From: Siphonodentalium dalli
Taxonomy: Eukaryota > Mollusca > Scaphopoda > Gadilida > Siphonodentaliidae
Reading direction: 5' to 3'
DNA length: 64,000 nt
Assembly (NCBI GenBank): GCA_032622095.1
Contig: CP136064.1
Coordinates: forward strand, 259,449,863-259,513,862
Below, piece after piece: positions 1-64,000 of this stretch; within the stretch, counting starts at the first letter, position 1, and the number at the start of each line of letters is the position of its first letter. Below the pieces are notes generated by a model. The model was given only the letters and a program-made list of their open reading frames with translations. It was not told the origin of the DNA and searched no databases. A program made the position numbers and the translations under genes.

Positions 1-3
1 CAT

Positions 4-401
4 TTAACCCTTTACCCAACAAACCGGCCAAAACCGGCCAAATAAAGATTCAACAGCCTAAAATATCTTCGGTCTGTCTCAATAGAACCATACAAATATG
101 GATATCATTGGAACCGGCTCATTGACCACATTGTGATAGTTACAGTTAGCCCTGTGCCAATGCATTCTCTTATATATGCGAGTCGACCATAGGTCGCCTC
201 GCATATATAAGAGAATGCATTGGCCTAAAAAAAATCTTTTTTTAACACTTTTACCATTTTTTCTTACATTCTTTAACAATTTTATAATTTTTAATGTGTT
301 AAGCCAATGCTTTCTCTTATATATGCGAGGCGACCTATGGTCGACTCGCATATATAAGAGAATGCATTGGCACAGGGCCCTTCTGTTGGGTAAAGGGTTA
401 A
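4..401. mobile_element. piggyBac-like palindromic MITE, ACCCAACA subtype
   Basis: Both ends are TTAA plus CCCTTTACCCAACA, in inverted orientation (left TTAA at 4-7, right at 398-401). TTAA duplication and CCCT-starting ends are the hallmark of piggyBac-type elements. Inside are two short hairpins built on ATTCTCTTATATATGCGAG, with apex CGACCTATGGTCG. No transposase is present, so it would be non-autonomous. A near-identical copy lies at 22842-23227. The superfamily call follows from the ends and target only. Confidence 0.75.
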
Positions 402-1139
402 AAACAAATATGCTCACTATGGGCCTATTTCAGCACCAGATGTACATTCTTTATAGGTGTGTTTTCACTGTGGCCCGTGCTATCCAACATAATAACGGGT
501 ATAAGTCCACTATGGGCTTATATCGGAACAAAATAAGTCCAACATGAACCAATATCAATATTTAGGTCCAATATGAACCTATTTGCCCGAGCAGATATTG
601 AAATTTCATAATAATATGATCAGTATATATAAAAGAGTAGGATCTGTCTGTAATGCGCGCATGGGCGCCGGAAGCATCCAAGGGCAGGGGGACAGAGCCT
701 ACAAAAAGGGCACTTTTCCGCAAAAAAGGGCATTTTCTCCGCAAACTCTGGAAAATAACCATAAATTCATTGTGGCAAAAATCCCTATTTTAATGGTATT
801 TGTCGGTTTTTATGGCCGTTTTGTGATAAAATTGACAAAAAATTAATATTCCTTGTGAAATTGGTGGTATTAATGGACCAAAAAAGTCACATTTTGCTAT
901 AAAAACACGAGATTAAACACACAAAAAGCTTTTTCTGTCTCCAGAAAAAGGGCAAGTCCTGCCCCCGCTCGTCCCCCTTGGTCAAGGGCAGGGTGGTCAG
1001 CTGCCCCCTCTGCCCCCCTCTTCCGGCGCCCCTGCATGCGCGTGTCACGCACAAAGGGGCCACAAGCACCTAATGCACAAAGGAGCCAGAGGCCCCTCCA
1101 ACGCTGAATAAAGGCTCTCGATGGGAGCCTGTTTCAGCT
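402..1139. other. no gene seen; weak short repeats
   Basis: From about 410 to 585 there are loosely repeated phrases of the type 'AGTCCAACATGAACC'. The GC-richer stretch around 950-1130 ends in 'GGCTCTCGATGGGAGCCTG', a small hairpin that recurs in related form near 51150 and 51400. I see no coding potential; the short open frames lack recognisable domains. Confidence 0.5.
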
Positions 1140-1295
1140 GGTACCTAATAATCATTGATGAGTAATTCCCTTATCAAATGTTCACATAATAAGTTCAACA
1201 AATGGTCGTTAGTATTTTACTGAACACCCCTCCAGATATTTAATAGACTATTCCAACATATACTTTTATAATTGAATTGAGAACCCATTTAGTAA
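1140..1295. repeat. fragment of the GTTCAACAAACGAC repeat family
   Basis: It carries the recurring phrases 'ATGTTCACATAATAAGTTC', 'AATAGACTATTCCAACATA' and 'CCATTTAGTAAAGA'. The same phrases occur in the fuller copies at 19618-19895 and 63481-63724, and as fragments near 17713, 38880, 51926, 55850 and 57955. Confidence 0.6.
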
Positions 1296-1395
1296 AGACA
1301 TGATTAATGCAGTCCAGCGGTTGCGAACCAGATTTGCGATTCACTCACATGACAGGTATTATATGAACGTGTATTATGTTTTTTTTCTTTCTGTT

Positions 1396-1605
1396 CAGTT
1401 TCTTATCTTCTAATTTGCAGAAGATAAAATGCATAATTGAGGTGACTAATAGGTGAACTTCAACTGTGAAACTTCAATCCGTTTACAGGTCTCCCATAGC
1501 AGTTGAGGCCTAAACAGAATGAGGTTCAAAGAGGATGAATTTGGTAATACTATAGCTGGCATCACTAAATTCACCCTCTGGGGACCTCATTTATCCCTGG
1601 TCCTT
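1396..1605. repeat. partial copy of the GAGGTCCCCAGAGGG foldback family
   Basis: It contains 'CTCCCATAGCAGTTGAGGCC' followed by a diverged arm pair, AATGAGGTTCAAAGAGG and CACCCTCTGGGGACCTCAT. This family has at least fifteen copies in the window; the most complete is 52014-52541. No coding sequence. Confidence 0.65.
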
Positions 1606-1890
1606 GAGGTCCAATTATCTCACTCTCAGTCACATTTAGAATCTCTCTCCCATGTCTGCTGTATACCCAACTGATTTTCTGCAAATTCACACAATTTATT
1701 TCTATGCAATCTGATGCAATTACATTTTCATTCAACATGTCTGTTGCTCTTTTGGAAGTACATTCTTGTGGACTTTAGAACCCTAAATGAAAATAAATTT
1801 TGCCATATATACAGATATGTGAATTTTTTTTCATTGGCAAATTTGGCAAGCTGCAGTGTCAACCCAGGGAAAGAGTATGGGCATCCAATC

Positions 1891-2051
1891 TACAGTAATG
1901 CCCTCAATAATCGACTCCTTAACCACAGCAGAATTATGGGTAACTTTTCAGGATTTAGTCGGAAATATGGCTTATTTCCGACCGTAAATCCTGAAAAATT
2001 ACCCATAATTCTGCTGTGGTTAAGGAGTCAATTATTTAGGGCATTACTGTA
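1891..2051. mobile_element. TA-flanked palindromic MITE (CAGTAATGCCC family)
   Basis: The ends are TA + CAGTAATGCCC and its inverse GGGCATTACTG + TA. The arms fold back on each other almost perfectly through 'AGCAGAATTATGGGTAA'. TA duplication and CAG...CTG ends fit a Tc1/mariner or pogo-type non-autonomous element. The apex part (the GGAAAGCTCTC segment) is missing in this copy. Confidence 0.75.
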
Positions 2052-2649
2052 TTTGTAAAAACAAAAGACCACTGATAATAACCTTCAGTCTGATCAATTT
2101 GAGTCTTATCGAACATCTGTAAATTGACTTTTACATAGTGGTGCTAATATGAAATTACTCATTAGTTAATGGGAATGGGTATGCTATTAAAGAAACTTTA
2201 TTGCCAAAACATATTGAATCTACTAGTAATTGACATGCATAATGATGCATTAATTGAAATTATATGCAAACTTTCTGTTTGAGATTATTAAAAAGACTGA
2301 ATAGAGCCTGGTCCACTTGACTCGATTAATTGATATCAGGAGTACAGGACCATTATATAATTATACCACTGCAACAGTTGTGGGGAGGGTTTACTGGAAT
2401 CAGCTTGTCCATTCGTTTGTCAGTCCATGTGTCCGCCCATTGTCCATCCATCTGTGGGCACAAATTTGTCCACAGTGTTTCTCATCATTTTTTAATCATT
2501 TTCCGTGAAACTTGGCACAGACATCAACCACCATGGGAACCTGCGCACATGCGATTTTAATGTCGATCAGACTTATTTTTGCAGAGTTATTGGCCTTCTT
2601 GACTTAGAATATTTTCAATCATTGACACAATTTTGTCCAGAGTTTTTCT

Positions 2650-4085
2650 CAGTTCACCACCATGCGATTTTAATGCATGATGAACCCAAGTAAGGGGGGG
2701 GGGGTCGAAAAAAAATTCCAGACACGTATGATTACCTATGAGATATCTAGATCTTAGTGAGAGAGAGAATGTGGGAGGGAGGGAAAGTGCAAACTGTTGC
2801 ATGATTAACCCAGGGGAAAAGTAGAAAGAGCGATTGAGAGAATTAAGGATAAGGGAGGGAAAGAGCCAGCTACTGCATGGTGAACTCAGAAGAGCATGTA
2901 AGCAATATATAGGTAGATTGGAGAGAGGGAGAGAAAGAATGAGAGGGAGTGAAAGAGCTAATAATGCATGGTGAACTCAGAAGAGCATCTAAGAAATATA
3001 TAGGTAGATTGGAGAGAGGGAGAGAAAGAGTGAGAGGGAGTGAAAGAGCTAATAATGTATGGTGAACCCAGGAGAAGAGCATCTAAGCAATATATAGGTA
3101 GATTGGAGAGAGAGAGAGAAAGAGTGAAAGAGCTACTAATGCATGGTGAACCCAGGAGAAGAGCATCTAAGAAATATCTAGATATTATCATATATAGAGA
3201 GAGAGAGAGAGAGGGAGGGAGAGAAAGAGTAAAAGCAAATTAATGCATGGTGAAACCAGTACCTATACTGATATCTAGATTGTAAAGAGAGGGGAAAAAG
3301 GGAAAGAAAGAGAAGGAGTGAAAGAGAAAACTAACGCATGGTGAACCCAGGAGAAGAGTATCTAAGCAATATCTAGATATTATCATGGTGAGAGAGAGGG
3401 AGAGAAAGAGCAAATTAATGCATGGTGAAACCAGTACCTATACTGATATCTAGATTGTAGAGAGCTAGAGGGGGGAAAGGGAAAGAAAGAGAGGGAGTGA
3501 AACTTTGAAAGAGAAAACTAACGCATGGTGAACCCAGGAGAAGAGTATTTAAGCAATATCTAGATATTATCATAGAGAGAGAGAGAGAGGGAGAGAAAGA
3601 GCAAATTAATGCATGGTGAAACCAGTACCTATACTGATATCTAGATTGTAGAGAGAGGGGGGAAAGGGAAAGAAAGAGAGGGAGTGAAAGAGAAAACTAA
3701 CGCATGGTGAACCCAGGAGAAGAGTATCTAAGCAATATCTAGATATTATCATGGAGAGAGAGAGAGAAAGAGCAAATTAATGCATGGTGAAACCAGTACC
3801 TATACTGATATCTAGATTGTAGAGAGAGGGAAAAAGGGAAAGAAAGAGAGGGAGTGAAAGAGAAAACTAACGCATGGTGAACCCAGGAGAAGAGTATCTA
3901 AGCAATATCTAGATATTATCATAGAGAGAGAGAGAGAGGGGGAGAGAAAGAGCAAATTAATGCATGGTGAAACCAGTACCTATACATGTACTGATATCTA
4001 GATTGTAGAGAGAGGGAAAAAGGGAAAGAAAGAGAGGGAGTGAATGAGAAAACTAACACATGGTGAACCCAGTACTATCCGATAT
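2650..4085. repeat. GA-rich satellite with GCATGGTGAA phrases
   Basis: Purine-rich GAGAGA/GGGAGAGAAAGAG runs alternate with the phrases 'GCATGGTGAACCCAGGAG' and 'GCATGGTGAAACCAGTACC'. Units are about 90 bp long from 2875 to 3190 and about 170-190 bp long from 3245 to 4080. The longer unit is a dimer of the two phrase types separated by 'ATCTAGATATTATCAT'. Frames read through it are not genes. Confidence 0.85.
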
Positions 4086-4660
4086 CTAGATTGTATCGAG
4101 AGAGGCATGGCTCAATAATAGGGTTAAACAAATTGATTAATAACGGAGGTATTGGTGAACTGAGTCAGGTAACAAGGATTGACGTCACCTCCCAAGGGAG
4201 ATTTTACGCCAATATCGATGATACAGTGGACACGATGATGAATTCACATCATAAATAACGTGGTGTTAGATTAACTTTTAGCACATAGCATATCCCCCAC
4301 ATATTACAATTGGCATTACACTTTGACATTTAGTCAGACCTAACTAGTTGACAACCTGATTCTGAGCTGCAATCACACCATTTAAATACCAGGCTGACAT
4401 TCTCATTTCTATATTTCATTTGTAAGAACTCCACTGGGAAATGTTGCTTGATTACCGTAATTTAGCGTAATCATTCTTCTAAATTTTGAGCAAAGGCCGA
4501 GTAATTCTGAGAAATCATTAACCATTTTTCTTCGTCAAAGTCGAAGGGCCTGCTGTGTGCAAAGTTTTCTGCAAATCTCTCCCGGGAGCTACTTAAAACT
4601 AACTTAGTTCAACAGAATATTATCATACTGGGATCACAGCTGCAAACATCTTCGCTTTCA
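4086..4660. other. no feature seen
   Basis: Non-repetitive, AT-rich sequence with no recognisable coding region, RNA gene or paired inverted repeats that I could find by eye. Confidence 0.4.
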
Positions 4661-4664
4661 AAGG

Positions 4665-4885
4665 TGCAAATAGTGTGCCTGTCATTTGCAGAATGATCAA
4701 TGTCCCAAGAGTGAGAATTTAGTGACGCTATCCCACACAATGGGCTAGCATCACCAAATTGACCATCTGGGGACTTCATTCTGCTCAGGCCTCAACTACT
4801 ACATGGGAGACCTACGATCAGATTGAAGTTCCCCAGTTGAAGTTGGTGATGTTCACCCATGAGTCACCTTGATTATGCATTTTTA
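4665..4885. repeat. partial copy of the GAGGTCCCCAGAGGG foldback family
   Basis: It starts with 'GTGTGCCTGTCATTTGCAGA', the usual terminus. It continues through diverged arms to 'GGTGATGTTCACCCATGAG' and 'GATTATGCATTTT', the internal part of the family. The second terminus is absent. Confidence 0.65.
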
Positions 4886-6056
4886 GCTCAACTTTACTTT
4901 GTAAAGTTTGAGCTATTGCCATGGCTTTGTCATCCGTTGTGCGTGATCCGTCAACAATTTCCTTTAGCACGGGCTACAGGTCGTACCTTTGGTCGGATCA
5001 TTATGAAATTTGTCATGGCTGTTGACATTGACATGTAGATGGGAACGAGTCATTTTGGGGTCAATCGGCAAAATAACATGGCCACCAGTGGCCATCTTGG
5101 ATTTCAAAATTCAATCCATTAGCACAGGCTACAGGTCGTACTGTTCATCTGATCATCATGAAATTTGTCATGGATGTTAATATTGACATGTAGATGGGAA
5201 CAATCATTTTGGGGTCGTTCGGCCAAAAAACATGGCCACCAGCAGCCATCTTGGATTTTACTCTTTGCATGACTAAATCCTTTGGCACGGGCTACAGGTC
5301 GTAGCTTTGGTCGGATCATCATGAAATTTGTCATAGATGTTAACAATGACATGTAGATGGGAACGAGTCATTTTGGGGTCGTTCAGCCAAAAAACATGGC
5401 CACCAGCAGCCATCTTGGATTTTACTCTTTGCATGACTAAATCCTTTGGCGCGGGCTATAGGTCGTAGCTTTAGTTGGATCTTCATGAAATTTGTCATGG
5501 ATGTTAACAATGACATGTAGACGGGAACAGGTCCTTTTGAGGTTATTCAGCCAAAAAACATGGCCGTTGGAGGCCATCTTGGATTTCAAAATTAAATCCA
5601 TTGGTGCGGGCTACAGGTCGTACTATTCGACTGATAATCATGAAATTTGTCATGGATGTTAATATTGAAATGTAGATGGGAACGAGTCATTTTGGGGTCG
5701 TTCGGCCAAAAAACATTGCCGCCAGCAGCCATCTTGGATTTGACTCTTTACATGACTAAATCCTTTGGCGCGGGCTGTAGGTCGTAGCTTTAGTCGGATC
5801 TTCATGAAATTTGTCATGAATGTTAACAATGACATGTAGATGGGAACGAGTCATTTTGAGGTCATTCAGCCAAAAAACATGGCCGCCAGCAGCCATCTTG
5901 GATTTTACTCTTTGCATGACTAAATCCTTTGGCACAGCTACATGTCGGTTAGACATTTCAATTAGCACCTTTCCTATTCCTCCATTTACTGTCAACCATT
6001 AAATTATTCCCTTACCTAAGTTGAGTTACAGTGTCATTGACACTTTCATTAGACTT
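4886..6056. repeat. repeat element with an array of about 190-bp units, copy 1
   Basis: It opens with 'TTTAGCTCAACTT' and closes with 'AAGTTGAGTTACAGTGTCAT', which form a short inverted pair. Between them are about five units of roughly 190 bp. Each carries 'GGGCTACAGGTCGTA', 'CATGAAATTTGTCATGGATG', 'GACATGTAGATGGGAACGAG', 'CCAAAAAACATGGCC' and 'AGCCATCTTGGATTT'. A second element with the same borders lies at 15783-17712 and a worn third at 30130-30610. I know of no coding function; frames inside are broken differently in each unit. Confidence 0.75.
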
Positions 6057-6141
6057 GGAGTCGTTTCTCAACATGCATAATTTTGTCCGAGCTTGTATTC
6101 CTACATTTTCCAGTCAATGTTCTTGAAACTTGGCACAGATA

Positions 6142-6358
6142 TACAGTAATGCTCTAAATAATCGACTCCTTAACCACAGCAGAATTATGGGTAACTTTTC
6201 AGGATTTAGTCGGAAATATGGCTTGTTGCCATTCATCGGAAAGCTCTCGGGAGAGCTTTCCGATGAATGGGATATAAGCCATATTTCCGACTAAATCCTG
6301 AAGAGTTACCCATAATTCTGCTGTGGTTAAGGAGTCAATTACTTAGGGCATTACTGTA
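6142..6358. mobile_element. TA-flanked palindromic MITE (CAGTAATGCCC family), full length
   Basis: Near-perfect foldback of about 217 bp. The left arm runs from TACAGTAATGCTC to 'CATCGGAAAGCTCTC' and the right arm mirrors it to GGGCATTACTGTA. The apex reads CTCTCGGGAGAG. Confidence 0.8.
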
Positions 6359-6482
6359 TATCTGTGAGCTCAATTCAACTTTAATTAGTTGAGTTATCCC
6401 ATTTTATCGACTTATAATTTGTCCAACCTCTAGTTATGTTATATCCCAGAATCTATACCAAAAGTTCAGGGATACCATGACA

Positions 6483-6660
6483 CACAGTAATACCCTAAAT
6501 AATCGACTCCTTAACCACAGCATAATTATGGGTAATTTTTCAGGATTTAGTTGGAAATATGGCTTGTTGTCATTCATCGGAAAGCTCTCCGACTAAATCC
6601 TGAAAAATTACCCATAATTCTGCAGTGGTTAAAGAGTCGATTATTTAGGGCATTACTGTA
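6483..6660. mobile_element. TA-flanked palindromic MITE, internal deletion
   Basis: Both ends of the CAGTAATGCCC family are present (CAGTAATACCC at the left, GGGCATTACTGTA at the right). The right arm resumes at 'CCGACTAAATCCTG' directly after GGAAAGCTCT, so the apex-proximal part of one arm is lost. Confidence 0.75.
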
Positions 6661-6676
6661 GAATTATAGAATAAGT

Positions 6677-6816
6677 TTAACCCTTTGAGTGCCAGGTCGA
6701 TTTTTGTATCAACCCATATACCCTGTGCCAATGCATTCTCTTATATATGCGAGTTGACCATAGGTCGCCTCGTATATATAAGAGAATGCATTGGCCCCTG
6801 GCACTCAAAGGGTTAA
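6677..6816. mobile_element. piggyBac-like MITE, GAGTGCCAG subtype
   Basis: TTAA + CCCTTTGAGTGCCAG at the left and CTGGCACTCAAAGGG + TTAA at the right. It contains a single copy of the TATATATGCGAG hairpin cassette. At 140 bp it is one of the shortest complete members here. Confidence 0.75.
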
Positions 6817-7059
6817 ATAGTAAAATGCACCTGCTGTGCAATTGCAATGGTTTCTGAATGATTCCAGGCAGCATGTGCTGATCGACATATGACCTTTGGT
6901 CACCACTTATTATCGGGGCATATTGAAGTCAATGTAAGCGTGGCATTTAATCCTATTGTTAGGTCCTGAACACAAATTATATTTTCAAGTCTTTTTATCA
7001 ACCAGTTTGTTTAAAATCAATTGGCAAAAAATATGAAGTGCTCTAACAGCATTCTCTAT
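6817..7059. other. no feature seen
   Basis: Short unique spacer between a MITE and the 138-bp array; no gene signals visible. Confidence 0.4.
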
Positions 7060-7998
7060 TAACACTTTCGTTACTAAATACTCACCATGTTGATTAGTAA
7101 TTTTCCTTTATGGAGCCCCAGAGAATGATGCACTGATGACTGTTGTCTGCTTCGGTCTGTATGGGGCTCCATACGGGAGTGATATATACAGTAATGCCCT
7201 AAGTAATCGACTCCTTAACCACAGCAGAATTATGGGTAACTTTTCAAGATTTAGTCAGAAATATGGCTTGTTGCCATTCGTCGGAAAGCTCTCACTAAGA
7301 TAGACTCATGTTGTTGATTATTAATTTTCCATAGATAGAGAGAATGATGCACTGATGACTGTTGTCTGGGGGTCCGTATGGGGCTCCATATGGATGTGTT
7401 ATATAATTTAACCCTTTAGTAATATAATTTAACCCTTTCTTTACTAAATACTCATCTTGTTGATTTGTAATTTTCCTTTATGGAGCCCCAGATAGAGAGA
7501 ATGATGCACTGATGACTGTTGTCTGCTTGGGTCTGTATGGGGCTCCATATGGATGTGTTATATAATTTAACCCTATCTTTACTAAATACTCATCATGTTG
7601 ATTAGTAATTTCCTTTATGGAGCCCCAGATAGAGAGAATGATGCATTGATGACTGTTCTCTGCTTGGGTCTGTATGGGGCTCCATATGGATGTGTTATAT
7701 AATTTAACACTATCTTTACTAAATACTCATCATGTTGATTAGTAATTTTCCTTTATGGAGCCCCAGATAGAGAGAATGATGCATTGATGTCTGTTGTCTG
7801 CTTGGGTCTGTATGGGGCTCCATATGGATGTGTTATATAATTTAACACTATCTTTACTAAATACTCATCATGTTGATTAGTAATTTTCCTTTATGGAGCC
7901 CCAGATAGAGAGAATGATGCATTGATGACTGTTCTCTGCTTGGGTCCGTATGGGGCTCCATATGGATGTGTTATATAATTTAACACTATCTTTACTAA
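7060..7998. repeat. 138-bp tandem array, left part
   Basis: Units contain 'ACTAAATACTCATCATG', 'TTTATGGAGCCCCAGATAG' and 'TATGGGGCTCCATATGG'. GGAGCCCC and GGGGCTCC form a small inverted pair within each unit. Starts at 7581, 7718 and 7856 give a period of 137-138 bp. The array continues at 13572-13778 and 15603-15780, so two insertions have split it. Confidence 0.85.
7187..7294 (+). mobile_element. half copy of the CAGTAATGCCC MITE, cut at the apex
   Basis: Only the left arm is present, from TACAGTAATGCCC to GGAAAGCTCTC, and it ends at the hairpin tip. The following sequence (ACTAAGATAGACTCATG) rejoins the 138-bp array, so the right arm and about 20 bp of array were lost together. Confidence 0.7.
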
Positions 7999-8021
7999 TG
8001 TAACAGAACGAGAGAGAGAAG
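7999..8021 (-). mobile_element. 23-bp remnant of the second LTR
   Basis: Bases 7999-8021 are identical to 13360-13382, the terminal 23 bp of the LTR, and abut the array with CTAA. The remaining roughly 190 bp of LTR are replaced by the LINE sequence, pointing to a deletion or to template switching. Confidence 0.7.
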
Positions 8022-8465
8022 AAGCGGTTCCAAAGATTAAATCGCAATTCCCCAACGCCACGGTCAGTCTGTGTAACATTCCACCTAGGAAGGGAAACAG
8101 TATGGTGGTGAAGGACCACAATTCTACAGCTATCATTGCTAATGAGTTCATGGCCCGATTCTGCGAGCGCAATGCAGGTGTTGAATTTATTGACAATACT
8201 GACAAATTCCAATCGTGTGACGGCGTACGAAAGGAACTATTTAGTGACAAGGACCGAAAGGGCATACACTTTAGTCCGGATGGCAGAGACAAACTGGCTG
8301 AGTCATTTGTTACGACATCAAATGAAACACTTTAGTCCGGATGGCAGAGACAAACTGGCTGAGTCATTTGTTACGACATCAAATGAAACGGTAAAGGCCA
8401 GCCGAAAACGAAATGCCTCGACCACAAGAATGGAGCAAAGCAAATATGTCAAAATAAACTCGTGA
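8022..8465 (+). pseudogene. LINE ORF1 remnant, SGNH-hydrolase-like C-terminal domain
   Basis: The open frame at 8022-8335 has no start of its own because the element is 5'-truncated. It shows 'SLCNIPPRKGN', 'FMARFCE', 'FIDNTDKF' and 'DRKGIHFSPDGRDKLAESF'. The last has the D-x-x-H spacing (DRKGIH) followed by a glycine and LAE, as at the C-terminus of SGNH/GDSL-type esterase domains. Such domains occur in ORF1 of CR1- and RTE-like LINEs. A 61-bp tandem duplication (8267-8388) shifts the frame; a shifted frame then runs to a stop at 8465. The catalytic serine block would lie upstream and is missing. Assignment is by motif only. Confidence 0.6.
8267..8388. repeat. 61-bp tandem duplication in ORF1
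   Basis: The block beginning CACTTTAGTCCGGATGG at 8267 is repeated exactly from 8328. Since 61 is not a multiple of three, the second copy is read out of frame. It is a post-insertion lesion or was inherited from a defective source copy. Confidence 0.9.
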
Positions 8466-8552
8466 TATGTGTCCTGCGGTGCAAATCACTTTAGAACTGA
8501 ACTTTGCCACATTGATATTTTTTTCATTTTCAGATAGAACTAAAATATTGAA

Positions 8553-8771
8553 TGCAGAATATGACGATGACGACGATGATGATGATGCTGATGGTGATGA
8601 TGATGATGGTGATGATGATGGTGATGATGATGATGATGATGATGACAGTAACAATGACAATGACGACGGAGATGCTGATTTTGCGGAAAATCTTGACGAT
8701 GCCAACCATGACATTTCCAATGATGACGACAATGACAACGAAAGTGATTTTACTGCTGATGACGAAACGAC

Positions 8772-8804
<33 letters not shown>

Positions 8805-9097
8805 CGACGACGACGATACTGATACTACTGCTGATGATGGTGGTGATGACGATGATGATGATGATGTTGATGCTGATGGTGATAATGATGATGATGATGA
8901 TAGTGATGATGATGATGACGATAGTGATGATGATGATGATGATGATGAATGATGATAATGATGGTGATGGTGATAATAATGATTATGATAGTGACGATGA
9001 TGGTGATAATGATGATGATGATGATGGTCATGGCGATAATGATGATGATGATGATAATGATGATGATGATGACGATGGTGATGATGATGAATCTGGA
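8553..9097 (+). repeat. GAY-codon tract encoding an Asp-rich region upstream of the endonuclease
   Basis: About 180 codons, mostly GAT/GAC with scattered AAT, GGT, GAA, AGT and ACT. They read as poly-aspartate with N, G, E, S and T. Frame 1 is open to a stop at 8950-8952; a single-base slip near 8945 moves the acidic reading to frame 2, which runs without a stop into the endonuclease 'RKNKLRVLAINV'. Mixed GAT/GAC use at third positions argues against a pure microsatellite. On the other strand it gives meaningless His/Ile/Ser runs. Confidence 0.75.
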
Positions 9098-9099
9098 TG

Positions 9100-9980
9100 T
9101 GACAAAGACGACGATAGGAAAAATAAACTACGCGTATTAGCTATAAACGTATGCGGACTCGAGAAACGCCTGAAATATCCAGAGTTCTTAGATTTTATTA
9201 GTAAATATGATATATTATGCCTCTCGGAAACAAAAACACTTAACGATGTTATAAGGCGGTTATCCCTGGGTTTACAGTATTTCCTACAAATGGAAGGAAC
9301 ATGAGTGGATATGTATCCGGGGGTATCGTAGTTGCGGTGAAACATAGTATTGAAAATCATGTCAAATTGGAAGACACAAAGTCTTCATTAGTCACGTGGT
9401 GTAAAGTGGCATCGAGTTATATGGGGGAAGACAAAGACCTTCTTATTGGAGCTGTATATATCCCACCAACGAACACGCGGTATGTAAATGATAACTGGCA
9501 GTCTGAAATAGAGTCGGAAGTACGAGACTTGCGTGCCGAAGCATCTATTTTAATGTTATGTGATTTTAACGCCAGAACAGCACTACTCAAAGATTTCACC
9601 CCGACTGAATGTTTAATTGGCGCGGAACACATATTAGGTGATGAAAGTAACTTGAAAGACGATATCATATGGAGTCGACCAGATTTCGACCCAGGTCCAC
9701 GAGCCACCCAAGATATAGGTAAACCAAATTCATTTGGGTACAGACTTGTTGATATGTGCGACAATATCAAAGTGATAATAGCAAACGGCCGGCTAGGTAA
9801 TGACAATGGAATTGGCATGCTTACAAATCACAATAAGAGTTTAATATGCGCTGGTGAGCTACGATATGGTGGAGACTCTGCACGATTTCTATGTTAATGA
9901 ATTTAGCGAATTTTATTCATTGCGCTCTCACAGTAGAACTATTGGTGGACCCAAAAGTAGATACGCCTAATATACATGAC
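9100..9980 (+). pseudogene. APE-type endonuclease domain of the LINE
   Basis: Landmarks of exonuclease III-like LINE endonucleases appear in order. They are an Asn-bearing 'AINVCGL', the Glu of 'CLSETKT', 'YIPPTN', the D-x-N of 'LCDFNAR', and near the end 'HCALTVEL' holding the His of the usual S-D-H motif. The S-D pair before that His is lost at a frameshift near 9880. Another frameshift lies near 9255. Confidence 0.8.
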
Positions 9981-10594
9981 GATGGTAAACTTCCACTGGG
10001 CCCAAAACCAGGTCGATGGGACGGTGATAGGTTATGTGATTTTGTTTCAAACTTCTGCAATACACAAATTGATGATCTATTTAAGTTAGCAGATAATTTG
10101 ACCTCACAAAACGATATTGATAACCTTTGTAGCAATATAGAATACACGTTTTTTCTCGCAGCAACAAAAACGTTCGGTCTAGTCGAGAAAACTAATGTTC
10201 GTAAAAAAAGAAAAGGACCACACTGGTTTGATACCGAGTGCACTAATATGCAAAAGTCATTTAACCGAGCAAAACGAATATATAAGAAACGTCCATCACC
10301 AAATAACAAATTAAAAATGAAAAACGCAGGGAAACAATATAAATCAATTTTAGATGACAAGATAAAAGCTTTCGAAAGACATCGAAACGACTTACTACGT
10401 AGAACTTGCAACAACCCGAAACAATTTTGGAAAACTATCAAGCGAATTAATGCTGATGGTGTGGAACATACTAACACTGATGTCCCAATGAATGATTTTT
10501 TTGAACATTTCAAAACTATTAACGATTCCCAAAATCTAGATAGTGATTTAGATCTCTTATTAAACCAGATGTATGATGATAATGACGACAGTGT

Positions 10595-11640
10595 ATTGAA
10601 TCGTAACATAACCCGAGAAGAAATATTTAATGCTATAGGCCGGTTAAAGGGAAAGAAGTCACCTGGTTCAGACAATATCTTGCCAGAATATATAATTAAC
10701 ACAAAACATTTGATGGTTGATATATATTATACCTGAAACTGTTTAATGCTATTTTTAGAAGTGGAGTATTCCCCGAACGTTGGACAGAAGGTCTAATCCA
10801 ACCTATTTTCAAGAAAAAGGGGAAGCGATCAAACCCGGACTCCTACCGAGGAATCACTCTATTGAGCGTAATGGGAAAATTATTTTCATCGATTTTGAAC
10901 AAAACCCTAGTTGATTTTTGCGAAGAAAGTGACACTGTCTCTGAATTTCATGCGGGTTTCCGGAAAAACCACTCAACGGTTGATAATATTTTTATCCTCA
11001 AGTGTCTTATTGATATGTATCTTTCCCGGGGAAAAAAACTGTACAGTTGTTTTATTGATTTTAGAAAAGCATTTGACACGGTTTGGCGTGACGGCCTATG
11101 GGTAAAACTGATGACGACGAATATTAATGGCCGCATTCTTAAAGTTATACGCAGCATGTATTGCAATATTAAGTCATGTGTCGTACAAGCAGGTGAACGA
11201 TCTGAGTTTTTTAGTTGTAATATGGGGGTGTGACAGGGCGAATCCCTGTCACCTTTCTTGTTCTCAATGTATCTAAACGATTTAGAAACTTTTCTCGATA
11301 ATTGTGCCATCGATGGCTTAAAATTTTTAAGTGACAAGTTTTATGATAAACTTGGACACTACATGAAAATTATGTGTGTGCTTTACGCCGATGATACGAT
11401 TATTCTCGCAGAAGACCACGAAAGTATGCAACGTGCATTGAATGCTTTTAGCAATTACGCAACAGCATGGAAGTTAACTGTCAATGTAGACAAAACTAAG
11501 GCCATGGTGTTTTGCAACCGTAAAGATGACTATATGGAACAATTGACCCTTGATGGTGAAAACATTGAGTTGTTTCATAATGGAAGATTCTGTCAAGCAG
11601 TGAAAAAGATTGTGACTAGGCAAGAAGGCTATCTATAGTT
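10595..11640 (+). pseudogene. reverse transcriptase domain of the LINE
   Basis: Contains 'AIGRLKGKKSPGSDNI' (the block before RT1), 'PIFKKKGKRSNPDSYRGI', 'GFRKNHSTVDNIF', 'FIDFRKAFDTVW' with a catalytic Asp, and 'VLYADDTIIL' with the catalytic YADD pair. The codon between GV and QGESLSP at 11231-11233 is TGA where the family has Arg. This is a likely CGA-to-TGA change, the typical CpG decay. The frame changes near 10730. Confidence 0.9.
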
Positions 11641-11642
11641 TT

Positions 11643-12498
11643 CTGGGCCAAACAGGAAAATTAAACCTGACTAATGATTTCGACGAAACAATTGAACCAA
11701 TAGTCATGTATTGAGTGAAATTTGGGCTATGGAAATTTTATACGAGTTGGACAAACTAATCCTCGGGGTTTTATAAACAGATTCTTAAAATGAAAAGAAG
11801 TACATCCACATTTATGGTTTATGGGGAAATTGGAAGATATCCACTGAGCATTAAATGCAAGTTACGCATGCTATCCTACTGGAAGCGGATTCCAGATGGT
11901 AAATGCTCTAAAGTCGTTCAAAAATTGTATACGTTTTCGCTACAAATGGTTAATTCCGGTAAAACAAACAAACGCATGACTTGGCTATCCTGCATTAAGG
12001 GACTAATAATTCTTCCAGACATAATCACATTTGGAATGAACAGAACATTTCTAGTCATGACATTAAGAATATTGAGAACACTTTATGAGATCAATTTATT
12101 CGATAACTCATCACTGGGTCATTTTTATCGAAATTTCAAAATGAAGTTTGGCTATGCATGAGACTTACTTTTTTAATTTACCTCGTGATCTATCTCATAA
12201 TATTATGCGATTGAGAACTGCCAATCACAGACTAGGTGTTGAAACTAGTAGATGGGGCAATGCAAGCAAACGCAGCAATGAATGCACTATATGTAGACAA
12301 GCCGATGCGAATGATGAATATCACCTTGTATCCATTTGTAAATCATTGGATGGGGCGAGGCAGAAATATTTACCACGATATTATTGTGAAGAACCATCTA
12401 GATGGAAATTCTATAAACTATTAGCTACCAGCAACCCCGAACTTCAGAAATGTCTTGGTATTTTAATTAAAATAGGACTGAAAAGGATTGACAAATAA
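11643..12498 (+). pseudogene. LINE post-RT region with CCHC-like motif
   Basis: From about 11790 the frame reads 'KRSTSTFMVYGEIGRYPLS' and 'CKLRMLSYWKRI', recognisable as the region after RT in this LINE type. At 12148-12498, 'LRTANHRLGVETSRWG' is followed by 'CTICRQADANDEYHLVSIC', a C-x2-C...H...C knuckle, and 'KYLPRYYCEEPSRWKFYKL'. A stop at 12496-12498 follows. Several frame changes lie in between. Confidence 0.7.
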
Positions 12499-12663
12499 CG
12501 ACCGCGGTGATGATATTGAGGATTATGAGGACGATTACGATAATAATGACGATGACGAAGATGATGGTGTTGATGATGACAATGATGATGATAACAAAGG
12601 TGATGCTGATAATGACGACGATGATGATGGTGACAATGAGGATGAGGACGATGGTGATGAATG
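12494..12663 (+). repeat. acidic GAY/GAR tract after the LINE RT
   Basis: In the frame shifted by one base from the end of the C-terminal domain, this reads about 55 codons rich in Asp, Glu, Asn and Gly, starting 'NNDRGDDIEDYEDDYD'. It ends at a TGA at 12661-12663. A degenerate GATGAT stretch continues to about 12745. It mirrors the acidic tract ahead of the endonuclease. Confidence 0.6.
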
Positions 12664-12819
12664 ACGATGATGAAATGACGAGTAGTTGACGATTATGATG
12701 ATTGCATGATATTGGTGATGATGATGATGTGACGATGATGATGACTGCATGACTATGTTGTAAATAGTGTATATATGTTCACATTCATCTCTAATTTCAT
12801 GTTAATTCATGATTGAGTA

Positions 12820-12825
12820 AATAAA
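12820..12825 (+). promoter_or_regulatory. AATAAA polyadenylation signal of the LINE
   Basis: AATAAA lies about 155 bp downstream of the acidic tract, where the LINE 3' end is expected. No clear poly(A) tail or 3' terminal repeat follows, so the exact end of the element near 12840 is uncertain. Confidence 0.5.
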
Positions 12826-12840
12826 GCATTCACAAGTAAA

Positions 12841-13343
12841 TTTTACCCTATGTTGGGCAATGTTTTTACTCAACGCAGGGTAACAAATTACCCAATATTA
12901 ATTTTGCTTCTGCGTTGGGCGATTTTTTTTGTACCCGAACATTTACTCAAGTGTAACAAGAAGCAGATTCCTGTCTGATCGCCCGATTCCCGGCAGAGTT
13001 CAAATGACAACTAGCAGTCAAAAATGCATACTTTATTCAAATAGCAAAGACATGCATCACAGGTCCATTATGGAGTTAGCTGGTATGTTTGGTAGGATAC
13101 AGCATGACACTTCAATAAAAATGTTAGCTTTAATTGAGGAAATACACATGCCGGCAGTGTAGCGAGGTGACTGAACTCTGTTTTTCAGCTTGCTTAATTA
13201 ACACAGCATGTAAGCATGTACTCGAGGATTTCCGTATTTACGATTTATTGCTATGACTTTCTTACGATTTTTCAGTTATTTAGACTGTGATGGCTTTCCA
13301 TAAACATTTGAACACACTAAGTAAATTATCTTATGTCCAAACA
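12841..13343 (-). mobile_element. internal region of the LTR element
   Basis: About 500 bp between the LINE 3' end and the primer-binding site. It holds a small inverted pair 'TGTTGGGCAATG' / 'TTACCCAATATT' near 12850-12895 and no recognisable gag, protease, RT or integrase. A 77-codon frame at 12929-13162 has no similarity I recognise. Short internal sequence would fit a TRIM-type non-autonomous element. Confidence 0.5.
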
Positions 13344-13344
13344 A

Positions 13345-13358
13345 CGGACGAGCCCCCA
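13345..13358 (-). promoter_or_regulatory. primer-binding site matching tRNA-Pro 3' end
   Basis: On the minus strand, one base after the LTR end (…TTACA, C), the sequence reads TGGGGGCTCGTCCG. It begins TGG, complementary to the universal CCA tail, and is the 14-base start of the well-known proline-tRNA primer-binding site. Its position beside the LTR fixes the element orientation as minus. Confidence 0.8.
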
Positions 13359-13359
13359 G

Positions 13360-13571
13360 TGTAACAGAACGAGAGAGAGAAGTGCGGGAGTCGCACCGAA
13401 AGTTGGCAGCACCCGGAATCCCAAGCCGGTCACCCCATCCAAGTACTAACCGGGCTCGACATTGCTTAACTTCGGTGATCACACAAAGCGTCTAACGACC
13501 GTGACCAAGAGATCTAGACCTCTGGATCAGAGAAGTCATCGGCCTTCTATATTTACAACGCGACCGCTACA
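13360..13571 (-). mobile_element. 212-bp LTR containing 5S rRNA-like sequence
   Basis: In minus orientation the LTR starts TGTAGCGGTCGC and ends TTCTGTTACA, with TGTARC inverted tips. It is flanked on the outside by the CTAA duplication and on the inside by the tRNA-Pro primer-binding site. Its middle is a 5S rRNA-like stretch in the same sense as the element. The 23 bp at its inner end recur at 7999-8021. The layout is that of plant Cassandra TRIM elements, whose LTRs hold 5S promoters. Confidence 0.8.
13400..13508 (-). rRNA. 5S rRNA-derived sequence inside the LTR
   Basis: The minus strand reads 'GATCACCGAAGTTAAGCAA' (box A region), then 'CCCGGTTAGTACTTGGATGG' (intermediate element), then 'GTGACCGGC' and 'CCGGGTGCTG' (box C region and 3' stem). 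This order and spacing match animal 5S rRNA. The 5' third is shortened and diverged, and an extra G stands in the GGATGGGGTGACC block. It is unlikely to be a functional ribosomal gene but may keep a pol III internal promoter. No run of four T follows directly as a terminator. Confidence 0.8.
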
Positions 13572-13778
13572 CTAAATACTCATCATGTTGATTAGTAATT
13601 TTCCTTTATGGAGCCCCAGATAGAGAGAATGATGCATTGATGTCTGTTGTCTGCTTGGGTCTGTATGGGGCTCCATATGGATGTGTTATATAATTTAACC
13701 CCATCTTTACTAAATACTCATCTTATTGATTAGTAATTTTCCTTAATGGAGCCCCAGATAGAGTGAATGATGCACTGA
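13572..13778. repeat. 138-bp tandem array, middle part
   Basis: Resumes in phase at CTAAATACTCATCATG and continues for one and a half units to TGCACTGA, where the next insertion begins. Confidence 0.85.
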
Positions 13779-15602
13779 TAGTCCAGGCACATTATATTTC
13801 ACTAGTGAAAAATATCGGGGAAAACTGACTTTTTGAGGGATCAATAAGAACATGTTTATGAACAACATGGCAAAAGTTCCTAAAATCCAAGTTGAGCTTT
13901 TTGAGATATCTTGATTTTTCAGAGTGATTCAAATTCTGAAGCATTTCCATCAGGTCATATGCGAATGCAGTCATGTGTAGATAAATTAATTCCCAATTCA
14001 TCATACATTGAGATATCTACAAAAAATGCTTAGTCCTGAACCATATGAGTAGAATGTATGTCCAAAAATGGCCACCAAAATGGCCAAAATAGAATGAATA
14101 TTACATTTTATGCAAAATGGAATAGCTAGTCCCATAAGAGTGACAACACGATTGAAATATGTGAGGAAAAATGATTGCAGAGTATAAGAGAAATATTTTA
14201 TTGGAGATGTACAAATTCTGTCCAATATATCTCGCGAGAGATACTGCGAAAAGCAAGGTCTCATACAATGGTTAAATCTGGACTTTTTGGGTGCAAATAA
14301 ATGGAAGAATAAGGCAATTTTTTCTGCACTATTTATCTTGAATTGTGTGATATGTGTACACTAAACTGTAAAATGAAATGTAATAGTGACATATTGATTC
14401 TGTGTTAAAATATATTTGCTCATAACATTATCGTTTCTTTTGATATATACACCATCAAACCTTTCAAAATGCACTGCTACAGAGCAGTATGAGAGATATT
14501 CATAGAGTAATGGGTGAAATGTGTTGATTGTATTCTCCTTGTCTTGAAATATTAGTCATAGTTGCCTAACATCAAGTTATCACAAGAATGCATGGTGGTA
14601 TACTATGAATGCAATTTATCAAAACACAAATGAGTACCATATACTATCTTCAAAAAAATCTAATCTTGACCAAAATTGCCTACATACTCTGTGACAGAGA
14701 CTGTCTTTATACATGGAAATAATATCTATTCCTATGTCTGTATCTGGAGTAGCACATAATTTTGCTGTTATTAGACAGTGATCGGATAAATAAATGGGCT
14801 TATATAAAATGTACGATGTACTGTCTATTTGATATGGTGAGATGGAGAGCTAATCTTTTGAAGAGATATTGGTTTCTTTCCAATATTATAAGCATTGCAA
14901 CATACGTGTATGGTTTATTATCCCGGACAGTGCTGAAAAATCCGGAAATGTAACTACTATTTATACCGCAAGGATATGCATTTAAGTTTCTGCATTACAT
15001 TCAATAATTTATCATCATGCCGCATGAAACTACCATACACTGTGTGGCGAAACATTACTTCGTGTGTTGCATGCCCAAAATTATTATTTTTGGGCCCGAC
15101 TGTAAACAGAAAACCCATACTTTTAAAGACGTAAATCATTGGGTTTGACTTGCGTTGCAAAGACCGATAATTCCTCCAGATGGATCTGTTTTAATGATAT
15201 GTGTACCTTTAAAGATATTTAACAACAGACTTGTATATTACTAATATGTTTGCCTTCAAAATCGTCATTGTTTTGGCTCAGTGTTTTATTTCATATCCAT
15301 TAATCTGCGAAATTCATTCAAAGTCTCCCTTTGAATGGGTGTCTTTGGTTCGAGAATTGTCTATCGAACAATATTGAGTGCCTTTTGTACAGCATCCAAT
15401 TATTTCCATGATTGTTAAAAATTTTTTTTTTTTAAATTATATGGAAAAAATGATGTACGTAACTCAGAAATCTCAACTCGGATTTTAGTGGACCTTTCAT
15501 GGCGCGTCCGCGATGTTATGGCCTAAATAATATTTTTTTAAATCAGCTTTCCCCGATTTATTTCCTTACTTTTCCACTTTCATGTCTTATGTGCCTGGGC
15601 TA
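13779..15602. mobile_element. 1,824-bp DNA transposon, TAGYCCAGGCACAT ends, TGA duplication
   Basis: It starts TAGTCCAGGCACATTA and ends with the inverse of TAGCCCAGGCACATAA. The interrupted 138-bp unit elsewhere reads CACTGATGACTG; here CACTGA stands left and TGATGACTG right, proving a 3-bp TGA duplication. The interior is AT-rich and shows no transposase I recognise, so the copy is non-autonomous or decayed. A 3-bp duplication occurs in PIF/Harbinger, CACTA and a few other superfamilies; the ends do not let me choose. Confidence 0.75.
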
Positions 15603-15780
15603 TGATGACTGTTGTCTGCTTAGATCCGTGTGAGGCTTCATGCGGGAGTGTTATATAATTTAACCCTTTCTTTACTAAATACTCATCATGTTGATTAGTA
15701 ATTTTCCTTTATGGAGCCCCAGACAGAGAGCACATGCACTATTGACTGTCTTCTGCTTGTGTGAGTTTTAATATCTGCTT
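15603..15780. repeat. 138-bp tandem array, right part
   Basis: Resumes at TGATGACTGTTGTCTGC and holds about 1.3 units before running into the next repeat element at TTAGCTCAACTT. Confidence 0.8.
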
Positions 15781-15782
15781 AT

Positions 15783-17712
15783 TAGCTCAACTTACTTTGT
15801 AAGTTTGAGCTATTGCCATGGGTTGGCGTCCGTCGTCTGTGTGTGTGCGTGTGTCTGTGTGTCCGTCAACAATTTCTTTTGGCGCGGGCTACAGGTCGTA
15901 TCTTTGATCTGATCTTTATGAAATTTTTCATGAATGTTGACATTGACATGTAGATGGGAACGAGTCATTTTGGTGTAATTCGGCCAGAAAACATGGCTGC
16001 TGGTGGCCATCTTGGATTTACTCTTTGCATCACAAAATCCTTTGACACATCCCACAGACCACATCCCTGATCCGATCATCACCAAACTTCATATGGATCA
16101 TCGGGGCGACCTCTAGATCAGAACGAGTCATTTTAGGGTCATTTGGCCAAAAAACATGGCCGCCGTCAGCCATCTTGGATTTTACTCTTTGCATCACTAA
16201 ATACTTTCGCGCGGGCTACAGGTAGTATCTTTGGTCAGATCTTTATGAAATTTGTCATGAATGTTGACATTGACATGTAGATGGGAACGAGTCATTTTGG
16301 GGTCATTCGGCCAAAAAACATGGTCGCTGGTGGCCATCTTGTATTTCAAATTTGAATCCATTGGCGTAGGCTGCAGGCCTTACTTTTTGTCTGATCATCA
16401 TAAAATTTATCATGAATGTTGACATTTACATGTAGATGGGAACGAGTTATTTTAGGATCATTCGGCCAAAAACATGGCCACTGGTGGCCATCTTGGATTT
16501 TACTCTTTGCATCACTAAATACTTTCACACACCCTGCAGACCACAACCCTGATCCGATCATTACCAAACTTCATATTCATCATTGGGTGGCCACTAGTTG
16601 GGCACAAATCATTTTGGGGAAATTCGGCCAAAAAACATGGCCCCTGGTGGCCATCTTGGATTTCAAAATTGAATCCATTGGCGCGGGCTACAGGCCGTAC
16701 TGTTTGTCTGATGATCATAAAATTTATCATGAATGTCGACATTTACATGTAGATGGGAACCAGTCATTTAGGATCAATTGGCCAAAAAACATGGCCGCTG
16801 GTGGCCATTTTGGATTTTACTCTTTGCATCACTAAATCCTTTGACACATCCTACAGACCACATCCCTGATCCGATCATCACCAAACTTCATATGGATCAT
16901 CGGGGTGATCTCTAGATGGGAACGAGTCATTTTGGGGTCAAACATGGCCGCCGGCAGCCATATTGGATTTTACTCTTTGCATCACTAAATACTTTGACAC
17001 ACCCTACATACCACATCCCTGATCTGATCATCACCAAACCTCATATGGATCATCGGGGTGATCTCTAGATGGGAACGAGTCATTTTGGGGTCAAACATGG
17101 CCGCCGGCAGCCATATTGGATTTTACTCTTTGCATCACTAAATACTTTGACACACCCTACATACCACATCCCTGATCTGATCATCACCAAACTTCATCTG
17201 GATCATCGGGGTGACCTCTTGATGGGAACGAGTCATTTTGGGGTCATTCGGCAAAAAAATATGGCCACCAATGGCCATTTTGGTTCTTACTCTTTGTATG
17301 ACTAAATATTTCTACAAAATCCATTAGCATGGGTTATAGACCGATCTGTTTGTTTGATCTTCATGAAATTTGTCATGGATGTTGACATTGACATGGAGAT
17401 GGGAACGAGTCATTTTGGGGTCATTCGGCAAAAAAACATGGCCGCCGGTGGCCATTTTAGAAATTACTTTTTGCATCACTAAATCCTTTGGCACACCCTA
17501 CAGACAACATCCCTGATCCGATCATTATGAAACTTGTCATGAATGTTGATATTGACATTAGATGGGAACGAGTCATTTTGGGGGTCATTCAGCCAAAATA
17601 ATCTTGTCTTACTTGGACATTTCAATTAGCACCTTTCCTAATTCCTCCATTTACTGTCAACCATTAAATTATTCCCCTACCTAAGTGAGCTACAGTGTCA
17701 TTGACACTTTCA
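15783..17712. repeat. repeat element with an array of about 190-bp units, copy 2
   Basis: Same borders as 4886-6056: 'TTAGCTCAACTTACTTTG' followed by GTCCGTC-rich sequence, and 'AGCACCTTTCC' through 'TGAGCTACAGTGTCATTG'. About ten units lie between. A second unit type with 'CACACCCTACAGACCAC', 'GATCCGATCATCACC' and 'GGATCATCGGGGTGA' alternates with the first, so part of the array has a dimeric period. Confidence 0.75.
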
Positions 17713-18210
17713 TATTTCCTGAACATCCCTCTAGATTACATATTAATCTATGTATTAATAGACTCTTCCGATGGGGGGTATCCATTCGGTATAAAAGGGT
17801 TAAAACTCATGTTATTTTTCACTCTGCAATTGCATTTCTGATTGAGAGATGAAGGATAATTTGGGCTAACTTAAGCAAAGAGACCTATTTTAGGAATAAT
17901 AGAGTCTATTGATCGGTATGAGATAGACAAAGGTGAACCAAGAGCGCCTTTATGCAAGAACAGAATGTTTGATTGACTCAACAATACGAGTAAATGATAT
18001 TATTATCCACAGAAGAAAGCATAATTTCCATTTGATGTGATAATCAGAACCAAAACAGCATAGTATAACATAATTATTGTCATGATTAATTCCATACTTT
18101 GCAATATATTTATCCTCTAATTTGGTAAGCATATTGAGAAATGCATATGAAACTACAGGTATTATTTATAACAGTGTATGATACAGGGAAGGAACACAAG
18201 GGCAGGAAGC
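17713..18210. other. family fragment, then no feature
   Basis: Bases 17713-17803 carry 'CTGAACATCCCTCTAGATTA' and 'AAAAGGGTTAA', a partial copy of the TTAACCCTTTCTATACT family in reverse. The rest to 18210 is unique AT-rich DNA with no gene visible. Confidence 0.45.
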
Positions 18211-18213
18211 AGC

Positions 18214-19200
18214 TTTTAATGTTTACCCATACCATAGTATGGTAAACATAGTGTCAATATCTGGATTGACCACTCGTCGTTCGTCTGTCTGTCCGTCTGT
18301 CTGTCTATCCGTCTGTCCGTCCATAGACACTTTACGCATAATGCGATAACTGAAACATTTTCTATCTGATCGCAACTAAATTTGGTATGTGAGTTTCTCA
18401 GCCCAAAATACAGATCGAGTTCGAATATGGATTTGATCCGACTATTTTTAATAGGGTTAATAAGTTTGTCATTCCATGTGTACCTCTCTTCATTTAAAGC
18501 AGTATATCTTAGTTCTCTGTCGAGGAGTTTATATGTTTGTCACCCCATGTGTATCTCTCCTCATTTAAAGCAGTATATCTCAGATGTCTGTTGAGGGGTT
18601 AATAAGTTTACCACCCCATGTGTATCTCTCTTCATTTAAAGCAGTATATCTCAGATGTCTGTTGAGGGGTTAATAAGTTTACCACCCCATGTGTATCTCT
18701 CTTCATTTAAAGCAGTATATCTCAGATGTCTGTTGAGGGGTTAATAAGTTTACCACCCCATGTGTATCTCTCTTCATTTAAAGCAGTATATCTCAGATGT
18801 CTGTTGAGGGGTTAATAAGTTTACCACCCCATGTGTATCTCTCTTCATTGAAAGCATTATATCTCACATCTCTGTCAAGGGGTTAATCAATATATTGCTC
18901 CATGGGTACCTCTCTTCATATAAAGCAGTATATCTCAGATGTCTGTTGAGGGGTTAATAAGTTTACCACCCCATGTGTATCTCTCTTCATTGAAAGCATT
19001 ATATCTCACATCTCTGTCAAGGGGTTAATCAATATATTGCTCCATGGGTACCTCTCTTCATTGGAATGATTATGGGAGACTCGCATATATAAGACAATGC
19101 ATTGGCACAGGGTTTTTGCTAAATTTCAGGAAGCTCCAGTCATTTAAGGGTTAATAAGTTTGTTGCCCCATGTGTACCTCTCTTCATTGGAATGATTATA
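18214..19200. repeat. CCGT-rich repeat head with a 71-bp tandem array
   Basis: It begins with the palindrome 'ACCATAGTATGGT', then AAACATAGTGTC and GTCTGTC runs, matching the element at 54075. It then enters about ten units of 71 bp with 'CACCCCATGTGTATCTCTC' and 'AGCAGTATATCTCAGATG'. Starts of CAGTATATC at 18571, 18642 and 18713 give the period. The most distal units vary. Confidence 0.8.
19072..19157 (-). mobile_element. half copy of a TTAA hairpin MITE, cut at the apex
   Basis: Only the right half of the CATGACGGG/GCTCCAGTCAT subtype is present: GGGAGACTCGCATATATAAG, then 'GGCACAGGGTTTTTGC', 'AGGAAGCTCCAGTCAT' and GGGTTAA. It begins at the apex of the hairpin seen complete at 41520-41575, inside the 71-bp array. 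Confidence 0.65.
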
Positions 19201-19617
19201 TCTTAGTTCTCTTATGATATGAATTGATTGTTTTATTTCCATCCGGTTGAAAAAATTGAACTAATTTGATTGATTATGTGACTGATGTAACATATTTCTT
19301 GCTTATTAACAATCTTTGATATAGCTTGATGTGTTATTTTTATGCATCACATCCATAAATATGGTTCAACAAGTGTTATTGATGCCTTTATTTATGTATT
19401 TTGGGATCAGTCTTATTTGCGTAACCCAGACAGTGTGTAATGTAATATTTCTGAGAAATCCTGTGTTTAGAATATTGCTTGTACTAATCTCAGTGATGTT
19501 CAATAAGTGTGAAGAAATTTGGAAAGAAAGCACAGATCAGATGGTCGCATGAATACATGAGCTTTGAGGAAAATTGTATTCTTCATTATGTGGTCACAGC
19601 ATAAAAATATACTGTTC
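19201..19617. other. no feature seen
   Basis: AT-rich spacer. A 73-codon frame at 19331 shows no motif and no homologue that I recognise. Confidence 0.4.
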
Positions 19618-19895
19618 CTAACCCTTTTTATACTGAATGGATTCTGCCATTCAGTTATAAAAATATACAATGGAATCGTCTATTATTCATCCAGAGGCGT
19701 GTTTATGTAATAAAAGCAGACGTCGGACAAAACAACATATAATACAATATTAGACTGATTCAAATTCATTGGAGGGAAATGTTCAGATAATAAGTTCAAC
19801 AAACGACATATATGGTCGTTTGTTGAACTTATTATCTGAATAATTCCTATGGTAACTACTCATCAATGAGAATTTGGTTTAGAAATGTTTAAAGA
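19618..19895. mobile_element. TTAACCCTTTTTATACT family MITE with GTTCAACAAACGAC palindrome
   Basis: The left end is CTAACCCTTTTTATACTGAATGG and the right end is 'GGTTTAGAAATG'. The centre holds a palindrome with arms 'GATAATAAGTTCAACAAACG' and its inverse around ATATAT. The related copy 63481-63724 has a clear TTAA at its left end. Non-autonomous. Confidence 0.6.
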
Positions 19896-19921
19896 GACTC
19901 AAGGCCATCGATGTGGGTTCA

Positions 19922-20130
19922 TACAGTAATGCCCTAAATAATGACTCACAGCAGAATTATGGGTAATTTTTCAGGATTTGGTTGGAAATATGGCTTGTTG
20001 CCATTCATCGGAAAGCTCTCAGTGAGAGCTTTCCGATGAATGGCAACAAGCCATATTTCTGACTAAATCCTGGAAAATTACCCATAATTCTGCTGTGGTT
20101 AAGGAGTCGATTATTTTGGGCATTACTGTA
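19922..20130. mobile_element. TA-flanked palindromic MITE (CAGTAATGCCC family)
   Basis: Full foldback with TACAGTAATGCCC and GGGCATTACTGTA ends and apex CTCTCAGTGAGAG. A short deletion in the left arm removes part of CGACTCCTTAACC. Confidence 0.8.
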
Positions 20131-20513
20131 ACATAAAAGTCTGTAAAACAGCTGTCAACATGTACATGAATAAATATGTTGACTTTGTTCTTATTTTCAT
20201 TATTAATAACTCAAAATAATGAAATTTTGCATGTCAAAACTTCTGCTACATGAACAGTACTGTTACAGTGGAATTTCTATTACAAGCCCAATTTGTCCAA
20301 TAATGACCCCCTACTTTTATTCCACCCCTACTCTTATTTGATTCTGGGATATTTTGCGCCCCCCCACAACTTTTATTCCCCCTACTCGTATTTGATTCTA
20401 GGATATTTTGGCAATTTAGATGGCTAGATGGATTCAGAAGCTGGATACGATGTGCCCATGGACTAAATGCAAGGCATAATCATACCTGAGATGAAGCGTG
20501 GGAAATGGAGACA
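20131..20513. other. no gene seen; short internal direct repeats
   Basis: Contains two copies of 'TTATTTGATTCT' / 'GATATTTTG' around 20335 and 20395. No coding potential seen. Confidence 0.4.
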
Positions 20514-20573
20514 TACAGTAATTCCCTAAATAATCGACTCCTTAAGGAGTTGATTATTTAGGGCATTACTGTA
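20514..20573. mobile_element. 60-bp minimal CAGTAATNCCC palindrome
   Basis: TACAGTAATTCCC, then AAATAATCGACTCCTTAAGG, then the mirror arm to GGGCATTACTGTA. Only the outer 29 bp of each arm are kept, with CCTTAAGG at the centre. It still has TA at both ends, so it may have moved in this form or arisen by deletion. Confidence 0.8.
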
Positions 20574-20990
20574 CGTCCCCATACTCACGTCTTTAACGTT
20601 GGTTACAAACATCAGGTCATGTATGTTAAATAATACTATGTTATAAAAACTATATTCCACCCCCTTTTATTTGGATCCTGAAAGTATGTCGCATCAACTA
20701 TAGAAGCTTGTACCATGACTTTGAGAAATTCAAATTCTTTATGCGACATATGTTCTCCCCTGAATGAGGTCAATACATCTTTATAAGGGAAATGATAAAT
20801 AGGGGATATTTAACATTATAATGATTAATGTGAATGTATCTAAACACCTTTTGTATATGGTACAAATTACCTGTCACTACGAAGTAGACATTATCATTAA
20901 CATTTTTCGACATGATAAATGAGAAGTTATATTTCACTTCCGGTTAGAAATTTAAATATTAGAAAATTATCCTAGCGAGTTTTGAGCTGT
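20574..20990. other. no feature seen
   Basis: AT-rich spacer before the 57-bp minisatellite; no gene or clear repeat seen. Confidence 0.4.
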
Positions 20991-22300
20991 TGATTTGGAT
21001 TATGGTTTAGAATGGAGTAAGCATTCAGAGGTAGGGATGTTTGGTATTGATAAGGATTATGGTTTAGAATGGAGTAAGCATTCAGAGGTAGGGATGTTTG
21101 GTATTGATAAGGATTATGGTTTAGAATGGAGTAAGCATTCAGAGGTAGGTATGTTTGGTATTGATAAGTATTATGGTTTAGAATGGAGTAAGCATTCAGA
21201 GGTAGGGATGTTTGTTATTGATAAGGATTATGGTTTAGAATGGAGTAAGCATTCAGAGGTAGGGATGTTTGTTATTGATAAGGATTATGGTTTAGAATGG
21301 AGTAAGCATTCAGAGGTAGGGATGTTTGGTATTGATAAGGATTATGGTTTAGAATGGAGTAAGCATTCAGAGGTAGGGATGTTTGATATTGATAAGTATT
21401 ATGGTTTAGAATGGAGTAAGCATTCAGAGGTAGGGATGTTTGGTATTGATAAGGATTATGGTTTAGAATGGAGTAAGCATTCAGAGGTAGGGATGTTTGG
21501 TATTGATAAGGATTATGGTTTAGAATGGAGTAAGCATTCAGAGGTAGGGATGTTTGGTATTGATAAGGATTATGTTTTAGACTGGAGTAAGCATTCAGAG
21601 GTAGGGATGTTTGGTATTGATAAGGATTATGATTTAGATTGGAGTAAGCATTCAGAGGTAGGGATGTTTGGTATTGATAAGGATTATGTTTTAGACTGGA
21701 GTAAGCATTCAGAGGTAGGGATGTTTGGTATTGATAAGTATTATGGTTTAGAATGGAGTAAGCATTGAGAGGTAGGGATGTTTGGTATTGATAAGGATTA
21801 TGTTTTAGACTGGAGTAAGCATTCAGAGGTAGGGATGTTTGGTATTGATAAGTATTATGGTTTAGAATGGAGTAAGCATTCAGAGGTAGGGATGTTTGGT
21901 ATTGATAAGGATTATGTTTTAGAATGGAGTAAGCATTCAGAGGTAGGGATGTTTGGTATTGATAAGGATTATGGTTTAGAATGGAGTAAGCATTCAGAGG
22001 TAGGGATGTTTGGTATTGATAAGGATTATGGTTTAGAATGGAGTAAGCATTCAGAGGTAGGGATGTTTGGTATTGATAAGGATTATGATTTAGATTGGAG
22101 TAAGCATTCAGAGGTAGGGATGTTTGGTATTGATAAGGATTATGGTTTAGAATGGAGTAAGCATTCAGAGGTCGGGATGTTTGGTATTGATAAGGATTAT
22201 ATTTTATGATAGAGTATGCATTCAGATGCAGGGATTTTTGGTGTTGATAAGGATTAGGGTTTGTGACAACGGGATGGAGTAAGCATTCAGAGGTCGGGAT
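20991..22300 (+). repeat. 57-bp minisatellite, about 21 units
   Basis: Unit of 57 bp, which in frame reads DYGLEWSKHSEVGMFGIDK. Because 57 is a multiple of three, long frames stay open (20995-21768 and 21778-22209), broken by a TGA where TCA is expected at 21767. A TGA stands in frame just upstream of the first unit, and there is no signal peptide or unique domain. Most differences between units change the residue (G/V/D, E/D, D/Y), so there is no sign of protein-level selection. The last units decay to about 22300. Confidence 0.85.
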
Positions 22301-22304
22301 GTTT

Positions 22305-22410
22305 GGTTTGGTTTATCATCTGTAAAACATCACCTGCGCCCCTTGTTCTATCCTTCCGCACTAGCACTCCTGCCAAATCAACTAGCCCATTAACACACAT
22401 CATGTTGTTC
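22305..22410. repeat. solo terminal segment related to the foldback element at 39302-41080
   Basis: Contains 'GTTCTATCCTTCCGCACTAG', 'AACTAGCCCATTAACACA' and 'CATCATGTTGTTCTGTATA'. These parallel in order and spacing the right end of the 39302-41080 element ('GTTCTATCCTTCTGCGTCAG', 'AAACCCATTTACACATCATG'). Confidence 0.55.
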
Positions 22411-22414
22411 TGTA

Positions 22415-22841
22415 TATTTTTGATGATCTCAAACCATGTCTGCCCTTTTAAAGCCTCTAAGTTGACCCATCTCAAACTGCATCTGACCTTATAAGGCACC
22501 TATGTTGACCCATCTCAAACTTGTCCTCCCTTATAAAGCCCCTAAGTTGACTTATTTCAAACTAGTCTGCCCTTATAAACCCCTTAAGTTGACCCATCTC
22601 AAACCGGGTCTGCCGTTAATTGATATAGCACCTAAGTTGACACATCTCAAACCACGTCTGCCCTTATAAACCCCCTAAGTTGACTCATTTAAAACTAGTC
22701 TTCCCTTATAAAACCCCTAAGTTGAACCCCTCAAGCCATTTCTGCCTTTTAAAGCCCCTAAGTGGACCCATCTCAAACCACTCTGCCCTTATAAACCCCC
22801 TAAGTTGATCCATCTCAATCAGTTTGCCCTTTTAAAGCTCC
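22415..22841. repeat. imperfect tandem array of about 50-bp units
   Basis: Repeats of 'CCCCTAAGTTGACCCATCTC', 'AAACC..GTCTGCCC' and 'TTATAAA'. It grades into the 39-bp array beyond the MITE at 22842-23227, which shares CCCATCTCAAA and GTCTGCCC. Confidence 0.75.
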
Positions 22842-23227
22842 TTAACCCTTTACCCAACAAACCGGCCAAAACCGGCCAAATAGAGCTTCAACAGCCTAAA
22901 ATATCTTCGGTCTGTCTCAATAGAACCATACAAATATGGATATCATTGGAACCGGCTCCTTGACCACATTGTGATAGTTACAGTTATGCCCTGTGCCAAT
23001 GCATTCTCTTATATATGCGAGTCGACCATAGGTCGCCTCGCATATATAAGAGAATGCATTGGCCTAAAAAAAATCTTTACCATTTTTTCTTACATTCTTT
23101 AACAATTTTATAATTTTTAATGTGTTAAGCCAATGCATTCTCTTATATATGCGAGGCGAATTATGGTCGACTCGCATATATAAGAGAATGCATTGACACA
23201 GGGCCCTTCTGTTGGGTAAAGGGTTAA
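22842..23227. mobile_element. piggyBac-like palindromic MITE, ACCCAACA subtype, second copy
   Basis: TTAA + CCCTTTACCCAACA ends, inserted in the TTAA of the minisatellite phrase CTCC-TTAA-CCCATCTC. The flanking array shows the TTAA duplication directly. The internal sequence matches 4-401 closely, minus part of the T-rich middle. Confidence 0.85.
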
Positions 23228-23642
23228 CCCATCTCAAATGGGGTCTGCCCTTTTAAAGCTTCTTAACCCATCTCAAATGGGGTCTGTCCTTTTAAGGCTC
23301 CTTAATCCACCTCAAATGGGGTCTGTCCTTTTAAAGCTCCTTAATCCACCTCAAATGGGGTCTGTCCTTTTAAGGCTCCTTAACCCATCTCAAATGGGGT
23401 CTGCCCTTTTAAGGCTCCTTAACCCATCTCAAATGGGGTCTGTCCTTTTAAGGCTCCTTAATCCACCTCAAATGGGGTCTGTCCTTTTAAAGCTCCTTAA
23501 TCCACCTCAAATGGGGTCTGCCCTTTTAAGGCTCCTTAACCCATCTCAAATGGGGTCTGCCCTTTTAAGGCTCCTTAATCCATCTCAAATGGGGTCTGCC
23601 CTTTTAAAGCTCCTTAACCCACCTCAAATCGGGTCTGCCCTT
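23228..23642. repeat. 39-bp minisatellite
   Basis: Unit 'CCATCTCAAATGGGGTCTG' + 'CCCTTTTAAAGCTCCTTAA', 39 bp (starts at 23232 and 23271), about ten units. The open frame it generates is periodic and meaningless (LLRLLNPSQMGSV repeated). Confidence 0.85.
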
Positions 23643-23893
23643 TTAACCCTTTGAGTGCCAGGTCCGATTTTTGTATCAACCCATATACCCTGTGCCAATG
23701 CATTCTCTTATATATGCGAGTCGACCATAGGTCGCCTCGCATATATAAGAGAATGCATTGGCTTAACAATTTTTTTTTTTTTTTTTTTTTTTACAATTTT
23801 TTACAATTTTAATATATTTTATTATATTCTTTAACAGACTTATTGTGTAGGTTTAGGGCCGATAATATCGGCCCCTGGCACTCAAAGGGTTAA
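23643..23893. mobile_element. piggyBac-like MITE, GAGTGCCAG subtype
   Basis: Inserted in the other TTAA of the 39-bp unit (CCCTT-TTAA-AGC), with TTAA on both sides and ends CCCTTTGAGTGCCAGG / CTGGCACTCAAAGGG. It holds one hairpin cassette followed by a T tract of about 21 bases and 'GGGCCGATAATATCGGCCCC'. Confidence 0.85.
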
Positions 23894-23975
23894 AGCTTCT
23901 TAATCCATCTCAAATGGGGTCTGCCCTTTTAAAGCTCCTTAACCCACCTCAAATGGGGTCTGCCCTTTTAAGGCT
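23894..23975. repeat. 39-bp minisatellite, continuation
   Basis: Two further units (CCATCTCAAATGGGGTCTG...) after the MITE. Confidence 0.8.
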
Positions 23976-24268
23976 TAGTAATGGAGCGTTATGATGAAGT
24001 ACACTTATAATGGCTGCATAAAAAATGTGTCGTTCTCCAATTTTATGCATTGAGCCAGGAAAATAATGGATATGAGCAGCCTGGCACTAACACAGTGGAC
24101 TGATAAGTCCCTGGGCGTACAGCGGATATGCTTGTTAGCCTTTTATGGCCCTGTTATCAGATATAAATCAATAATTGCAATTTGGCTCTAGACAAGTCTA
24201 TATAAGACTGGAACGTTAGCAGTGTGACTGACCATATAAATGAGAAAAACAGCCTGCATATGTAATAG

Positions 24269-24697
24269 GACAAGTCTGGAAATAGTGTGTCTGTCATTTG
24301 CAGAATGAGGTCCCCATAGGGTGAATTTAGTGAATCCCGCACAGTGGGCTAGCATCACAAAATTCACCCTCTGGGAACCTCATTCTGCTTAGGCCTCATC
24401 TTCTGGGAAGTATCAATAGTCTCAAATTAACACTGTTTTAGTTACTTTTTCCCTTCTGGGAAGTTTCTATATCCCCTAATTTGCAGAAGATAAAATGCAT
24501 AATCGAGGTGACTAATGGGTGAACATCAACTTCAACTGGGGAAATTCAATCTGATCCTAGGTCTCCCATAGCAGTTGAGGCCTAAGCGTTCCCAGAGTGT
24601 GAACTTGGTGATGCTAGCCCACTGTGCGGTATAGCATCTAAATTCGCCCTCTGGGCGCCTCTTTCTGCAAATGACAGACACACTATTTGCAGACTTT
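24269..24697. mobile_element. GAGGTCCCCAGAGGG foldback element, complete
   Basis: Ends ACAAGTCTGGAAATAGTGTG and CACACTATTTGCAGACTTTG are inverted. Each end is followed by an arm pair around GAGGTCCCCA..GGGTGAATTTAGTG, with 'CTCCCATAGCAGTTGAGGCC' between. No coding sequence. Confidence 0.7.
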
Positions 24698-24724
24698 GAA
24701 GGCTGGTTGGTGACACCCCTGGTT

Positions 24725-27700
24725 AAGTGATCCTGCTAATTTGCTATGATGCTGGTGGGTTCCATTGAAATACTATGATGCTGGTGGGTCCTGCTAATTT
24801 GCTATGATGCTGGTTGGTTGTGCTGAATTACTATGATGCTGGTGGGTTCTATTGAATTACTATGATGCTGGTGGGTTCTATTGAATTACTATGATGCTGG
24901 TGGGTTCTATTGAATTACTATGATGCTGGTGGGTCCTGCTAATTTGCTATGATGCTGGTGGGTTCCATTGAATTACTATGATGCTGGTGGGTTCTATTGA
25001 ATTACTATGATGCTGGTGGGTTCTATTGAATTACTATGATGCTTGTGTGTTCTATTTAATTACTATGATGCTGGTGGGTCCTGCTACTTTGCTATGATGC
25101 TGGTGGGTTCCATTGAATTACTATGATGCTGGTGGATTCTATTGAATTACTATGATGCTGGTGGGTTCTATTGAATTACTATGATGCTCAGCCTACGGGT
25201 GGGTTCTATTGAATTACTATGATGCTGGTGGGTTTTATTGAATTACTATGATGCTGGTGGGTTCTATTGAATTACTATGATGCTGGTGGATTCTATTGAA
25301 TTACTATGATGCTGGCAGGTTCTATTGAATTACTATGTTGCTGGTGGGTTTTATTGAATTACTATGATGCTTGTGTGTTCTATTTAATTACTATGATGCT
25401 GGTGGGTTCTGCTAATTTGCTATGATGCTGGTGGGTTCCATTGAATTACTATGATGCTGGTGGATTCTATTGAATTACTATGATGCCTGTGTGTTCTATT
25501 GAATTACTATGATGCCTGTGTGTTCTATTGAATTACTATGATGCTGGTGGGTTCTATTGAATTACTATGATGCTGGTGGGTTCTATTGAATTACTATGAT
25601 GCTGGTGGGTCCTGCTAATTTGCTATGATGCTGGTGGGTTCCATTGAATTACTATGATGCTGGTGGGTTCTATTGAATTACTATGATGCTGGTGGGTTCT
25701 ATAGAATTACTATGATGCTGGTGGGTTTTATTGAATTACTATGATGCTGTTGGGTTCCGTTGAATTACTATGATGCTGGTGGGTCCTGCTAATTTGCTAT
25801 GATGCTTGTGGGTTCTATTGAATTACTATGATGCTGGTGGGTTCTATTGAATTACTATGATGCTGGTGGGTTCTATTGAATTACTATGGTGCTGGTGTGT
25901 TTTATTGAATTAGTAGGGTGCTGGTGGGTTTTATTGAATTACTATGGTGCTGGTGGATTCTATTGAATTACTATGATGCTGGTGGATTCTATTGAATTAC
26001 TATGATGCTGGTTGGTTCTATTGAATTACTATGATGCTGGTGGGTTTTATTGAATTACTATGATGCTTGTGTGTTCTATTGAATTACTATGATGCTGGTG
26101 GGTTCTATTGAATTACTATGATGCTGGTGGGTCCTGCTAATTTGCTATGATGCTGGTGGGTTCCATTGAATTGCTATGATGCTGGTGGGTTCTATTGAAT
26201 TACTATGATGCTGGTGGGTCCTGCTAATTTGCTATGATGCTGGTGGGTTCTATTGAATTACTATGATGCTGGTGGGTTCTATTGAATTACTATGATGCTG
26301 GTGGGTTTTTATTGAATTACTATGATGCTGGTGGGTTCTATTGAATTACTATGATGCTGGTGGGTTTGTATTGAATTACTATGATGCTGGTGGGTTCTAT
26401 TGAATTACTATGATGCTGGTGGGTTTTTATTGAATTACTATGATGCTGGTGGATTCTATTGAATTACTATGATGCTGGTGGGTTCCATTGAATTACTATG
26501 ATGCTGGTGGGTTCTATTGAATTACTATGATGCTGGTGGGTTTTATTGAATTACTATGATGCTGGTGGGTTCCATTGAATTACTATGATGCTGGTGGGTT
26601 CTATTGAATTACTATGATGCTGGTGGGTCCTGCTAATTTGCTATGATGCTAGTGGGTTCTATTGAATTACGATGATGCTGGTGGGTCCTGCTAATTTGCT
26701 ATGATGCTGGTGGGTTCTATTGAATTACTATGATGCTAGTTGGTTCTATTGAATTACTATGATGCTGGTGGGTCCTGCTAATTTGCTATGATGCTGGTGG
26801 GTTCTATTGAATTACTATGATGCTAGTGGTTTCTATTGAATTACTATGATGCTGGTGGGTCCTGCTAATTTGATATGATGCTGGTGGGTTCTATTGAATT
26901 ACTATGATGCTAGTGGGTTCTATTGAATTACTATGATGCTGGTGGGTCCTGCTAATTTGCTATGACGCTGGTGGGTTCTATTGAATTACTATGATGCTGG
27001 TGGGTTCTATTGAATTACTATGATGCTGGTGGGTTTTATTGAATTACTATGATGCTGGTGGGTCCTGCTAATTTGATATGATGCTGGTGGGTTCTATTGA
27101 ATTACTATGATGCTAGTGGGTTCTATTGAATTACTATGATGCTGGTGGGTCCTGCTAATTTGCTATGACGCTGGTGGGTTCTATTGAATTACTATGATGC
27201 TGGTGGGTTCTATTGAATTACTATGATGCTGGTGGGTCCTGCTAATTTGATATGATGCTGGTGGGTTCTATTGAATTACTATGATGCTGGTGGATTCTAT
27301 TGAATTACTATGATGCTGGCAGGTTCTATTGAATTACTATGTTGCTGGTGGGTTTTATTGAATTACTATGATGCTTGTGTGTTCTATTTAATTACTATGA
27401 TGCTGGTGGGTTCTGCTAATTTGCTATGATGCTGGTGGGTTCCATTGAATTACTATGATGCTGGTGGATTCTATTGAATTACTATGATGCTGGCAGGTTC
27501 TATTGAATTACTATGATGCCTGTGTGTTCTATTGAATTACTATGATGCTGGTGGGTTCTATTGAATTACTATGATGCTGGTGGGTTCTATTGAATTACTA
27601 TGATGCTGGTGGGTCCTGCTAATTTGCTATGATGCTGGTGGGTTCCATTGAATTACTATGATGCTGGTGGGTTCTATAGAATGACTATGATGCTGGTGGG

Positions 27701-30055
27701 TTTTATTGAATTACTATGATGCTGTTGGGTTCCGTTGAATTACTATGATGCTGGTGGGTCCTGCTAATTTGCTATGATGCTGGTGGGTTCTATTGAATTA
27801 CTATGATGCTGGTGGGTTCTATTGAATTACTATGATGCTGGTGGGTTCTATTGAATTACTATGGTGCTGGTGTGTTTTATTGAATTAGTAGGGTGCTGGT
27901 GGGTTTTATTGAATTACTATGGTGCTGGTGGATTCTATTGAATTACTATGATGCTGGTGGATTCTATTGAATTACTATGATGCTGGTGGGTTCTATTGAA
28001 TTACTATGATGCTGGTGGGTTTTATTGAATTACTATGATGCTTGTGTGTTCTATTGAATTACTATGATGCTGGTGGGTTCTATTGAATTACTATGATGCT
28101 GGTGGGTTCTATTGAATTACTATGATGCTGGTGGGTCCTGCTAATTTGCTATGATGCTGGTGGGTTCCATTGAATTACTATGATGCTGGTGGGTTCTATT
28201 GAATTACTATGATGCTGGTGGGTCCTGCTAATTTGCTATGATGCTGGTGGGTTCTATTGAATGACTATGATGCTGGTGGGTTCTATTGAATTACTATGAT
28301 GCTGGTGGGTTTTTATTGAATTACTATGATGCTGGTGGGTTCTATTGAATTACTATGATGCTGGTGGGTTTTATTGAATTACTATGATGCTGGTGGGTTC
28401 CATTGAATTACTATGATGCTGGTTGGTTCTATTGAATTACTATGATGCTGGTGGGTTTTATTGAATTACTATGATGCTGGTGGGTCCTGCTAATTTCCTA
28501 TGACGCTGGTGGGTTCCATTGAATTACTATGATGCTGGTGGGTTCGATTGAATTACTATGATGCTGGTGGGTCCTGCTAATTTGCTATGATGCTAGTGGG
28601 TTCTATTGAATTACGATGATGCTGGTGGGTCCTGCTAATTTGCTATGATGCTGGTGGGTTCTATTGAATTACTATGATGCTAGTGGGTTCTATTGAATTA
28701 CTATGATGCTGGTGGGTCCTGCTAATTTGCTTTGATGCTGGTGGGTTCTATTGAATTACTATGATGCTAGTGGTTTCTATTGAATTACTATGATGCTGGT
28801 GGGTCCTGCTAATTTGATATGATGCTGGTGGGTTCTATTGAATTACTATGATGCTAGTGGGTTCTATTGAATTACTATGATGCTGGTGGGTCCTGCTAAT
28901 TTGCTATGACGCTGGTGGGTTCTATTGAATTACTATGATGCTGGTGGGTTCTATTGAATTACTATGATGCTGGTGGGTCCTGCTAATTTGATATGATGCT
29001 GGTGGGTTCTATTGAATTACTATGATGCTAGTGGGTTCTATTGAATTGCTATGATGCTGGTGGGTTCTATTGAATTACTATGATGCTGGTGGGTTCTATT
29101 GAATTACTATGATGCTGGTGGGTTCTATTGAATTACTATGATGCTGGTGGGTTTTATTGAATTACTATGATGCTGGTGGGTTCTATTGAATTACTATGAT
29201 GCTGGTGGGTTCTATTGAATTACTATGATGCTGTTGGGTCCTGCTAATTTGCTATGATGCTAGTGGGTTCTATTGAATTACTATGATGCTGGTGGGTTCT
29301 ATTGAATTACTATGATGCTGGTGGGTTTTATTGAATTACTATGATGCTGGTGGGTTCCATTGAATTACTATGATGCTGGTGGGTTCTATTGAATTACTAT
29401 GATGCTGGTGGGTTCTATAGAATTACTATGATGCTGGTGGGTTCTATTGAATTACTATGATGCTGGTGGGTTCCGTTGAATTACTATGATGCTGGTGGGT
29501 TCTGCTAATTTGCTATGATGCTGGTGGGTTCTATTGAATTACTATGATGATGGTGTGTTCTATTGAATTACTATGATGCTGGTGGGTCCTGCTAATTTGC
29601 TATGATGCTGGTGGATTCTATTGAATTACTATGATGCTGGTTGGTTCTATTGAATTACTATGATGCTGGCGGGTTTTATTGAATTACTATGATGCTGGTG
29701 GGTTCCGTTGAATTACTATGATGCTGGTGGGTTCTATTGAATTACTATGATGCTGGTGGGTTCTGTTGAATTACTATGATGCTGGTGGGTTCTATTGAAT
29801 TACTATGATGCTGGTGGGTCCGGCTAATTTACTATGATGCTGGTGGGTTCTATTGAATTACTATGATGCTGGTGGGTTTTATTGAATTACTATGATGCTG
29901 GTTGGTTCTATTGAATTACTATGATGCTGGTGGGTTTTATTGAATTACTATGATGCTGGTTGGTTCTATTGAATTACTATGATGCTGGTGGGTTTTATTG
30001 AATTACTGTGGTGCTGGTGGGTTCTATTGAATTACAATGATGCTGGTGGGCATAC
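24725..30055. repeat. 29-bp minisatellite, over 5 kb, two unit types
   Basis: About 180 units. Type A reads 'CTATGATGCTGGTGGGTTCT' + ATTGAATTA; type B has the same start but 'CCTGCTAATTTG' at its end. Variants (CTTGTGTG, CTGGCAGG, CTAGTGG, ACTATGGTG) mark positions. The marker run GGCAGG...GTTGCTGG...CTTGTGTG occurs at 25314 and again at 27318, and TAGTAGGGTG at 25911 and 27886. A block of about 1.6 kb has therefore been copied about 2 kb away. No spacers separate units and no gene is seen. Confidence 0.9.
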
Positions 30056-30129
30056 AAATTCCTACATAACTGTTTAAAGGTGTATCACCGAAAGATGTCG
30101 TTAATTGATGCTTGAAGACAATATATACA

Positions 30130-30610
30130 CTTACCGTTTATCCTGTCCACTGGGCGCCGCCATCTTGAAAAAAGTACTAACCTAACTGTGTATCCGACAG
30201 TGTTCAGGGTGACCTCTAGATGGTCAATTGTTTCCTATATTCGTTACACAATATGGCACATCCTGTAGCCCACACTTATTGAAGAAATTCTTTGAAAATT
30301 TACAGGCATGTTTAGAATCAGTTCAAGATGGGAGCTATCAAATTTGAAAGATTATTGACGAAAATCTTGGCTGCCGCCAGTCATATTGGATTTTACTCTT
30401 TGCAGGGCTAAATGCTTCAGCACACCCTACAGTGAAAATTTTTCATCAAATTGATCCAAAACTTAATTCACATTGCTCTTCGGGTTGACCTCTGGTATTG
30501 CTTAAACAATTAAACTTTCTTCATTCCTTATCACTCCATTGTCTGTAATGCATGATATAACCCCCTCTCCAAGTTGAGCTACAGTGTCATTAACACTTTC
30601 ATTATTTATA
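30130..30610. repeat. worn third copy of the 190-bp-unit element
   Basis: Contains GCCGCCATCTTGAAAA, 'CAGGGTGACCTCTAGATGG', 'CATATTGGATTTTACTC' and ends 'AAGTTGAGCTACAGTGTCAT', as in 4886-6056 and 15783-17712. Heavily diverged. Confidence 0.6.
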
Positions 30611-30699
30611 CTTTTGGACTGGCTAAAACTGCTCTGACAGCAGACTTCATCATTGGTGGAATACAAGCTTCCAGTGAGCATAGTGGGGTACCTAATAAT

Positions 30700-31313
30700 T
30701 ATGGGCCCAGAACAATGTGGCATGACACATTGCTCACATAGATGTGGGCATCATAAAACAAAGGTACACATGTAAAGTAATGCTCTAATTAATCGACTCC
30801 TTAACCACAGCAGAATTATGGGTAAATTTTCAGGATTTAGTCGGAAATATGGCTTGTTGCCATTCATCGGAAAGCTCGCAGGGAGCAATGTGGCATCACA
30901 CATTGCTCACATAGATGTGGGCACCATAAAACAAAGGTACACATGTACAGTAATGCTCTAATTAATCGACTTCTTAAACACAGCAGAATTATGGGTAACT
31001 TTTCAGGATTTAGTCGGAAAGATGGCTTGTTGCCATTTATTGGAAAGCTCTCACGGAGCAATGTTGCTCACATAGATGTGGGCACCATAAAACAAAGGTA
31101 CACATGTACAGTAATGCTCTAAGTAATCGACTCCTTAACCACAGCAGAATTATGGGTAACTTTTCAGGATTTAGTCGGAAAGATGGCTTGTTGCCATTCA
31201 TCGGAAAGCTCTCGCCGATAGCTTTCCGATGAATGGCAACAAGCCATATTTCCTGAAAAGTTACCCATAATTCTGCTGTGGTTAAGGAGTCGATTAATTA
31301 GAGCATTACTGTA
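30700..31313. repeat. three tandem copies of a half CAGTAATGC MITE plus its flank
   Basis: The flank 'TGCTCACATAGATGTGGGCA' to GGTACACATGTA, followed by the left MITE arm up to GGAAAGCTC, is repeated at about 30730, 30903 and 31064. In the first two units the arm stops at the apex (GGAAAGCTCGC or GGAAAGCTCTC) and is followed by GGAGCAATGT of the next unit. Only the third has a right arm. Confidence 0.75.
31117..31313. mobile_element. TA-flanked palindromic MITE, third unit of the triplication, both arms
   Basis: TACAGTAATGCTC to GAGCATTACTGTA with apex CTCTCGCCGATAG. Part of the right arm (CGACTAAA) is missing. Confidence 0.75.
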
Positions 31314-32257
31314 ATTATGGTGAAGACATTGGCACTAAGAAAGCTCTAGAGATGCATTTTTATCATGTTGATCACAAACTTAGTGGGGTAATGATTCAGA
31401 ATTCCATTGCCCTGTGGCCAATCGAGGATTCCACTGAACATCATTGCTTCTCTAATTGTTTCTCTTTTTTTGCACATGTTTTTCGATCATAGATGACAGA
31501 TGGATTTGTATTGATTTCATATCCACACCCCATATCATTAAGCATGCTACTAAGTGGTCTAATTGCAAGGCATAATATGAGAGTAGACAGATAAATTACT
31601 TGACAAATGCCGCTTTTAATATTTGATCATACAGTTTCTATTACACACCTGTGTATTAGTCCATGCAGTGCATTTATAATTTTACCTGGAACAAAAAGCA
31701 ACAGAATTTTTCTTTCAGAAACTAATATATAAACACCCAGAATATATATATAAATAAATTATAAACAAAGTACTCAAAATCAACAAAAAAAGGAAATTTG
31801 GTATATTTTGTGAAATAAATTTATGATAATTTGGTAAAATATGCTATTTATGGTTTTTCAAGGATATTTATGAAAAACTCAAATTCACAATTCTTCCATT
31901 TTTACCCTTTTGAAAAACTTAAATTCACAAGTTCTTCCATTTTTACCCTTTTGTTTAGATCTTACTATCCTGATTACAATGCATCAAACCTCTCTCTCAC
32001 ATTTTATTTTTCAACTCATGTGCCTCCAAAATAGGGAGTTACTAGAAAAGCGAGGGTTTTCCAAAGATATTTACTTAGAAGTATTTCAAAAGATAGTTAT
32101 ATTCAATAAAAAAATATGTAAAGTTCTAAGTATAGTAACCCTTCCTGTCCCAATTCATAGAAAAATCAGGGAAATTAAATAATTTACTTGTGACAGAAAC
32201 TCCTGTTGACTGGTCTCTGACTTGAAATTATTATTTTATTCCTCTGAATCAATACAG
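31314..32257. other. no gene; 40-bp direct duplication near 31870
   Basis: AT-rich unique DNA. A phrase of about 48 bp containing 'TTCTTCCATTTTTACCC' is repeated in tandem at 31870-31960. Short frames there have no recognisable motif. Confidence 0.45.
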
Positions 32258-32473
32258 TCAAGTCTGAGTTTAGTGTACATCACAATTATTCACCATTTGG
32301 GAACTTCAATCTGAGTCTATGTCTCCCATAGCAGATGACGCCATGCAGAATGAGGTCCCCAGAGGGTGAATTTAGTGATGTTAAAAAATAATTAGCCCAC
32401 AATGCGGGATAATGTCACGAAATTCACCCTCTCGGGACTTCATTCTGCAAATAACACACTAAACCAAGGCTTG
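32258..32473. mobile_element. GAGGTCCCCAGAGGG foldback element, partial
   Basis: Starts CAAGTCTGAGTTTAGTGT and ends ACACTAAACCAAGGCTTG, with the arm pair AATGAGGTCCCCAGAGGG / CCCTCTCGGGACTTCATT inside. The first arm pair of the full element is deleted. Confidence 0.65.
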
Positions 32474-32571
32474 CGTGTAGCTAGGTATCATATTTATCCA
32501 CATGACCAACATTATAGCCAGTTTATGACATCTTGGATACCACGTCACTATTGAGAAATTGGACGTCCAGG

Positions 32572-32676
32572 TACAGTAATGCCCTAAGTAATCGACTCCT
32601 TAACCACAGCAGAATTATGGGTAACGTTTCAGGATTTAGTCGGAAATATGGCTTGTTGCCATTCATCGGAAAGCTC
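32572..32676 (+). mobile_element. half copy of the CAGTAATGCCC MITE, cut at the apex
   Basis: Left arm only, from TACAGTAATGCCC to GGAAAGCTCT. The next bases (TGTATTGTATTATG) are unrelated. Confidence 0.75.
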
Positions 32677-32917
32677 TTGTATTGTATTATGTATCCTGAG
32701 AGGGGTGAAACCATTAGCCTTTATCAAGAAATCAATTCGTTGGCCATTGTTTATACAAACTATTATAGAAGGGAAGAGGCGATGTACTTGTGGTATATAT
32801 AAACAATAACGAATAGACTACTGGCAAACCATTGATACTGGTATTTTTCATAAATTGATTACGTTAAATTCTTGTCTCCCGTGTTTTCCCAACTCTTAAT
32901 GACAAAAACACACATAT

Positions 32918-32937
32918 CCCCCCCCCCCCCCCCCCCC
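32918..32937. repeat. C20 homopolymer
   Basis: A run of 20 C, preceded by CACATAT. Such runs are prone to assembly and polymerase slippage. Confidence 0.95.
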
Positions 32938-33229
32938 ACCAGGTTTACTCAACATACTCAGAGTAAATTATTATCATAAACTAATCATATCATCCAAACA
33001 AACTATTAGCATTGGTCATACTCCGAGCTTATCGACTGCTGGAGGAGGGGCGGGTTGGGGTTGGGAGGTTTGTGATATGCCATGCTTTCATGAGTCCGTT
33101 GTGTACGTTATCTTGGTCCGTACGTTGTGTTGACATGATCAGTTTCCTGTGTTAAGCTGTTGACATGGGAGTGTAAATTGTGATATAATGCAGAACTTCC
33201 AATTATTAATTGCAGCTAATAAATTTGAT

Positions 33230-33380
33230 ATAAGGATTAACTGTCATGTGGACTGTTTTTATGGAGATGTAACCGCGAGGTGAGTGGTCATAACTGTTCG
33301 GGTTTTACATACATGTTATGACCACTCACCTCGCGGTTACATCTCCATAAAAACAGTCCACATGACAGTTAATCCTTATA
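33230..33380. repeat. 65-bp perfect inverted repeat with 20-bp loop
   Basis: Left arm ATAAGGATTAACTGTCATG...GAGTGGTCATAAC (33230-33294), right arm the exact inverse (33315-33380), loop TGTTCGGGTTTTACATACAT. It matches none of the other palindromic families here. Confidence 0.85.
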
Positions 33381-33897
33381 TATATATACATTTTGCGAAA
33401 AAGCCACTTTTGTAAATGTATTTAAATCGAAAAGTGTATCGTGACAAAACCAGCCCAAAATATCCCATAGCACCCTTGGCAAAAGTTAACAGGAACAATT
33501 TCTCTTTATATTGAAACCCGATGATTTATTAAGTCAATCCTGCGTGAGTCCAAATGCGCCCAAAACATTACGCGTTCGTCTTTCCCAAACCTATGACGCG
33601 TCGATGTAATTATGAGGCTGCAGTTATGAGCTGTTGCGCGTTAACCGAGAAATAATTGCAACTAGCCATGTGGGCGCCGACTAATCAGAATGCTGGATTT
33701 AGTGATAATCACACTTAGTATGTAAATATATTGGAATAAATGCTATATTGCAAATCAATCTATCTGTAATACAACTAACACTTTATTGACATAAATACAA
33801 GTCGAGTTTTCCTTTGCGAAGACAGCCGCCATCTTTTATCAAATAAAAACAAGAAATGTCATGATCACGTCGTATAAGGTATGCATTATGCTTTATC
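33381..33897. other. no feature seen
   Basis: Moderately GC-rich unique DNA; no gene, RNA gene or repeat recognised. Confidence 0.4.
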
Positions 33898-34966
33898 ACG
33901 CTGCATGGTCATCCTATAATCCCTGCTGCTGGCAAGTAAACGCCGCTACGGGCGTCAGCAAAACACGAAGCGGGCGCGCATATGATATAATTTTCCACAA
34001 CAAGGTTGATTTAATTAGTTTCAAGTGGTGTATATAATAGTTGTGTTAGAAAATGGCCCCATATATAGATATATGGGGAAACGATTATGTAGGCTGTGAC
34101 AGAAGTCCGGGGATAATTCAGATAATCATTGTTACAGTAATGCCCTAATTAATCAACTCCTTAACCACAGCAGAATTATGGGTAACTTTTCAGGAAAATA
34201 TGGCTTGTTGCCATTCATCGGAAAGCTATCACTGAGAGCTTTCCGATGAATGGCAACAAGCCATATTTCCGACTAAAACCTGAAAAGTTACCCATAATTA
34301 TGCTGTGGTTAAGGAGTAGATTATTTAGGGCATTACTCTATTTCAAGGTTAATTCGACTTTCATCAATCAAAATATTCGTTACATGTATGAAGCTAGTTA
34401 TCTGACATAATCATCTATTGACGTGTTTTAAAATAAGCCCCCTGAATATCAATCCAGTAACCAGAATAATTAAGTCTTTCCAAACTTACCATACTGAGAT
34501 TAAGTAAACCCTGTGACGGGCGGCAGTAAACCCCGCTGCAGGCTTCAATCGAGCCCGTAACGGGTTTTACTCAAACAATTGGGAGTGCCATCAGAATTTT
34601 TTTTTTTTTTTCTTACATAACTTCAGCAAATATTGCTGGAAATGAAGATTTTAATAGCTTCCTAAGATATCTATTTGCTTCAATTTGAAGTGTAATATTC
34701 GAAATGACACAATATTGAAATATGGAATGTTTATTCTCACCATTCATCGGTCATTTTGTGACCAAATTGAGCCGTATTCTTCCATCTGTCAACAATTGTT
34801 AGATATCAGGTCCATCAAACACCGTGCGAATTCCGAATTATGCCGGTAAAAGCAAAATTAAAAGCAAAATAGCGCGCTAAACAAACTTACCGGTCATCTC
34901 GTAACTTGCCCGCAACGGTTTTTACTGAGTATTTGCCTGCAACGGGGATTATAGGATGACCAGCGT
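33898..34966. mobile_element. DNA transposon with ACGCTGGTCATCCTATAAT ends, copy 1
   Basis: Left end ACGCTGCATGGTCATCC, right end GGATTATAGGATGACCAGCGT. Subterminal CCGCTACGGGCGTCAG-type phrases recur near both ends (33950, 34510-34565, 34930). About 1.07 kb with no transposase seen. A CAGTAATGCCC MITE sits inside (34133-34340). The shared phrase around 34090 ('GGCTGTGACAGAAGTCCGGG') pairs it with copy 2. Confidence 0.65.
34133..34340. mobile_element. TA-flanked palindromic MITE nested in a transposon
   Basis: TACAGTAATGCCC to GGGCATTACTCTA, apex CTATCACTGAGAG. The left arm lacks ATTTAGTCGG, which the right arm keeps as CCGACTAAAA. Confidence 0.8.
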
Positions 34967-35239
34967 ATTTATGTTACTTGAAAATAGAATCTCTCTGTTG
35001 TGTGCGTTAATGGATGCAACTTAACGGACGCATCGCAGCCATCTGAATGCAAGGTAATCCAATTTATACACAATGCACGCAATGTTCCAACGGACTCGTC
35101 TGAATGCTACTTAGCATCATTAACGTCAGTGACATCATTTTTGCTCGGTGTTTCCTTCACCAATAAAACTGATGTCATGATACGGCAGCTGAAACGAAGA
35201 TAAACTCCAATAAACTAAACCTCAGAAATAGAATATTTA
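34967..35239. other. no feature seen
   Basis: Short spacer between the two transposon copies; a 67-codon frame is present without any recognisable motif. Confidence 0.35.
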
Positions 35240-36293
35240 AGCTGGTCATCCTATGATCCCCGCTGCAGGCAGTAATCACCGGTGTGGGGTGTCAGTAAAC
35301 CGCACATCGGGCTATAACAGTTAGAGTTTTCCATACCAGGGCTAGTCAAATTAGTTAAAAGTAGTCAATTTAGAAGTTATACCAATGGAAGACGTACATG
35401 TATATGATAGGCAATGCCTATTTATGCTGTGACAGGAGTTCAGAGAAAATTCAGATATCAGTTCTCGAGAAAAGCACAATCTAAGTGGAGCACATTTGGA
35501 ATGTCAGGGTAAACTTAAGTTTCATTCAGTAAAACTTTCATTGCAGACGCTTCTCGAGAATTCTTTTGTAAAAAAAGGATCAGTCTACAGTGATACCCTA
35601 AGTAATCGACTCCATAACCACAGCAGAATTATGGGTAACTTTTCAGGATTTAGTCGGAAATATGGCTTGTTGCCATTCATCGGAAAGCTCTCCCCGAGAG
35701 CTTTCCGATGAATGGCAACAAGCCATATTTCCGACTAAATCCTGAAAAGTTACCCATAATTCTGCTGTGGTTAAGGAGTCAATTACTTAGGGCATTACTG
35801 TATATGGGACACTCCTAACTCATATAAAGATTCCAACCCCTGGCAAAATTCTTGCCCGCATTGGGGTTTACTCCCACAATGTGGAGTGTCACATGCAATT
35901 GTCAATATTTTCCTACTTAAATGCAGAAAATTACAATGTTAATGTAGATTTAGTTTCCTAAGCTATATTTATCAATGGAACATTGACAACATTGTCCAAA
36001 TTTATCACCACACACTCATCTTGGAGCTGAATACACACAAACTTGAAACATGGAAGCTTATTCTCACACTTCATCGTGCATTTCGTCACTTTATCGAACT
36101 TTACTCGTCGAACTGTTAACATTTGGTTGAAGCTGGGTTCATCAAGCACCTCATGTATCCGGACTCGTGTCCGAAGAAAAACAATTAATAAAAAAACATT
36201 CCTCAAAACAAACCTACGTGTACTCTTCAATCGTGCCCGCAATGGGGTTTACTCAATATTCGCCCGCAGTGGGCATTATAGGATGACAAGCGT
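35240..36293. mobile_element. DNA transposon with GCTGGTCATCCTAT ends, copy 2
   Basis: Left end AGCTGGTCATCCTATGATCC with CCGCTGCAGGCAG following; right end GCCCGCAGTGGGCATTATAGG + ATGACAAGCGT. Same length class and inner phrases as copy 1, and it also carries a CAGTAATGCCC MITE, at a different place (35586-35802). No transposase recognised. Confidence 0.65.
35586..35802. mobile_element. TA-flanked palindromic MITE, full length, nested
   Basis: TACAGTGATACCC to GGGCATTACTGTA; the arms are nearly identical through the apex CTCTCCCCGAGAG. One of the best-preserved copies. Confidence 0.85.
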
Positions 36294-36350
36294 GATATTG
36301 CTTAACCCTGATTGAAGGCACCAAAATCACAAGATTATGAAGATAAGTTC

Positions 36351-36535
36351 GTTTATGATTTTGGGAAGTTAAATTTGTGGAAATGCCTCAAACAGAATAA
36401 CAGGTGGAAATTGCCATCATGATTGGATGATGAGACATGTGACTTTGGGAAGTTAAATTTGGTGAAATGCCTTAAACAGAATACCAGGTGGAAATTGCCA
36501 TCATGATTGGACGATAAGACATGAAGAAAATCAAT
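36351..36535. repeat. two tandem copies of about 86 bp
   Basis: The phrase 'TTTGGGAAGTTAAATTTG' to 'GCCATCATGATTGGA' is given twice with few differences. No function evident. Confidence 0.8.
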
Positions 36536-36744
36536 ACATTGCATGTGAGATGGAACAAGTGAGCCCTTATCGGCTGCATCCAAGGAGGTGAATGCCACTG
36601 ACTTACACAACATTATTTTACGAAGGAATGGAAATTCATTTCCTTAGGCCAATGAAAATTAACTGTCTGGGTTACGAGTCAGGAAAAATTATGGTCGGTA
36701 GACTTAAAAATTAAAGATGCATTATCCAATTAAAATAACACCCC

Positions 36745-37132
36745 TAAATTACTATTTCTTTGGCTTCGGGGATAACAAATATTTTATTCCAGTTGAGGAA
36801 CCCACTCATCAAAGCTCAGAGTGATCAGATATTGATTTTTGAAATTTGTTATTTCTCGTGATGTGTCTTTTTTATAGCCTGGAAAAAAGTTATCAAACAG
36901 ATGGTCTCGGACCAAATTGCGGATGAAGATGGATAACTCTAAAATCAATTGATAATACTGCCAAATTTTGTTGAACAACACTTTTTGGGAAAATTTATAC
37001 CATAGTATTTGTCAGTGGTTAGCATTATTTTGTTTAATTAATCGATTCTGATAACTAAAGCATATTTTGAAGAATTGTTGTTGTTGTAATTTGAAGATAT
37101 GCAGACCATCTGATCGGATTGAGTACCTTTAA
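36745..37132. mobile_element. TTAAAGGTACTC family element, left end missing
   Basis: Matches the complete copy at 47724-48200 from 'ACTATTTCTTTGGCTTCGGG' onward, including 'GAGGAACCCA' and 'TCAGATATTGATTTTTGAAA'. It ends GATTGAGTACCTTTAA. The other terminus is absent. Confidence 0.65.
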
Positions 37133-37265
37133 TTTAAATTTTTTTTCTCAAATCAGTGAGAAGCCAGATTTATAAAATAAATTGACCTGAGTTATGGCCC
37201 TTTGTTCTTCAATTTTCTCCAATTTTTTTCCTTTCTTCCAACAGATATGAACTAATTTCAATAAT

Positions 37266-38034
37266 TGTCCCCCGACGTTTCCGTCGGAGGACTATAGAAA
37301 TGACCCTCGTCCGTCCCGTCCGTCCGTCCGTGCGTCCGTGCGTCCGTGCGTCCGTGTGTCCGTGCGTCCGAGATTGGGTACCTTCATGGTGTAATCAACT
37401 CCTCCTACAGTTTTAAACGTAGAGATTTGAAACTCTGGGATATTGTTCCTAACATGTTGGTGATTTGCAACATCTATAAAGCTAATCAAAAATATAATTT
37501 TTTCCATATTTTTGGGGGGGTTTTCGACTTAGAAAATTTGGAACATTTTTGCCTTTTGGATGAGATTGGGTACCTTCATGGTGTAATCAACTCCTCCTAC
37601 AGTTTTAAATGTAGAGATTTGAAACTCTGGGATATTGTTCCTAACATGTTGGTGATTTGCAACATCTATATAGCTAATCAAAAATATCATTTTTTCCATA
37701 TTTTTGGGGGGTTTTCGACTTAGAAAATTTTGAACATTTTTGCCTTTTGGATGAGATTGGGTACCTTCATGGTGTAATCAACTCCTCCTACAGTTTTAAA
37801 TGTAGAGATTTGAAACTCTGGGATATTGTTCCTAACATGTTGGTGATTTGCAACATCTATATAGCTAATACAAAAATATCATTTTTTTCGTGTTTGCATG
37901 CATTTGTTCATCGGGTTGTTTTGTCCAAGAAATTTTGCGGTGGTTTGCAACATCTATATACTGTATAACATTGTTGCAAATAGTATCCTACAAACAAATC
38001 CAATCATGAAGTTTACCACTCGAGTCGGGGGACA
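37266..38034. mobile_element. TGTCCCCCGAC element with three 190-bp internal repeats
   Basis: Ends TGTCCCCCGACG and CGAGTCGGGGGACA are inverted, with CCGACG/CGTCGG and a GTCCGTCCGTG run inside the left end. Three copies of a roughly 190-bp block ('GAGATTGGGTACCTTCATGG' ... 'GGTGATTTGCAACATC') start at 37371, 37561 and 37752. Frames across the blocks only repeat each other. Non-autonomous. Confidence 0.7.
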
Positions 38035-38228
38035 TGTGGTCTGCGACCTTTTATTTTAGATGTACAAACATACTTGCCACACTGTCTCGAATTAGTGCGA
38101 TATTATTTTTGCCTAAGTTATGGCCTTTAGTTTCTAAAATTATTTGCATTCACAGCTTAAACCACATCTGAATTCAACTTGCTCGAGTTAGAATTGTGAT
38201 GATTTTGGAGTTTCTGGATCGTCACTTC

Positions 38229-38713
38229 TATGGGAGGCCAAATTCACATTTATTAATAATTGTGCTTCAGCGCAATTCAATTGCGCTTCAGCGCAATTCA
38301 ATTGCGCTTCAGCGCAATCAATTGCACTTCAGCGCAATTCAATTGTGCTTCAGTGCAATCCAATTGCGTTTCAGCACAATCCAAAATTAATTGCGCTGAA
38401 GCGCAATTAATTTTCCATATATGGCTAACCCCCCCCCCCCCAGTTAATTAATGAATTGAATTGAATTGAATTGCAATTATTTTCCCATATATGGGCACCC
38501 CCCAGTTAATTAATGAGTAAATCCAATAGAAAATGATCTATTCAGGGGTGTAAGCTTGTAACAATAATTGCGCTTCAGCACAATTCAATTGCGCTTCAGT
38601 GCAATTGATATGAATCAAGCTGAATTGCACTGAAGCATAATTGAATTGCACTGAAGCATAATTGGATTGCGCTGAAGGGCAATTATTAATAAATGTGAAT
38701 TTGGCCTCCCATA
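38229..38713. mobile_element. foldback transposon, 34-bp perfect TIR, CACTTC 6-bp duplication
   Basis: The first 34 bp (starting TATGGGAGGCCAAATTCACA) are exactly inverted at the right end. CACTTC flanks it on both sides (38223-38228 and 38714-38719). The interior is filled with TTGCGCTTCAGCGCAA palindromes, repeated about ten times in inverted blocks, a short C run and TTGAATTGAATTG. No coding sequence. Confidence 0.85.
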
Positions 38714-38879
38714 CACTTCAGTATTTATTCTCCAACCTGCCCATGTTTTAATTTGCACCATGTGGGTATTCCAATACTGGTTGTGCAACCTCTTATTGAA
38801 CTTATTTTCTGAAAACATTTCCCAACAAAGAATAGGAATCCTTATGCACTTTATCTTTTTGTATGTCTTGTCATCTGCT

Positions 38880-39070
38880 AATTTTTCCTGAACATCCCTC
38901 CCTCCAAATGAATAATGGTCGTTTGTTGAACTTATTATTTGAACATTTCCCCCAATAAATATGAATTCTGCAACTCTTTTATTATCTTTCGTCCATGCTT
39001 ATATTTCCTAAACATCCCTCGAGAAGAATAATATACCATTCCAATGTATTCTTCTATATCTTTATTACAC
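38880..39070. repeat. fragments of the GTTCAACAAACGAC family
   Basis: 'CTGAACATCCCTCCCTCC', 'GTCGTTTGTTGAACTTATT' and 'AACATTTCCC', then 'CTAAACATCCCTCGAG' and 'ATTCCAATGTATTC'. At least two partial copies next to each other. Confidence 0.6.
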
Positions 39071-39301
39071 GCTTGTTCCTAGAAGTACAGTGTTATTGCT
39101 GTTCCATATTTACAAATCCGTAAGTTCCATACGCATCTCGTTGACGTAAAATGATGTACATGACATTCGCCTCAACCATGAAACTTGAACTATTTAAATA
39201 AAAGAATCATCACAGATGACAAACACACCCTGTATGAGCCTAAATAAACCTTCTAATCCTGTATTTTTAATTCACAGATTCTAGGACGCGAAGCGTGTAA
39301 T

Positions 39302-41080
39302 AAACACAGAATGACACGATGTGTACATGGGTTTGTCGATACAGCACGAGTGCTGTCGCAGAAGGATAGAACTTGAGGGGCATTTTACCAAAATGTCCTA
39401 GGATATCCTAGGAATTCCTAGGATATCCTAGGAATAAAAGCTTGGAAATGTTAGGAAAATTCCTTGGAATTCCTAGGATATCCTAGGATTAAAGACCTTG
39501 GAAAAGCTGGGAAATCCTTGGGGCGGTATTGGCCCGTTTCAAGTTCGGAAAATCTTGGAATACCTCAGCAAATTAAACCGAGCTTATCCAAGGATTTCCA
39601 AGCTTTACAAAATCTTAATCATAACTTTACCAAGGTTTCCAATCTAGCTTTACCTAGCTTTACCAAGGTTCCAGCCTAACTTTACCTAGCTTTACCAAGC
39701 TTTACCAAGGTTCCAGCCTAGCTTTACCTAGCTTTACCAAGGTTCCAGCCTAGCTTTACCTAGCTTTACCAAGCTTTACCAAGGTTCCAGCCTAGCTTTA
39801 CCTAGCTTTACCAAGGTTCCAGCTCAGCTTTTCCAAGCTTTACCAAGGTTCCAGCCTAGCTTTTCCAAGCTTTACCAAGCTTTCCAGCCTAACTTTACCA
39901 AGCTTTACCAAGGTTGTAAATGACCTTGGCCAAGGTTGAAACCCAGCTTTACCAAGCTTTACCAAGGTTGCAATTGTTTTGTATTTAAAAGTTGAAAATC
40001 TCTAATGACACTGCAAAGGCTTCAACTTTGACAATATTATCATCATTAATAATGATACAATCTCTTGAAATTTACAACAGTCATGAACCATGCCATATAA
40101 TCATTCATGATATTATTCATTCAAAGTTCACTTTTCAGTTAGAATTTTGTTATTCTATTTAGATTGAGATAAATGGTACCTTATACCCTGTAAAATGTAT
40201 AGAATAATATTCACAGGTATATGTTTATGGATCTGAGGTATTTGGAGTGTGATAAAACAGTTAAATTAGATAAATTAGCTGAGAATATATAATGATAGAG
40301 ACAAGCCTTTGGAATGAAAAGGTAGATAGTGGTCCTGAAGGTTATTCTTGGAAATGGTAAAGTAATTGTTAACATAATATCATAAATAAAAATATCACTA
40401 CAACCATATTCTATGAGTCAAATAGAAAACATTAGGGCCACACAAGCAATAACTTACCTTAAGATTGTTGTGATAAAACATGGATTTAAACTCAGTGCAA
40501 CAGTTAATTAAAAATGCTGCCACAGACAACAGTGACGTCTGCATAGTCACGTGACCCAGTCATGTGACCTACAACTAAGCTTTACCAAGCTTTTCCAAGG
40601 ATTTCCAAGCTTTACTTAACTTTACCAAGGTTTGATTAGGATTTCCTAGCTTTTCCAAGCTTTTCCCACTTTATGTGCAACCTTGGTAAAGCTTGGTAAA
40701 GTTAGGTAAAATTTAGATCCAAGCTTTACTCAGCTTTACCAAGGTTTGGTCAACACTGAGTCAAGGATTTCCAAGCTTTTCCAAGCTTTTCAAAGGTTTA
40801 ACTTTATGTGACAACGTTGGTAAACCTTAGATACAAGCTTTACTTAGCTTTACCAAGGTTCCAACCAAGGATTTCCAAACTTTGCTGAAGAGTACATTTT
40901 TTCATTCAAAAAGCTTGGATCAAACCTAGGAAATCCTATGAATTCCTAGGATTCCCAAACTTCTTTAAAAAAGCTTGGATTTCTTTTTGCAAGGGAATTA
41001 AGCGCCTCTCGTTCTATCCTTCTGCGTCAGTACTTGTGCTGTATCGACAAACCCATTTACACATCATGTCGTTCTGTGTA
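39302..41080. mobile_element. 1.78-kb foldback element filled with CTTTACCAAG words
   Basis: Long terminal inverted repeats of about 75 bp: 'ACACAGAATGACACGATGTG' ... 'CAGAAGGATAGAACTTG' at the left and the inverse at 41000-41080. Inside come a block of 'TCCTAGGATATCCTAGG' palindromes, then dense repeats of AGCTTTACCAAGG with CCAGCCT, an AT-rich core (39970-40560), and the words again with CCTAGG near the right end. A diverged solo end lies at 22305-22410. Confidence 0.75.
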
Positions 41081-41270
41081 TAAATGAGATAATCCATTTG
41101 GTAAATAAAGGGATAAACATGCATTTAGTTTTTTTTTTTTTTCCGTTTTAGGCTTCTTACTAAGGACCAGTTAGTACAAAAGTCTTTAGGGATAATATCA
41201 ACAGAGGCTCAGATGTAAGTGAAGGCCATGTGACTTTAGAGATGCTCTATTTCTTCACGGCAGCACTTTC

Positions 41271-41293
41271 AACAACAACAACAACAACAACAA
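41271..41293. repeat. (AAC)n microsatellite
   Basis: About seven AAC units. Confidence 0.95.
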
Positions 41294-41363
41294 ACTCTCT
41301 ATGGAACTCCCTTTCAAGGCACGTTTAAACTATTGTTGCTAAAAACATACAAAAGCAACCCTG

Positions 41364-41621
41364 TTAACCCTACCATGACTGGAGCTTCCTGAAATTTTTT
41401 GAAAACCCTGTGCCAGTGCATTCTCTTATATATGCGAGTTGCCCATAGGGCGCCTTGCATATATAATAGAATGCATTGGCTAACAATATTTACATTGACA
41501 TTGTAAGCCAGTGCATTCTCTTATATATGTGAGGCTCTCTATGGGAGACTCACATATAAAAGAAAATGCACTGGATCTTAATAATGCTGCTCCAGCGCAA
41601 CTCCCGTCATGAAAGGGTTAA
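41364..41621. mobile_element. piggyBac-like MITE, CATGACGGGAG subtype
   Basis: TTAACCCTACCATGACTGGAG at the left and CTCCCGTCATGAAAGGGTTAA at the right. It contains two hairpin cassettes (CAGTGCATTCTCTTATATATG). It defines a third kind of terminus around the same inner cassette. Confidence 0.75.
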
Positions 41622-41635
41622 TTAGCATTGGCTAT

Positions 41636-42498
41636 TAGTCTGGTCGATAAACTCAAAGTTTAGGGTCAACCTAGAAAAAATTCGGACTAAGTTGGTTTTG
41701 ATACCATTTTGAAGAGGAAGCTCTCCTCTATAACATATCCAAAATCTGCTTTGAACATGTTTTGTAATAGTCAATTGTGTGCATCACCACAATTTGTAAG
41801 CAGTTGCATGGCACGCTGGGATAATAATTACCATTTTCCATATTTTGGCGGCCATTTTGGCCGCCATTTTGAGCCAAAGTGACAATTTTGGTACTATTGA
41901 GTTTGAATATCAATAAGATATAGACTACATCACTTACATTGCACAGTTCTTCCCATTCTTGATGAAATATGACTAGAATCCCAATGGGGATCTTTTATGA
42001 AATGTTATATCGCGTTTTGTAAAATCGAATTTTTGAAGGGGTGTGGACCCCACGAACAGCATATTTCATTTCTCCAGTGGTCAGTTAACATGCTAAATAC
42101 AAAATAAAGTCACAATTCTCAACCAGTTCCAAACCACATAAACTTATCTTAAAGATATTTGTAAAAAAACTTTTAAATTCATCTTCCGGTCGATATTTTG
42201 GTGGCCGTCTTGGACGATGAGTTCCAATTTTGGCACATAAAAGTGGCGTTATGTCTTAGCTTCACAAAAATGTATACATGTATATACATATGACAAGATG
42301 TTCTCACTATAATTGCATCACGCTGACTTATAGGAAAATGGCAGCCATCTTGGACGCCATCTTGAATTACAAAAAATGCTCAAAGTGGATTTTAGCTGAT
42401 TTTGGATATGTTATAGAGGATATATTCCTCTTCAAAATGGTATGCAAACCAACTTAGTCCAAATTTTTTCTAGGTCAAACCTTTTATCGACCAGACTA
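41636..42498. mobile_element. 863-bp foldback element, TAGTCTGGTCGATAA ends
   Basis: Terminal inverted repeats of about 105 bp: 'TAGTCTGGTCGATAAACTC' ... 'CTATAACATATCCAAAATC' at 41636-41745 and the diverged inverse at 42395-42498. The interior has several GGCGGCCATTTTGGCC-like phrases. No open frame of note. Confidence 0.75.
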
Positions 42499-42629
42499 TA
42501 TAGGCTGAGTCGAGAAATACATGTAATTAAATTTTCGTTGGCTAATTTTTAGCTGAGGCAAATTTATGAACCTGCCAATGTTTTGTGCAAAGTTGAAACA
42601 AATTGCTGCAGACATTGTCTTTTTTTCAA

Positions 42630-42925
42630 TTTCTCTATCCCCCAATTTGCAGAACATAAATTGAATAATCGAGCCGACTAATGGGTGAACATCACCAACT
42701 TCAACTGGGGAACTTCAATCTGATCCTTGGTCTCCCATAGCAGCTGAGGCCTAAAAAGAAAAAGTAACTAAAAACAGTGTTAATTTGAGACTATAGATAT
42801 TTCTCAGAAGATGAGGCCTAAGCAGAATGAGTTCCCCAGCGGGTGAATATGGTGATGCAAACCTGCTGTGTGGGGTAGCATCACTAAAGTCACCCCTCTG
42901 GGGGACCTCATTCTGCTGATGTCAG
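42630..42925. mobile_element. GAGGTCCCCAGAGGG foldback family, partial
   Basis: Internal part with CTCCCATAGCAGCTGAGGCC and AGATGAGGCCTAAGCAGAAT, followed by a diverged arm pair (GAGTTCCCCAGCGGG / CCTCTGGGGGACCTCATT). Confidence 0.65.
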
Positions 42926-42980
42926 ACACCTGATTTTCAAGGTTTGTTGTGATCTTTCATGAGAGTACATCATTCCCAGG

Positions 42981-43234
42981 CAAGCCTTGAAATAGGGTGT
43001 CTGTCATTTGCAGAATGAGGTCCCCAGAGGGTGAATTTAGTGATGCTACCCCACATAGCGGGCTAGCATCACCAAATTCACCCTCTGGGAACCTCATTCT
43101 GCTGAGGTGTAAGCAGAATGAGGTCCCCAGAGGGTGAATTTGGTGATGCTAGCCCGCTATGCGGGGTAGATTCACTAAATTCACTCTCTGGGGACCTCAT
43201 TCTGCAAATGACAGACACCCTATTTCAAGGCTTG
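42981..43234. mobile_element. GAGGTCCCCAGAGGG foldback element, short complete form
   Basis: CAAGCCTTGAAATAGGGTGT and ACACCCTATTTCAAGGCTTG are exact inverse ends. Two arm pairs lie between, each with a CCCGCTATGCGGGG-type apex. Confidence 0.75.
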
Positions 43235-43919
43235 TTCACAGGTCTGACCTCTTCAGCAGGAAAGTTGAATGACCAGGCACGATTCACCCGACCAAAAATA
43301 GCCTACACACATTAAATGCCACATATGGCACTGCATATGCCCTCGGAACTAATCAGCCGTCCTTATATGGCAACAGATGAGTTACAAATAGACTGCCAAT
43401 TGACTTGAGGGCACTAAAATAAATCTCAGAAATTGATGATGAAGTCAGTGGGAGAAGATATACACACACTATCTCCAGCAATCTGGTGAGTTTGGGCGGC
43501 ATTTGATGACGAGTTTTGGCCGCCTTTGATGACGGGAATAAGATAATGGTAATGATTTGGTTATCAGGCTGTTGGGCTCAAGGTCCTTGACAAGGGTGAA
43601 TTTGTGGGCAGGTATATTGGGCGTATGATTTAATTAATTAAAAATGATTAAACGGGCATGACTCATTTTAACCTCCAGGTTTACGTGAGACAGATAAAAA
43701 GTATCGATTCCACCTGCTTTATTTACTCTGGAGTCATTTGATACAAATTTTTCACCTGTTTAAAAGATTTTCACTCAGAATTGAGACAAATGCCCTTTAT
43801 TTTTATCATATCAGGAATAGATCAAAGCTCTTTATTCTGTGCTGAAGAAAAGTTGACACCTGTTTTTTTTCTAAATTCAATGATTTCAATAAGTCTTTCT
43901 TTTGCATATGAAGTCCATA
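43235..43919. other. no gene seen (repeated in copy 2)
   Basis: Unique-looking DNA within the duplication; the same text stands at 45871-46544 with small changes. Contains GGCGGCATTTGATGACG and TTAATTAATTAAAAATGATT. No coding evidence. Confidence 0.5.
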
Positions 43920-44139
43920 TACAGTAATGCCCTAAATAATCAACTCCTTAACCACAGCAGAATTATATGGGTAATTTTTCAGGATTTATGCGGAAATATG
44001 GCTTGTAGCCTGCCGTTCATCGGAAAGTTCTCATTGAGAGCTTTCCGATGAATGGCAACAAGCCATATTTCCGACTAAACCTAAAATTACCAATAATTCT
44101 GCTGTGGTTAAGGAGTCAATTATTTAGGGCATTACTGTA
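43920..44139. mobile_element. TA-flanked palindromic MITE (in duplication copy 1)
   Basis: TACAGTAATGCCC to GGGCATTACTGTA, apex CTCATTGAGAG. It carries private changes (TTATATGGG, TTGTAGCCTGCCG) that recur exactly at 46545-46764, so both copies come from the one duplication. Confidence 0.85.
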
Positions 44140-44309
44140 GTTAGGTATCAACCATTGCATATAAATAAATCCCTTCCATTTTCTATAGTTTTTTTCCATT
44201 GGTTTCTAAAATGCTATGTATTTAAATAAGATAATGACATAGAGGCGGAAGTGAATGTTGAGGGTAGAAATTTTGTTACGGCAAAGATAAAGTTTACAAT
44301 GCACTATAT

Positions 44310-44538
44310 ATATTCTGCAAATTAGGGGATATAGAAACTGGACAGAAGGGAAAAAATAACTAAAAACAATGTTAATTTGAGACTATAGATACTTCCTGGA
44401 AGATGAGGCCTAAGCAGAATGAGGTCCCCAGAGAGTGAATTTGTTGATTCTAACCTGCTGTGCAGTATAGAGTCACTAAATTCACCCTTTGGGACCTCTT
44501 TCTGAAAATGTCAGACACACTATTTCCAGACTTGTCCC
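44310..44538. mobile_element. GAGGTCCCCAGAGGG foldback family, partial
   Basis: Internal phrase AAATTAGGGGATATAGAAACTGG, then one arm pair GAATGAGGTCCCCAGAGAGT / CACCCTTTGGGACCTCTT and the terminus CACACTATTTCCAGACTTG. Confidence 0.65.
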
Positions 44539-44720
44539 CAGAATAAAATCATTAGGTTGCATGTCAATTGACTGGAGGGCACTGAAATAAATCTCAGAAA
44601 TGGATGATGAAGTGAGAGTGAGAAGATATATACACACAATCTCCAGCAATCTGGTGAGTAGGGCCGGCCTTTGATGACGAAAATAAAATAATGGTAATGG
44701 TTTGGATATCATGCCACAGA

Positions 44721-45148
44721 CAAGCCTGAGTTTAGTGTGCCTGTCATTTGCAGAATGAGGTCCCCAGAGGGTGAATTTAGTGATGCTATCCCGCATAGTG
44801 GGCTAGCATCACCAAATTCACCCTCTGGGGACCTCATTCTGCTTAGGCCTCCTCTTCTCTGGAAAGTTTCTTTATTATTAAATTTCTATACAAACTTCTT
44901 CACATAGATAATCTATTTCTTTTTTAGTTTAGTTTCTCTATATCCCCAAATTGGCACATTGCATAATTGAGATTCCCAATGGGTGTACACCACAATATTC
45001 TCCATTTGGGAACTTCAATCTGTGACTCCCATAGCAGATGAGACCATGCAGAATGAGGTCCCAAGAGAGTGAATTTGGTGATGAAAGCCCGCTTTGCGGG
45101 ATAGCATCTCTAAATTCACCCTCTGGCGACCTCATTCTGCAAATGACT
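44721..45148. mobile_element. GAGGTCCCCAGAGGG foldback element
   Basis: Starts CAAGCCTGAGTTTAGTGTG, has two arm pairs separated by TTAGTTTCTCTATATCCCC and 'CTCCCATAGCAGATGAG', and stops at CTGCAAATGACTGG. The last terminal bases are lost. Copied at 47112-47540. Confidence 0.7.
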
Positions 45149-45197
45149 GGTGCACAGAGTTGATGCTGCAGAGTTGATCAGTCGTAACCACCTTGTA

Positions 45198-45491
45198 TTA
45201 ACCCTTTCAGTGCCAGGGGCCGATCTCATCAGCCCTAATTTACGGTCTGTAAAATCGGCCCTAAAAAAAATGTTATAGCTCAAAACTATCACCAAGTATT
45301 CATAGTAATAATTTTGATGCCCATGAAAAACGTAAGATTCCCTGGCATTAAACCTACAAAATAAGTCTGGCACTGAAAGAGAGTAGAATATAAGAAAAAA
45401 TTATTAAAATTGTAAAAAATTGTAAAAAATAATAACAAATGATGAAAAATTGTTAGGCCAATGCATTCTCTTATATATGCGAGGCGACCTA
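45198..45491. mobile_element. piggyBac-like MITE, CAGTGCCAG subtype, truncated at the hairpin apex
   Basis: TTAACCCTTTCAGTGCCAGG start, then 'GGGCCGATCTCATCAGCCC', and a hairpin cassette that breaks off at GCGAGGCGACCTAT. The next base begins copy 2 of the segmental duplication. The complete version is 47589-48554. Confidence 0.8.
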
Positions 45492-45541
45492 TGATTTTCA
45501 AGGTTTGTTGTGATCTTTCATGAGAGTACATCATTCCCAGG

Positions 45542-45870
45542 CAAGCCTTGAAATAGGGTGTCTGTCATTTGCAGAATGAGGTCCCCAGAGGGTGAATTTG
45601 GTGATGCTACCCCGCATAGCGGGCTAGCATCACCAAATTCACCCTCTGGAATGAGGTCCCCAGAGGGTGAATTTGGTGATGCTACCCCGCATAGCGGGCT
45701 AGCATCACCAAATTCACCCTCTGGGAACCTCATTCTGCTGAGGTGTAAGCAGAATGAGGTCCCCAGAGGGTGAATTTGGTGATGCTAGCCCGCTATGCGG
45801 GGTAGCTTCACTAAATTCACCCTCTGGGGACCTCATTCTGCAAATGACAGACATCCTATTTCAAGGCTTG
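45542..45870. mobile_element. GAGGTCCCCAGAGGG foldback element with an extra arm pair
   Basis: Counterpart of 42981-43234, but the 75-bp hairpin AATGAGGTCC...CACCCTCTGG appears twice in a row (45577-45650 and 45651-45727). Confidence 0.75.
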
Positions 45871-46544
45871 TTCACAGGTCTGTCCTCTTCAGCAGGAAAG
45901 TTGAATGACCAGGCACGATTCACCCGACCAAAAATAGCCTACACACATTAAATGCCACATATGGCACTGCATATGCCCTCGGAACTAATCAGCCGTCCTT
46001 ATATGGCAACAGATGAGTTACAAATAGACTGCCAATTGACTTGAGGGCACTAAAATAAATCTCAGAAATTGATGATGAAGTCAGTGGGAGAAGATATACA
46101 CACACTATCTCCAGCAATCTGGGGAGTTTGGGCGGCCTTTGTTGATGCCTTTGATGACCAGAATAAGATAATGGTTATGATTTGATTATCAGGCTGTTGG
46201 GCTCAAGGTCCTTGACGAGGGTGAATTTGTGGGCAGGTATATTGGGCTTATGATTTAATTAATTAAAAATGATTAAACGGGCATGACTCACTTGAACCTC
46301 CAGGTTTACGTGAGACAGATAAAAAGTATCGATTCCACCTGCTTTATTTACTCTGGAGTTATTTGATAAAAAAATTTCACCTGTTTAAAAAATTTTCACT
46401 CAGAATTGAGACAAATGCCCTTTATTTTTATCATATCAGGAATAGATCAAAGCTCTTTATTCTGTGCTGAAGAAAAGTTGACACCTGTTTTTTTTCTAAA
46501 TTCAATGATTTCAATAAGTCTTTCTTTTGCATATGAAGTCCATA

Positions 46545-46764
46545 TACAGTAATGCCCTAAATAATCAACTCCTTAACCACAGCAGAATTATATGGGTAAT
46601 TTTTCAGGATTTATGCGGAAATATGGCTTGTAGCCTGCCGTTCATCGGAAAGTTCTCATTGAGAGCTTTCCGATGAATGGCAACAAGCCATATTTCCGAC
46701 TAAACCTAAAATTACCAATAATTCTGCTGTGGTTAAGGAGTCGATTATTTAGGGCATTACTGTA
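46545..46764. mobile_element. TA-flanked palindromic MITE (in duplication copy 2)
   Basis: Duplicate of 43920-44139 including its private changes. Only one base differs near the right end (GAGTCGATT versus GAGTCAATT). Confidence 0.85.
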
Positions 46765-46811
46765 GTTAGGTATCAACCATTGCATATAAATAAATCCCTT
46801 CCATTTTCTAT

Positions 46812-46930
46812 AGGTCCCCAGAGAGTGAATTTGTTGATTCTAACCTGCTGTGCAGTATAGCGTCACTAAATTCACCCTCTGGGGACCTCTTTCTGAAAAT
46901 GTCAGACACACTATTTCCAGACTTGTCCCC
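46812..46930. mobile_element. GAGGTCCCCAGAGGG foldback family, arm pair only
   Basis: Counterpart of 44420-44538; the upstream internal part is deleted in this copy (CTATA joined to GGTCCCCAG). Confidence 0.65.
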
Positions 46931-47111
46931 AGAATAAAATCATTAGGTTGCATGTCAATTGACTGGAGGGCACTGAAATAAATCTCAGAAATGGATGATG
47001 AAGTGAGAGTGAGAAGATATATACACACAATCTCCAGCAATCTGGTGAGTAGGGCCCGCCTTTGATGACGAAAATAAAATAATGGTAATGGTTTGGATAT
47101 CATGCCACAGA

Positions 47112-47540
47112 CAAGCCTGAGTTTAGTGTGCCTGTCATTTGCAGAATGAGGTCCCCAGAGGGTGAATTTAGTGATGCTATCCCGCATAGTGGGCTAGTAT
47201 CACCAAATTCACCCTCTGGGGACCTCATTCTGCTTAGGCCTCCTCTTCTCTGGAAAGTTTCTTTATTTTTAAATTTCTATACAAACTTCTTCACATAGAT
47301 AATCTATTTCTTTTTTAGTTTAGTTTCTCTATATCCCCAAATTGGCACATTGCATAATTGAGATTCACAATGTGTGTACATCACAATATTCTCCATTTGG
47401 GAACTTCAATCTGTGACTCCCATAGCAGATGAGACCATGCAGAATGAGGTCCCAAGAGAGTGAATTTGGTGATGAAAACCCGCTTTGCGGGATAGCATCT
47501 CTAAATTCACCCTCTGGCGACCTCATTCTGCAAATGACTG
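47112..47540. mobile_element. GAGGTCCCCAGAGGG foldback element (copy 2)
   Basis: Duplicate of 44721-45148 with few differences. Confidence 0.7.
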
Positions 47541-47588
47541 GTGCACAGAGTTGATGCTGCAGAGTTGATCAGTCGTAACCACTGTGTA

Positions 47589-48554
47589 TTAACCCTTTCA
47601 GTGCCAGGGGCCGATCTCATCAGCCCTAATTTACGGTCTGTAAAATCGGCCCTAAAAATATTATTTTTTTTTTTTTTTTTTTTAAATTTCTTTTTGTTTT
47701 GGGTTGAATTTTTTTGCGTAAGCTTAAAGGTACTCAACCCGTAAAGAGGGTCCCCATCTCAACAGATTCCAACAACAACAATCCGATCGGAGGGTCCTAT
47801 ATTACTATTTCTTTGGCTTTGGGGGTAAAAAATATTTGATTCGAGTCGAGGAACCCATCAAACAAAGCTCAGAGTTATTAGATATTGATTTTTGAAATTT
47901 GTTATAAACTCGAGATGAGTACTGCTAACTGCCGTAATCTGCTCTGGATGTGTTCTCCAAATCTATTCAAACAGACAAGGATGGATAACTCTAAAATCAA
48001 GTGGTAATTTTAACGCAATTTTGACTGAGTTCTGGGCCAGATAGTATTCCCGATAATGAAAAATAATAGATTTCTAAAATCGATATCTAACAAATCTGAG
48101 CTTTGATGGGTGACTTCCTCGACTCGAATCAAATATTTTTGACCCCGGAAGCCATTGAAATAGTAATTGAGAGGAGTTTTATCGGGTTGAGTACCTTTAA
48201 GCATGCTATAGCGAATTTAAAAACAAACTGGTTAAAACCTTAGGGGCATGTTATAACTCAAAACTATCACCAAGTATTCAAAGTAATAATTTTGATGCCC
48301 ATGAAAAACGTAAGATTCCCTGGCATTAAACCTACAAAATAAGTCTGGCACTGAAAGAGAGTAGAATATAAGAAAAAATTATTAAAATTGTAAAAAATTG
48401 TAAAAAATAATAACAAATGATGAAAAATTGTTAGGCCAATGCATTCTCTTATATATGCGAGGCGACCTATGGTCGACTCGCATATATAAGAGAATGCATT
48501 GGCACAGGGTATATGGGTTGATACAAAAATCGGACCTGGCACTCAAAGGGTTAA
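47589..48554. mobile_element. piggyBac-like MITE with nested TTAA element
   Basis: TTAA + CCCTTTCAGTGCCAGG at the left, CCTGGCACTCAAAGGG + TTAA at the right. It contains a T tract (about 20 T near 47666), the nested element 47724-48200, and one intact hairpin cassette. The two ends differ slightly (CAGTGCC and GAGTGCC). Confidence 0.75.
47724..48200. mobile_element. TTAAAGGTACTC family element, complete, nested
   Basis: TTAA + AGGTACTCAACCCG at the left and CGGGTTGAGTACCT + TTAA at the right, largely palindromic inside. The paralogous MITE at 49456-49936, read in reverse, has TTAAGCATGCTATAGC at this place without the insert, so the TTAA duplication is supported by an empty site. Confidence 0.8.
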
Positions 48555-49455
48555 AGTAACTCAAGGTCCTTTGTCACAAGGGTGAATTTGTGTGCAGGTA
48601 TTAATATTGGATACATGGTTTAACTAATCAAAAAATCACTGTGATCAGCTGGGCATGACGAATTGAAGCAGAGCTATATATTTACCATGGTATTTTCATC
48701 TATCATTCATGTGTTTGTACCTCATATGTTCATCTATATTTTTTACTCGATAACAATAGATTCTTCACACTATACATGGCTAAAAGATGAAACGACCCAG
48801 CATTGTAGTAATATGATAATTGTGTTAACGATCAGATATGATTCGTTTCAATCATCAATGATGATTTAATGAAAGTCGCAATAAAGGTTAATCATGTAAA
48901 ACCTTACTCCCGGGAAAACGACCAAGAAAGTCTGTCAAAACAATGGGATCATATGTCAAAGCTTTGATATGTATTAAGCCTGATTATGATTTTCGAAATG
49001 GTTTAAATCAAAATTTAGTAGGTCAAGATAATGGGAAATATTTTAAGAGGGAGGTCAATTGAATGGGGATTTCCATGCAAATCTCTGCAGCAAAAGTTAT
49101 ATATGAAGCAGTTGTCTGGGAAATAAAGCAGCCATATCATTAAACAAACATAACATTTAACTGGCGGCTGGGCTTGGTAATTTGGTAGGTTTTGCTATAA
49201 ATTTAGTTTTGATAATAATTTTTCTGGAATTACATGTACAACATTTGACCTAGTTTTGAAAAATTAACATAAAATTCTAAAATAAATACATCAACTTTCT
49301 GATGGTACACATTTCAAGCCGACCAGCCAAATAAATGTGTACTGTTTTCAATACCGCACATTAAGTCACACTCAGAAATATTTGCCACTCTGTAAATTTT
49401 TCTGAGGAGATTTGCATGGAAATTCACATTCAATACTGGTCACTTGACCTCCTCT
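48555..49455. other. no feature seen
   Basis: AT-rich unique DNA. A weak inverted similarity joins 'GGGGATTTCCATGCAAATCTC' near 49064 and 'GAGATTTGCATGGAAATTC' near 49407, possibly the ends of a worn foldback element of about 370 bp. No coding evidence. Confidence 0.45.
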
Positions 49456-49936
49456 GTAACCCTTTCAGTGCCAGGTCCGATTTTTTTTATCAACCCATAT
49501 ACCGTGTGCCAATGCATTCTCTTATATATGTGACTCGACCATAGGTCGCCTCGCATATATAAGAGAATGCATTGGCCTAACAATTTTTCATCATTTGTTA
49601 TTATTTTTTACAATTTTAATAATTTTTTCTTATATTCTTTAACAGACTTATTTTGTAGGTTTAGTGCCAGGGATCGAATCTTACGTTTTTCATGGGCATC
49701 AAAATTATTACTATGAATACTTGGTGATAGTTTTGAGTTATAACATGCCATGATGCCCCTAAGGTTTTATCCAGTTTGTTTTTAAATTTGCTATAGCATG
49801 CTTAAGTGTACCCAAAACAAATTCAACCCAAAAAAATCTAAAAAAATAAATAAATTATTTTTTATTTTTTTAGGGCCAATTTTACAGACCATAAATTAGG
49901 GCCGATGAGATCGGCCCCTGGCACTGAAAGGGTTAA
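49456..49936. mobile_element. piggyBac-like MITE, CAGTGCCAG subtype, without nested insert
   Basis: GTAACCCTTTCAGTGCCAGG at the left (TTAA changed to GTAA) and CCTGGCACTGAAAGGGTTAA at the right. It carries the hairpin cassette, then 'ATGCCCCTAAGGTTTTATCC' and GGGCCGATGAGATCGGCCCC. It serves as the empty-site reference for 47724-48200. Confidence 0.75.
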
Positions 49937-50054
49937 TTAAAGCAGTTGCCCACTGCTGCTGTACCCTGATCTTGGTTATTATATCATGTGTGCTTTTGTA
50001 GACTCTGAATACTTGTCAAATCAAACATCAATCTTTATATATAAAACCCGTCAT

Positions 50055-50090
50055 CTGTGTATATGTGTGTGTGTGTGTGTATATATAAGT
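50055..50090. repeat. (GT)n/(TA)n microsatellite
   Basis: GTGTATATGTGTGTGTGTGT followed by ATATATA. Confidence 0.9.
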
Positions 50091-51540
50091 CAGTCATGCT
50101 ATTGGTGCATTTATAACTTTTCAACCATTCGTTGAATATAGCCCAAATTTGGAACACGGCCTACAGTGTGTCATAGAAGACGACTCACCAACTTTCACAC
50201 TGATTGGTCATAGAAAACATGAGATCAAAGATGGTCTAAATGACGTCATGTGATGTCGTACACAAACCCACACTTGCGTTGCTATTGTATTGACGAAATT
50301 TCCATGTGGTCAACCAAGGTGTTGTTGGAAATGGGCGCTATAAATTAATTTGTCAGTTCATGTTGAGTGGTGAATATAAGTAATGCATGTTGATTTTGTC
50401 ATGGAAGTGCATGCATGGGGTGTAGAGTCGAGACTCAAAAACATTCTATACCGTTGTTGTAAATGGGTGCTAAAGGAATCACTGAACTAAATGGTTTCCC
50501 ATAGGCGACAGTGTTAACGTTTCGGCCAAATTCACCGAATTGAAGCCTGCAAGCCATACCAGTGATGTTTACCCAGCTAGATTGACACCAGTTGATCACG
50601 AAAATGCAAGAAAAATCATAGGTCATGTGTTTACTTTTTAAAATAAATCCCCAAGTCCACGACAGGGCTATCTCACAGCCAAATTTGATCTGGAAAAACC
50701 CAGGACTACAGCAGCTAGTTAAATAAATTTCCCGCTCACAAAAATCCATTCCCACATTCATTCACCAGTTTAAATTATTTAGATATTATGTACAAATCAA
50801 ATAAACGCGATGTCATCCTTTAATAACGTGTCGCATGTATCAGGTGAAGGTCATTCTTCAGTTGCCTTCACCTTTAGCATTCCACGGTGTACTCGCTCCC
50901 CGACTCTAGAACACATTTAGCTCCCTGATTCCTATATGGTCTTTTAATTTGCCACTTCAGTGTGAATATAAGTAATGGATGTTGTCTTTGTTATGAAAGT
51001 TGTGCATTGAGTGTGGAATCGAAGGAGTATATATCTGGAAGACAGCAAATTGATATGTATAAAATAATGTTTATACAATATCAAAATGGGCTCGAAGTGC
51101 GCCGATGGGCTGCAGTGGAGGGGGCTGTGGCCATATATACACGCTGCTGAGTAAAAGCTCCCGAAGGGAGCCTGTTCAAGATCATAATGCATGTGCATGA
51201 ATTGCACAGAATAAAGGCTCTTTTTCAGTTACTGTAGTATATATAGTAATTAAGTAATATATGTTGATTTTGTTGCATTCCATATGTGCATGCATATATG
51301 TGGGTGGTGATAGAAAATACAGTTTTTAGTTAAATAAAGTGTTACCGAGCCATAGGTACATAGCGCACAAAGGGTCCCTCCGCCGCTGATTAAATGCTCC
51401 TGAATGGAGTCTGTTTTAGTTAGTAAATATAGTAGTAAAGTAATGTTTTGTTGCGTTCCATATGTGCATGCATATATGTGAGGTAGGGTGGGGAGTACAA
51501 AATACAGTTCTAGTTCAATAAAGTGTTCCAATACGCCTCC
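50091..51540. repeat. diverged direct repeats, no gene
   Basis: Phrases 'AATATAAGTAATG.ATGTTG', 'TTTTGT.ATG.AAGT..TGCAT' and 'GGGAGCCTGTT' recur around 50375, 50960, 51245 and 51430. 'CGCACAAAGGGTCCCTCC' near 51365 echoes 1055-1100. I read this as four worn copies of one unit of 180-550 bp. Frames here contain no known domain. Confidence 0.5.
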
Positions 51541-51925
51541 AGTGAAAGAGAAGCTTGACCAATCCGTTGCTAATACAGAAATGAGAATGTGTTCATGAAA
51601 GCGGAGACATTTATATACCCATCATATTGATTGCAATCCCCTAGTATTATAATATAAATCAGATCCATCTAATATTGGTTGTTTTGTACTATTAATATCG
51701 GGCATACTAGGACATCTGCCCTCCCATTTAGTGGTTATCCATATCGGCAAGGTTAATGGTACTTTTATATAGAAAGGGGAACATATTGTATCCTCATTGT
51801 GTTATATTGTGCAATACTATAGCAGCACACAGCATGAGGTAGATAATAAATCCACTCCATCCTGTAGTTCATGTCTCATTATATAAACAGACATCAGATA
51901 ATAGAAAGTGCAGAAGAATTTGTAT
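51541..51925. other. no feature seen
   Basis: Unique AT-rich DNA without gene signals. Confidence 0.4.
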
Positions 51926-52005
51926 TATTGGAGGGAAATGTTCAGATGATAAGTTCAACAAACGACATACTCATCAATGATTATTTAGTATAGAAATGGT
52001 TATAG
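51926..52005. repeat. fragment of the GTTCAACAAACGAC family
   Basis: GGAGGGAAATGTTCAGATGA, TAAGTTCAACAAACGACATA and 'CTCATCAATGATTATTTAG', one half of the palindrome in 19618-19895. Confidence 0.65.
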
Positions 52006-52013
52006 TGTGCAAT

Positions 52014-52541
52014 CAAGCCTGAGTTTAGTGTGCCTGTCATTTGAAGAATGAGGTCCCCAGAGGGTGAATTTAGTGATGCTATATCCCACACAACAGGTTA
52101 GCATAACCAAATTCACCCTCTGGGGACCTCATTCTGCTTAGGCTCATCTTCTGTGGAAAGTTTCTTTCTTATTAAATTTCTATAGAAACTTCTTCACTTA
52201 GATTCTATTTCTTTTTTAGTTTAGTTTCTCTTTTCCCCCAAATTGGCAGATGGCACATTGCATAATTGAGATGTACACCCATTGAGAACCTCGATTATGC
52301 AATGTGTCATCTGCCAATTTGGGGATATATATATAGAGAAACTAAACTAAAAAGAAAATAGAATCTATTTGAAGAAGTTTCTATAGAATTTTTTTAGTAA
52401 AGAAACTTTCTGGAGAAGATGAGGCTAAAGCAGAAAGAGGTCCCCGGAGGGTGAATTTAGTGATGTTAGCCCGCAATGCGGGATCGCGTCACCTCTGGGG
52501 ACCTAATTCTGCAAATGACAGGCACACTAAACTCATGCTTG
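52014..52541. mobile_element. GAGGTCCCCAGAGGG foldback element, most complete copy
   Basis: CAAGCCTGAGTTTAGTGTGC and GCACACTAAACTCATGCTTG ends, each followed by a GAGGTCCCCAGAGGG / CCCTCTGGGGACCTCATT hairpin. The middle is itself inverted (TTAGTTTCTCTTTTCCCCC against GGGGATATATATATAGAG, and ATTGAGATGTACACCCATTG at the centre). It therefore folds end to end with a smaller hairpin at each shoulder. Confidence 0.8.
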
Positions 52542-52692
52542 ACTACTATAAAAGCACTCCAGCATGTACATGTATGATCCCTGTTAATCTCTTATAGAAG
52601 AGTAGGAATTTCAAGTAATTTTATTGGGAAGGAAGTTCTTGAAGGGATAATATTATCCAATAAAAGTAACCTTCAAGTGTAATTAAGCTGAC

Positions 52693-52939
52693 TTAACCCT
52701 TTCATGACGGGACCTGTGCTGGTGCAGCATTAAAGACTATGTGCCAGTGCATTCTCTTATATAGGTGAGTCTCACATAGGGAGCGTCGCATATATAAGAA
52801 AATGGACTGGCTCACAAGGTCATGGTAAATATTGAAAGGCCAATGTATTCTCTTATATATAGGGAGCCTCGCATATATGAGAGAATGCATTGGCACAGGA
52901 TTTCTCAAAATTTCAGGAAGCCCCAGTCATAGAAAGGTT
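52693..52939. mobile_element. piggyBac-like MITE, CATGACGGGA subtype
   Basis: TTAACCCTTTCATGACGGGA at the left, with GTGCTGGTGCAGCATTAAAG and two hairpin cassettes. The right end is degenerate (CCCCAGTCATAGAAAGGTTGACTTAA). Confidence 0.65.
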
Positions 52940-53025
52940 GACTTAATTCTTCCAGTGATAGCAGAAAGGAGGAAACTATTTAAGAAATTAATTACTTATG
53001 AGCACTTCTAACAAGTTATTGAAGT

Positions 53026-53184
53026 TACAGTAATGCCCTAAATAATCTACCCCTTAACCACAGCAGAATTATGGGTAACATTTCAGGATTTAGTCGGAAA
53101 CAAGCCATATTTTCGACTAAATCCTGAAAAGTTACCCATAATTCTGCTGTGGTTAAGGGGTCGATTACTTAGGGCATTACTCTA
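53026..53184. mobile_element. TA-flanked palindromic MITE, apex deleted
   Basis: TACAGTAATGCCC to GGGCATTACTCTA; TTTAGTCGGAAA joins directly to CAAGCCATATTT, so the GGAAAGCTCTC tip and part of one arm are gone. Confidence 0.75.
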
Positions 53185-53498
53185 TTATCGTGCCCAATTC
53201 TAAATTTCTCTCCAAATGTCACACTTGAATGAAATTTATTTCATGTAATTTGATTTTAATACTAGCCAAAATGTCTATTTCTCTCTTGAGAACACATCTT
53301 TGCTTGGGGAATAAATAACTTTTCATGTGACGTGACACCCACATATTACACTGCTGCCACGGAAATTGAGTTTTAATTAAATTGGACATTCATTTGATGC
53401 ACTACTGAATGAAGCATATTATATTATATAGCTCAATTCTTTCAAACATTTGTGGGAGATTATGTCTTCAAACTTGTTGTTCTCCCTAGGCCCAAAGC

Positions 53499-53640
53499 TA
53501 CAGTAATGCCCTAAGTAATTGACTCCTTATCCACAGCAGCATTATGGGTAACTTTTCAGGATTTAGTCGGAAATATGGCTTGTTGCCATTCAACGGAAAG
53601 CTCTGGGGGGATGAATGGCAACAAGCCATATTTCCTATGA
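53499..53640. mobile_element. TA-flanked palindromic MITE, right arm truncated
   Basis: Left arm complete from TACAGTAATGCCC to GGAAAGCTCTGGG; the right arm stops after AACAAGCCATATTTCC, followed by unrelated sequence. Confidence 0.75.
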
Positions 53641-53862
53641 TCCTACCGAAGGAATTCTGATGGAGTATTGAAATTCCCTTTTATATCGTAGGAAGTATTG
53701 AATAGTTTTCATGTTCATTTTAGGCACGCGGTATATAGGCATAGTCATACTGTACGATGCTGTTATTATTGCTGTAGTGGAAAGTAATCAAGAAATTTAG
53801 GTTATCGAGAAATAACCAACCTTATTGGCCTTATTAACCAATTATTTTATAGTATTCCGTGC

Positions 53863-54072
53863 AATCCTGAGTTTAGTTTGCCTGTCATTTGCAGAATGAG
53901 GTTCCAAGAGGGTGAATTTAGTGACGCTATCCTGCATACCAGGCTAGAATCACCAATTTCACCCTATGGGGACCTCATTCTGCTTAGGCCTCATCTTTTC
54001 TGGAAAGTATCTTTATTATCAAATTTCTATAGAAACTTACCAGTATTCACATAGATTCTATTTCTTTTTATG
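53863..54072. mobile_element. GAGGTCCCCAGAGGG foldback family, left part
   Basis: GCAATCCTGAGTTTAGTTTG, one arm pair (GAGGTTCCAAGAGGG / CCCTATGGGGACCTCATT) and the shoulder 'TAAATTTCTATAGAAAC'. It is cut by the next repeat at 54075. Confidence 0.65.
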
Positions 54073-54074
54073 TT

Positions 54075-54360
54075 TAACCGTACCATATTAAGGTAAACAT
54101 AGTGTCAACGTCCGGATTGACCACTCGTCGTTCATCCGTCCGTCCGTCTGTCTATGTCCGTCCGTCTGTATTCACTAAAAAAAAAAATAATAATTGAAAA
54201 ACTAACACCATTATAACTCTGCCAAGGGTACCCCAAGTCACCACACCAAATTTGGTTTAAATCGGTCCAAAATCTTGTGTTATGTACTGGTAAATTTGTT
54301 TGGAGCGACATTAAATCCAATTCACAATTTCATCCCATGCCTTTGGACTACTTAGCTATT
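54075..54360. repeat. CCGT-rich repeat, ACCATATTAAGGT head
   Basis: TTTAACCGTACCATATTAAGG, 'AAACATAGTGTCAACGTCCG' and GTCCGTCCGTCTG runs, as at 18214. A tail with 'AACACCATTATAACTCTGCC' follows. Confidence 0.6.
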
Positions 54361-54757
54361 GATATGGCTATATTATTTTATGATGTCTCTTATGCCAATG
54401 TGCAGATAATCTGATAAAGAAAGCTATGGTATCTAATTTGAAATAAAGATTCAACAATACACATCACATGATATTAACAGTAGACTTGGACATCTGTGCT
54501 GCCTTGCACAGCTGAAGATATCACTCTACGGATGGTCTGAGGTCATTATAAATGTTATTGGTTAATAGAGATGTCAGCTTTCAACATAAACAATTCCTGT
54601 GATTTTTGACAGCTCTGTTATATAATTGATATTAATGGGTCAGCAGTGAGGTGGCTTATCTTAATTTATATTGTTGGTAGAATTTGATACATCATCATTG
54701 TAAACTTAAATTGGACTCTCTTAACCCAAGTATTCCATGTCCAGGTCACCTTTCACA
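54361..54757. other. no feature seen
   Basis: Unique AT-rich DNA without gene signals. Confidence 0.4.
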
Positions 54758-54975
54758 TTTAACCCAAGGCTGTGGTGGTGCAGCATTACAGATCCTGTAC
54801 CAGTGCATTCTATTATATAAATTCGAGTGACCCATAAATTCCATTGTACATTTGTCTATACCTAACAGTATAATCTACAATTCAACACCAAAACTCTCAT
54901 TTATGATTCCGATCATAGTAATTTACTATCGTCAAGGGATGGGTTAAAATCTGCCGATCGTGATCGGCCTCTCGT
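54758..54975. repeat. decayed TTAA hairpin MITE
   Basis: TTAACCCAAGGCTGTGGTGG, TGCAGCATTACAGATCCTG and CAGTGCATTCTATTATATAA recall the CATGACGGG subtype. The right side is not recognisable beyond GGGTTAAAATCTGCCGATCG. Confidence 0.45.
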
Positions 54976-55215
54976 TTAGTTTAGTTTCTCTATATCCCCA
55001 AATTGGCAGACTACACATTGCATAATCAAGGTTCCCATTGGGTTTCCATCACAATATTTACCATTTGGGAACATCAAATCTGAGTCTATGTCTCCAATAG
55101 CAGATGGGGCCATGCAGAATGAGGTCCCCACAGAGGGTGAATTTGGTGATGCTAGCCCGCTATGTGGATCGCGTCACTAAATTCATCCTCTGGGGACCTC
55201 ATTCTGTAAATGACA
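54976..55215. mobile_element. GAGGTCCCCAGAGGG foldback family, right part
   Basis: TTAGTTTCTCTATATCCCC, 'CACAATATTTACCATTTGGG', then the arm pair AATGAGGTCCCCACAGAGGG / CCTCTGGGGACCTCATTC and GTAAATGACATGCTTG. Confidence 0.65.
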
Positions 55216-55334
55216 TGCTTGTTCACATTATATACAGTTCAAGTCGGAATCGAAAATTATATAATTTTATAACCCTTTTCATACTAAATACTCATTCATG
55301 AGTAGTTCTCTTAGATAACGTTTAGATATTTAGT

Positions 55335-55770
55335 TAAAGGTACTGAATCCAATTTGATGGTCCCCATATCATCTGATTTAAACAACAATAACAACATTTT
55401 TTGAAATGCCCTTTCAGTTATCAGAATCGATTAATTGCCCAAAAATAATGCTAACCACTGTCAACTATAGTATAAAATTAACCAAACGTGTTCGTTATCA
55501 ACATTTTGTACAGCAAAATATGGCCGGATTTGTCAATATATCCAAGACCAAAGCCACTTGATTTTGTAGCTATCCATCTTCATCCACAATTTGGTCCGAG
55601 ACCATCGGTTTGACGACTTTTTACCAGGCCACCAATAACTACACATCTTGAGAAATAAAAAAATTTAAAAAACTGATATCTGATCACTCTTAGCTTTGAA
55701 GGGTGGGTTCCTCGACTTGAATCAAATATTTTTTACCTCCGAAGCCAAAGAAAGAGTTATTTGGGAGCTT
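55335..55770. mobile_element. TTAAAGGTACTGAATCC family element, right end missing
   Basis: TTAA + AGGTACTGAATCC, then a GATGGTCCCCATATCATCTG stretch. It continues to 'TTGAATCAAATATTTTTTAC' and GAAGCCAAAGAAAGAG, matching 47724-48200 without the last terminus. Confidence 0.65.
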
Positions 55771-56007
55771 GCAACCAATGAAAATTAATCATTCTATGCT
55801 TGTATTATCTTCTTGTCTGCCCATAATTTATGAGCACCCCTCAAAATGAATAATAGACCATTCCAATATATACTTTTATAACTAGGTGGGAGAATCCATT
55901 TAGTAAAGAAATGGTTTAATACAATATGCCTTTTATATGTTTAATCTGTCTTTGTCCAAGTGTCAATTTCTGGTAGGTTACTGCTTCTGTTGATTCCCCA
56001 GTACTCT

Positions 56008-56453
56008 CAAGCCATGAAATAGTGTGTCTGTCATTTGCAGAATGAGGTCCCGAGAGGGTGAATTTAGTAAGCTAACCCATTCAGTGGGCTAGCATGACTA
56101 AATTCACCCTCTTGGGACCTCATTCAGTTCAGGCCTCATCTTCTGGGAAGTATCTATAGTCTCAAATTAACATTGTTTTTAGTTACTTTTTTCCTTCTAT
56201 TCTGTTTCTATATCTCCTAATTTGCAGATGATAGAATTCATAATCGAGGTGGCTATAAATGGGTCAACATCACCAACCTCAACTGGGGAGCTTCGATCTC
56301 ATCCTAGGTCTCCCATAACAATTGAGGCCTCAGCAGAATGAGGTTCCCAGAGGGTGAAATTGGTATGCTAGCTTGCCATGTGGTATAGGTGTCATTAAAT
56401 AAACCCTTTGGGGACCTCATTCTGCAAATGACAGACACACTATTTCAAGGATT
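56008..56453. mobile_element. GAGGTCCCCAGAGGG foldback element, complete but worn
   Basis: CAAGCCATGAAATAGTGTGT to ACACACTATTTCAAGGATTG, with two arm pairs and 'CTCCCATAACAATTGAGGCC' between. Confidence 0.7.
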
Positions 56454-56474
56454 GAGTACTCAATCTTATATTAG

Positions 56475-56650
56475 CAAGCCTTGAAATAGTGTGTCTGTCA
56501 TTTGCAGAATGAGGTCCCCAGAGGGTGAATTTAGTGATGCTACCCCGCATCACCAACTTCACCCTCTGGGGACCTCATTCTGCTTACACCTGAGCAGAAT
56601 GAGGTTCCCAGAGGGTGAATTTGGTGATGCTAGCCTATTTCAAGGCTTGT
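56475..56650. mobile_element. GAGGTCCCCAGAGGG foldback element, short form
   Basis: CAAGCCTTGAAATAGTGTGT at the left and CTATTTCAAGGCTTG at the right. One full arm pair plus the first arm of a second, which runs straight into the terminus at GCTAGCCTATTTC. Confidence 0.7.
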
Positions 56651-56849
56651 ATATTAGGAAAGTCACAGTCGTCCAAACATAAAATGTGTAGATATTCATG
56701 GGACTTAACATATGTATGGTTCACTTGACTCTTCAAATAACATAAATTAAAATACATCTGAGATCAAACAGACGCTGGTGTATTTGGTTTGATGATGAAT
56801 ATCCCTACATGGTAGTATTTGCCTGCTGTTCAATGTTCATGAGAAGAGT

Positions 56850-57348
56850 TTAACCCTATCATGATGGGAGTTGCCCTGGTGCAACATTAACTCTTTCAGT
56901 GCCAGGCTTATTTTGTAGGTTTAGTGCGAGGGAATCTTACATTTTTCATGGGCATCAAAATTATTACTATGAATACTTGGTGATAGTTTTGAGTTATAAC
57001 ATGCCCCTAAGGTTTTATCCAGTTTGTTTTTAAATTGTTTTTTAAAATTATTTTTAATGTTTTTAGGGCCGATTTTATCGGCCCTGGCACTCTACAGACC
57101 GTAAATTAGGATCGATGAGATCGGCCCCTGGCACTGAAAGAGTTAAAGATCCTGTGTCAATGCATTCTCTTATATAAGCGAGTCTCCCATAGGGAGCCTC
57201 TCATATATAAGAGTATGCACTGGCTTAAAAGGTCAAGATATATATTGTTAGGCCAATGTATTCTCTTATATATGCGAGGCTCCCTATGGGGGAATGCATT
57301 GGCACTGGGTTTTTGCTAAATTTCAGGAAGCTCCAGTGGAAGGGTCAA
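56850..57348. mobile_element. TTAA hairpin MITE, CATGATGGGAG subtype, carrying another
   Basis: TTAACCCTATCATGATGGGAG and GTGCAACATTAA at the left; two hairpin cassettes and 'AGGAAGCTCCAGTGGAAGGG' at the right. A CAGTGCCAG-subtype element is inserted at its TTAA (56887-57146). The second cassette lacks its closing strand. Confidence 0.7.
56887..57146. mobile_element. nested piggyBac-like MITE, CAGTGCCAG subtype
   Basis: TTAACTCTTTCAGTGCCAGG to CCTGGCACTGAAAGAGTTAA. The outer element at 52693 reads GCAGCATTAAAGACT without an insert, so TTAA was duplicated on insertion. It also holds GGGCCGATTTTATCGGCCC. Confidence 0.8.
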
Positions 57349-57396
57349 CAGGCCCATTGATGAGTACTGGTAGTTCCCTTAGGAAATATTCAGATA

Positions 57397-57889
57397 ATGG
57401 CTGCGGACACACGTATCACAGTAGCGATGGCATAGTAGGTGTGACAATTAATTATGGTGCAATTTTGGTGACAATTGGTCGTCATATTCCTGTGCCATAG
57501 CGAGACATGTCGCCCGCCGCACATTCACACAATGAGTCTTTTCCAAGCTCTATCAGCGTCGAGATCGAAATCTCAATGATTTATCAAACCGAATGTCTTG
57601 TCGCTATGTCATATTTTTAATACTAACACACAAGACAATTCTGGACGATCGGTCGTGCAATTTTATGTATCGTAGAGAATACAATGTGGCTAAACGTAAT
57701 GAGTAGAGATCAACCTTGGTGAAACTCAATGGGTTAATTGGTCAGTCGACTCACTGTGCGAATATTCGGCGCGCGACACGACTCCCGATGGCATATAAAT
57801 TATGTTGACCAATTGTCACCAAACTCTACCATAATTAATTGTCACACCTACTATGCCATCACTACTGTGGTACGTGTGTCTGCAGCCAA
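57397..57889. mobile_element. 493-bp foldback element with 90-bp arms
   Basis: AATGGCTGCGGACACACGTA ... TGACAATTGGT at the left (57397-57480) and the inverse ACCAATTGTCACC...GTACGTGTGTCTGCAGCCA at the right. The GC-rich middle (CGCCCGCCGCAC, CGGCGCGCGACACG) has its own inverse phrases. No coding sequence. Confidence 0.75.
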
Positions 57890-57954
57890 TAAATTCAATA
57901 AACAACCTATAGGAATCCTTCTTCATTTGTATCATCAGTCGTATGCTTTTATTT

Positions 57955-58035
57955 CTTGACCACCCCTCCAGATGAATAATAGACCATTCCAATATATACT
58001 TATATAACTGAAGGGAGATCCTATTTAGAAAAAAA
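57955..58035. repeat. fragment of the GTTCAACAAACGAC family
   Basis: TTGACCACCCCTCCAGATGA, 'AATAGACCATTCCAATATAT' and 'CTATTTAGAAAAAAAATGG', as near 55850-55915. Confidence 0.6.
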
Positions 58036-58138
58036 ATGGGTCAATGCTCCCTATGAACCAGTGTAAATATTTTGCAAACAAATCCAGTATTGCTCAATAT
58101 TCAAAATGTGCAAATCAGTTGAGATGATCTCTGTGTAT

Positions 58139-58668
58139 TTATACCCCCACTTTCGAAGAAAATGGGGGTATACTGGATTGACTCTGTCCGTCCGTCTGTC
58201 ACGCTTTCTCCCTCCGTTTGTCCGTCCGACCTCATAACTCGAACAACTATGAACTGATTTCAATAATTTTTTGTATGCAATCTCCTTAGGACTGCCTCTC
58301 CGCATGATGCTAATTGTGGTTCGGTCCGACTTTTTGAACCGATTTCAATAATTTTTGGTATACATGCTTCTCACAATACCCTCTCTACATGATGCGGCTA
58401 GGGATTGGCTCAGACTGTTTTTCGTAATATTACACTTCATTTTCGACTTATTTTGACTTAGAAAATTCTGTCTGACTTAATAACTTTAACAAATATGAAC
58501 CAATTTGAATAATTTTTTCTGTACAAGCTTCTTGTGACACCATATCATCGATATTATTAGTCCGAATTTTTCTTTAAAGTTAAAAATCTTGTTTGTTGGG
58601 TTTACGGATAATGCGGGTTGAATATGCCACGGTTGGGGTATGCTAGCACTCGAGTGCACACCTCTTGT
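58139..58668. repeat. CCGT-rich element, TATACCCCC head, copy 1
   Basis: The head hairpin TATACCCCCACTTTCGAAG / AAAATGGGGGTATACTGG is followed by CTCTGTCCGTCCGTCTGTC and two or three units with 'ATTTCAATAATTTTT.GTAT'. The tail is GGGGTATGCTAGCACTCGAG + TGCACACCTCTTGTT. Copy 2 at 61240 has the same head and tail. Confidence 0.7.
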
Positions 58669-59290
58669 TTTGTTTGTGAGCATGTGTCCCGTAGTGTCTA
58701 GTGATGAAGGTACAGTTGGCCGCGTATGGGAACAATAAAGAGTCCAGAAGATTCGATAACTTTTATATTCTTAAGTAAGTCTCTGTTGATAAGCACAGCA
58801 AAGGTAGATGAACAGAGGAGTTGGTGGATCGGCGATCTAAGCGGGAATGTCTCTGTATTTCTCGACACGAGTAGTTATTCCAACGTATGGTGTATCATGC
58901 GTCCAAATAAGGTCTGAGATACCATGATACCCTTGTCTATGACTTGTATCATACTATTGTTTACTATAGAATGATACATGGTTTGATCCGCCCTCACTTA
59001 TACACTGGTTGCTACCAATTAAGAATATGATCTTTTTAATTATGCTTGTGTGTTCCTATACTATATCATTTACATCTCGACGTGCTGTGCTTATCTATAC
59101 AATTAGCCCTATCATTACAATCACTGGGGAAAGGAAGTTTATCCTAGATCCAGGAAACATATAACAATAACTATACTATCTTGTGTACTATCGGACACAT
59201 GAGGTCTAATTGAATCTCATACTTTCTAAATTCAGTGACATAGAAGCATAAGCTGGTCTTGATGTATGTGTACACATTAATTAGTTCAAC
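58669..59290. other. no feature seen
   Basis: Unique AT-rich DNA without gene signals; a 63-codon frame at 58726 has no recognisable motif. Confidence 0.4.
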
Positions 59291-59874
59291 CTGCCTAATA
59301 CATGATATTTATAATTGTAGATGTTTGGAGATGGCATTCATTGAAGATTCCTCAACCTCCCTAAAACTTAATACTTATTGTAGATGTTAGCACTCCAGTC
59401 ATAAATTCATTTTCATTATAATTACCATGTTATTTGCATCTTTCATAGAATACATGTGTGTATTTTGCACTCATCCATGGTTCAAATTCATTCATTTGTA
59501 TATTTATATTTGTATATATTATGTTGAACATAAAAGGAGATGGTTCCATAAAATGCCGGATTCAGGGTAGAGTCCCCCTTTAAGTTTGCATATCTAAGCT
59601 GCATATCTGGTACACATACATTTTCCCAACCTCACTAATACATGATATTTATATTTGTAGGTTCTAGGAAACATAATGGAGTTTCAGATGTCTTCAAGCG
59701 AAGCTTAATTTAGACCAACTCCACTAAATATTGATAAGTTTGCTCAACCTCCCTAATATATTTTAATAATAGCGCATGATAAGTATAGGATAATGGCTGA
59801 AAACTGTACATTATTTCAGGGAATGGATCGATCGAGGCTGTAGGACAAGATCATTTCATTCGCTGAATTGAAGC

Positions 59875-60123
59875 TACAGTAAGGCCCTAAATAATCAACT
59901 CCTTAACCACAGCAGAATTATGGGTAACTTTTCAGGATTTAGTCGGAAATATGGCTTGTTGCCATTCTCAGTAAGAGCTTTCCGATGAATGGCAACAAGT
60001 GATATTTCCTCTCAGTGAGAGCTTTCCAATGAATGGCAACAAGTCATATTTCCGACTAAATCCTGAAAAGTTACCCATAATTCTGCTGTGGTTAAGGAGT
60101 AGATTATTTAGGGCATTACTGTA
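59875..60123. mobile_element. TA-flanked palindromic MITE with duplicated apex
   Basis: TACAGTAAGGCCC to GGGCATTACTGTA. Near the apex the segment 'GAGCTTTCCGATGAATGGC' to ATATTTCC is present twice in the right arm (59970-60009 and 60018-60053), each preceded by CTCAGT.AGAG. Confidence 0.8.
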
Positions 60124-60955
60124 TTATCTGACTTAAAACTTGGCTGAGTCCATTTGTTTGAAGTGTCACCTCTTATCTGAATGGATTAACCTGAAATTGG
60201 GTCAAGACACCTGAGTTGTACCATGTGTTCGGCGCTATCCACTCACTCATTGGCTGCTTGAATGACTTGACATCTTAACCCATTGTCAACTTAATGGACA
60301 GGCAGTACCCCATTGCGTTTCCGACCATTGACTGAACACTGCGTATGGACAATGAGCTCCTTCTGCGATAGATTTACGAATATCCTCGGGAGTTTTGCCC
60401 TTACATTTCGGCATTTAATTGTACTAAATTATTTATGTGGCATATTTCGGTTTGTGCAGAGAATTATAAATTGAATGGCGGATTGGTGTGAGCGGTATGC
60501 ATAATCGGAGATTGGCGATCTTGTAGATTGAGATCGTGGGTAATACTGAAGATCGAAGGACAAAATTTACATGTAAATTTTAACAGTTGAAAATTCAATG
60601 CCTATTCGTGAAGTGACATGCCTGAAATTTGAAGTTATACACCCCCTCTCCCCAACCCGAGTGACGAGGCTCTATATATAGGTATGTCCCATCTGTGATG
60701 TTTCCAGCAAACCATAAGAATGATAACCGTTGCCTGGATAGCTACATGCATACAATATGGTATCATACATGCAAGTCATATAAAATGAAATCATCCACAG
60801 TAAAATAATTGTTCATTAATTCGGATAATGAGCACCCGTTAATAAAATAATGGATAATTGTTTGTAAAATTAATGTACGATCTCGACAATAACCATCCAA
60901 TATCCTATACACTGGACTCGATGAACAAATGAGTGACGTCATAGCCATGTTTTAA
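60124..60955. other. no feature seen
   Basis: Unique DNA inside the degenerate array; no coding, RNA or repeat signal recognised. Confidence 0.4.
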
Positions 60956-61239
60956 TTATACTTGTAGATGCTAAAAAACGGTGGGTTAACAGATGTCTTC
61001 AAGCCAAGCTTTAATTTGACCCAATTCCACTGAGTATCTGGTACATGTACACAGCATGTACACATGCATTTACTCTAACCCCCCTCCCCTAATACATAAA
61101 ATGTGTACTTGTAGATGTTAAGAGGCATTGGGTTTACAGATGTCGTCATGCCAAGATGTAATTTGGCCCAACTCAGCTGAATAGAGATCCATTGATATTT
61201 CGTACATATACACTTAAGATTTGCTAAATCTCCCTATTA

Positions 61240-61737
61240 TTATACCCCAACTCTCTGAGAGAATGAGGGGTATACTGTATTGACCTCGTCTGTCATCCCG
61301 TCCGTCCGTCCGGACATCTATCTGTCCATTTTTCCACCTGTCTCCGTCCGGGCAGATAACTCAAACACCAGTATGGATGTTCACTACTATGAGGGTATTC
61401 AAGAAAGTGTTCAAACAATTTTTCCGTTTTAGAGTTATTCATCTTTGTTTATTTGGAATTTTTTTTTTTTTTGTACGTCTGAGCAGATATCTCCACCACT
61501 GGTTGATGAATCTCAATGTAATTTGGTATGGCTGTTCACTACTATGAGGGCAATCAATTGTGTGTTCAATCAATTCGTTCATATTTTCCCTTCTACAGTT
61601 ATTTAATCGTTGTTTGTATGAAAATGGTGGGGTTTTTTACCCGTCCAAGCAGATATCTCACTCATACCGGTACTTTGTCGGTTCAAATTTGCCACCGTGG
61701 GGGTATGCCAGCACTGCCGGTGCAATCTCTTGTTATA
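61240..61737. repeat. CCGT-rich element, TATACCCCA head, copy 2
   Basis: TTATACCCCAACTCTCTGAG / GAATGAGGGGTATACTG head, CCGTCCGTCCGTCCGG, and two units with 'GTTCACTACTATGAGGG'. The tail is GTGGGGGTATGCCAGCACTG + CCGGTGCAATCTCTTGTT. Inserted in the degenerate array between TTATTA and ATAATAATTAC. Confidence 0.7.
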
Positions 61738-62390
61738 ATAATTACTCTTGTAGATGTTAGGAGACCTTGGGTTAACAGATGTCTTCAAGCTGAACTGTAA
61801 TTTGTATCAACTCGGCTCAATATAGATTCTTCAATGTCTGGTGCTTTGTACACATAAGGTTGCTTAACCTCCCAAATACATTAATATTTCATGATATTTA
61901 TACTTGATGAAGCTAAAAGACTGGGTTAACAGATGTCTTCAAGGCAAGTTGTATTTAGGCCAAACACAGCTGAATATATCTGGTACATGTACACATAAAT
62001 TTGCTCAACCTCCCTAATACATTATATTTATACTTGTAGGAGACAGTATTGCTATGGGTTAACAGATGTCTTCAAGCCGAGCTGTAATTTGGCCCAACTC
62101 TGCTGAATATAGATCCATTGATTTCTGGCATCGGAGAATCCTGATTTGATCTCGTGGTATAGACCATCAATTCTATGAAACTGCTCACTGTGATTTACCA
62201 CGTTCTGTCTCTGTGTTCTCCTGTTAGTGCTCAAATGAGAGAAATGCACAGCTAAACAGGTGAGTGTGTTTAACCATCATCACACCTTGTAGTATATCTA
62301 ACCCTTTTGTTTGCCAATCTGGCTTAGGATGATGTTTTCCTGTTATCCACACTGGAGTTCTATAGTGGAGCGATAGTGTTAGCTAGAGCT

Positions 62391-62730
62391 GTTATTCAAT
62401 CATTAGAGAACTGTTGGATTTTTACTGGAGCTCTGTTGATGGGAATAGCTGATGATAGCATTGAGCAATGTTTTCTATATGAAGGACTCGGTTAGTTTTA
62501 AAATATTTATTCATCGTTTCCAGACCTCCAGTCACAACAACAACACATATTATCTAATTGAACAACACTAAATGGCTTTGTTTCTCTGTAAAACGAGGAT
62601 AAAAATGTAATGTGATTTATAAACAGAGATTTGTAAACAGCAAAATTTTGTCATTTATTTATAGAAAAAATTATTGCCATGATCTAAAACACTCCGAGAA
62701 AAATGTTTAAAATGAACTGTGATTTTAAAA
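62391..62730 (+). repeat. direct duplication, left copy
   Basis: 'GTTATTCAATCATTAGAGAA' to 'AATGAACTGTGATTTTAAAA'; shared order of phrases with 63116-63480, about 80-85 % alike by eye. Confidence 0.75.
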
Positions 62731-63000
62731 CAAGTCTTATAGATGTGTAGCTATAGCCCTCAAAATTAGCTATGATACAAGGCAATGCCTAAGAGGAAGC
62801 CAGGCCGTAGAAGCCAATATAGATATAATTATATGCTATTCTAAAGCCATGCCACATATTAAAAAAAAATGTCAATTACAAGGGTTGTAGATTAAAAAAA
62901 ATTGTATTAGTAAACAATTAACTCAATAATAATTGTTGGTCCTTTAAATAATTGAAATTCCACATTGAAGTATTATAGCAGAGTTACATGTATAATGTTA
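62731..63000. other. no feature seen
   Basis: AT-rich spacer between the duplicated blocks. Confidence 0.4.
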
Positions 63001-63113
63001 GTCAGTACTATTCACTGACTACCACACTGACTACCACACTGACTACCGATATCACTGACTACCGATATCACTGACTACCGATATCACTGACTACCGTACT
63101 GACTACTATAGTC
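63001..63113. repeat. short tandem array of ACTGACTACC units
   Basis: Units of 13-16 bp (CACTGACTACC, then GATAT), about seven. Confidence 0.85.
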
Positions 63114-63115
63114 AA

Positions 63116-63480
63116 TCATTATTCAATAATTAGTGAACTGTTGGATTTTTACTGAGTTCTGTTGAATGGGAATAGCGGATATTGAGCAATGCTTTCTATA
63201 TGAAGGACTTGTGCTGGGTTAGTTTTAAAAATTTATTCATCAAGATTCCAGACCTCTCAAAACAACAACACATAAAATCTAATATTCAACTTCATTAATG
63301 GCTTTTTTTCACTGTAAAACAATGAAAAAAACCGTATTAAATGTGATTTATAAACAAAGAACAAAGATTTGTAAACAGAAATATTTTGTCAGTTATATAT
63401 TGAAAAATAAACATGATTGTTATTTACTGAACCTCTAAAACACTGAAACTATGAGAAAAATGTTAAAATGAACTGGGATT
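63116..63480 (+). repeat. direct duplication, right copy
   Basis: Starts 'ATTATTCAATAATTAGTGAA', ends 'AATGAACTGGGATTT', where a TTAA element is inserted. The left copy reads GATTTTAAAAC without an insert. Confidence 0.75.
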
Positions 63481-63724
63481 TTAACCCTTTCTATACTAAA
63501 TGGATTCTCCCAGTCAGTTAAAAAGTGGACATCGGAATGGTCTATTATTGATTTGGAGGGATGGTAAGGTGATAAAAGCAGGCGACAGATAAATAAAAAG
63601 TGCAGATGGAGTTCTATTTATTGAGCGAAATGTTTAGATTATAATGGTCATTTGTTGAACTTTTTATCTGAACATTTCCTAAGCGATAACTACTCATCAA
63701 TGATCTTTAGTGTAGAAAGACTTA
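63481..63724. mobile_element. TTAACCCTTTCTATACTAAA family MITE
   Basis: Left end TTAACCCTTTCTATACTAAA, right end TTTAGTGTAGAAAGACTTA (worn inverse). The interior holds 'GGTCTATTATTGATTTGG' and a worn GGTCATTTGTTGAAC palindrome, as in 19618-19895. Inserted at TTAA of a duplicated block whose other copy lacks it. Confidence 0.7.
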
Positions 63725-64000
63725 TTTCTCATAAGTCATTCCTAGTTGATCCATCAAGTTTTCAACAATATATTTCCATAAAATTAGATAAGTTCTTTGC
63801 AAGAAGCAATTATGGCTTGAGAACAAACGCCTGTCAATCATGGATTCATGTACAGAGAAGTTTAATTTTCATTGGTCAGTCAATAGAAATCAACAACTCT
63901 GTGGAAACATTCCAAATATGTGTGCAGCTGCTGTTAGGAAATTAGTTCACACATCAGTGCTTTCTGGAAGAGTGTCTGACACTGATTAAAGTCAAAATCT
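63725..64000. other. no feature seen
   Basis: Unique AT-rich sequence to the window edge. A 97-codon frame beginning at 63652 starts inside the MITE and has no recognisable motif. Confidence 0.4.

Follow-up and report, generated by a model that had tools for sequence, protein, structure and literature searches.

A short non-coding LTR retroelement family with a partial 5S rRNA sequence in its LTRs in the scaphopod Siphonodentalium dalli

Results

We analysed a 64,000-bp stretch of Siphonodentalium dalli contig CP136064.1, referred to here as the window. A tandem array of 138-bp units occupies positions 7422-7998 and resumes at 13572. At its resumption point lies a 212-bp unit with TGT...ACA ends (13360-13571, minus strand), as described in the original prediction. 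A CTAA target-site duplication had also been assigned to this unit; the duplication is real, but it does not surround the 212 bp, since the left copy (7995-7998) lies 5.6 kb away from the right copy (13572-13575). Directly after the array unit ending ...CTTTACTAA, positions 7999-8021 (minus strand) hold 23 bp that are identical to the end of the 212-bp unit. When the two flanks were joined and one CTAA was removed, 278-280 bases aligned with array units at 96.1-98.6%. The empty-site alignment and the 23-bp end therefore delimit an insertion of 5573 bp at 7999-13571 (minus strand), between the two CTAA copies, with the 212-bp unit as its 5' LTR and the 23 bp as the last part of its 3' LTR. The remainder of the 3' LTR was absent from the rest of the window, which contains one complete LTR copy. 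Further along the window, 24744-30050 is taken up by about 183 copies of a 29-bp satellite with strong GC and AT skew.

The 5' LTR belongs to subfamily A and shows 209 identities, 2 mismatches and 1 gap against the majority sequence of that subfamily. Its 5S-derived part (13407-13480, minus strand) begins at about base 41 of 5S and covers box A, IE and box C, as placed by the 5S box positions that we assume. The three predicted 5S blocks each occur once in the window, as does the primer-binding site TGGGGGCTCGTCCG, and their orientation in the sense of the element was confirmed. The primer-binding site (14 bases; 13345-13358, minus strand) starts one base past the LTR; its presence next to the LTR was borne out, and its tRNA-Pro type is our assumption. 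A TATA-like motif, TAAATATAG, lies at 13547-13555 (minus strand), that is, at LTR bases 17-25 or -35 to -27 from the virtual 5S +1 at LTR base 52. A permissive Rfam search of 13200-13800 (E up to 1) returned a single match, to 5S_rRNA at 13503-13401 on the minus strand (23.4 bits, E 0.02), which falls under the curated cut-off of 38 bits and in which several helix I pairs are non-standard; at the gathering threshold, zero Rfam matches were obtained in the whole window. The 5S part differs by a C>T change in CAA(C/T)G and by an additional G within box C; among 72 other aligned LTRs, this G is shared only by both LTRs of L058 (subfamily C). The 5S sequence of the LTR is a partial one.

After the 14 primer-site bases, the window element departs from the inner sequence of the family. 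It continues with 508 bp of foreign filler (12837-13344, minus strand), which has genome matches on contig C9: three C9 loci align with filler positions 1-238 at 91-92% and again with positions 388-508 at 85-97%, among the matches listed. Between these two parts sits a dispersed repeat of about 170 bp (12952-13121), and 36 of the 43 listed genome matches cover this repeat only (40 of 1719 candidates were scored). The three related loci with filler sequence lie within about 270 kb (C9:127342352-127613281), and the one that was read, L101, contains neither the 5S LTR nor the LINE that follows the filler. The rest of the interior is this broken LINE (8022-12836, plus strand), antisense to the element and recognised by Pfam, the 3' end of which was placed from its absence in L101. 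Reverse transcriptase scored above the Pfam cut-off in two ORF pieces, and GDSL-esterase-like and endonuclease matches were found under the cut-off. A protein search with one LINE piece gave no relative at E<=0.001, and a search with another piece gave 48 relatives.

A simple insertion of the LINE into the 3' LTR was rejected, because the rest of that LTR is missing from the window and the filler holds C9-related sequence. In the window copy, other genomic sequence has taken the place of the interior and of most of the 3' LTR. Judged by its LTR, the copy is a young member of subfamily A, since its 2 mismatches and 1 gap compare with an average of 5.3% mismatches among A copies. That such a young LTR copy encloses diverged sequence points to copying from elsewhere, either while a break was repaired after the insertion or in a chimera that formed earlier.

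The family was then traced in the host genome, where nine contigs (2.2267 Gb) were searched. The 17-mer GGTTAGTACTTGGATGG was found at 281 sites, ordinary 5S genes counted in, and the exact LTR end plus primer site at 145 sites, versus 0 for the reversed control in both cases; a chance origin of either sequence is therefore excluded. A word specific to subfamilies B and C gave 115 exact matches versus 0 in the reversed control. Viral contigs scanned with two LTR patterns and the 5S 17-mer gave 0 matches. The 145 primer-site matches were sampled as 70 loci (L031-L100), some with two matches, among the matches listed; 28 other listed places, including that of the window itself, stood outside this set. 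The 5S LTR was matched in 63 of the 70 loci, in some of them only in part or rearranged, and had no match in the remaining seven (L033, L042, L054, L055, L084, L085 and L089). The 5S sequence is thus far from confined to the window copy. The window does have just one complete copy, and an acquisition of 5S sequence by that copy alone is refuted by these loci elsewhere, many of which have two LTRs.

Both outer ends were recognised in 35 distinct clusters, eight of which come from loci found via the 5S word. Plain two-LTR copies with LTRs of about 212 bp made up 24 of the 35, the two-LTR clusters being 457-584 bp long, and pairing of the LTRs, on which the predicted LTR reading depended, proved to be common. 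A script scored exact 4-bp target-site duplications in 24 clusters, one of 5 bp, one of 3 bp and none in nine. Among these nine, L004 showed a 5-bp duplication once its start was correctly placed, and L061, L072, L076 and L077 could show none because the cluster ends at the inner LTR; in L019, L079, L081 and L097 a duplication was sought and none was seen. L041 and L099 carry three LTRs under one shared duplication. The inner part of normal copies is mostly 98-112 bp long (40 and 77 in two) and runs from the primer site to a purine tract; in several other loci the primer site extends to 18 bases, TGGGGGCTCGTCCG(GGAT). Identity within LTR pairs was 89.1-99.5%, generally higher in subfamilies B and C than in A. 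These results indicate that the 212-bp unit is an LTR belonging to a TRIM (a short LTR retrotransposon that is non-autonomous) without coding capacity. Its normal plan is an LTR of about 212 bp, the primer site, about 100 bp, a purine tract and a second LTR, about 530 bp in total.

Comparison with the host's own 5S genes, which we take to be lophotrochozoan in appearance, gave an exact run of 52 bases between the A majority and L003, starting from ATCACC of 5S and spanning box A, IE and box C; the window LTR shared an exact run of just 18 bases with L003. L003, at 86 bits, is not a perfect 5S gene; with L001, which scores 105 bits and carries a 2-base insertion, the A majority had an exact run of 27 bases. 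Bases 1-40 of 5S were not recognisable upstream of the block, with 8 (window), 13 (L058) and 12 (L047) of 40 matching, which is near chance. Small-RNA genes are linked around host 5S genes: a U6 gene lies within about 1.1 kb of each of L001, L002 and L003, and a U5 gene also accompanies L002 and L003. At L012, L026 and L030 (1468-1576, minus strand in the last), 5S-like units within 5S arrays retain their second half but are altered in the first (33-36 bits).

Conservation was assessed in 72 of the 99 extracted LTRs, namely those from L031-L100 that were 190-240 bp long and non-identical (37 A, 32 B and 3 C). The A and B majorities agreed at 34/34 positions of the LTR start, which includes the TATA-like TAAATATAG, and at 51/52 of the promoter block, versus 33/61 between start and block and 52/65 after the block (Fisher p 1.5e-8 and 0.003). 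This pattern would fit selection on master copies, or a replacement of the middle stretch. Among the LTRs of subfamily A, no sign of constraint was seen in the promoter block, where non-CpG differences were 6.4% versus 3.7-4.4% elsewhere. Counted by LTR, the exact box C word occurred in 7/37 of subfamily A, 16/32 of B and 1/3 of C.

We also counted T-runs, TTTT being the usual pol III stop, in 22 elements (the 24 two-LTR clusters minus L004 and L076). The sense strands held 9 TTTT, where mononucleotide shuffling predicted 47, and 16 of the 22 held none; AAAA in the same elements occurred 22 times versus 13 expected. The first TTTT past the 3' end was 1-1202 bp off, and within 83 bp in 11 of 22 elements. 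Because the copies are related, this count is supporting rather than independent evidence.

In subfamilies B and C, the stretch ahead of the 5S block reads TTGGTCCAGTGGTTAAGACGCC, within which TGGTCCAGTGG fits what we take to be the tRNA box A consensus. Past the block, GGTGCGACTCCC is one base off box B as we assume it, with GGTGCGACTCC as the box-B-like motif. The subfamily A LTR lacks the box A fit, and Rfam searches of one B LTR and one C LTR gave no tRNA match with E allowed up to 10.

One of the primer-site loci without a 5S LTR match, L033, has an LTR-like end, CTGTTACAC, as in the TRIM, together with the 18-base primer site, and shares about 27 bp with the TRIM. Its gag-like ORF has a Pfam match under the cut-off (E 0.0061, 17.2 bits; cut-off 24.1), and a protein search with it returned no relatives. 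In the next 3 kb there is no stop-free stretch longer than 179 aa, and the longest one carries no retrotransposon domain. These observations fall short of proving L033 to be an autonomous partner. An LTR shared between the TRIM and other primer-site elements was rejected: matches of 16-29 bp are centred around the LTR end and primer site, and beyond these the elements gave a few 12-16-bp matches to the 5S LTR, with E near 1.

Discussion

We consider it likely that the family is a TRIM whose LTR captured a 5S internal promoter, that is transcribed by pol III, and that is moved by an autonomous LTR retrotransposon. The 5S block of the LTR is a probable pol III type 1 promoter, predicted from its retained boxes. 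TFIIIA and pol III would recognise box A, IE and box C of the 5' LTR, and transcription would begin close to LTR base 52, some 30 bp past the TATA-like motif. Pol III may then read through the sense strand, which is measurably poor in T-runs, and stop at a T-run beyond the element. An autonomous LTR retrotransposon, probably a Ty3/Gypsy-like one, would provide packaging and reverse transcription of the RNA, the latter from the primer sites found here, with tRNA-Pro as the putative primer. Integration with 4-bp duplications, as seen in the genomic copies, would complete the cycle.

The best-placed alternative, which we nevertheless regard as rather unlikely, is a TRIM with a pol II-transcribed LTR in which the 5S block is the passenger of an old SINE3 or 5S insertion. 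The LTR start common to the A and B majorities contains the TATA-like motif, which pol II could use just as well, and the block is not conserved in excess within subfamily A. Ajax and Cassandra are themselves believed to derive from SINE3 insertions (PMC10886601). Against this alternative, the kept block covers the promoter and agrees at all but one of its positions between the subfamilies, versus little more than half of the neighbouring stretch, and T-runs are depleted on the sense strand.

A more elaborate version of the pol III reading, which appears doubtful, is a hybrid promoter in which tRNA-like A and B boxes (type 2) would flank the 5S type 1 region, with the TATA-like motif upstream. 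It would have arisen independently of Ajax and Cassandra, through fusion of pieces of 5S- and tRNA-type SINEs, and would be moved by Gypsy machinery that makes 4-bp duplications and is primed by tRNA-Pro.

That the element spreads functional 5S RNA genes is highly improbable: box A, IE and box C are intact in the A majority, but bases 1-40 of 5S cannot be recognised, and the Rfam alignments of three LTRs leave much of helix I unpaired. A 5S-headed SINE (SINE3) or 5S pseudogene, to which the partial 5S sequence might have pointed, is refuted by the TGT...ACA direct repeats, primer site, purine tract and 4-bp duplications, and by the position of the 5S sequence inside the repeat instead of at its head.

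The TRIM with a captured 5S promoter, the reading that we favour, can be set beside several known systems. SINE3 shares the 5S-derived promoter, and differs in having no LTRs or primer site and a LINE-type tail. Cassandra, which uses a tRNA-Met primer, likewise carries 5S in both LTRs of a TRIM and forms multi-LTR tandem copies; the predicted Cassandra-like plan holds. Its tandem arrays have been reported (PMC7215508), its hosts are plants and its length is 565-860 bp (PMC10886601), versus 457-584 bp in the present family.

In animals, the same source describes Ajax, a 5S TRIM found in two nemerteans, Notospermus geniculatus and Lineus longissimus, which makes 5-bp duplications, is primed by tRNA-Leu and measures 421-434 bp; the term TRIMp3 is proposed there (Kojima 2024, PMC10886601). 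The family reported here is therefore not the first animal 5S TRIM, Ajax having been published in 2024. A literature search at the level of the titles and abstract openings listed found no animal 5S TRIM other than Ajax. Ajax and our family both have a short LTR pair, only the promoter part of 5S (box A, IE and box C) within the LTR, a primer site and no coding sequence, and our family falls within the broad definition. It is set apart from Ajax in its duplications (4 bp in 24 of 35 clusters, 5 bp in two), in its length, and in its primer site TGGGGGCTCGTCCG(GGAT), which we take to be of the tRNA-Pro type. Because primer and duplication length differ, the driving machinery is suggested to differ from that of Ajax.

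Helenus of animals, notably bivalves, is a proposed pol III-type TRIM with 4-bp duplications that Kojima links to Gypsy, and tRNA-Pro is among its primers in bivalves (PMC10886601). Our family resembles it, on that description, in the 4-bp duplications and the tRNA-Pro-type primer site. It differs in that the Helenus LTR contains tRNA-like sequence, whereas the LTR here contains 5S sequence, with the box-A-like stretch of subfamilies B and C at motif level only. If the origin of the family was independent, it would represent a further LTR retroelement that adopted a 5S internal promoter, after Cassandra and Ajax. Repeated convergence then becomes testable, in the form of whether a TRIM needs the 5S block when the LTR of its helper cannot be shared.

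A second repeat family, with the end ...GGCGGTTACA and the same tRNA-Pro-type primer site, was observed at L042, L054, L055, L084 and L085, sometimes as inverted copies. At about 1439-1521 of L054, the primer site is extended to a complement of about 36 nt, which we presume to be tRNA-Pro-like; next to it lies an inverted copy of the same sequence that ends in CCCCCA. This extension looks like a tRNA primer that was copied past 18 nt and retained.
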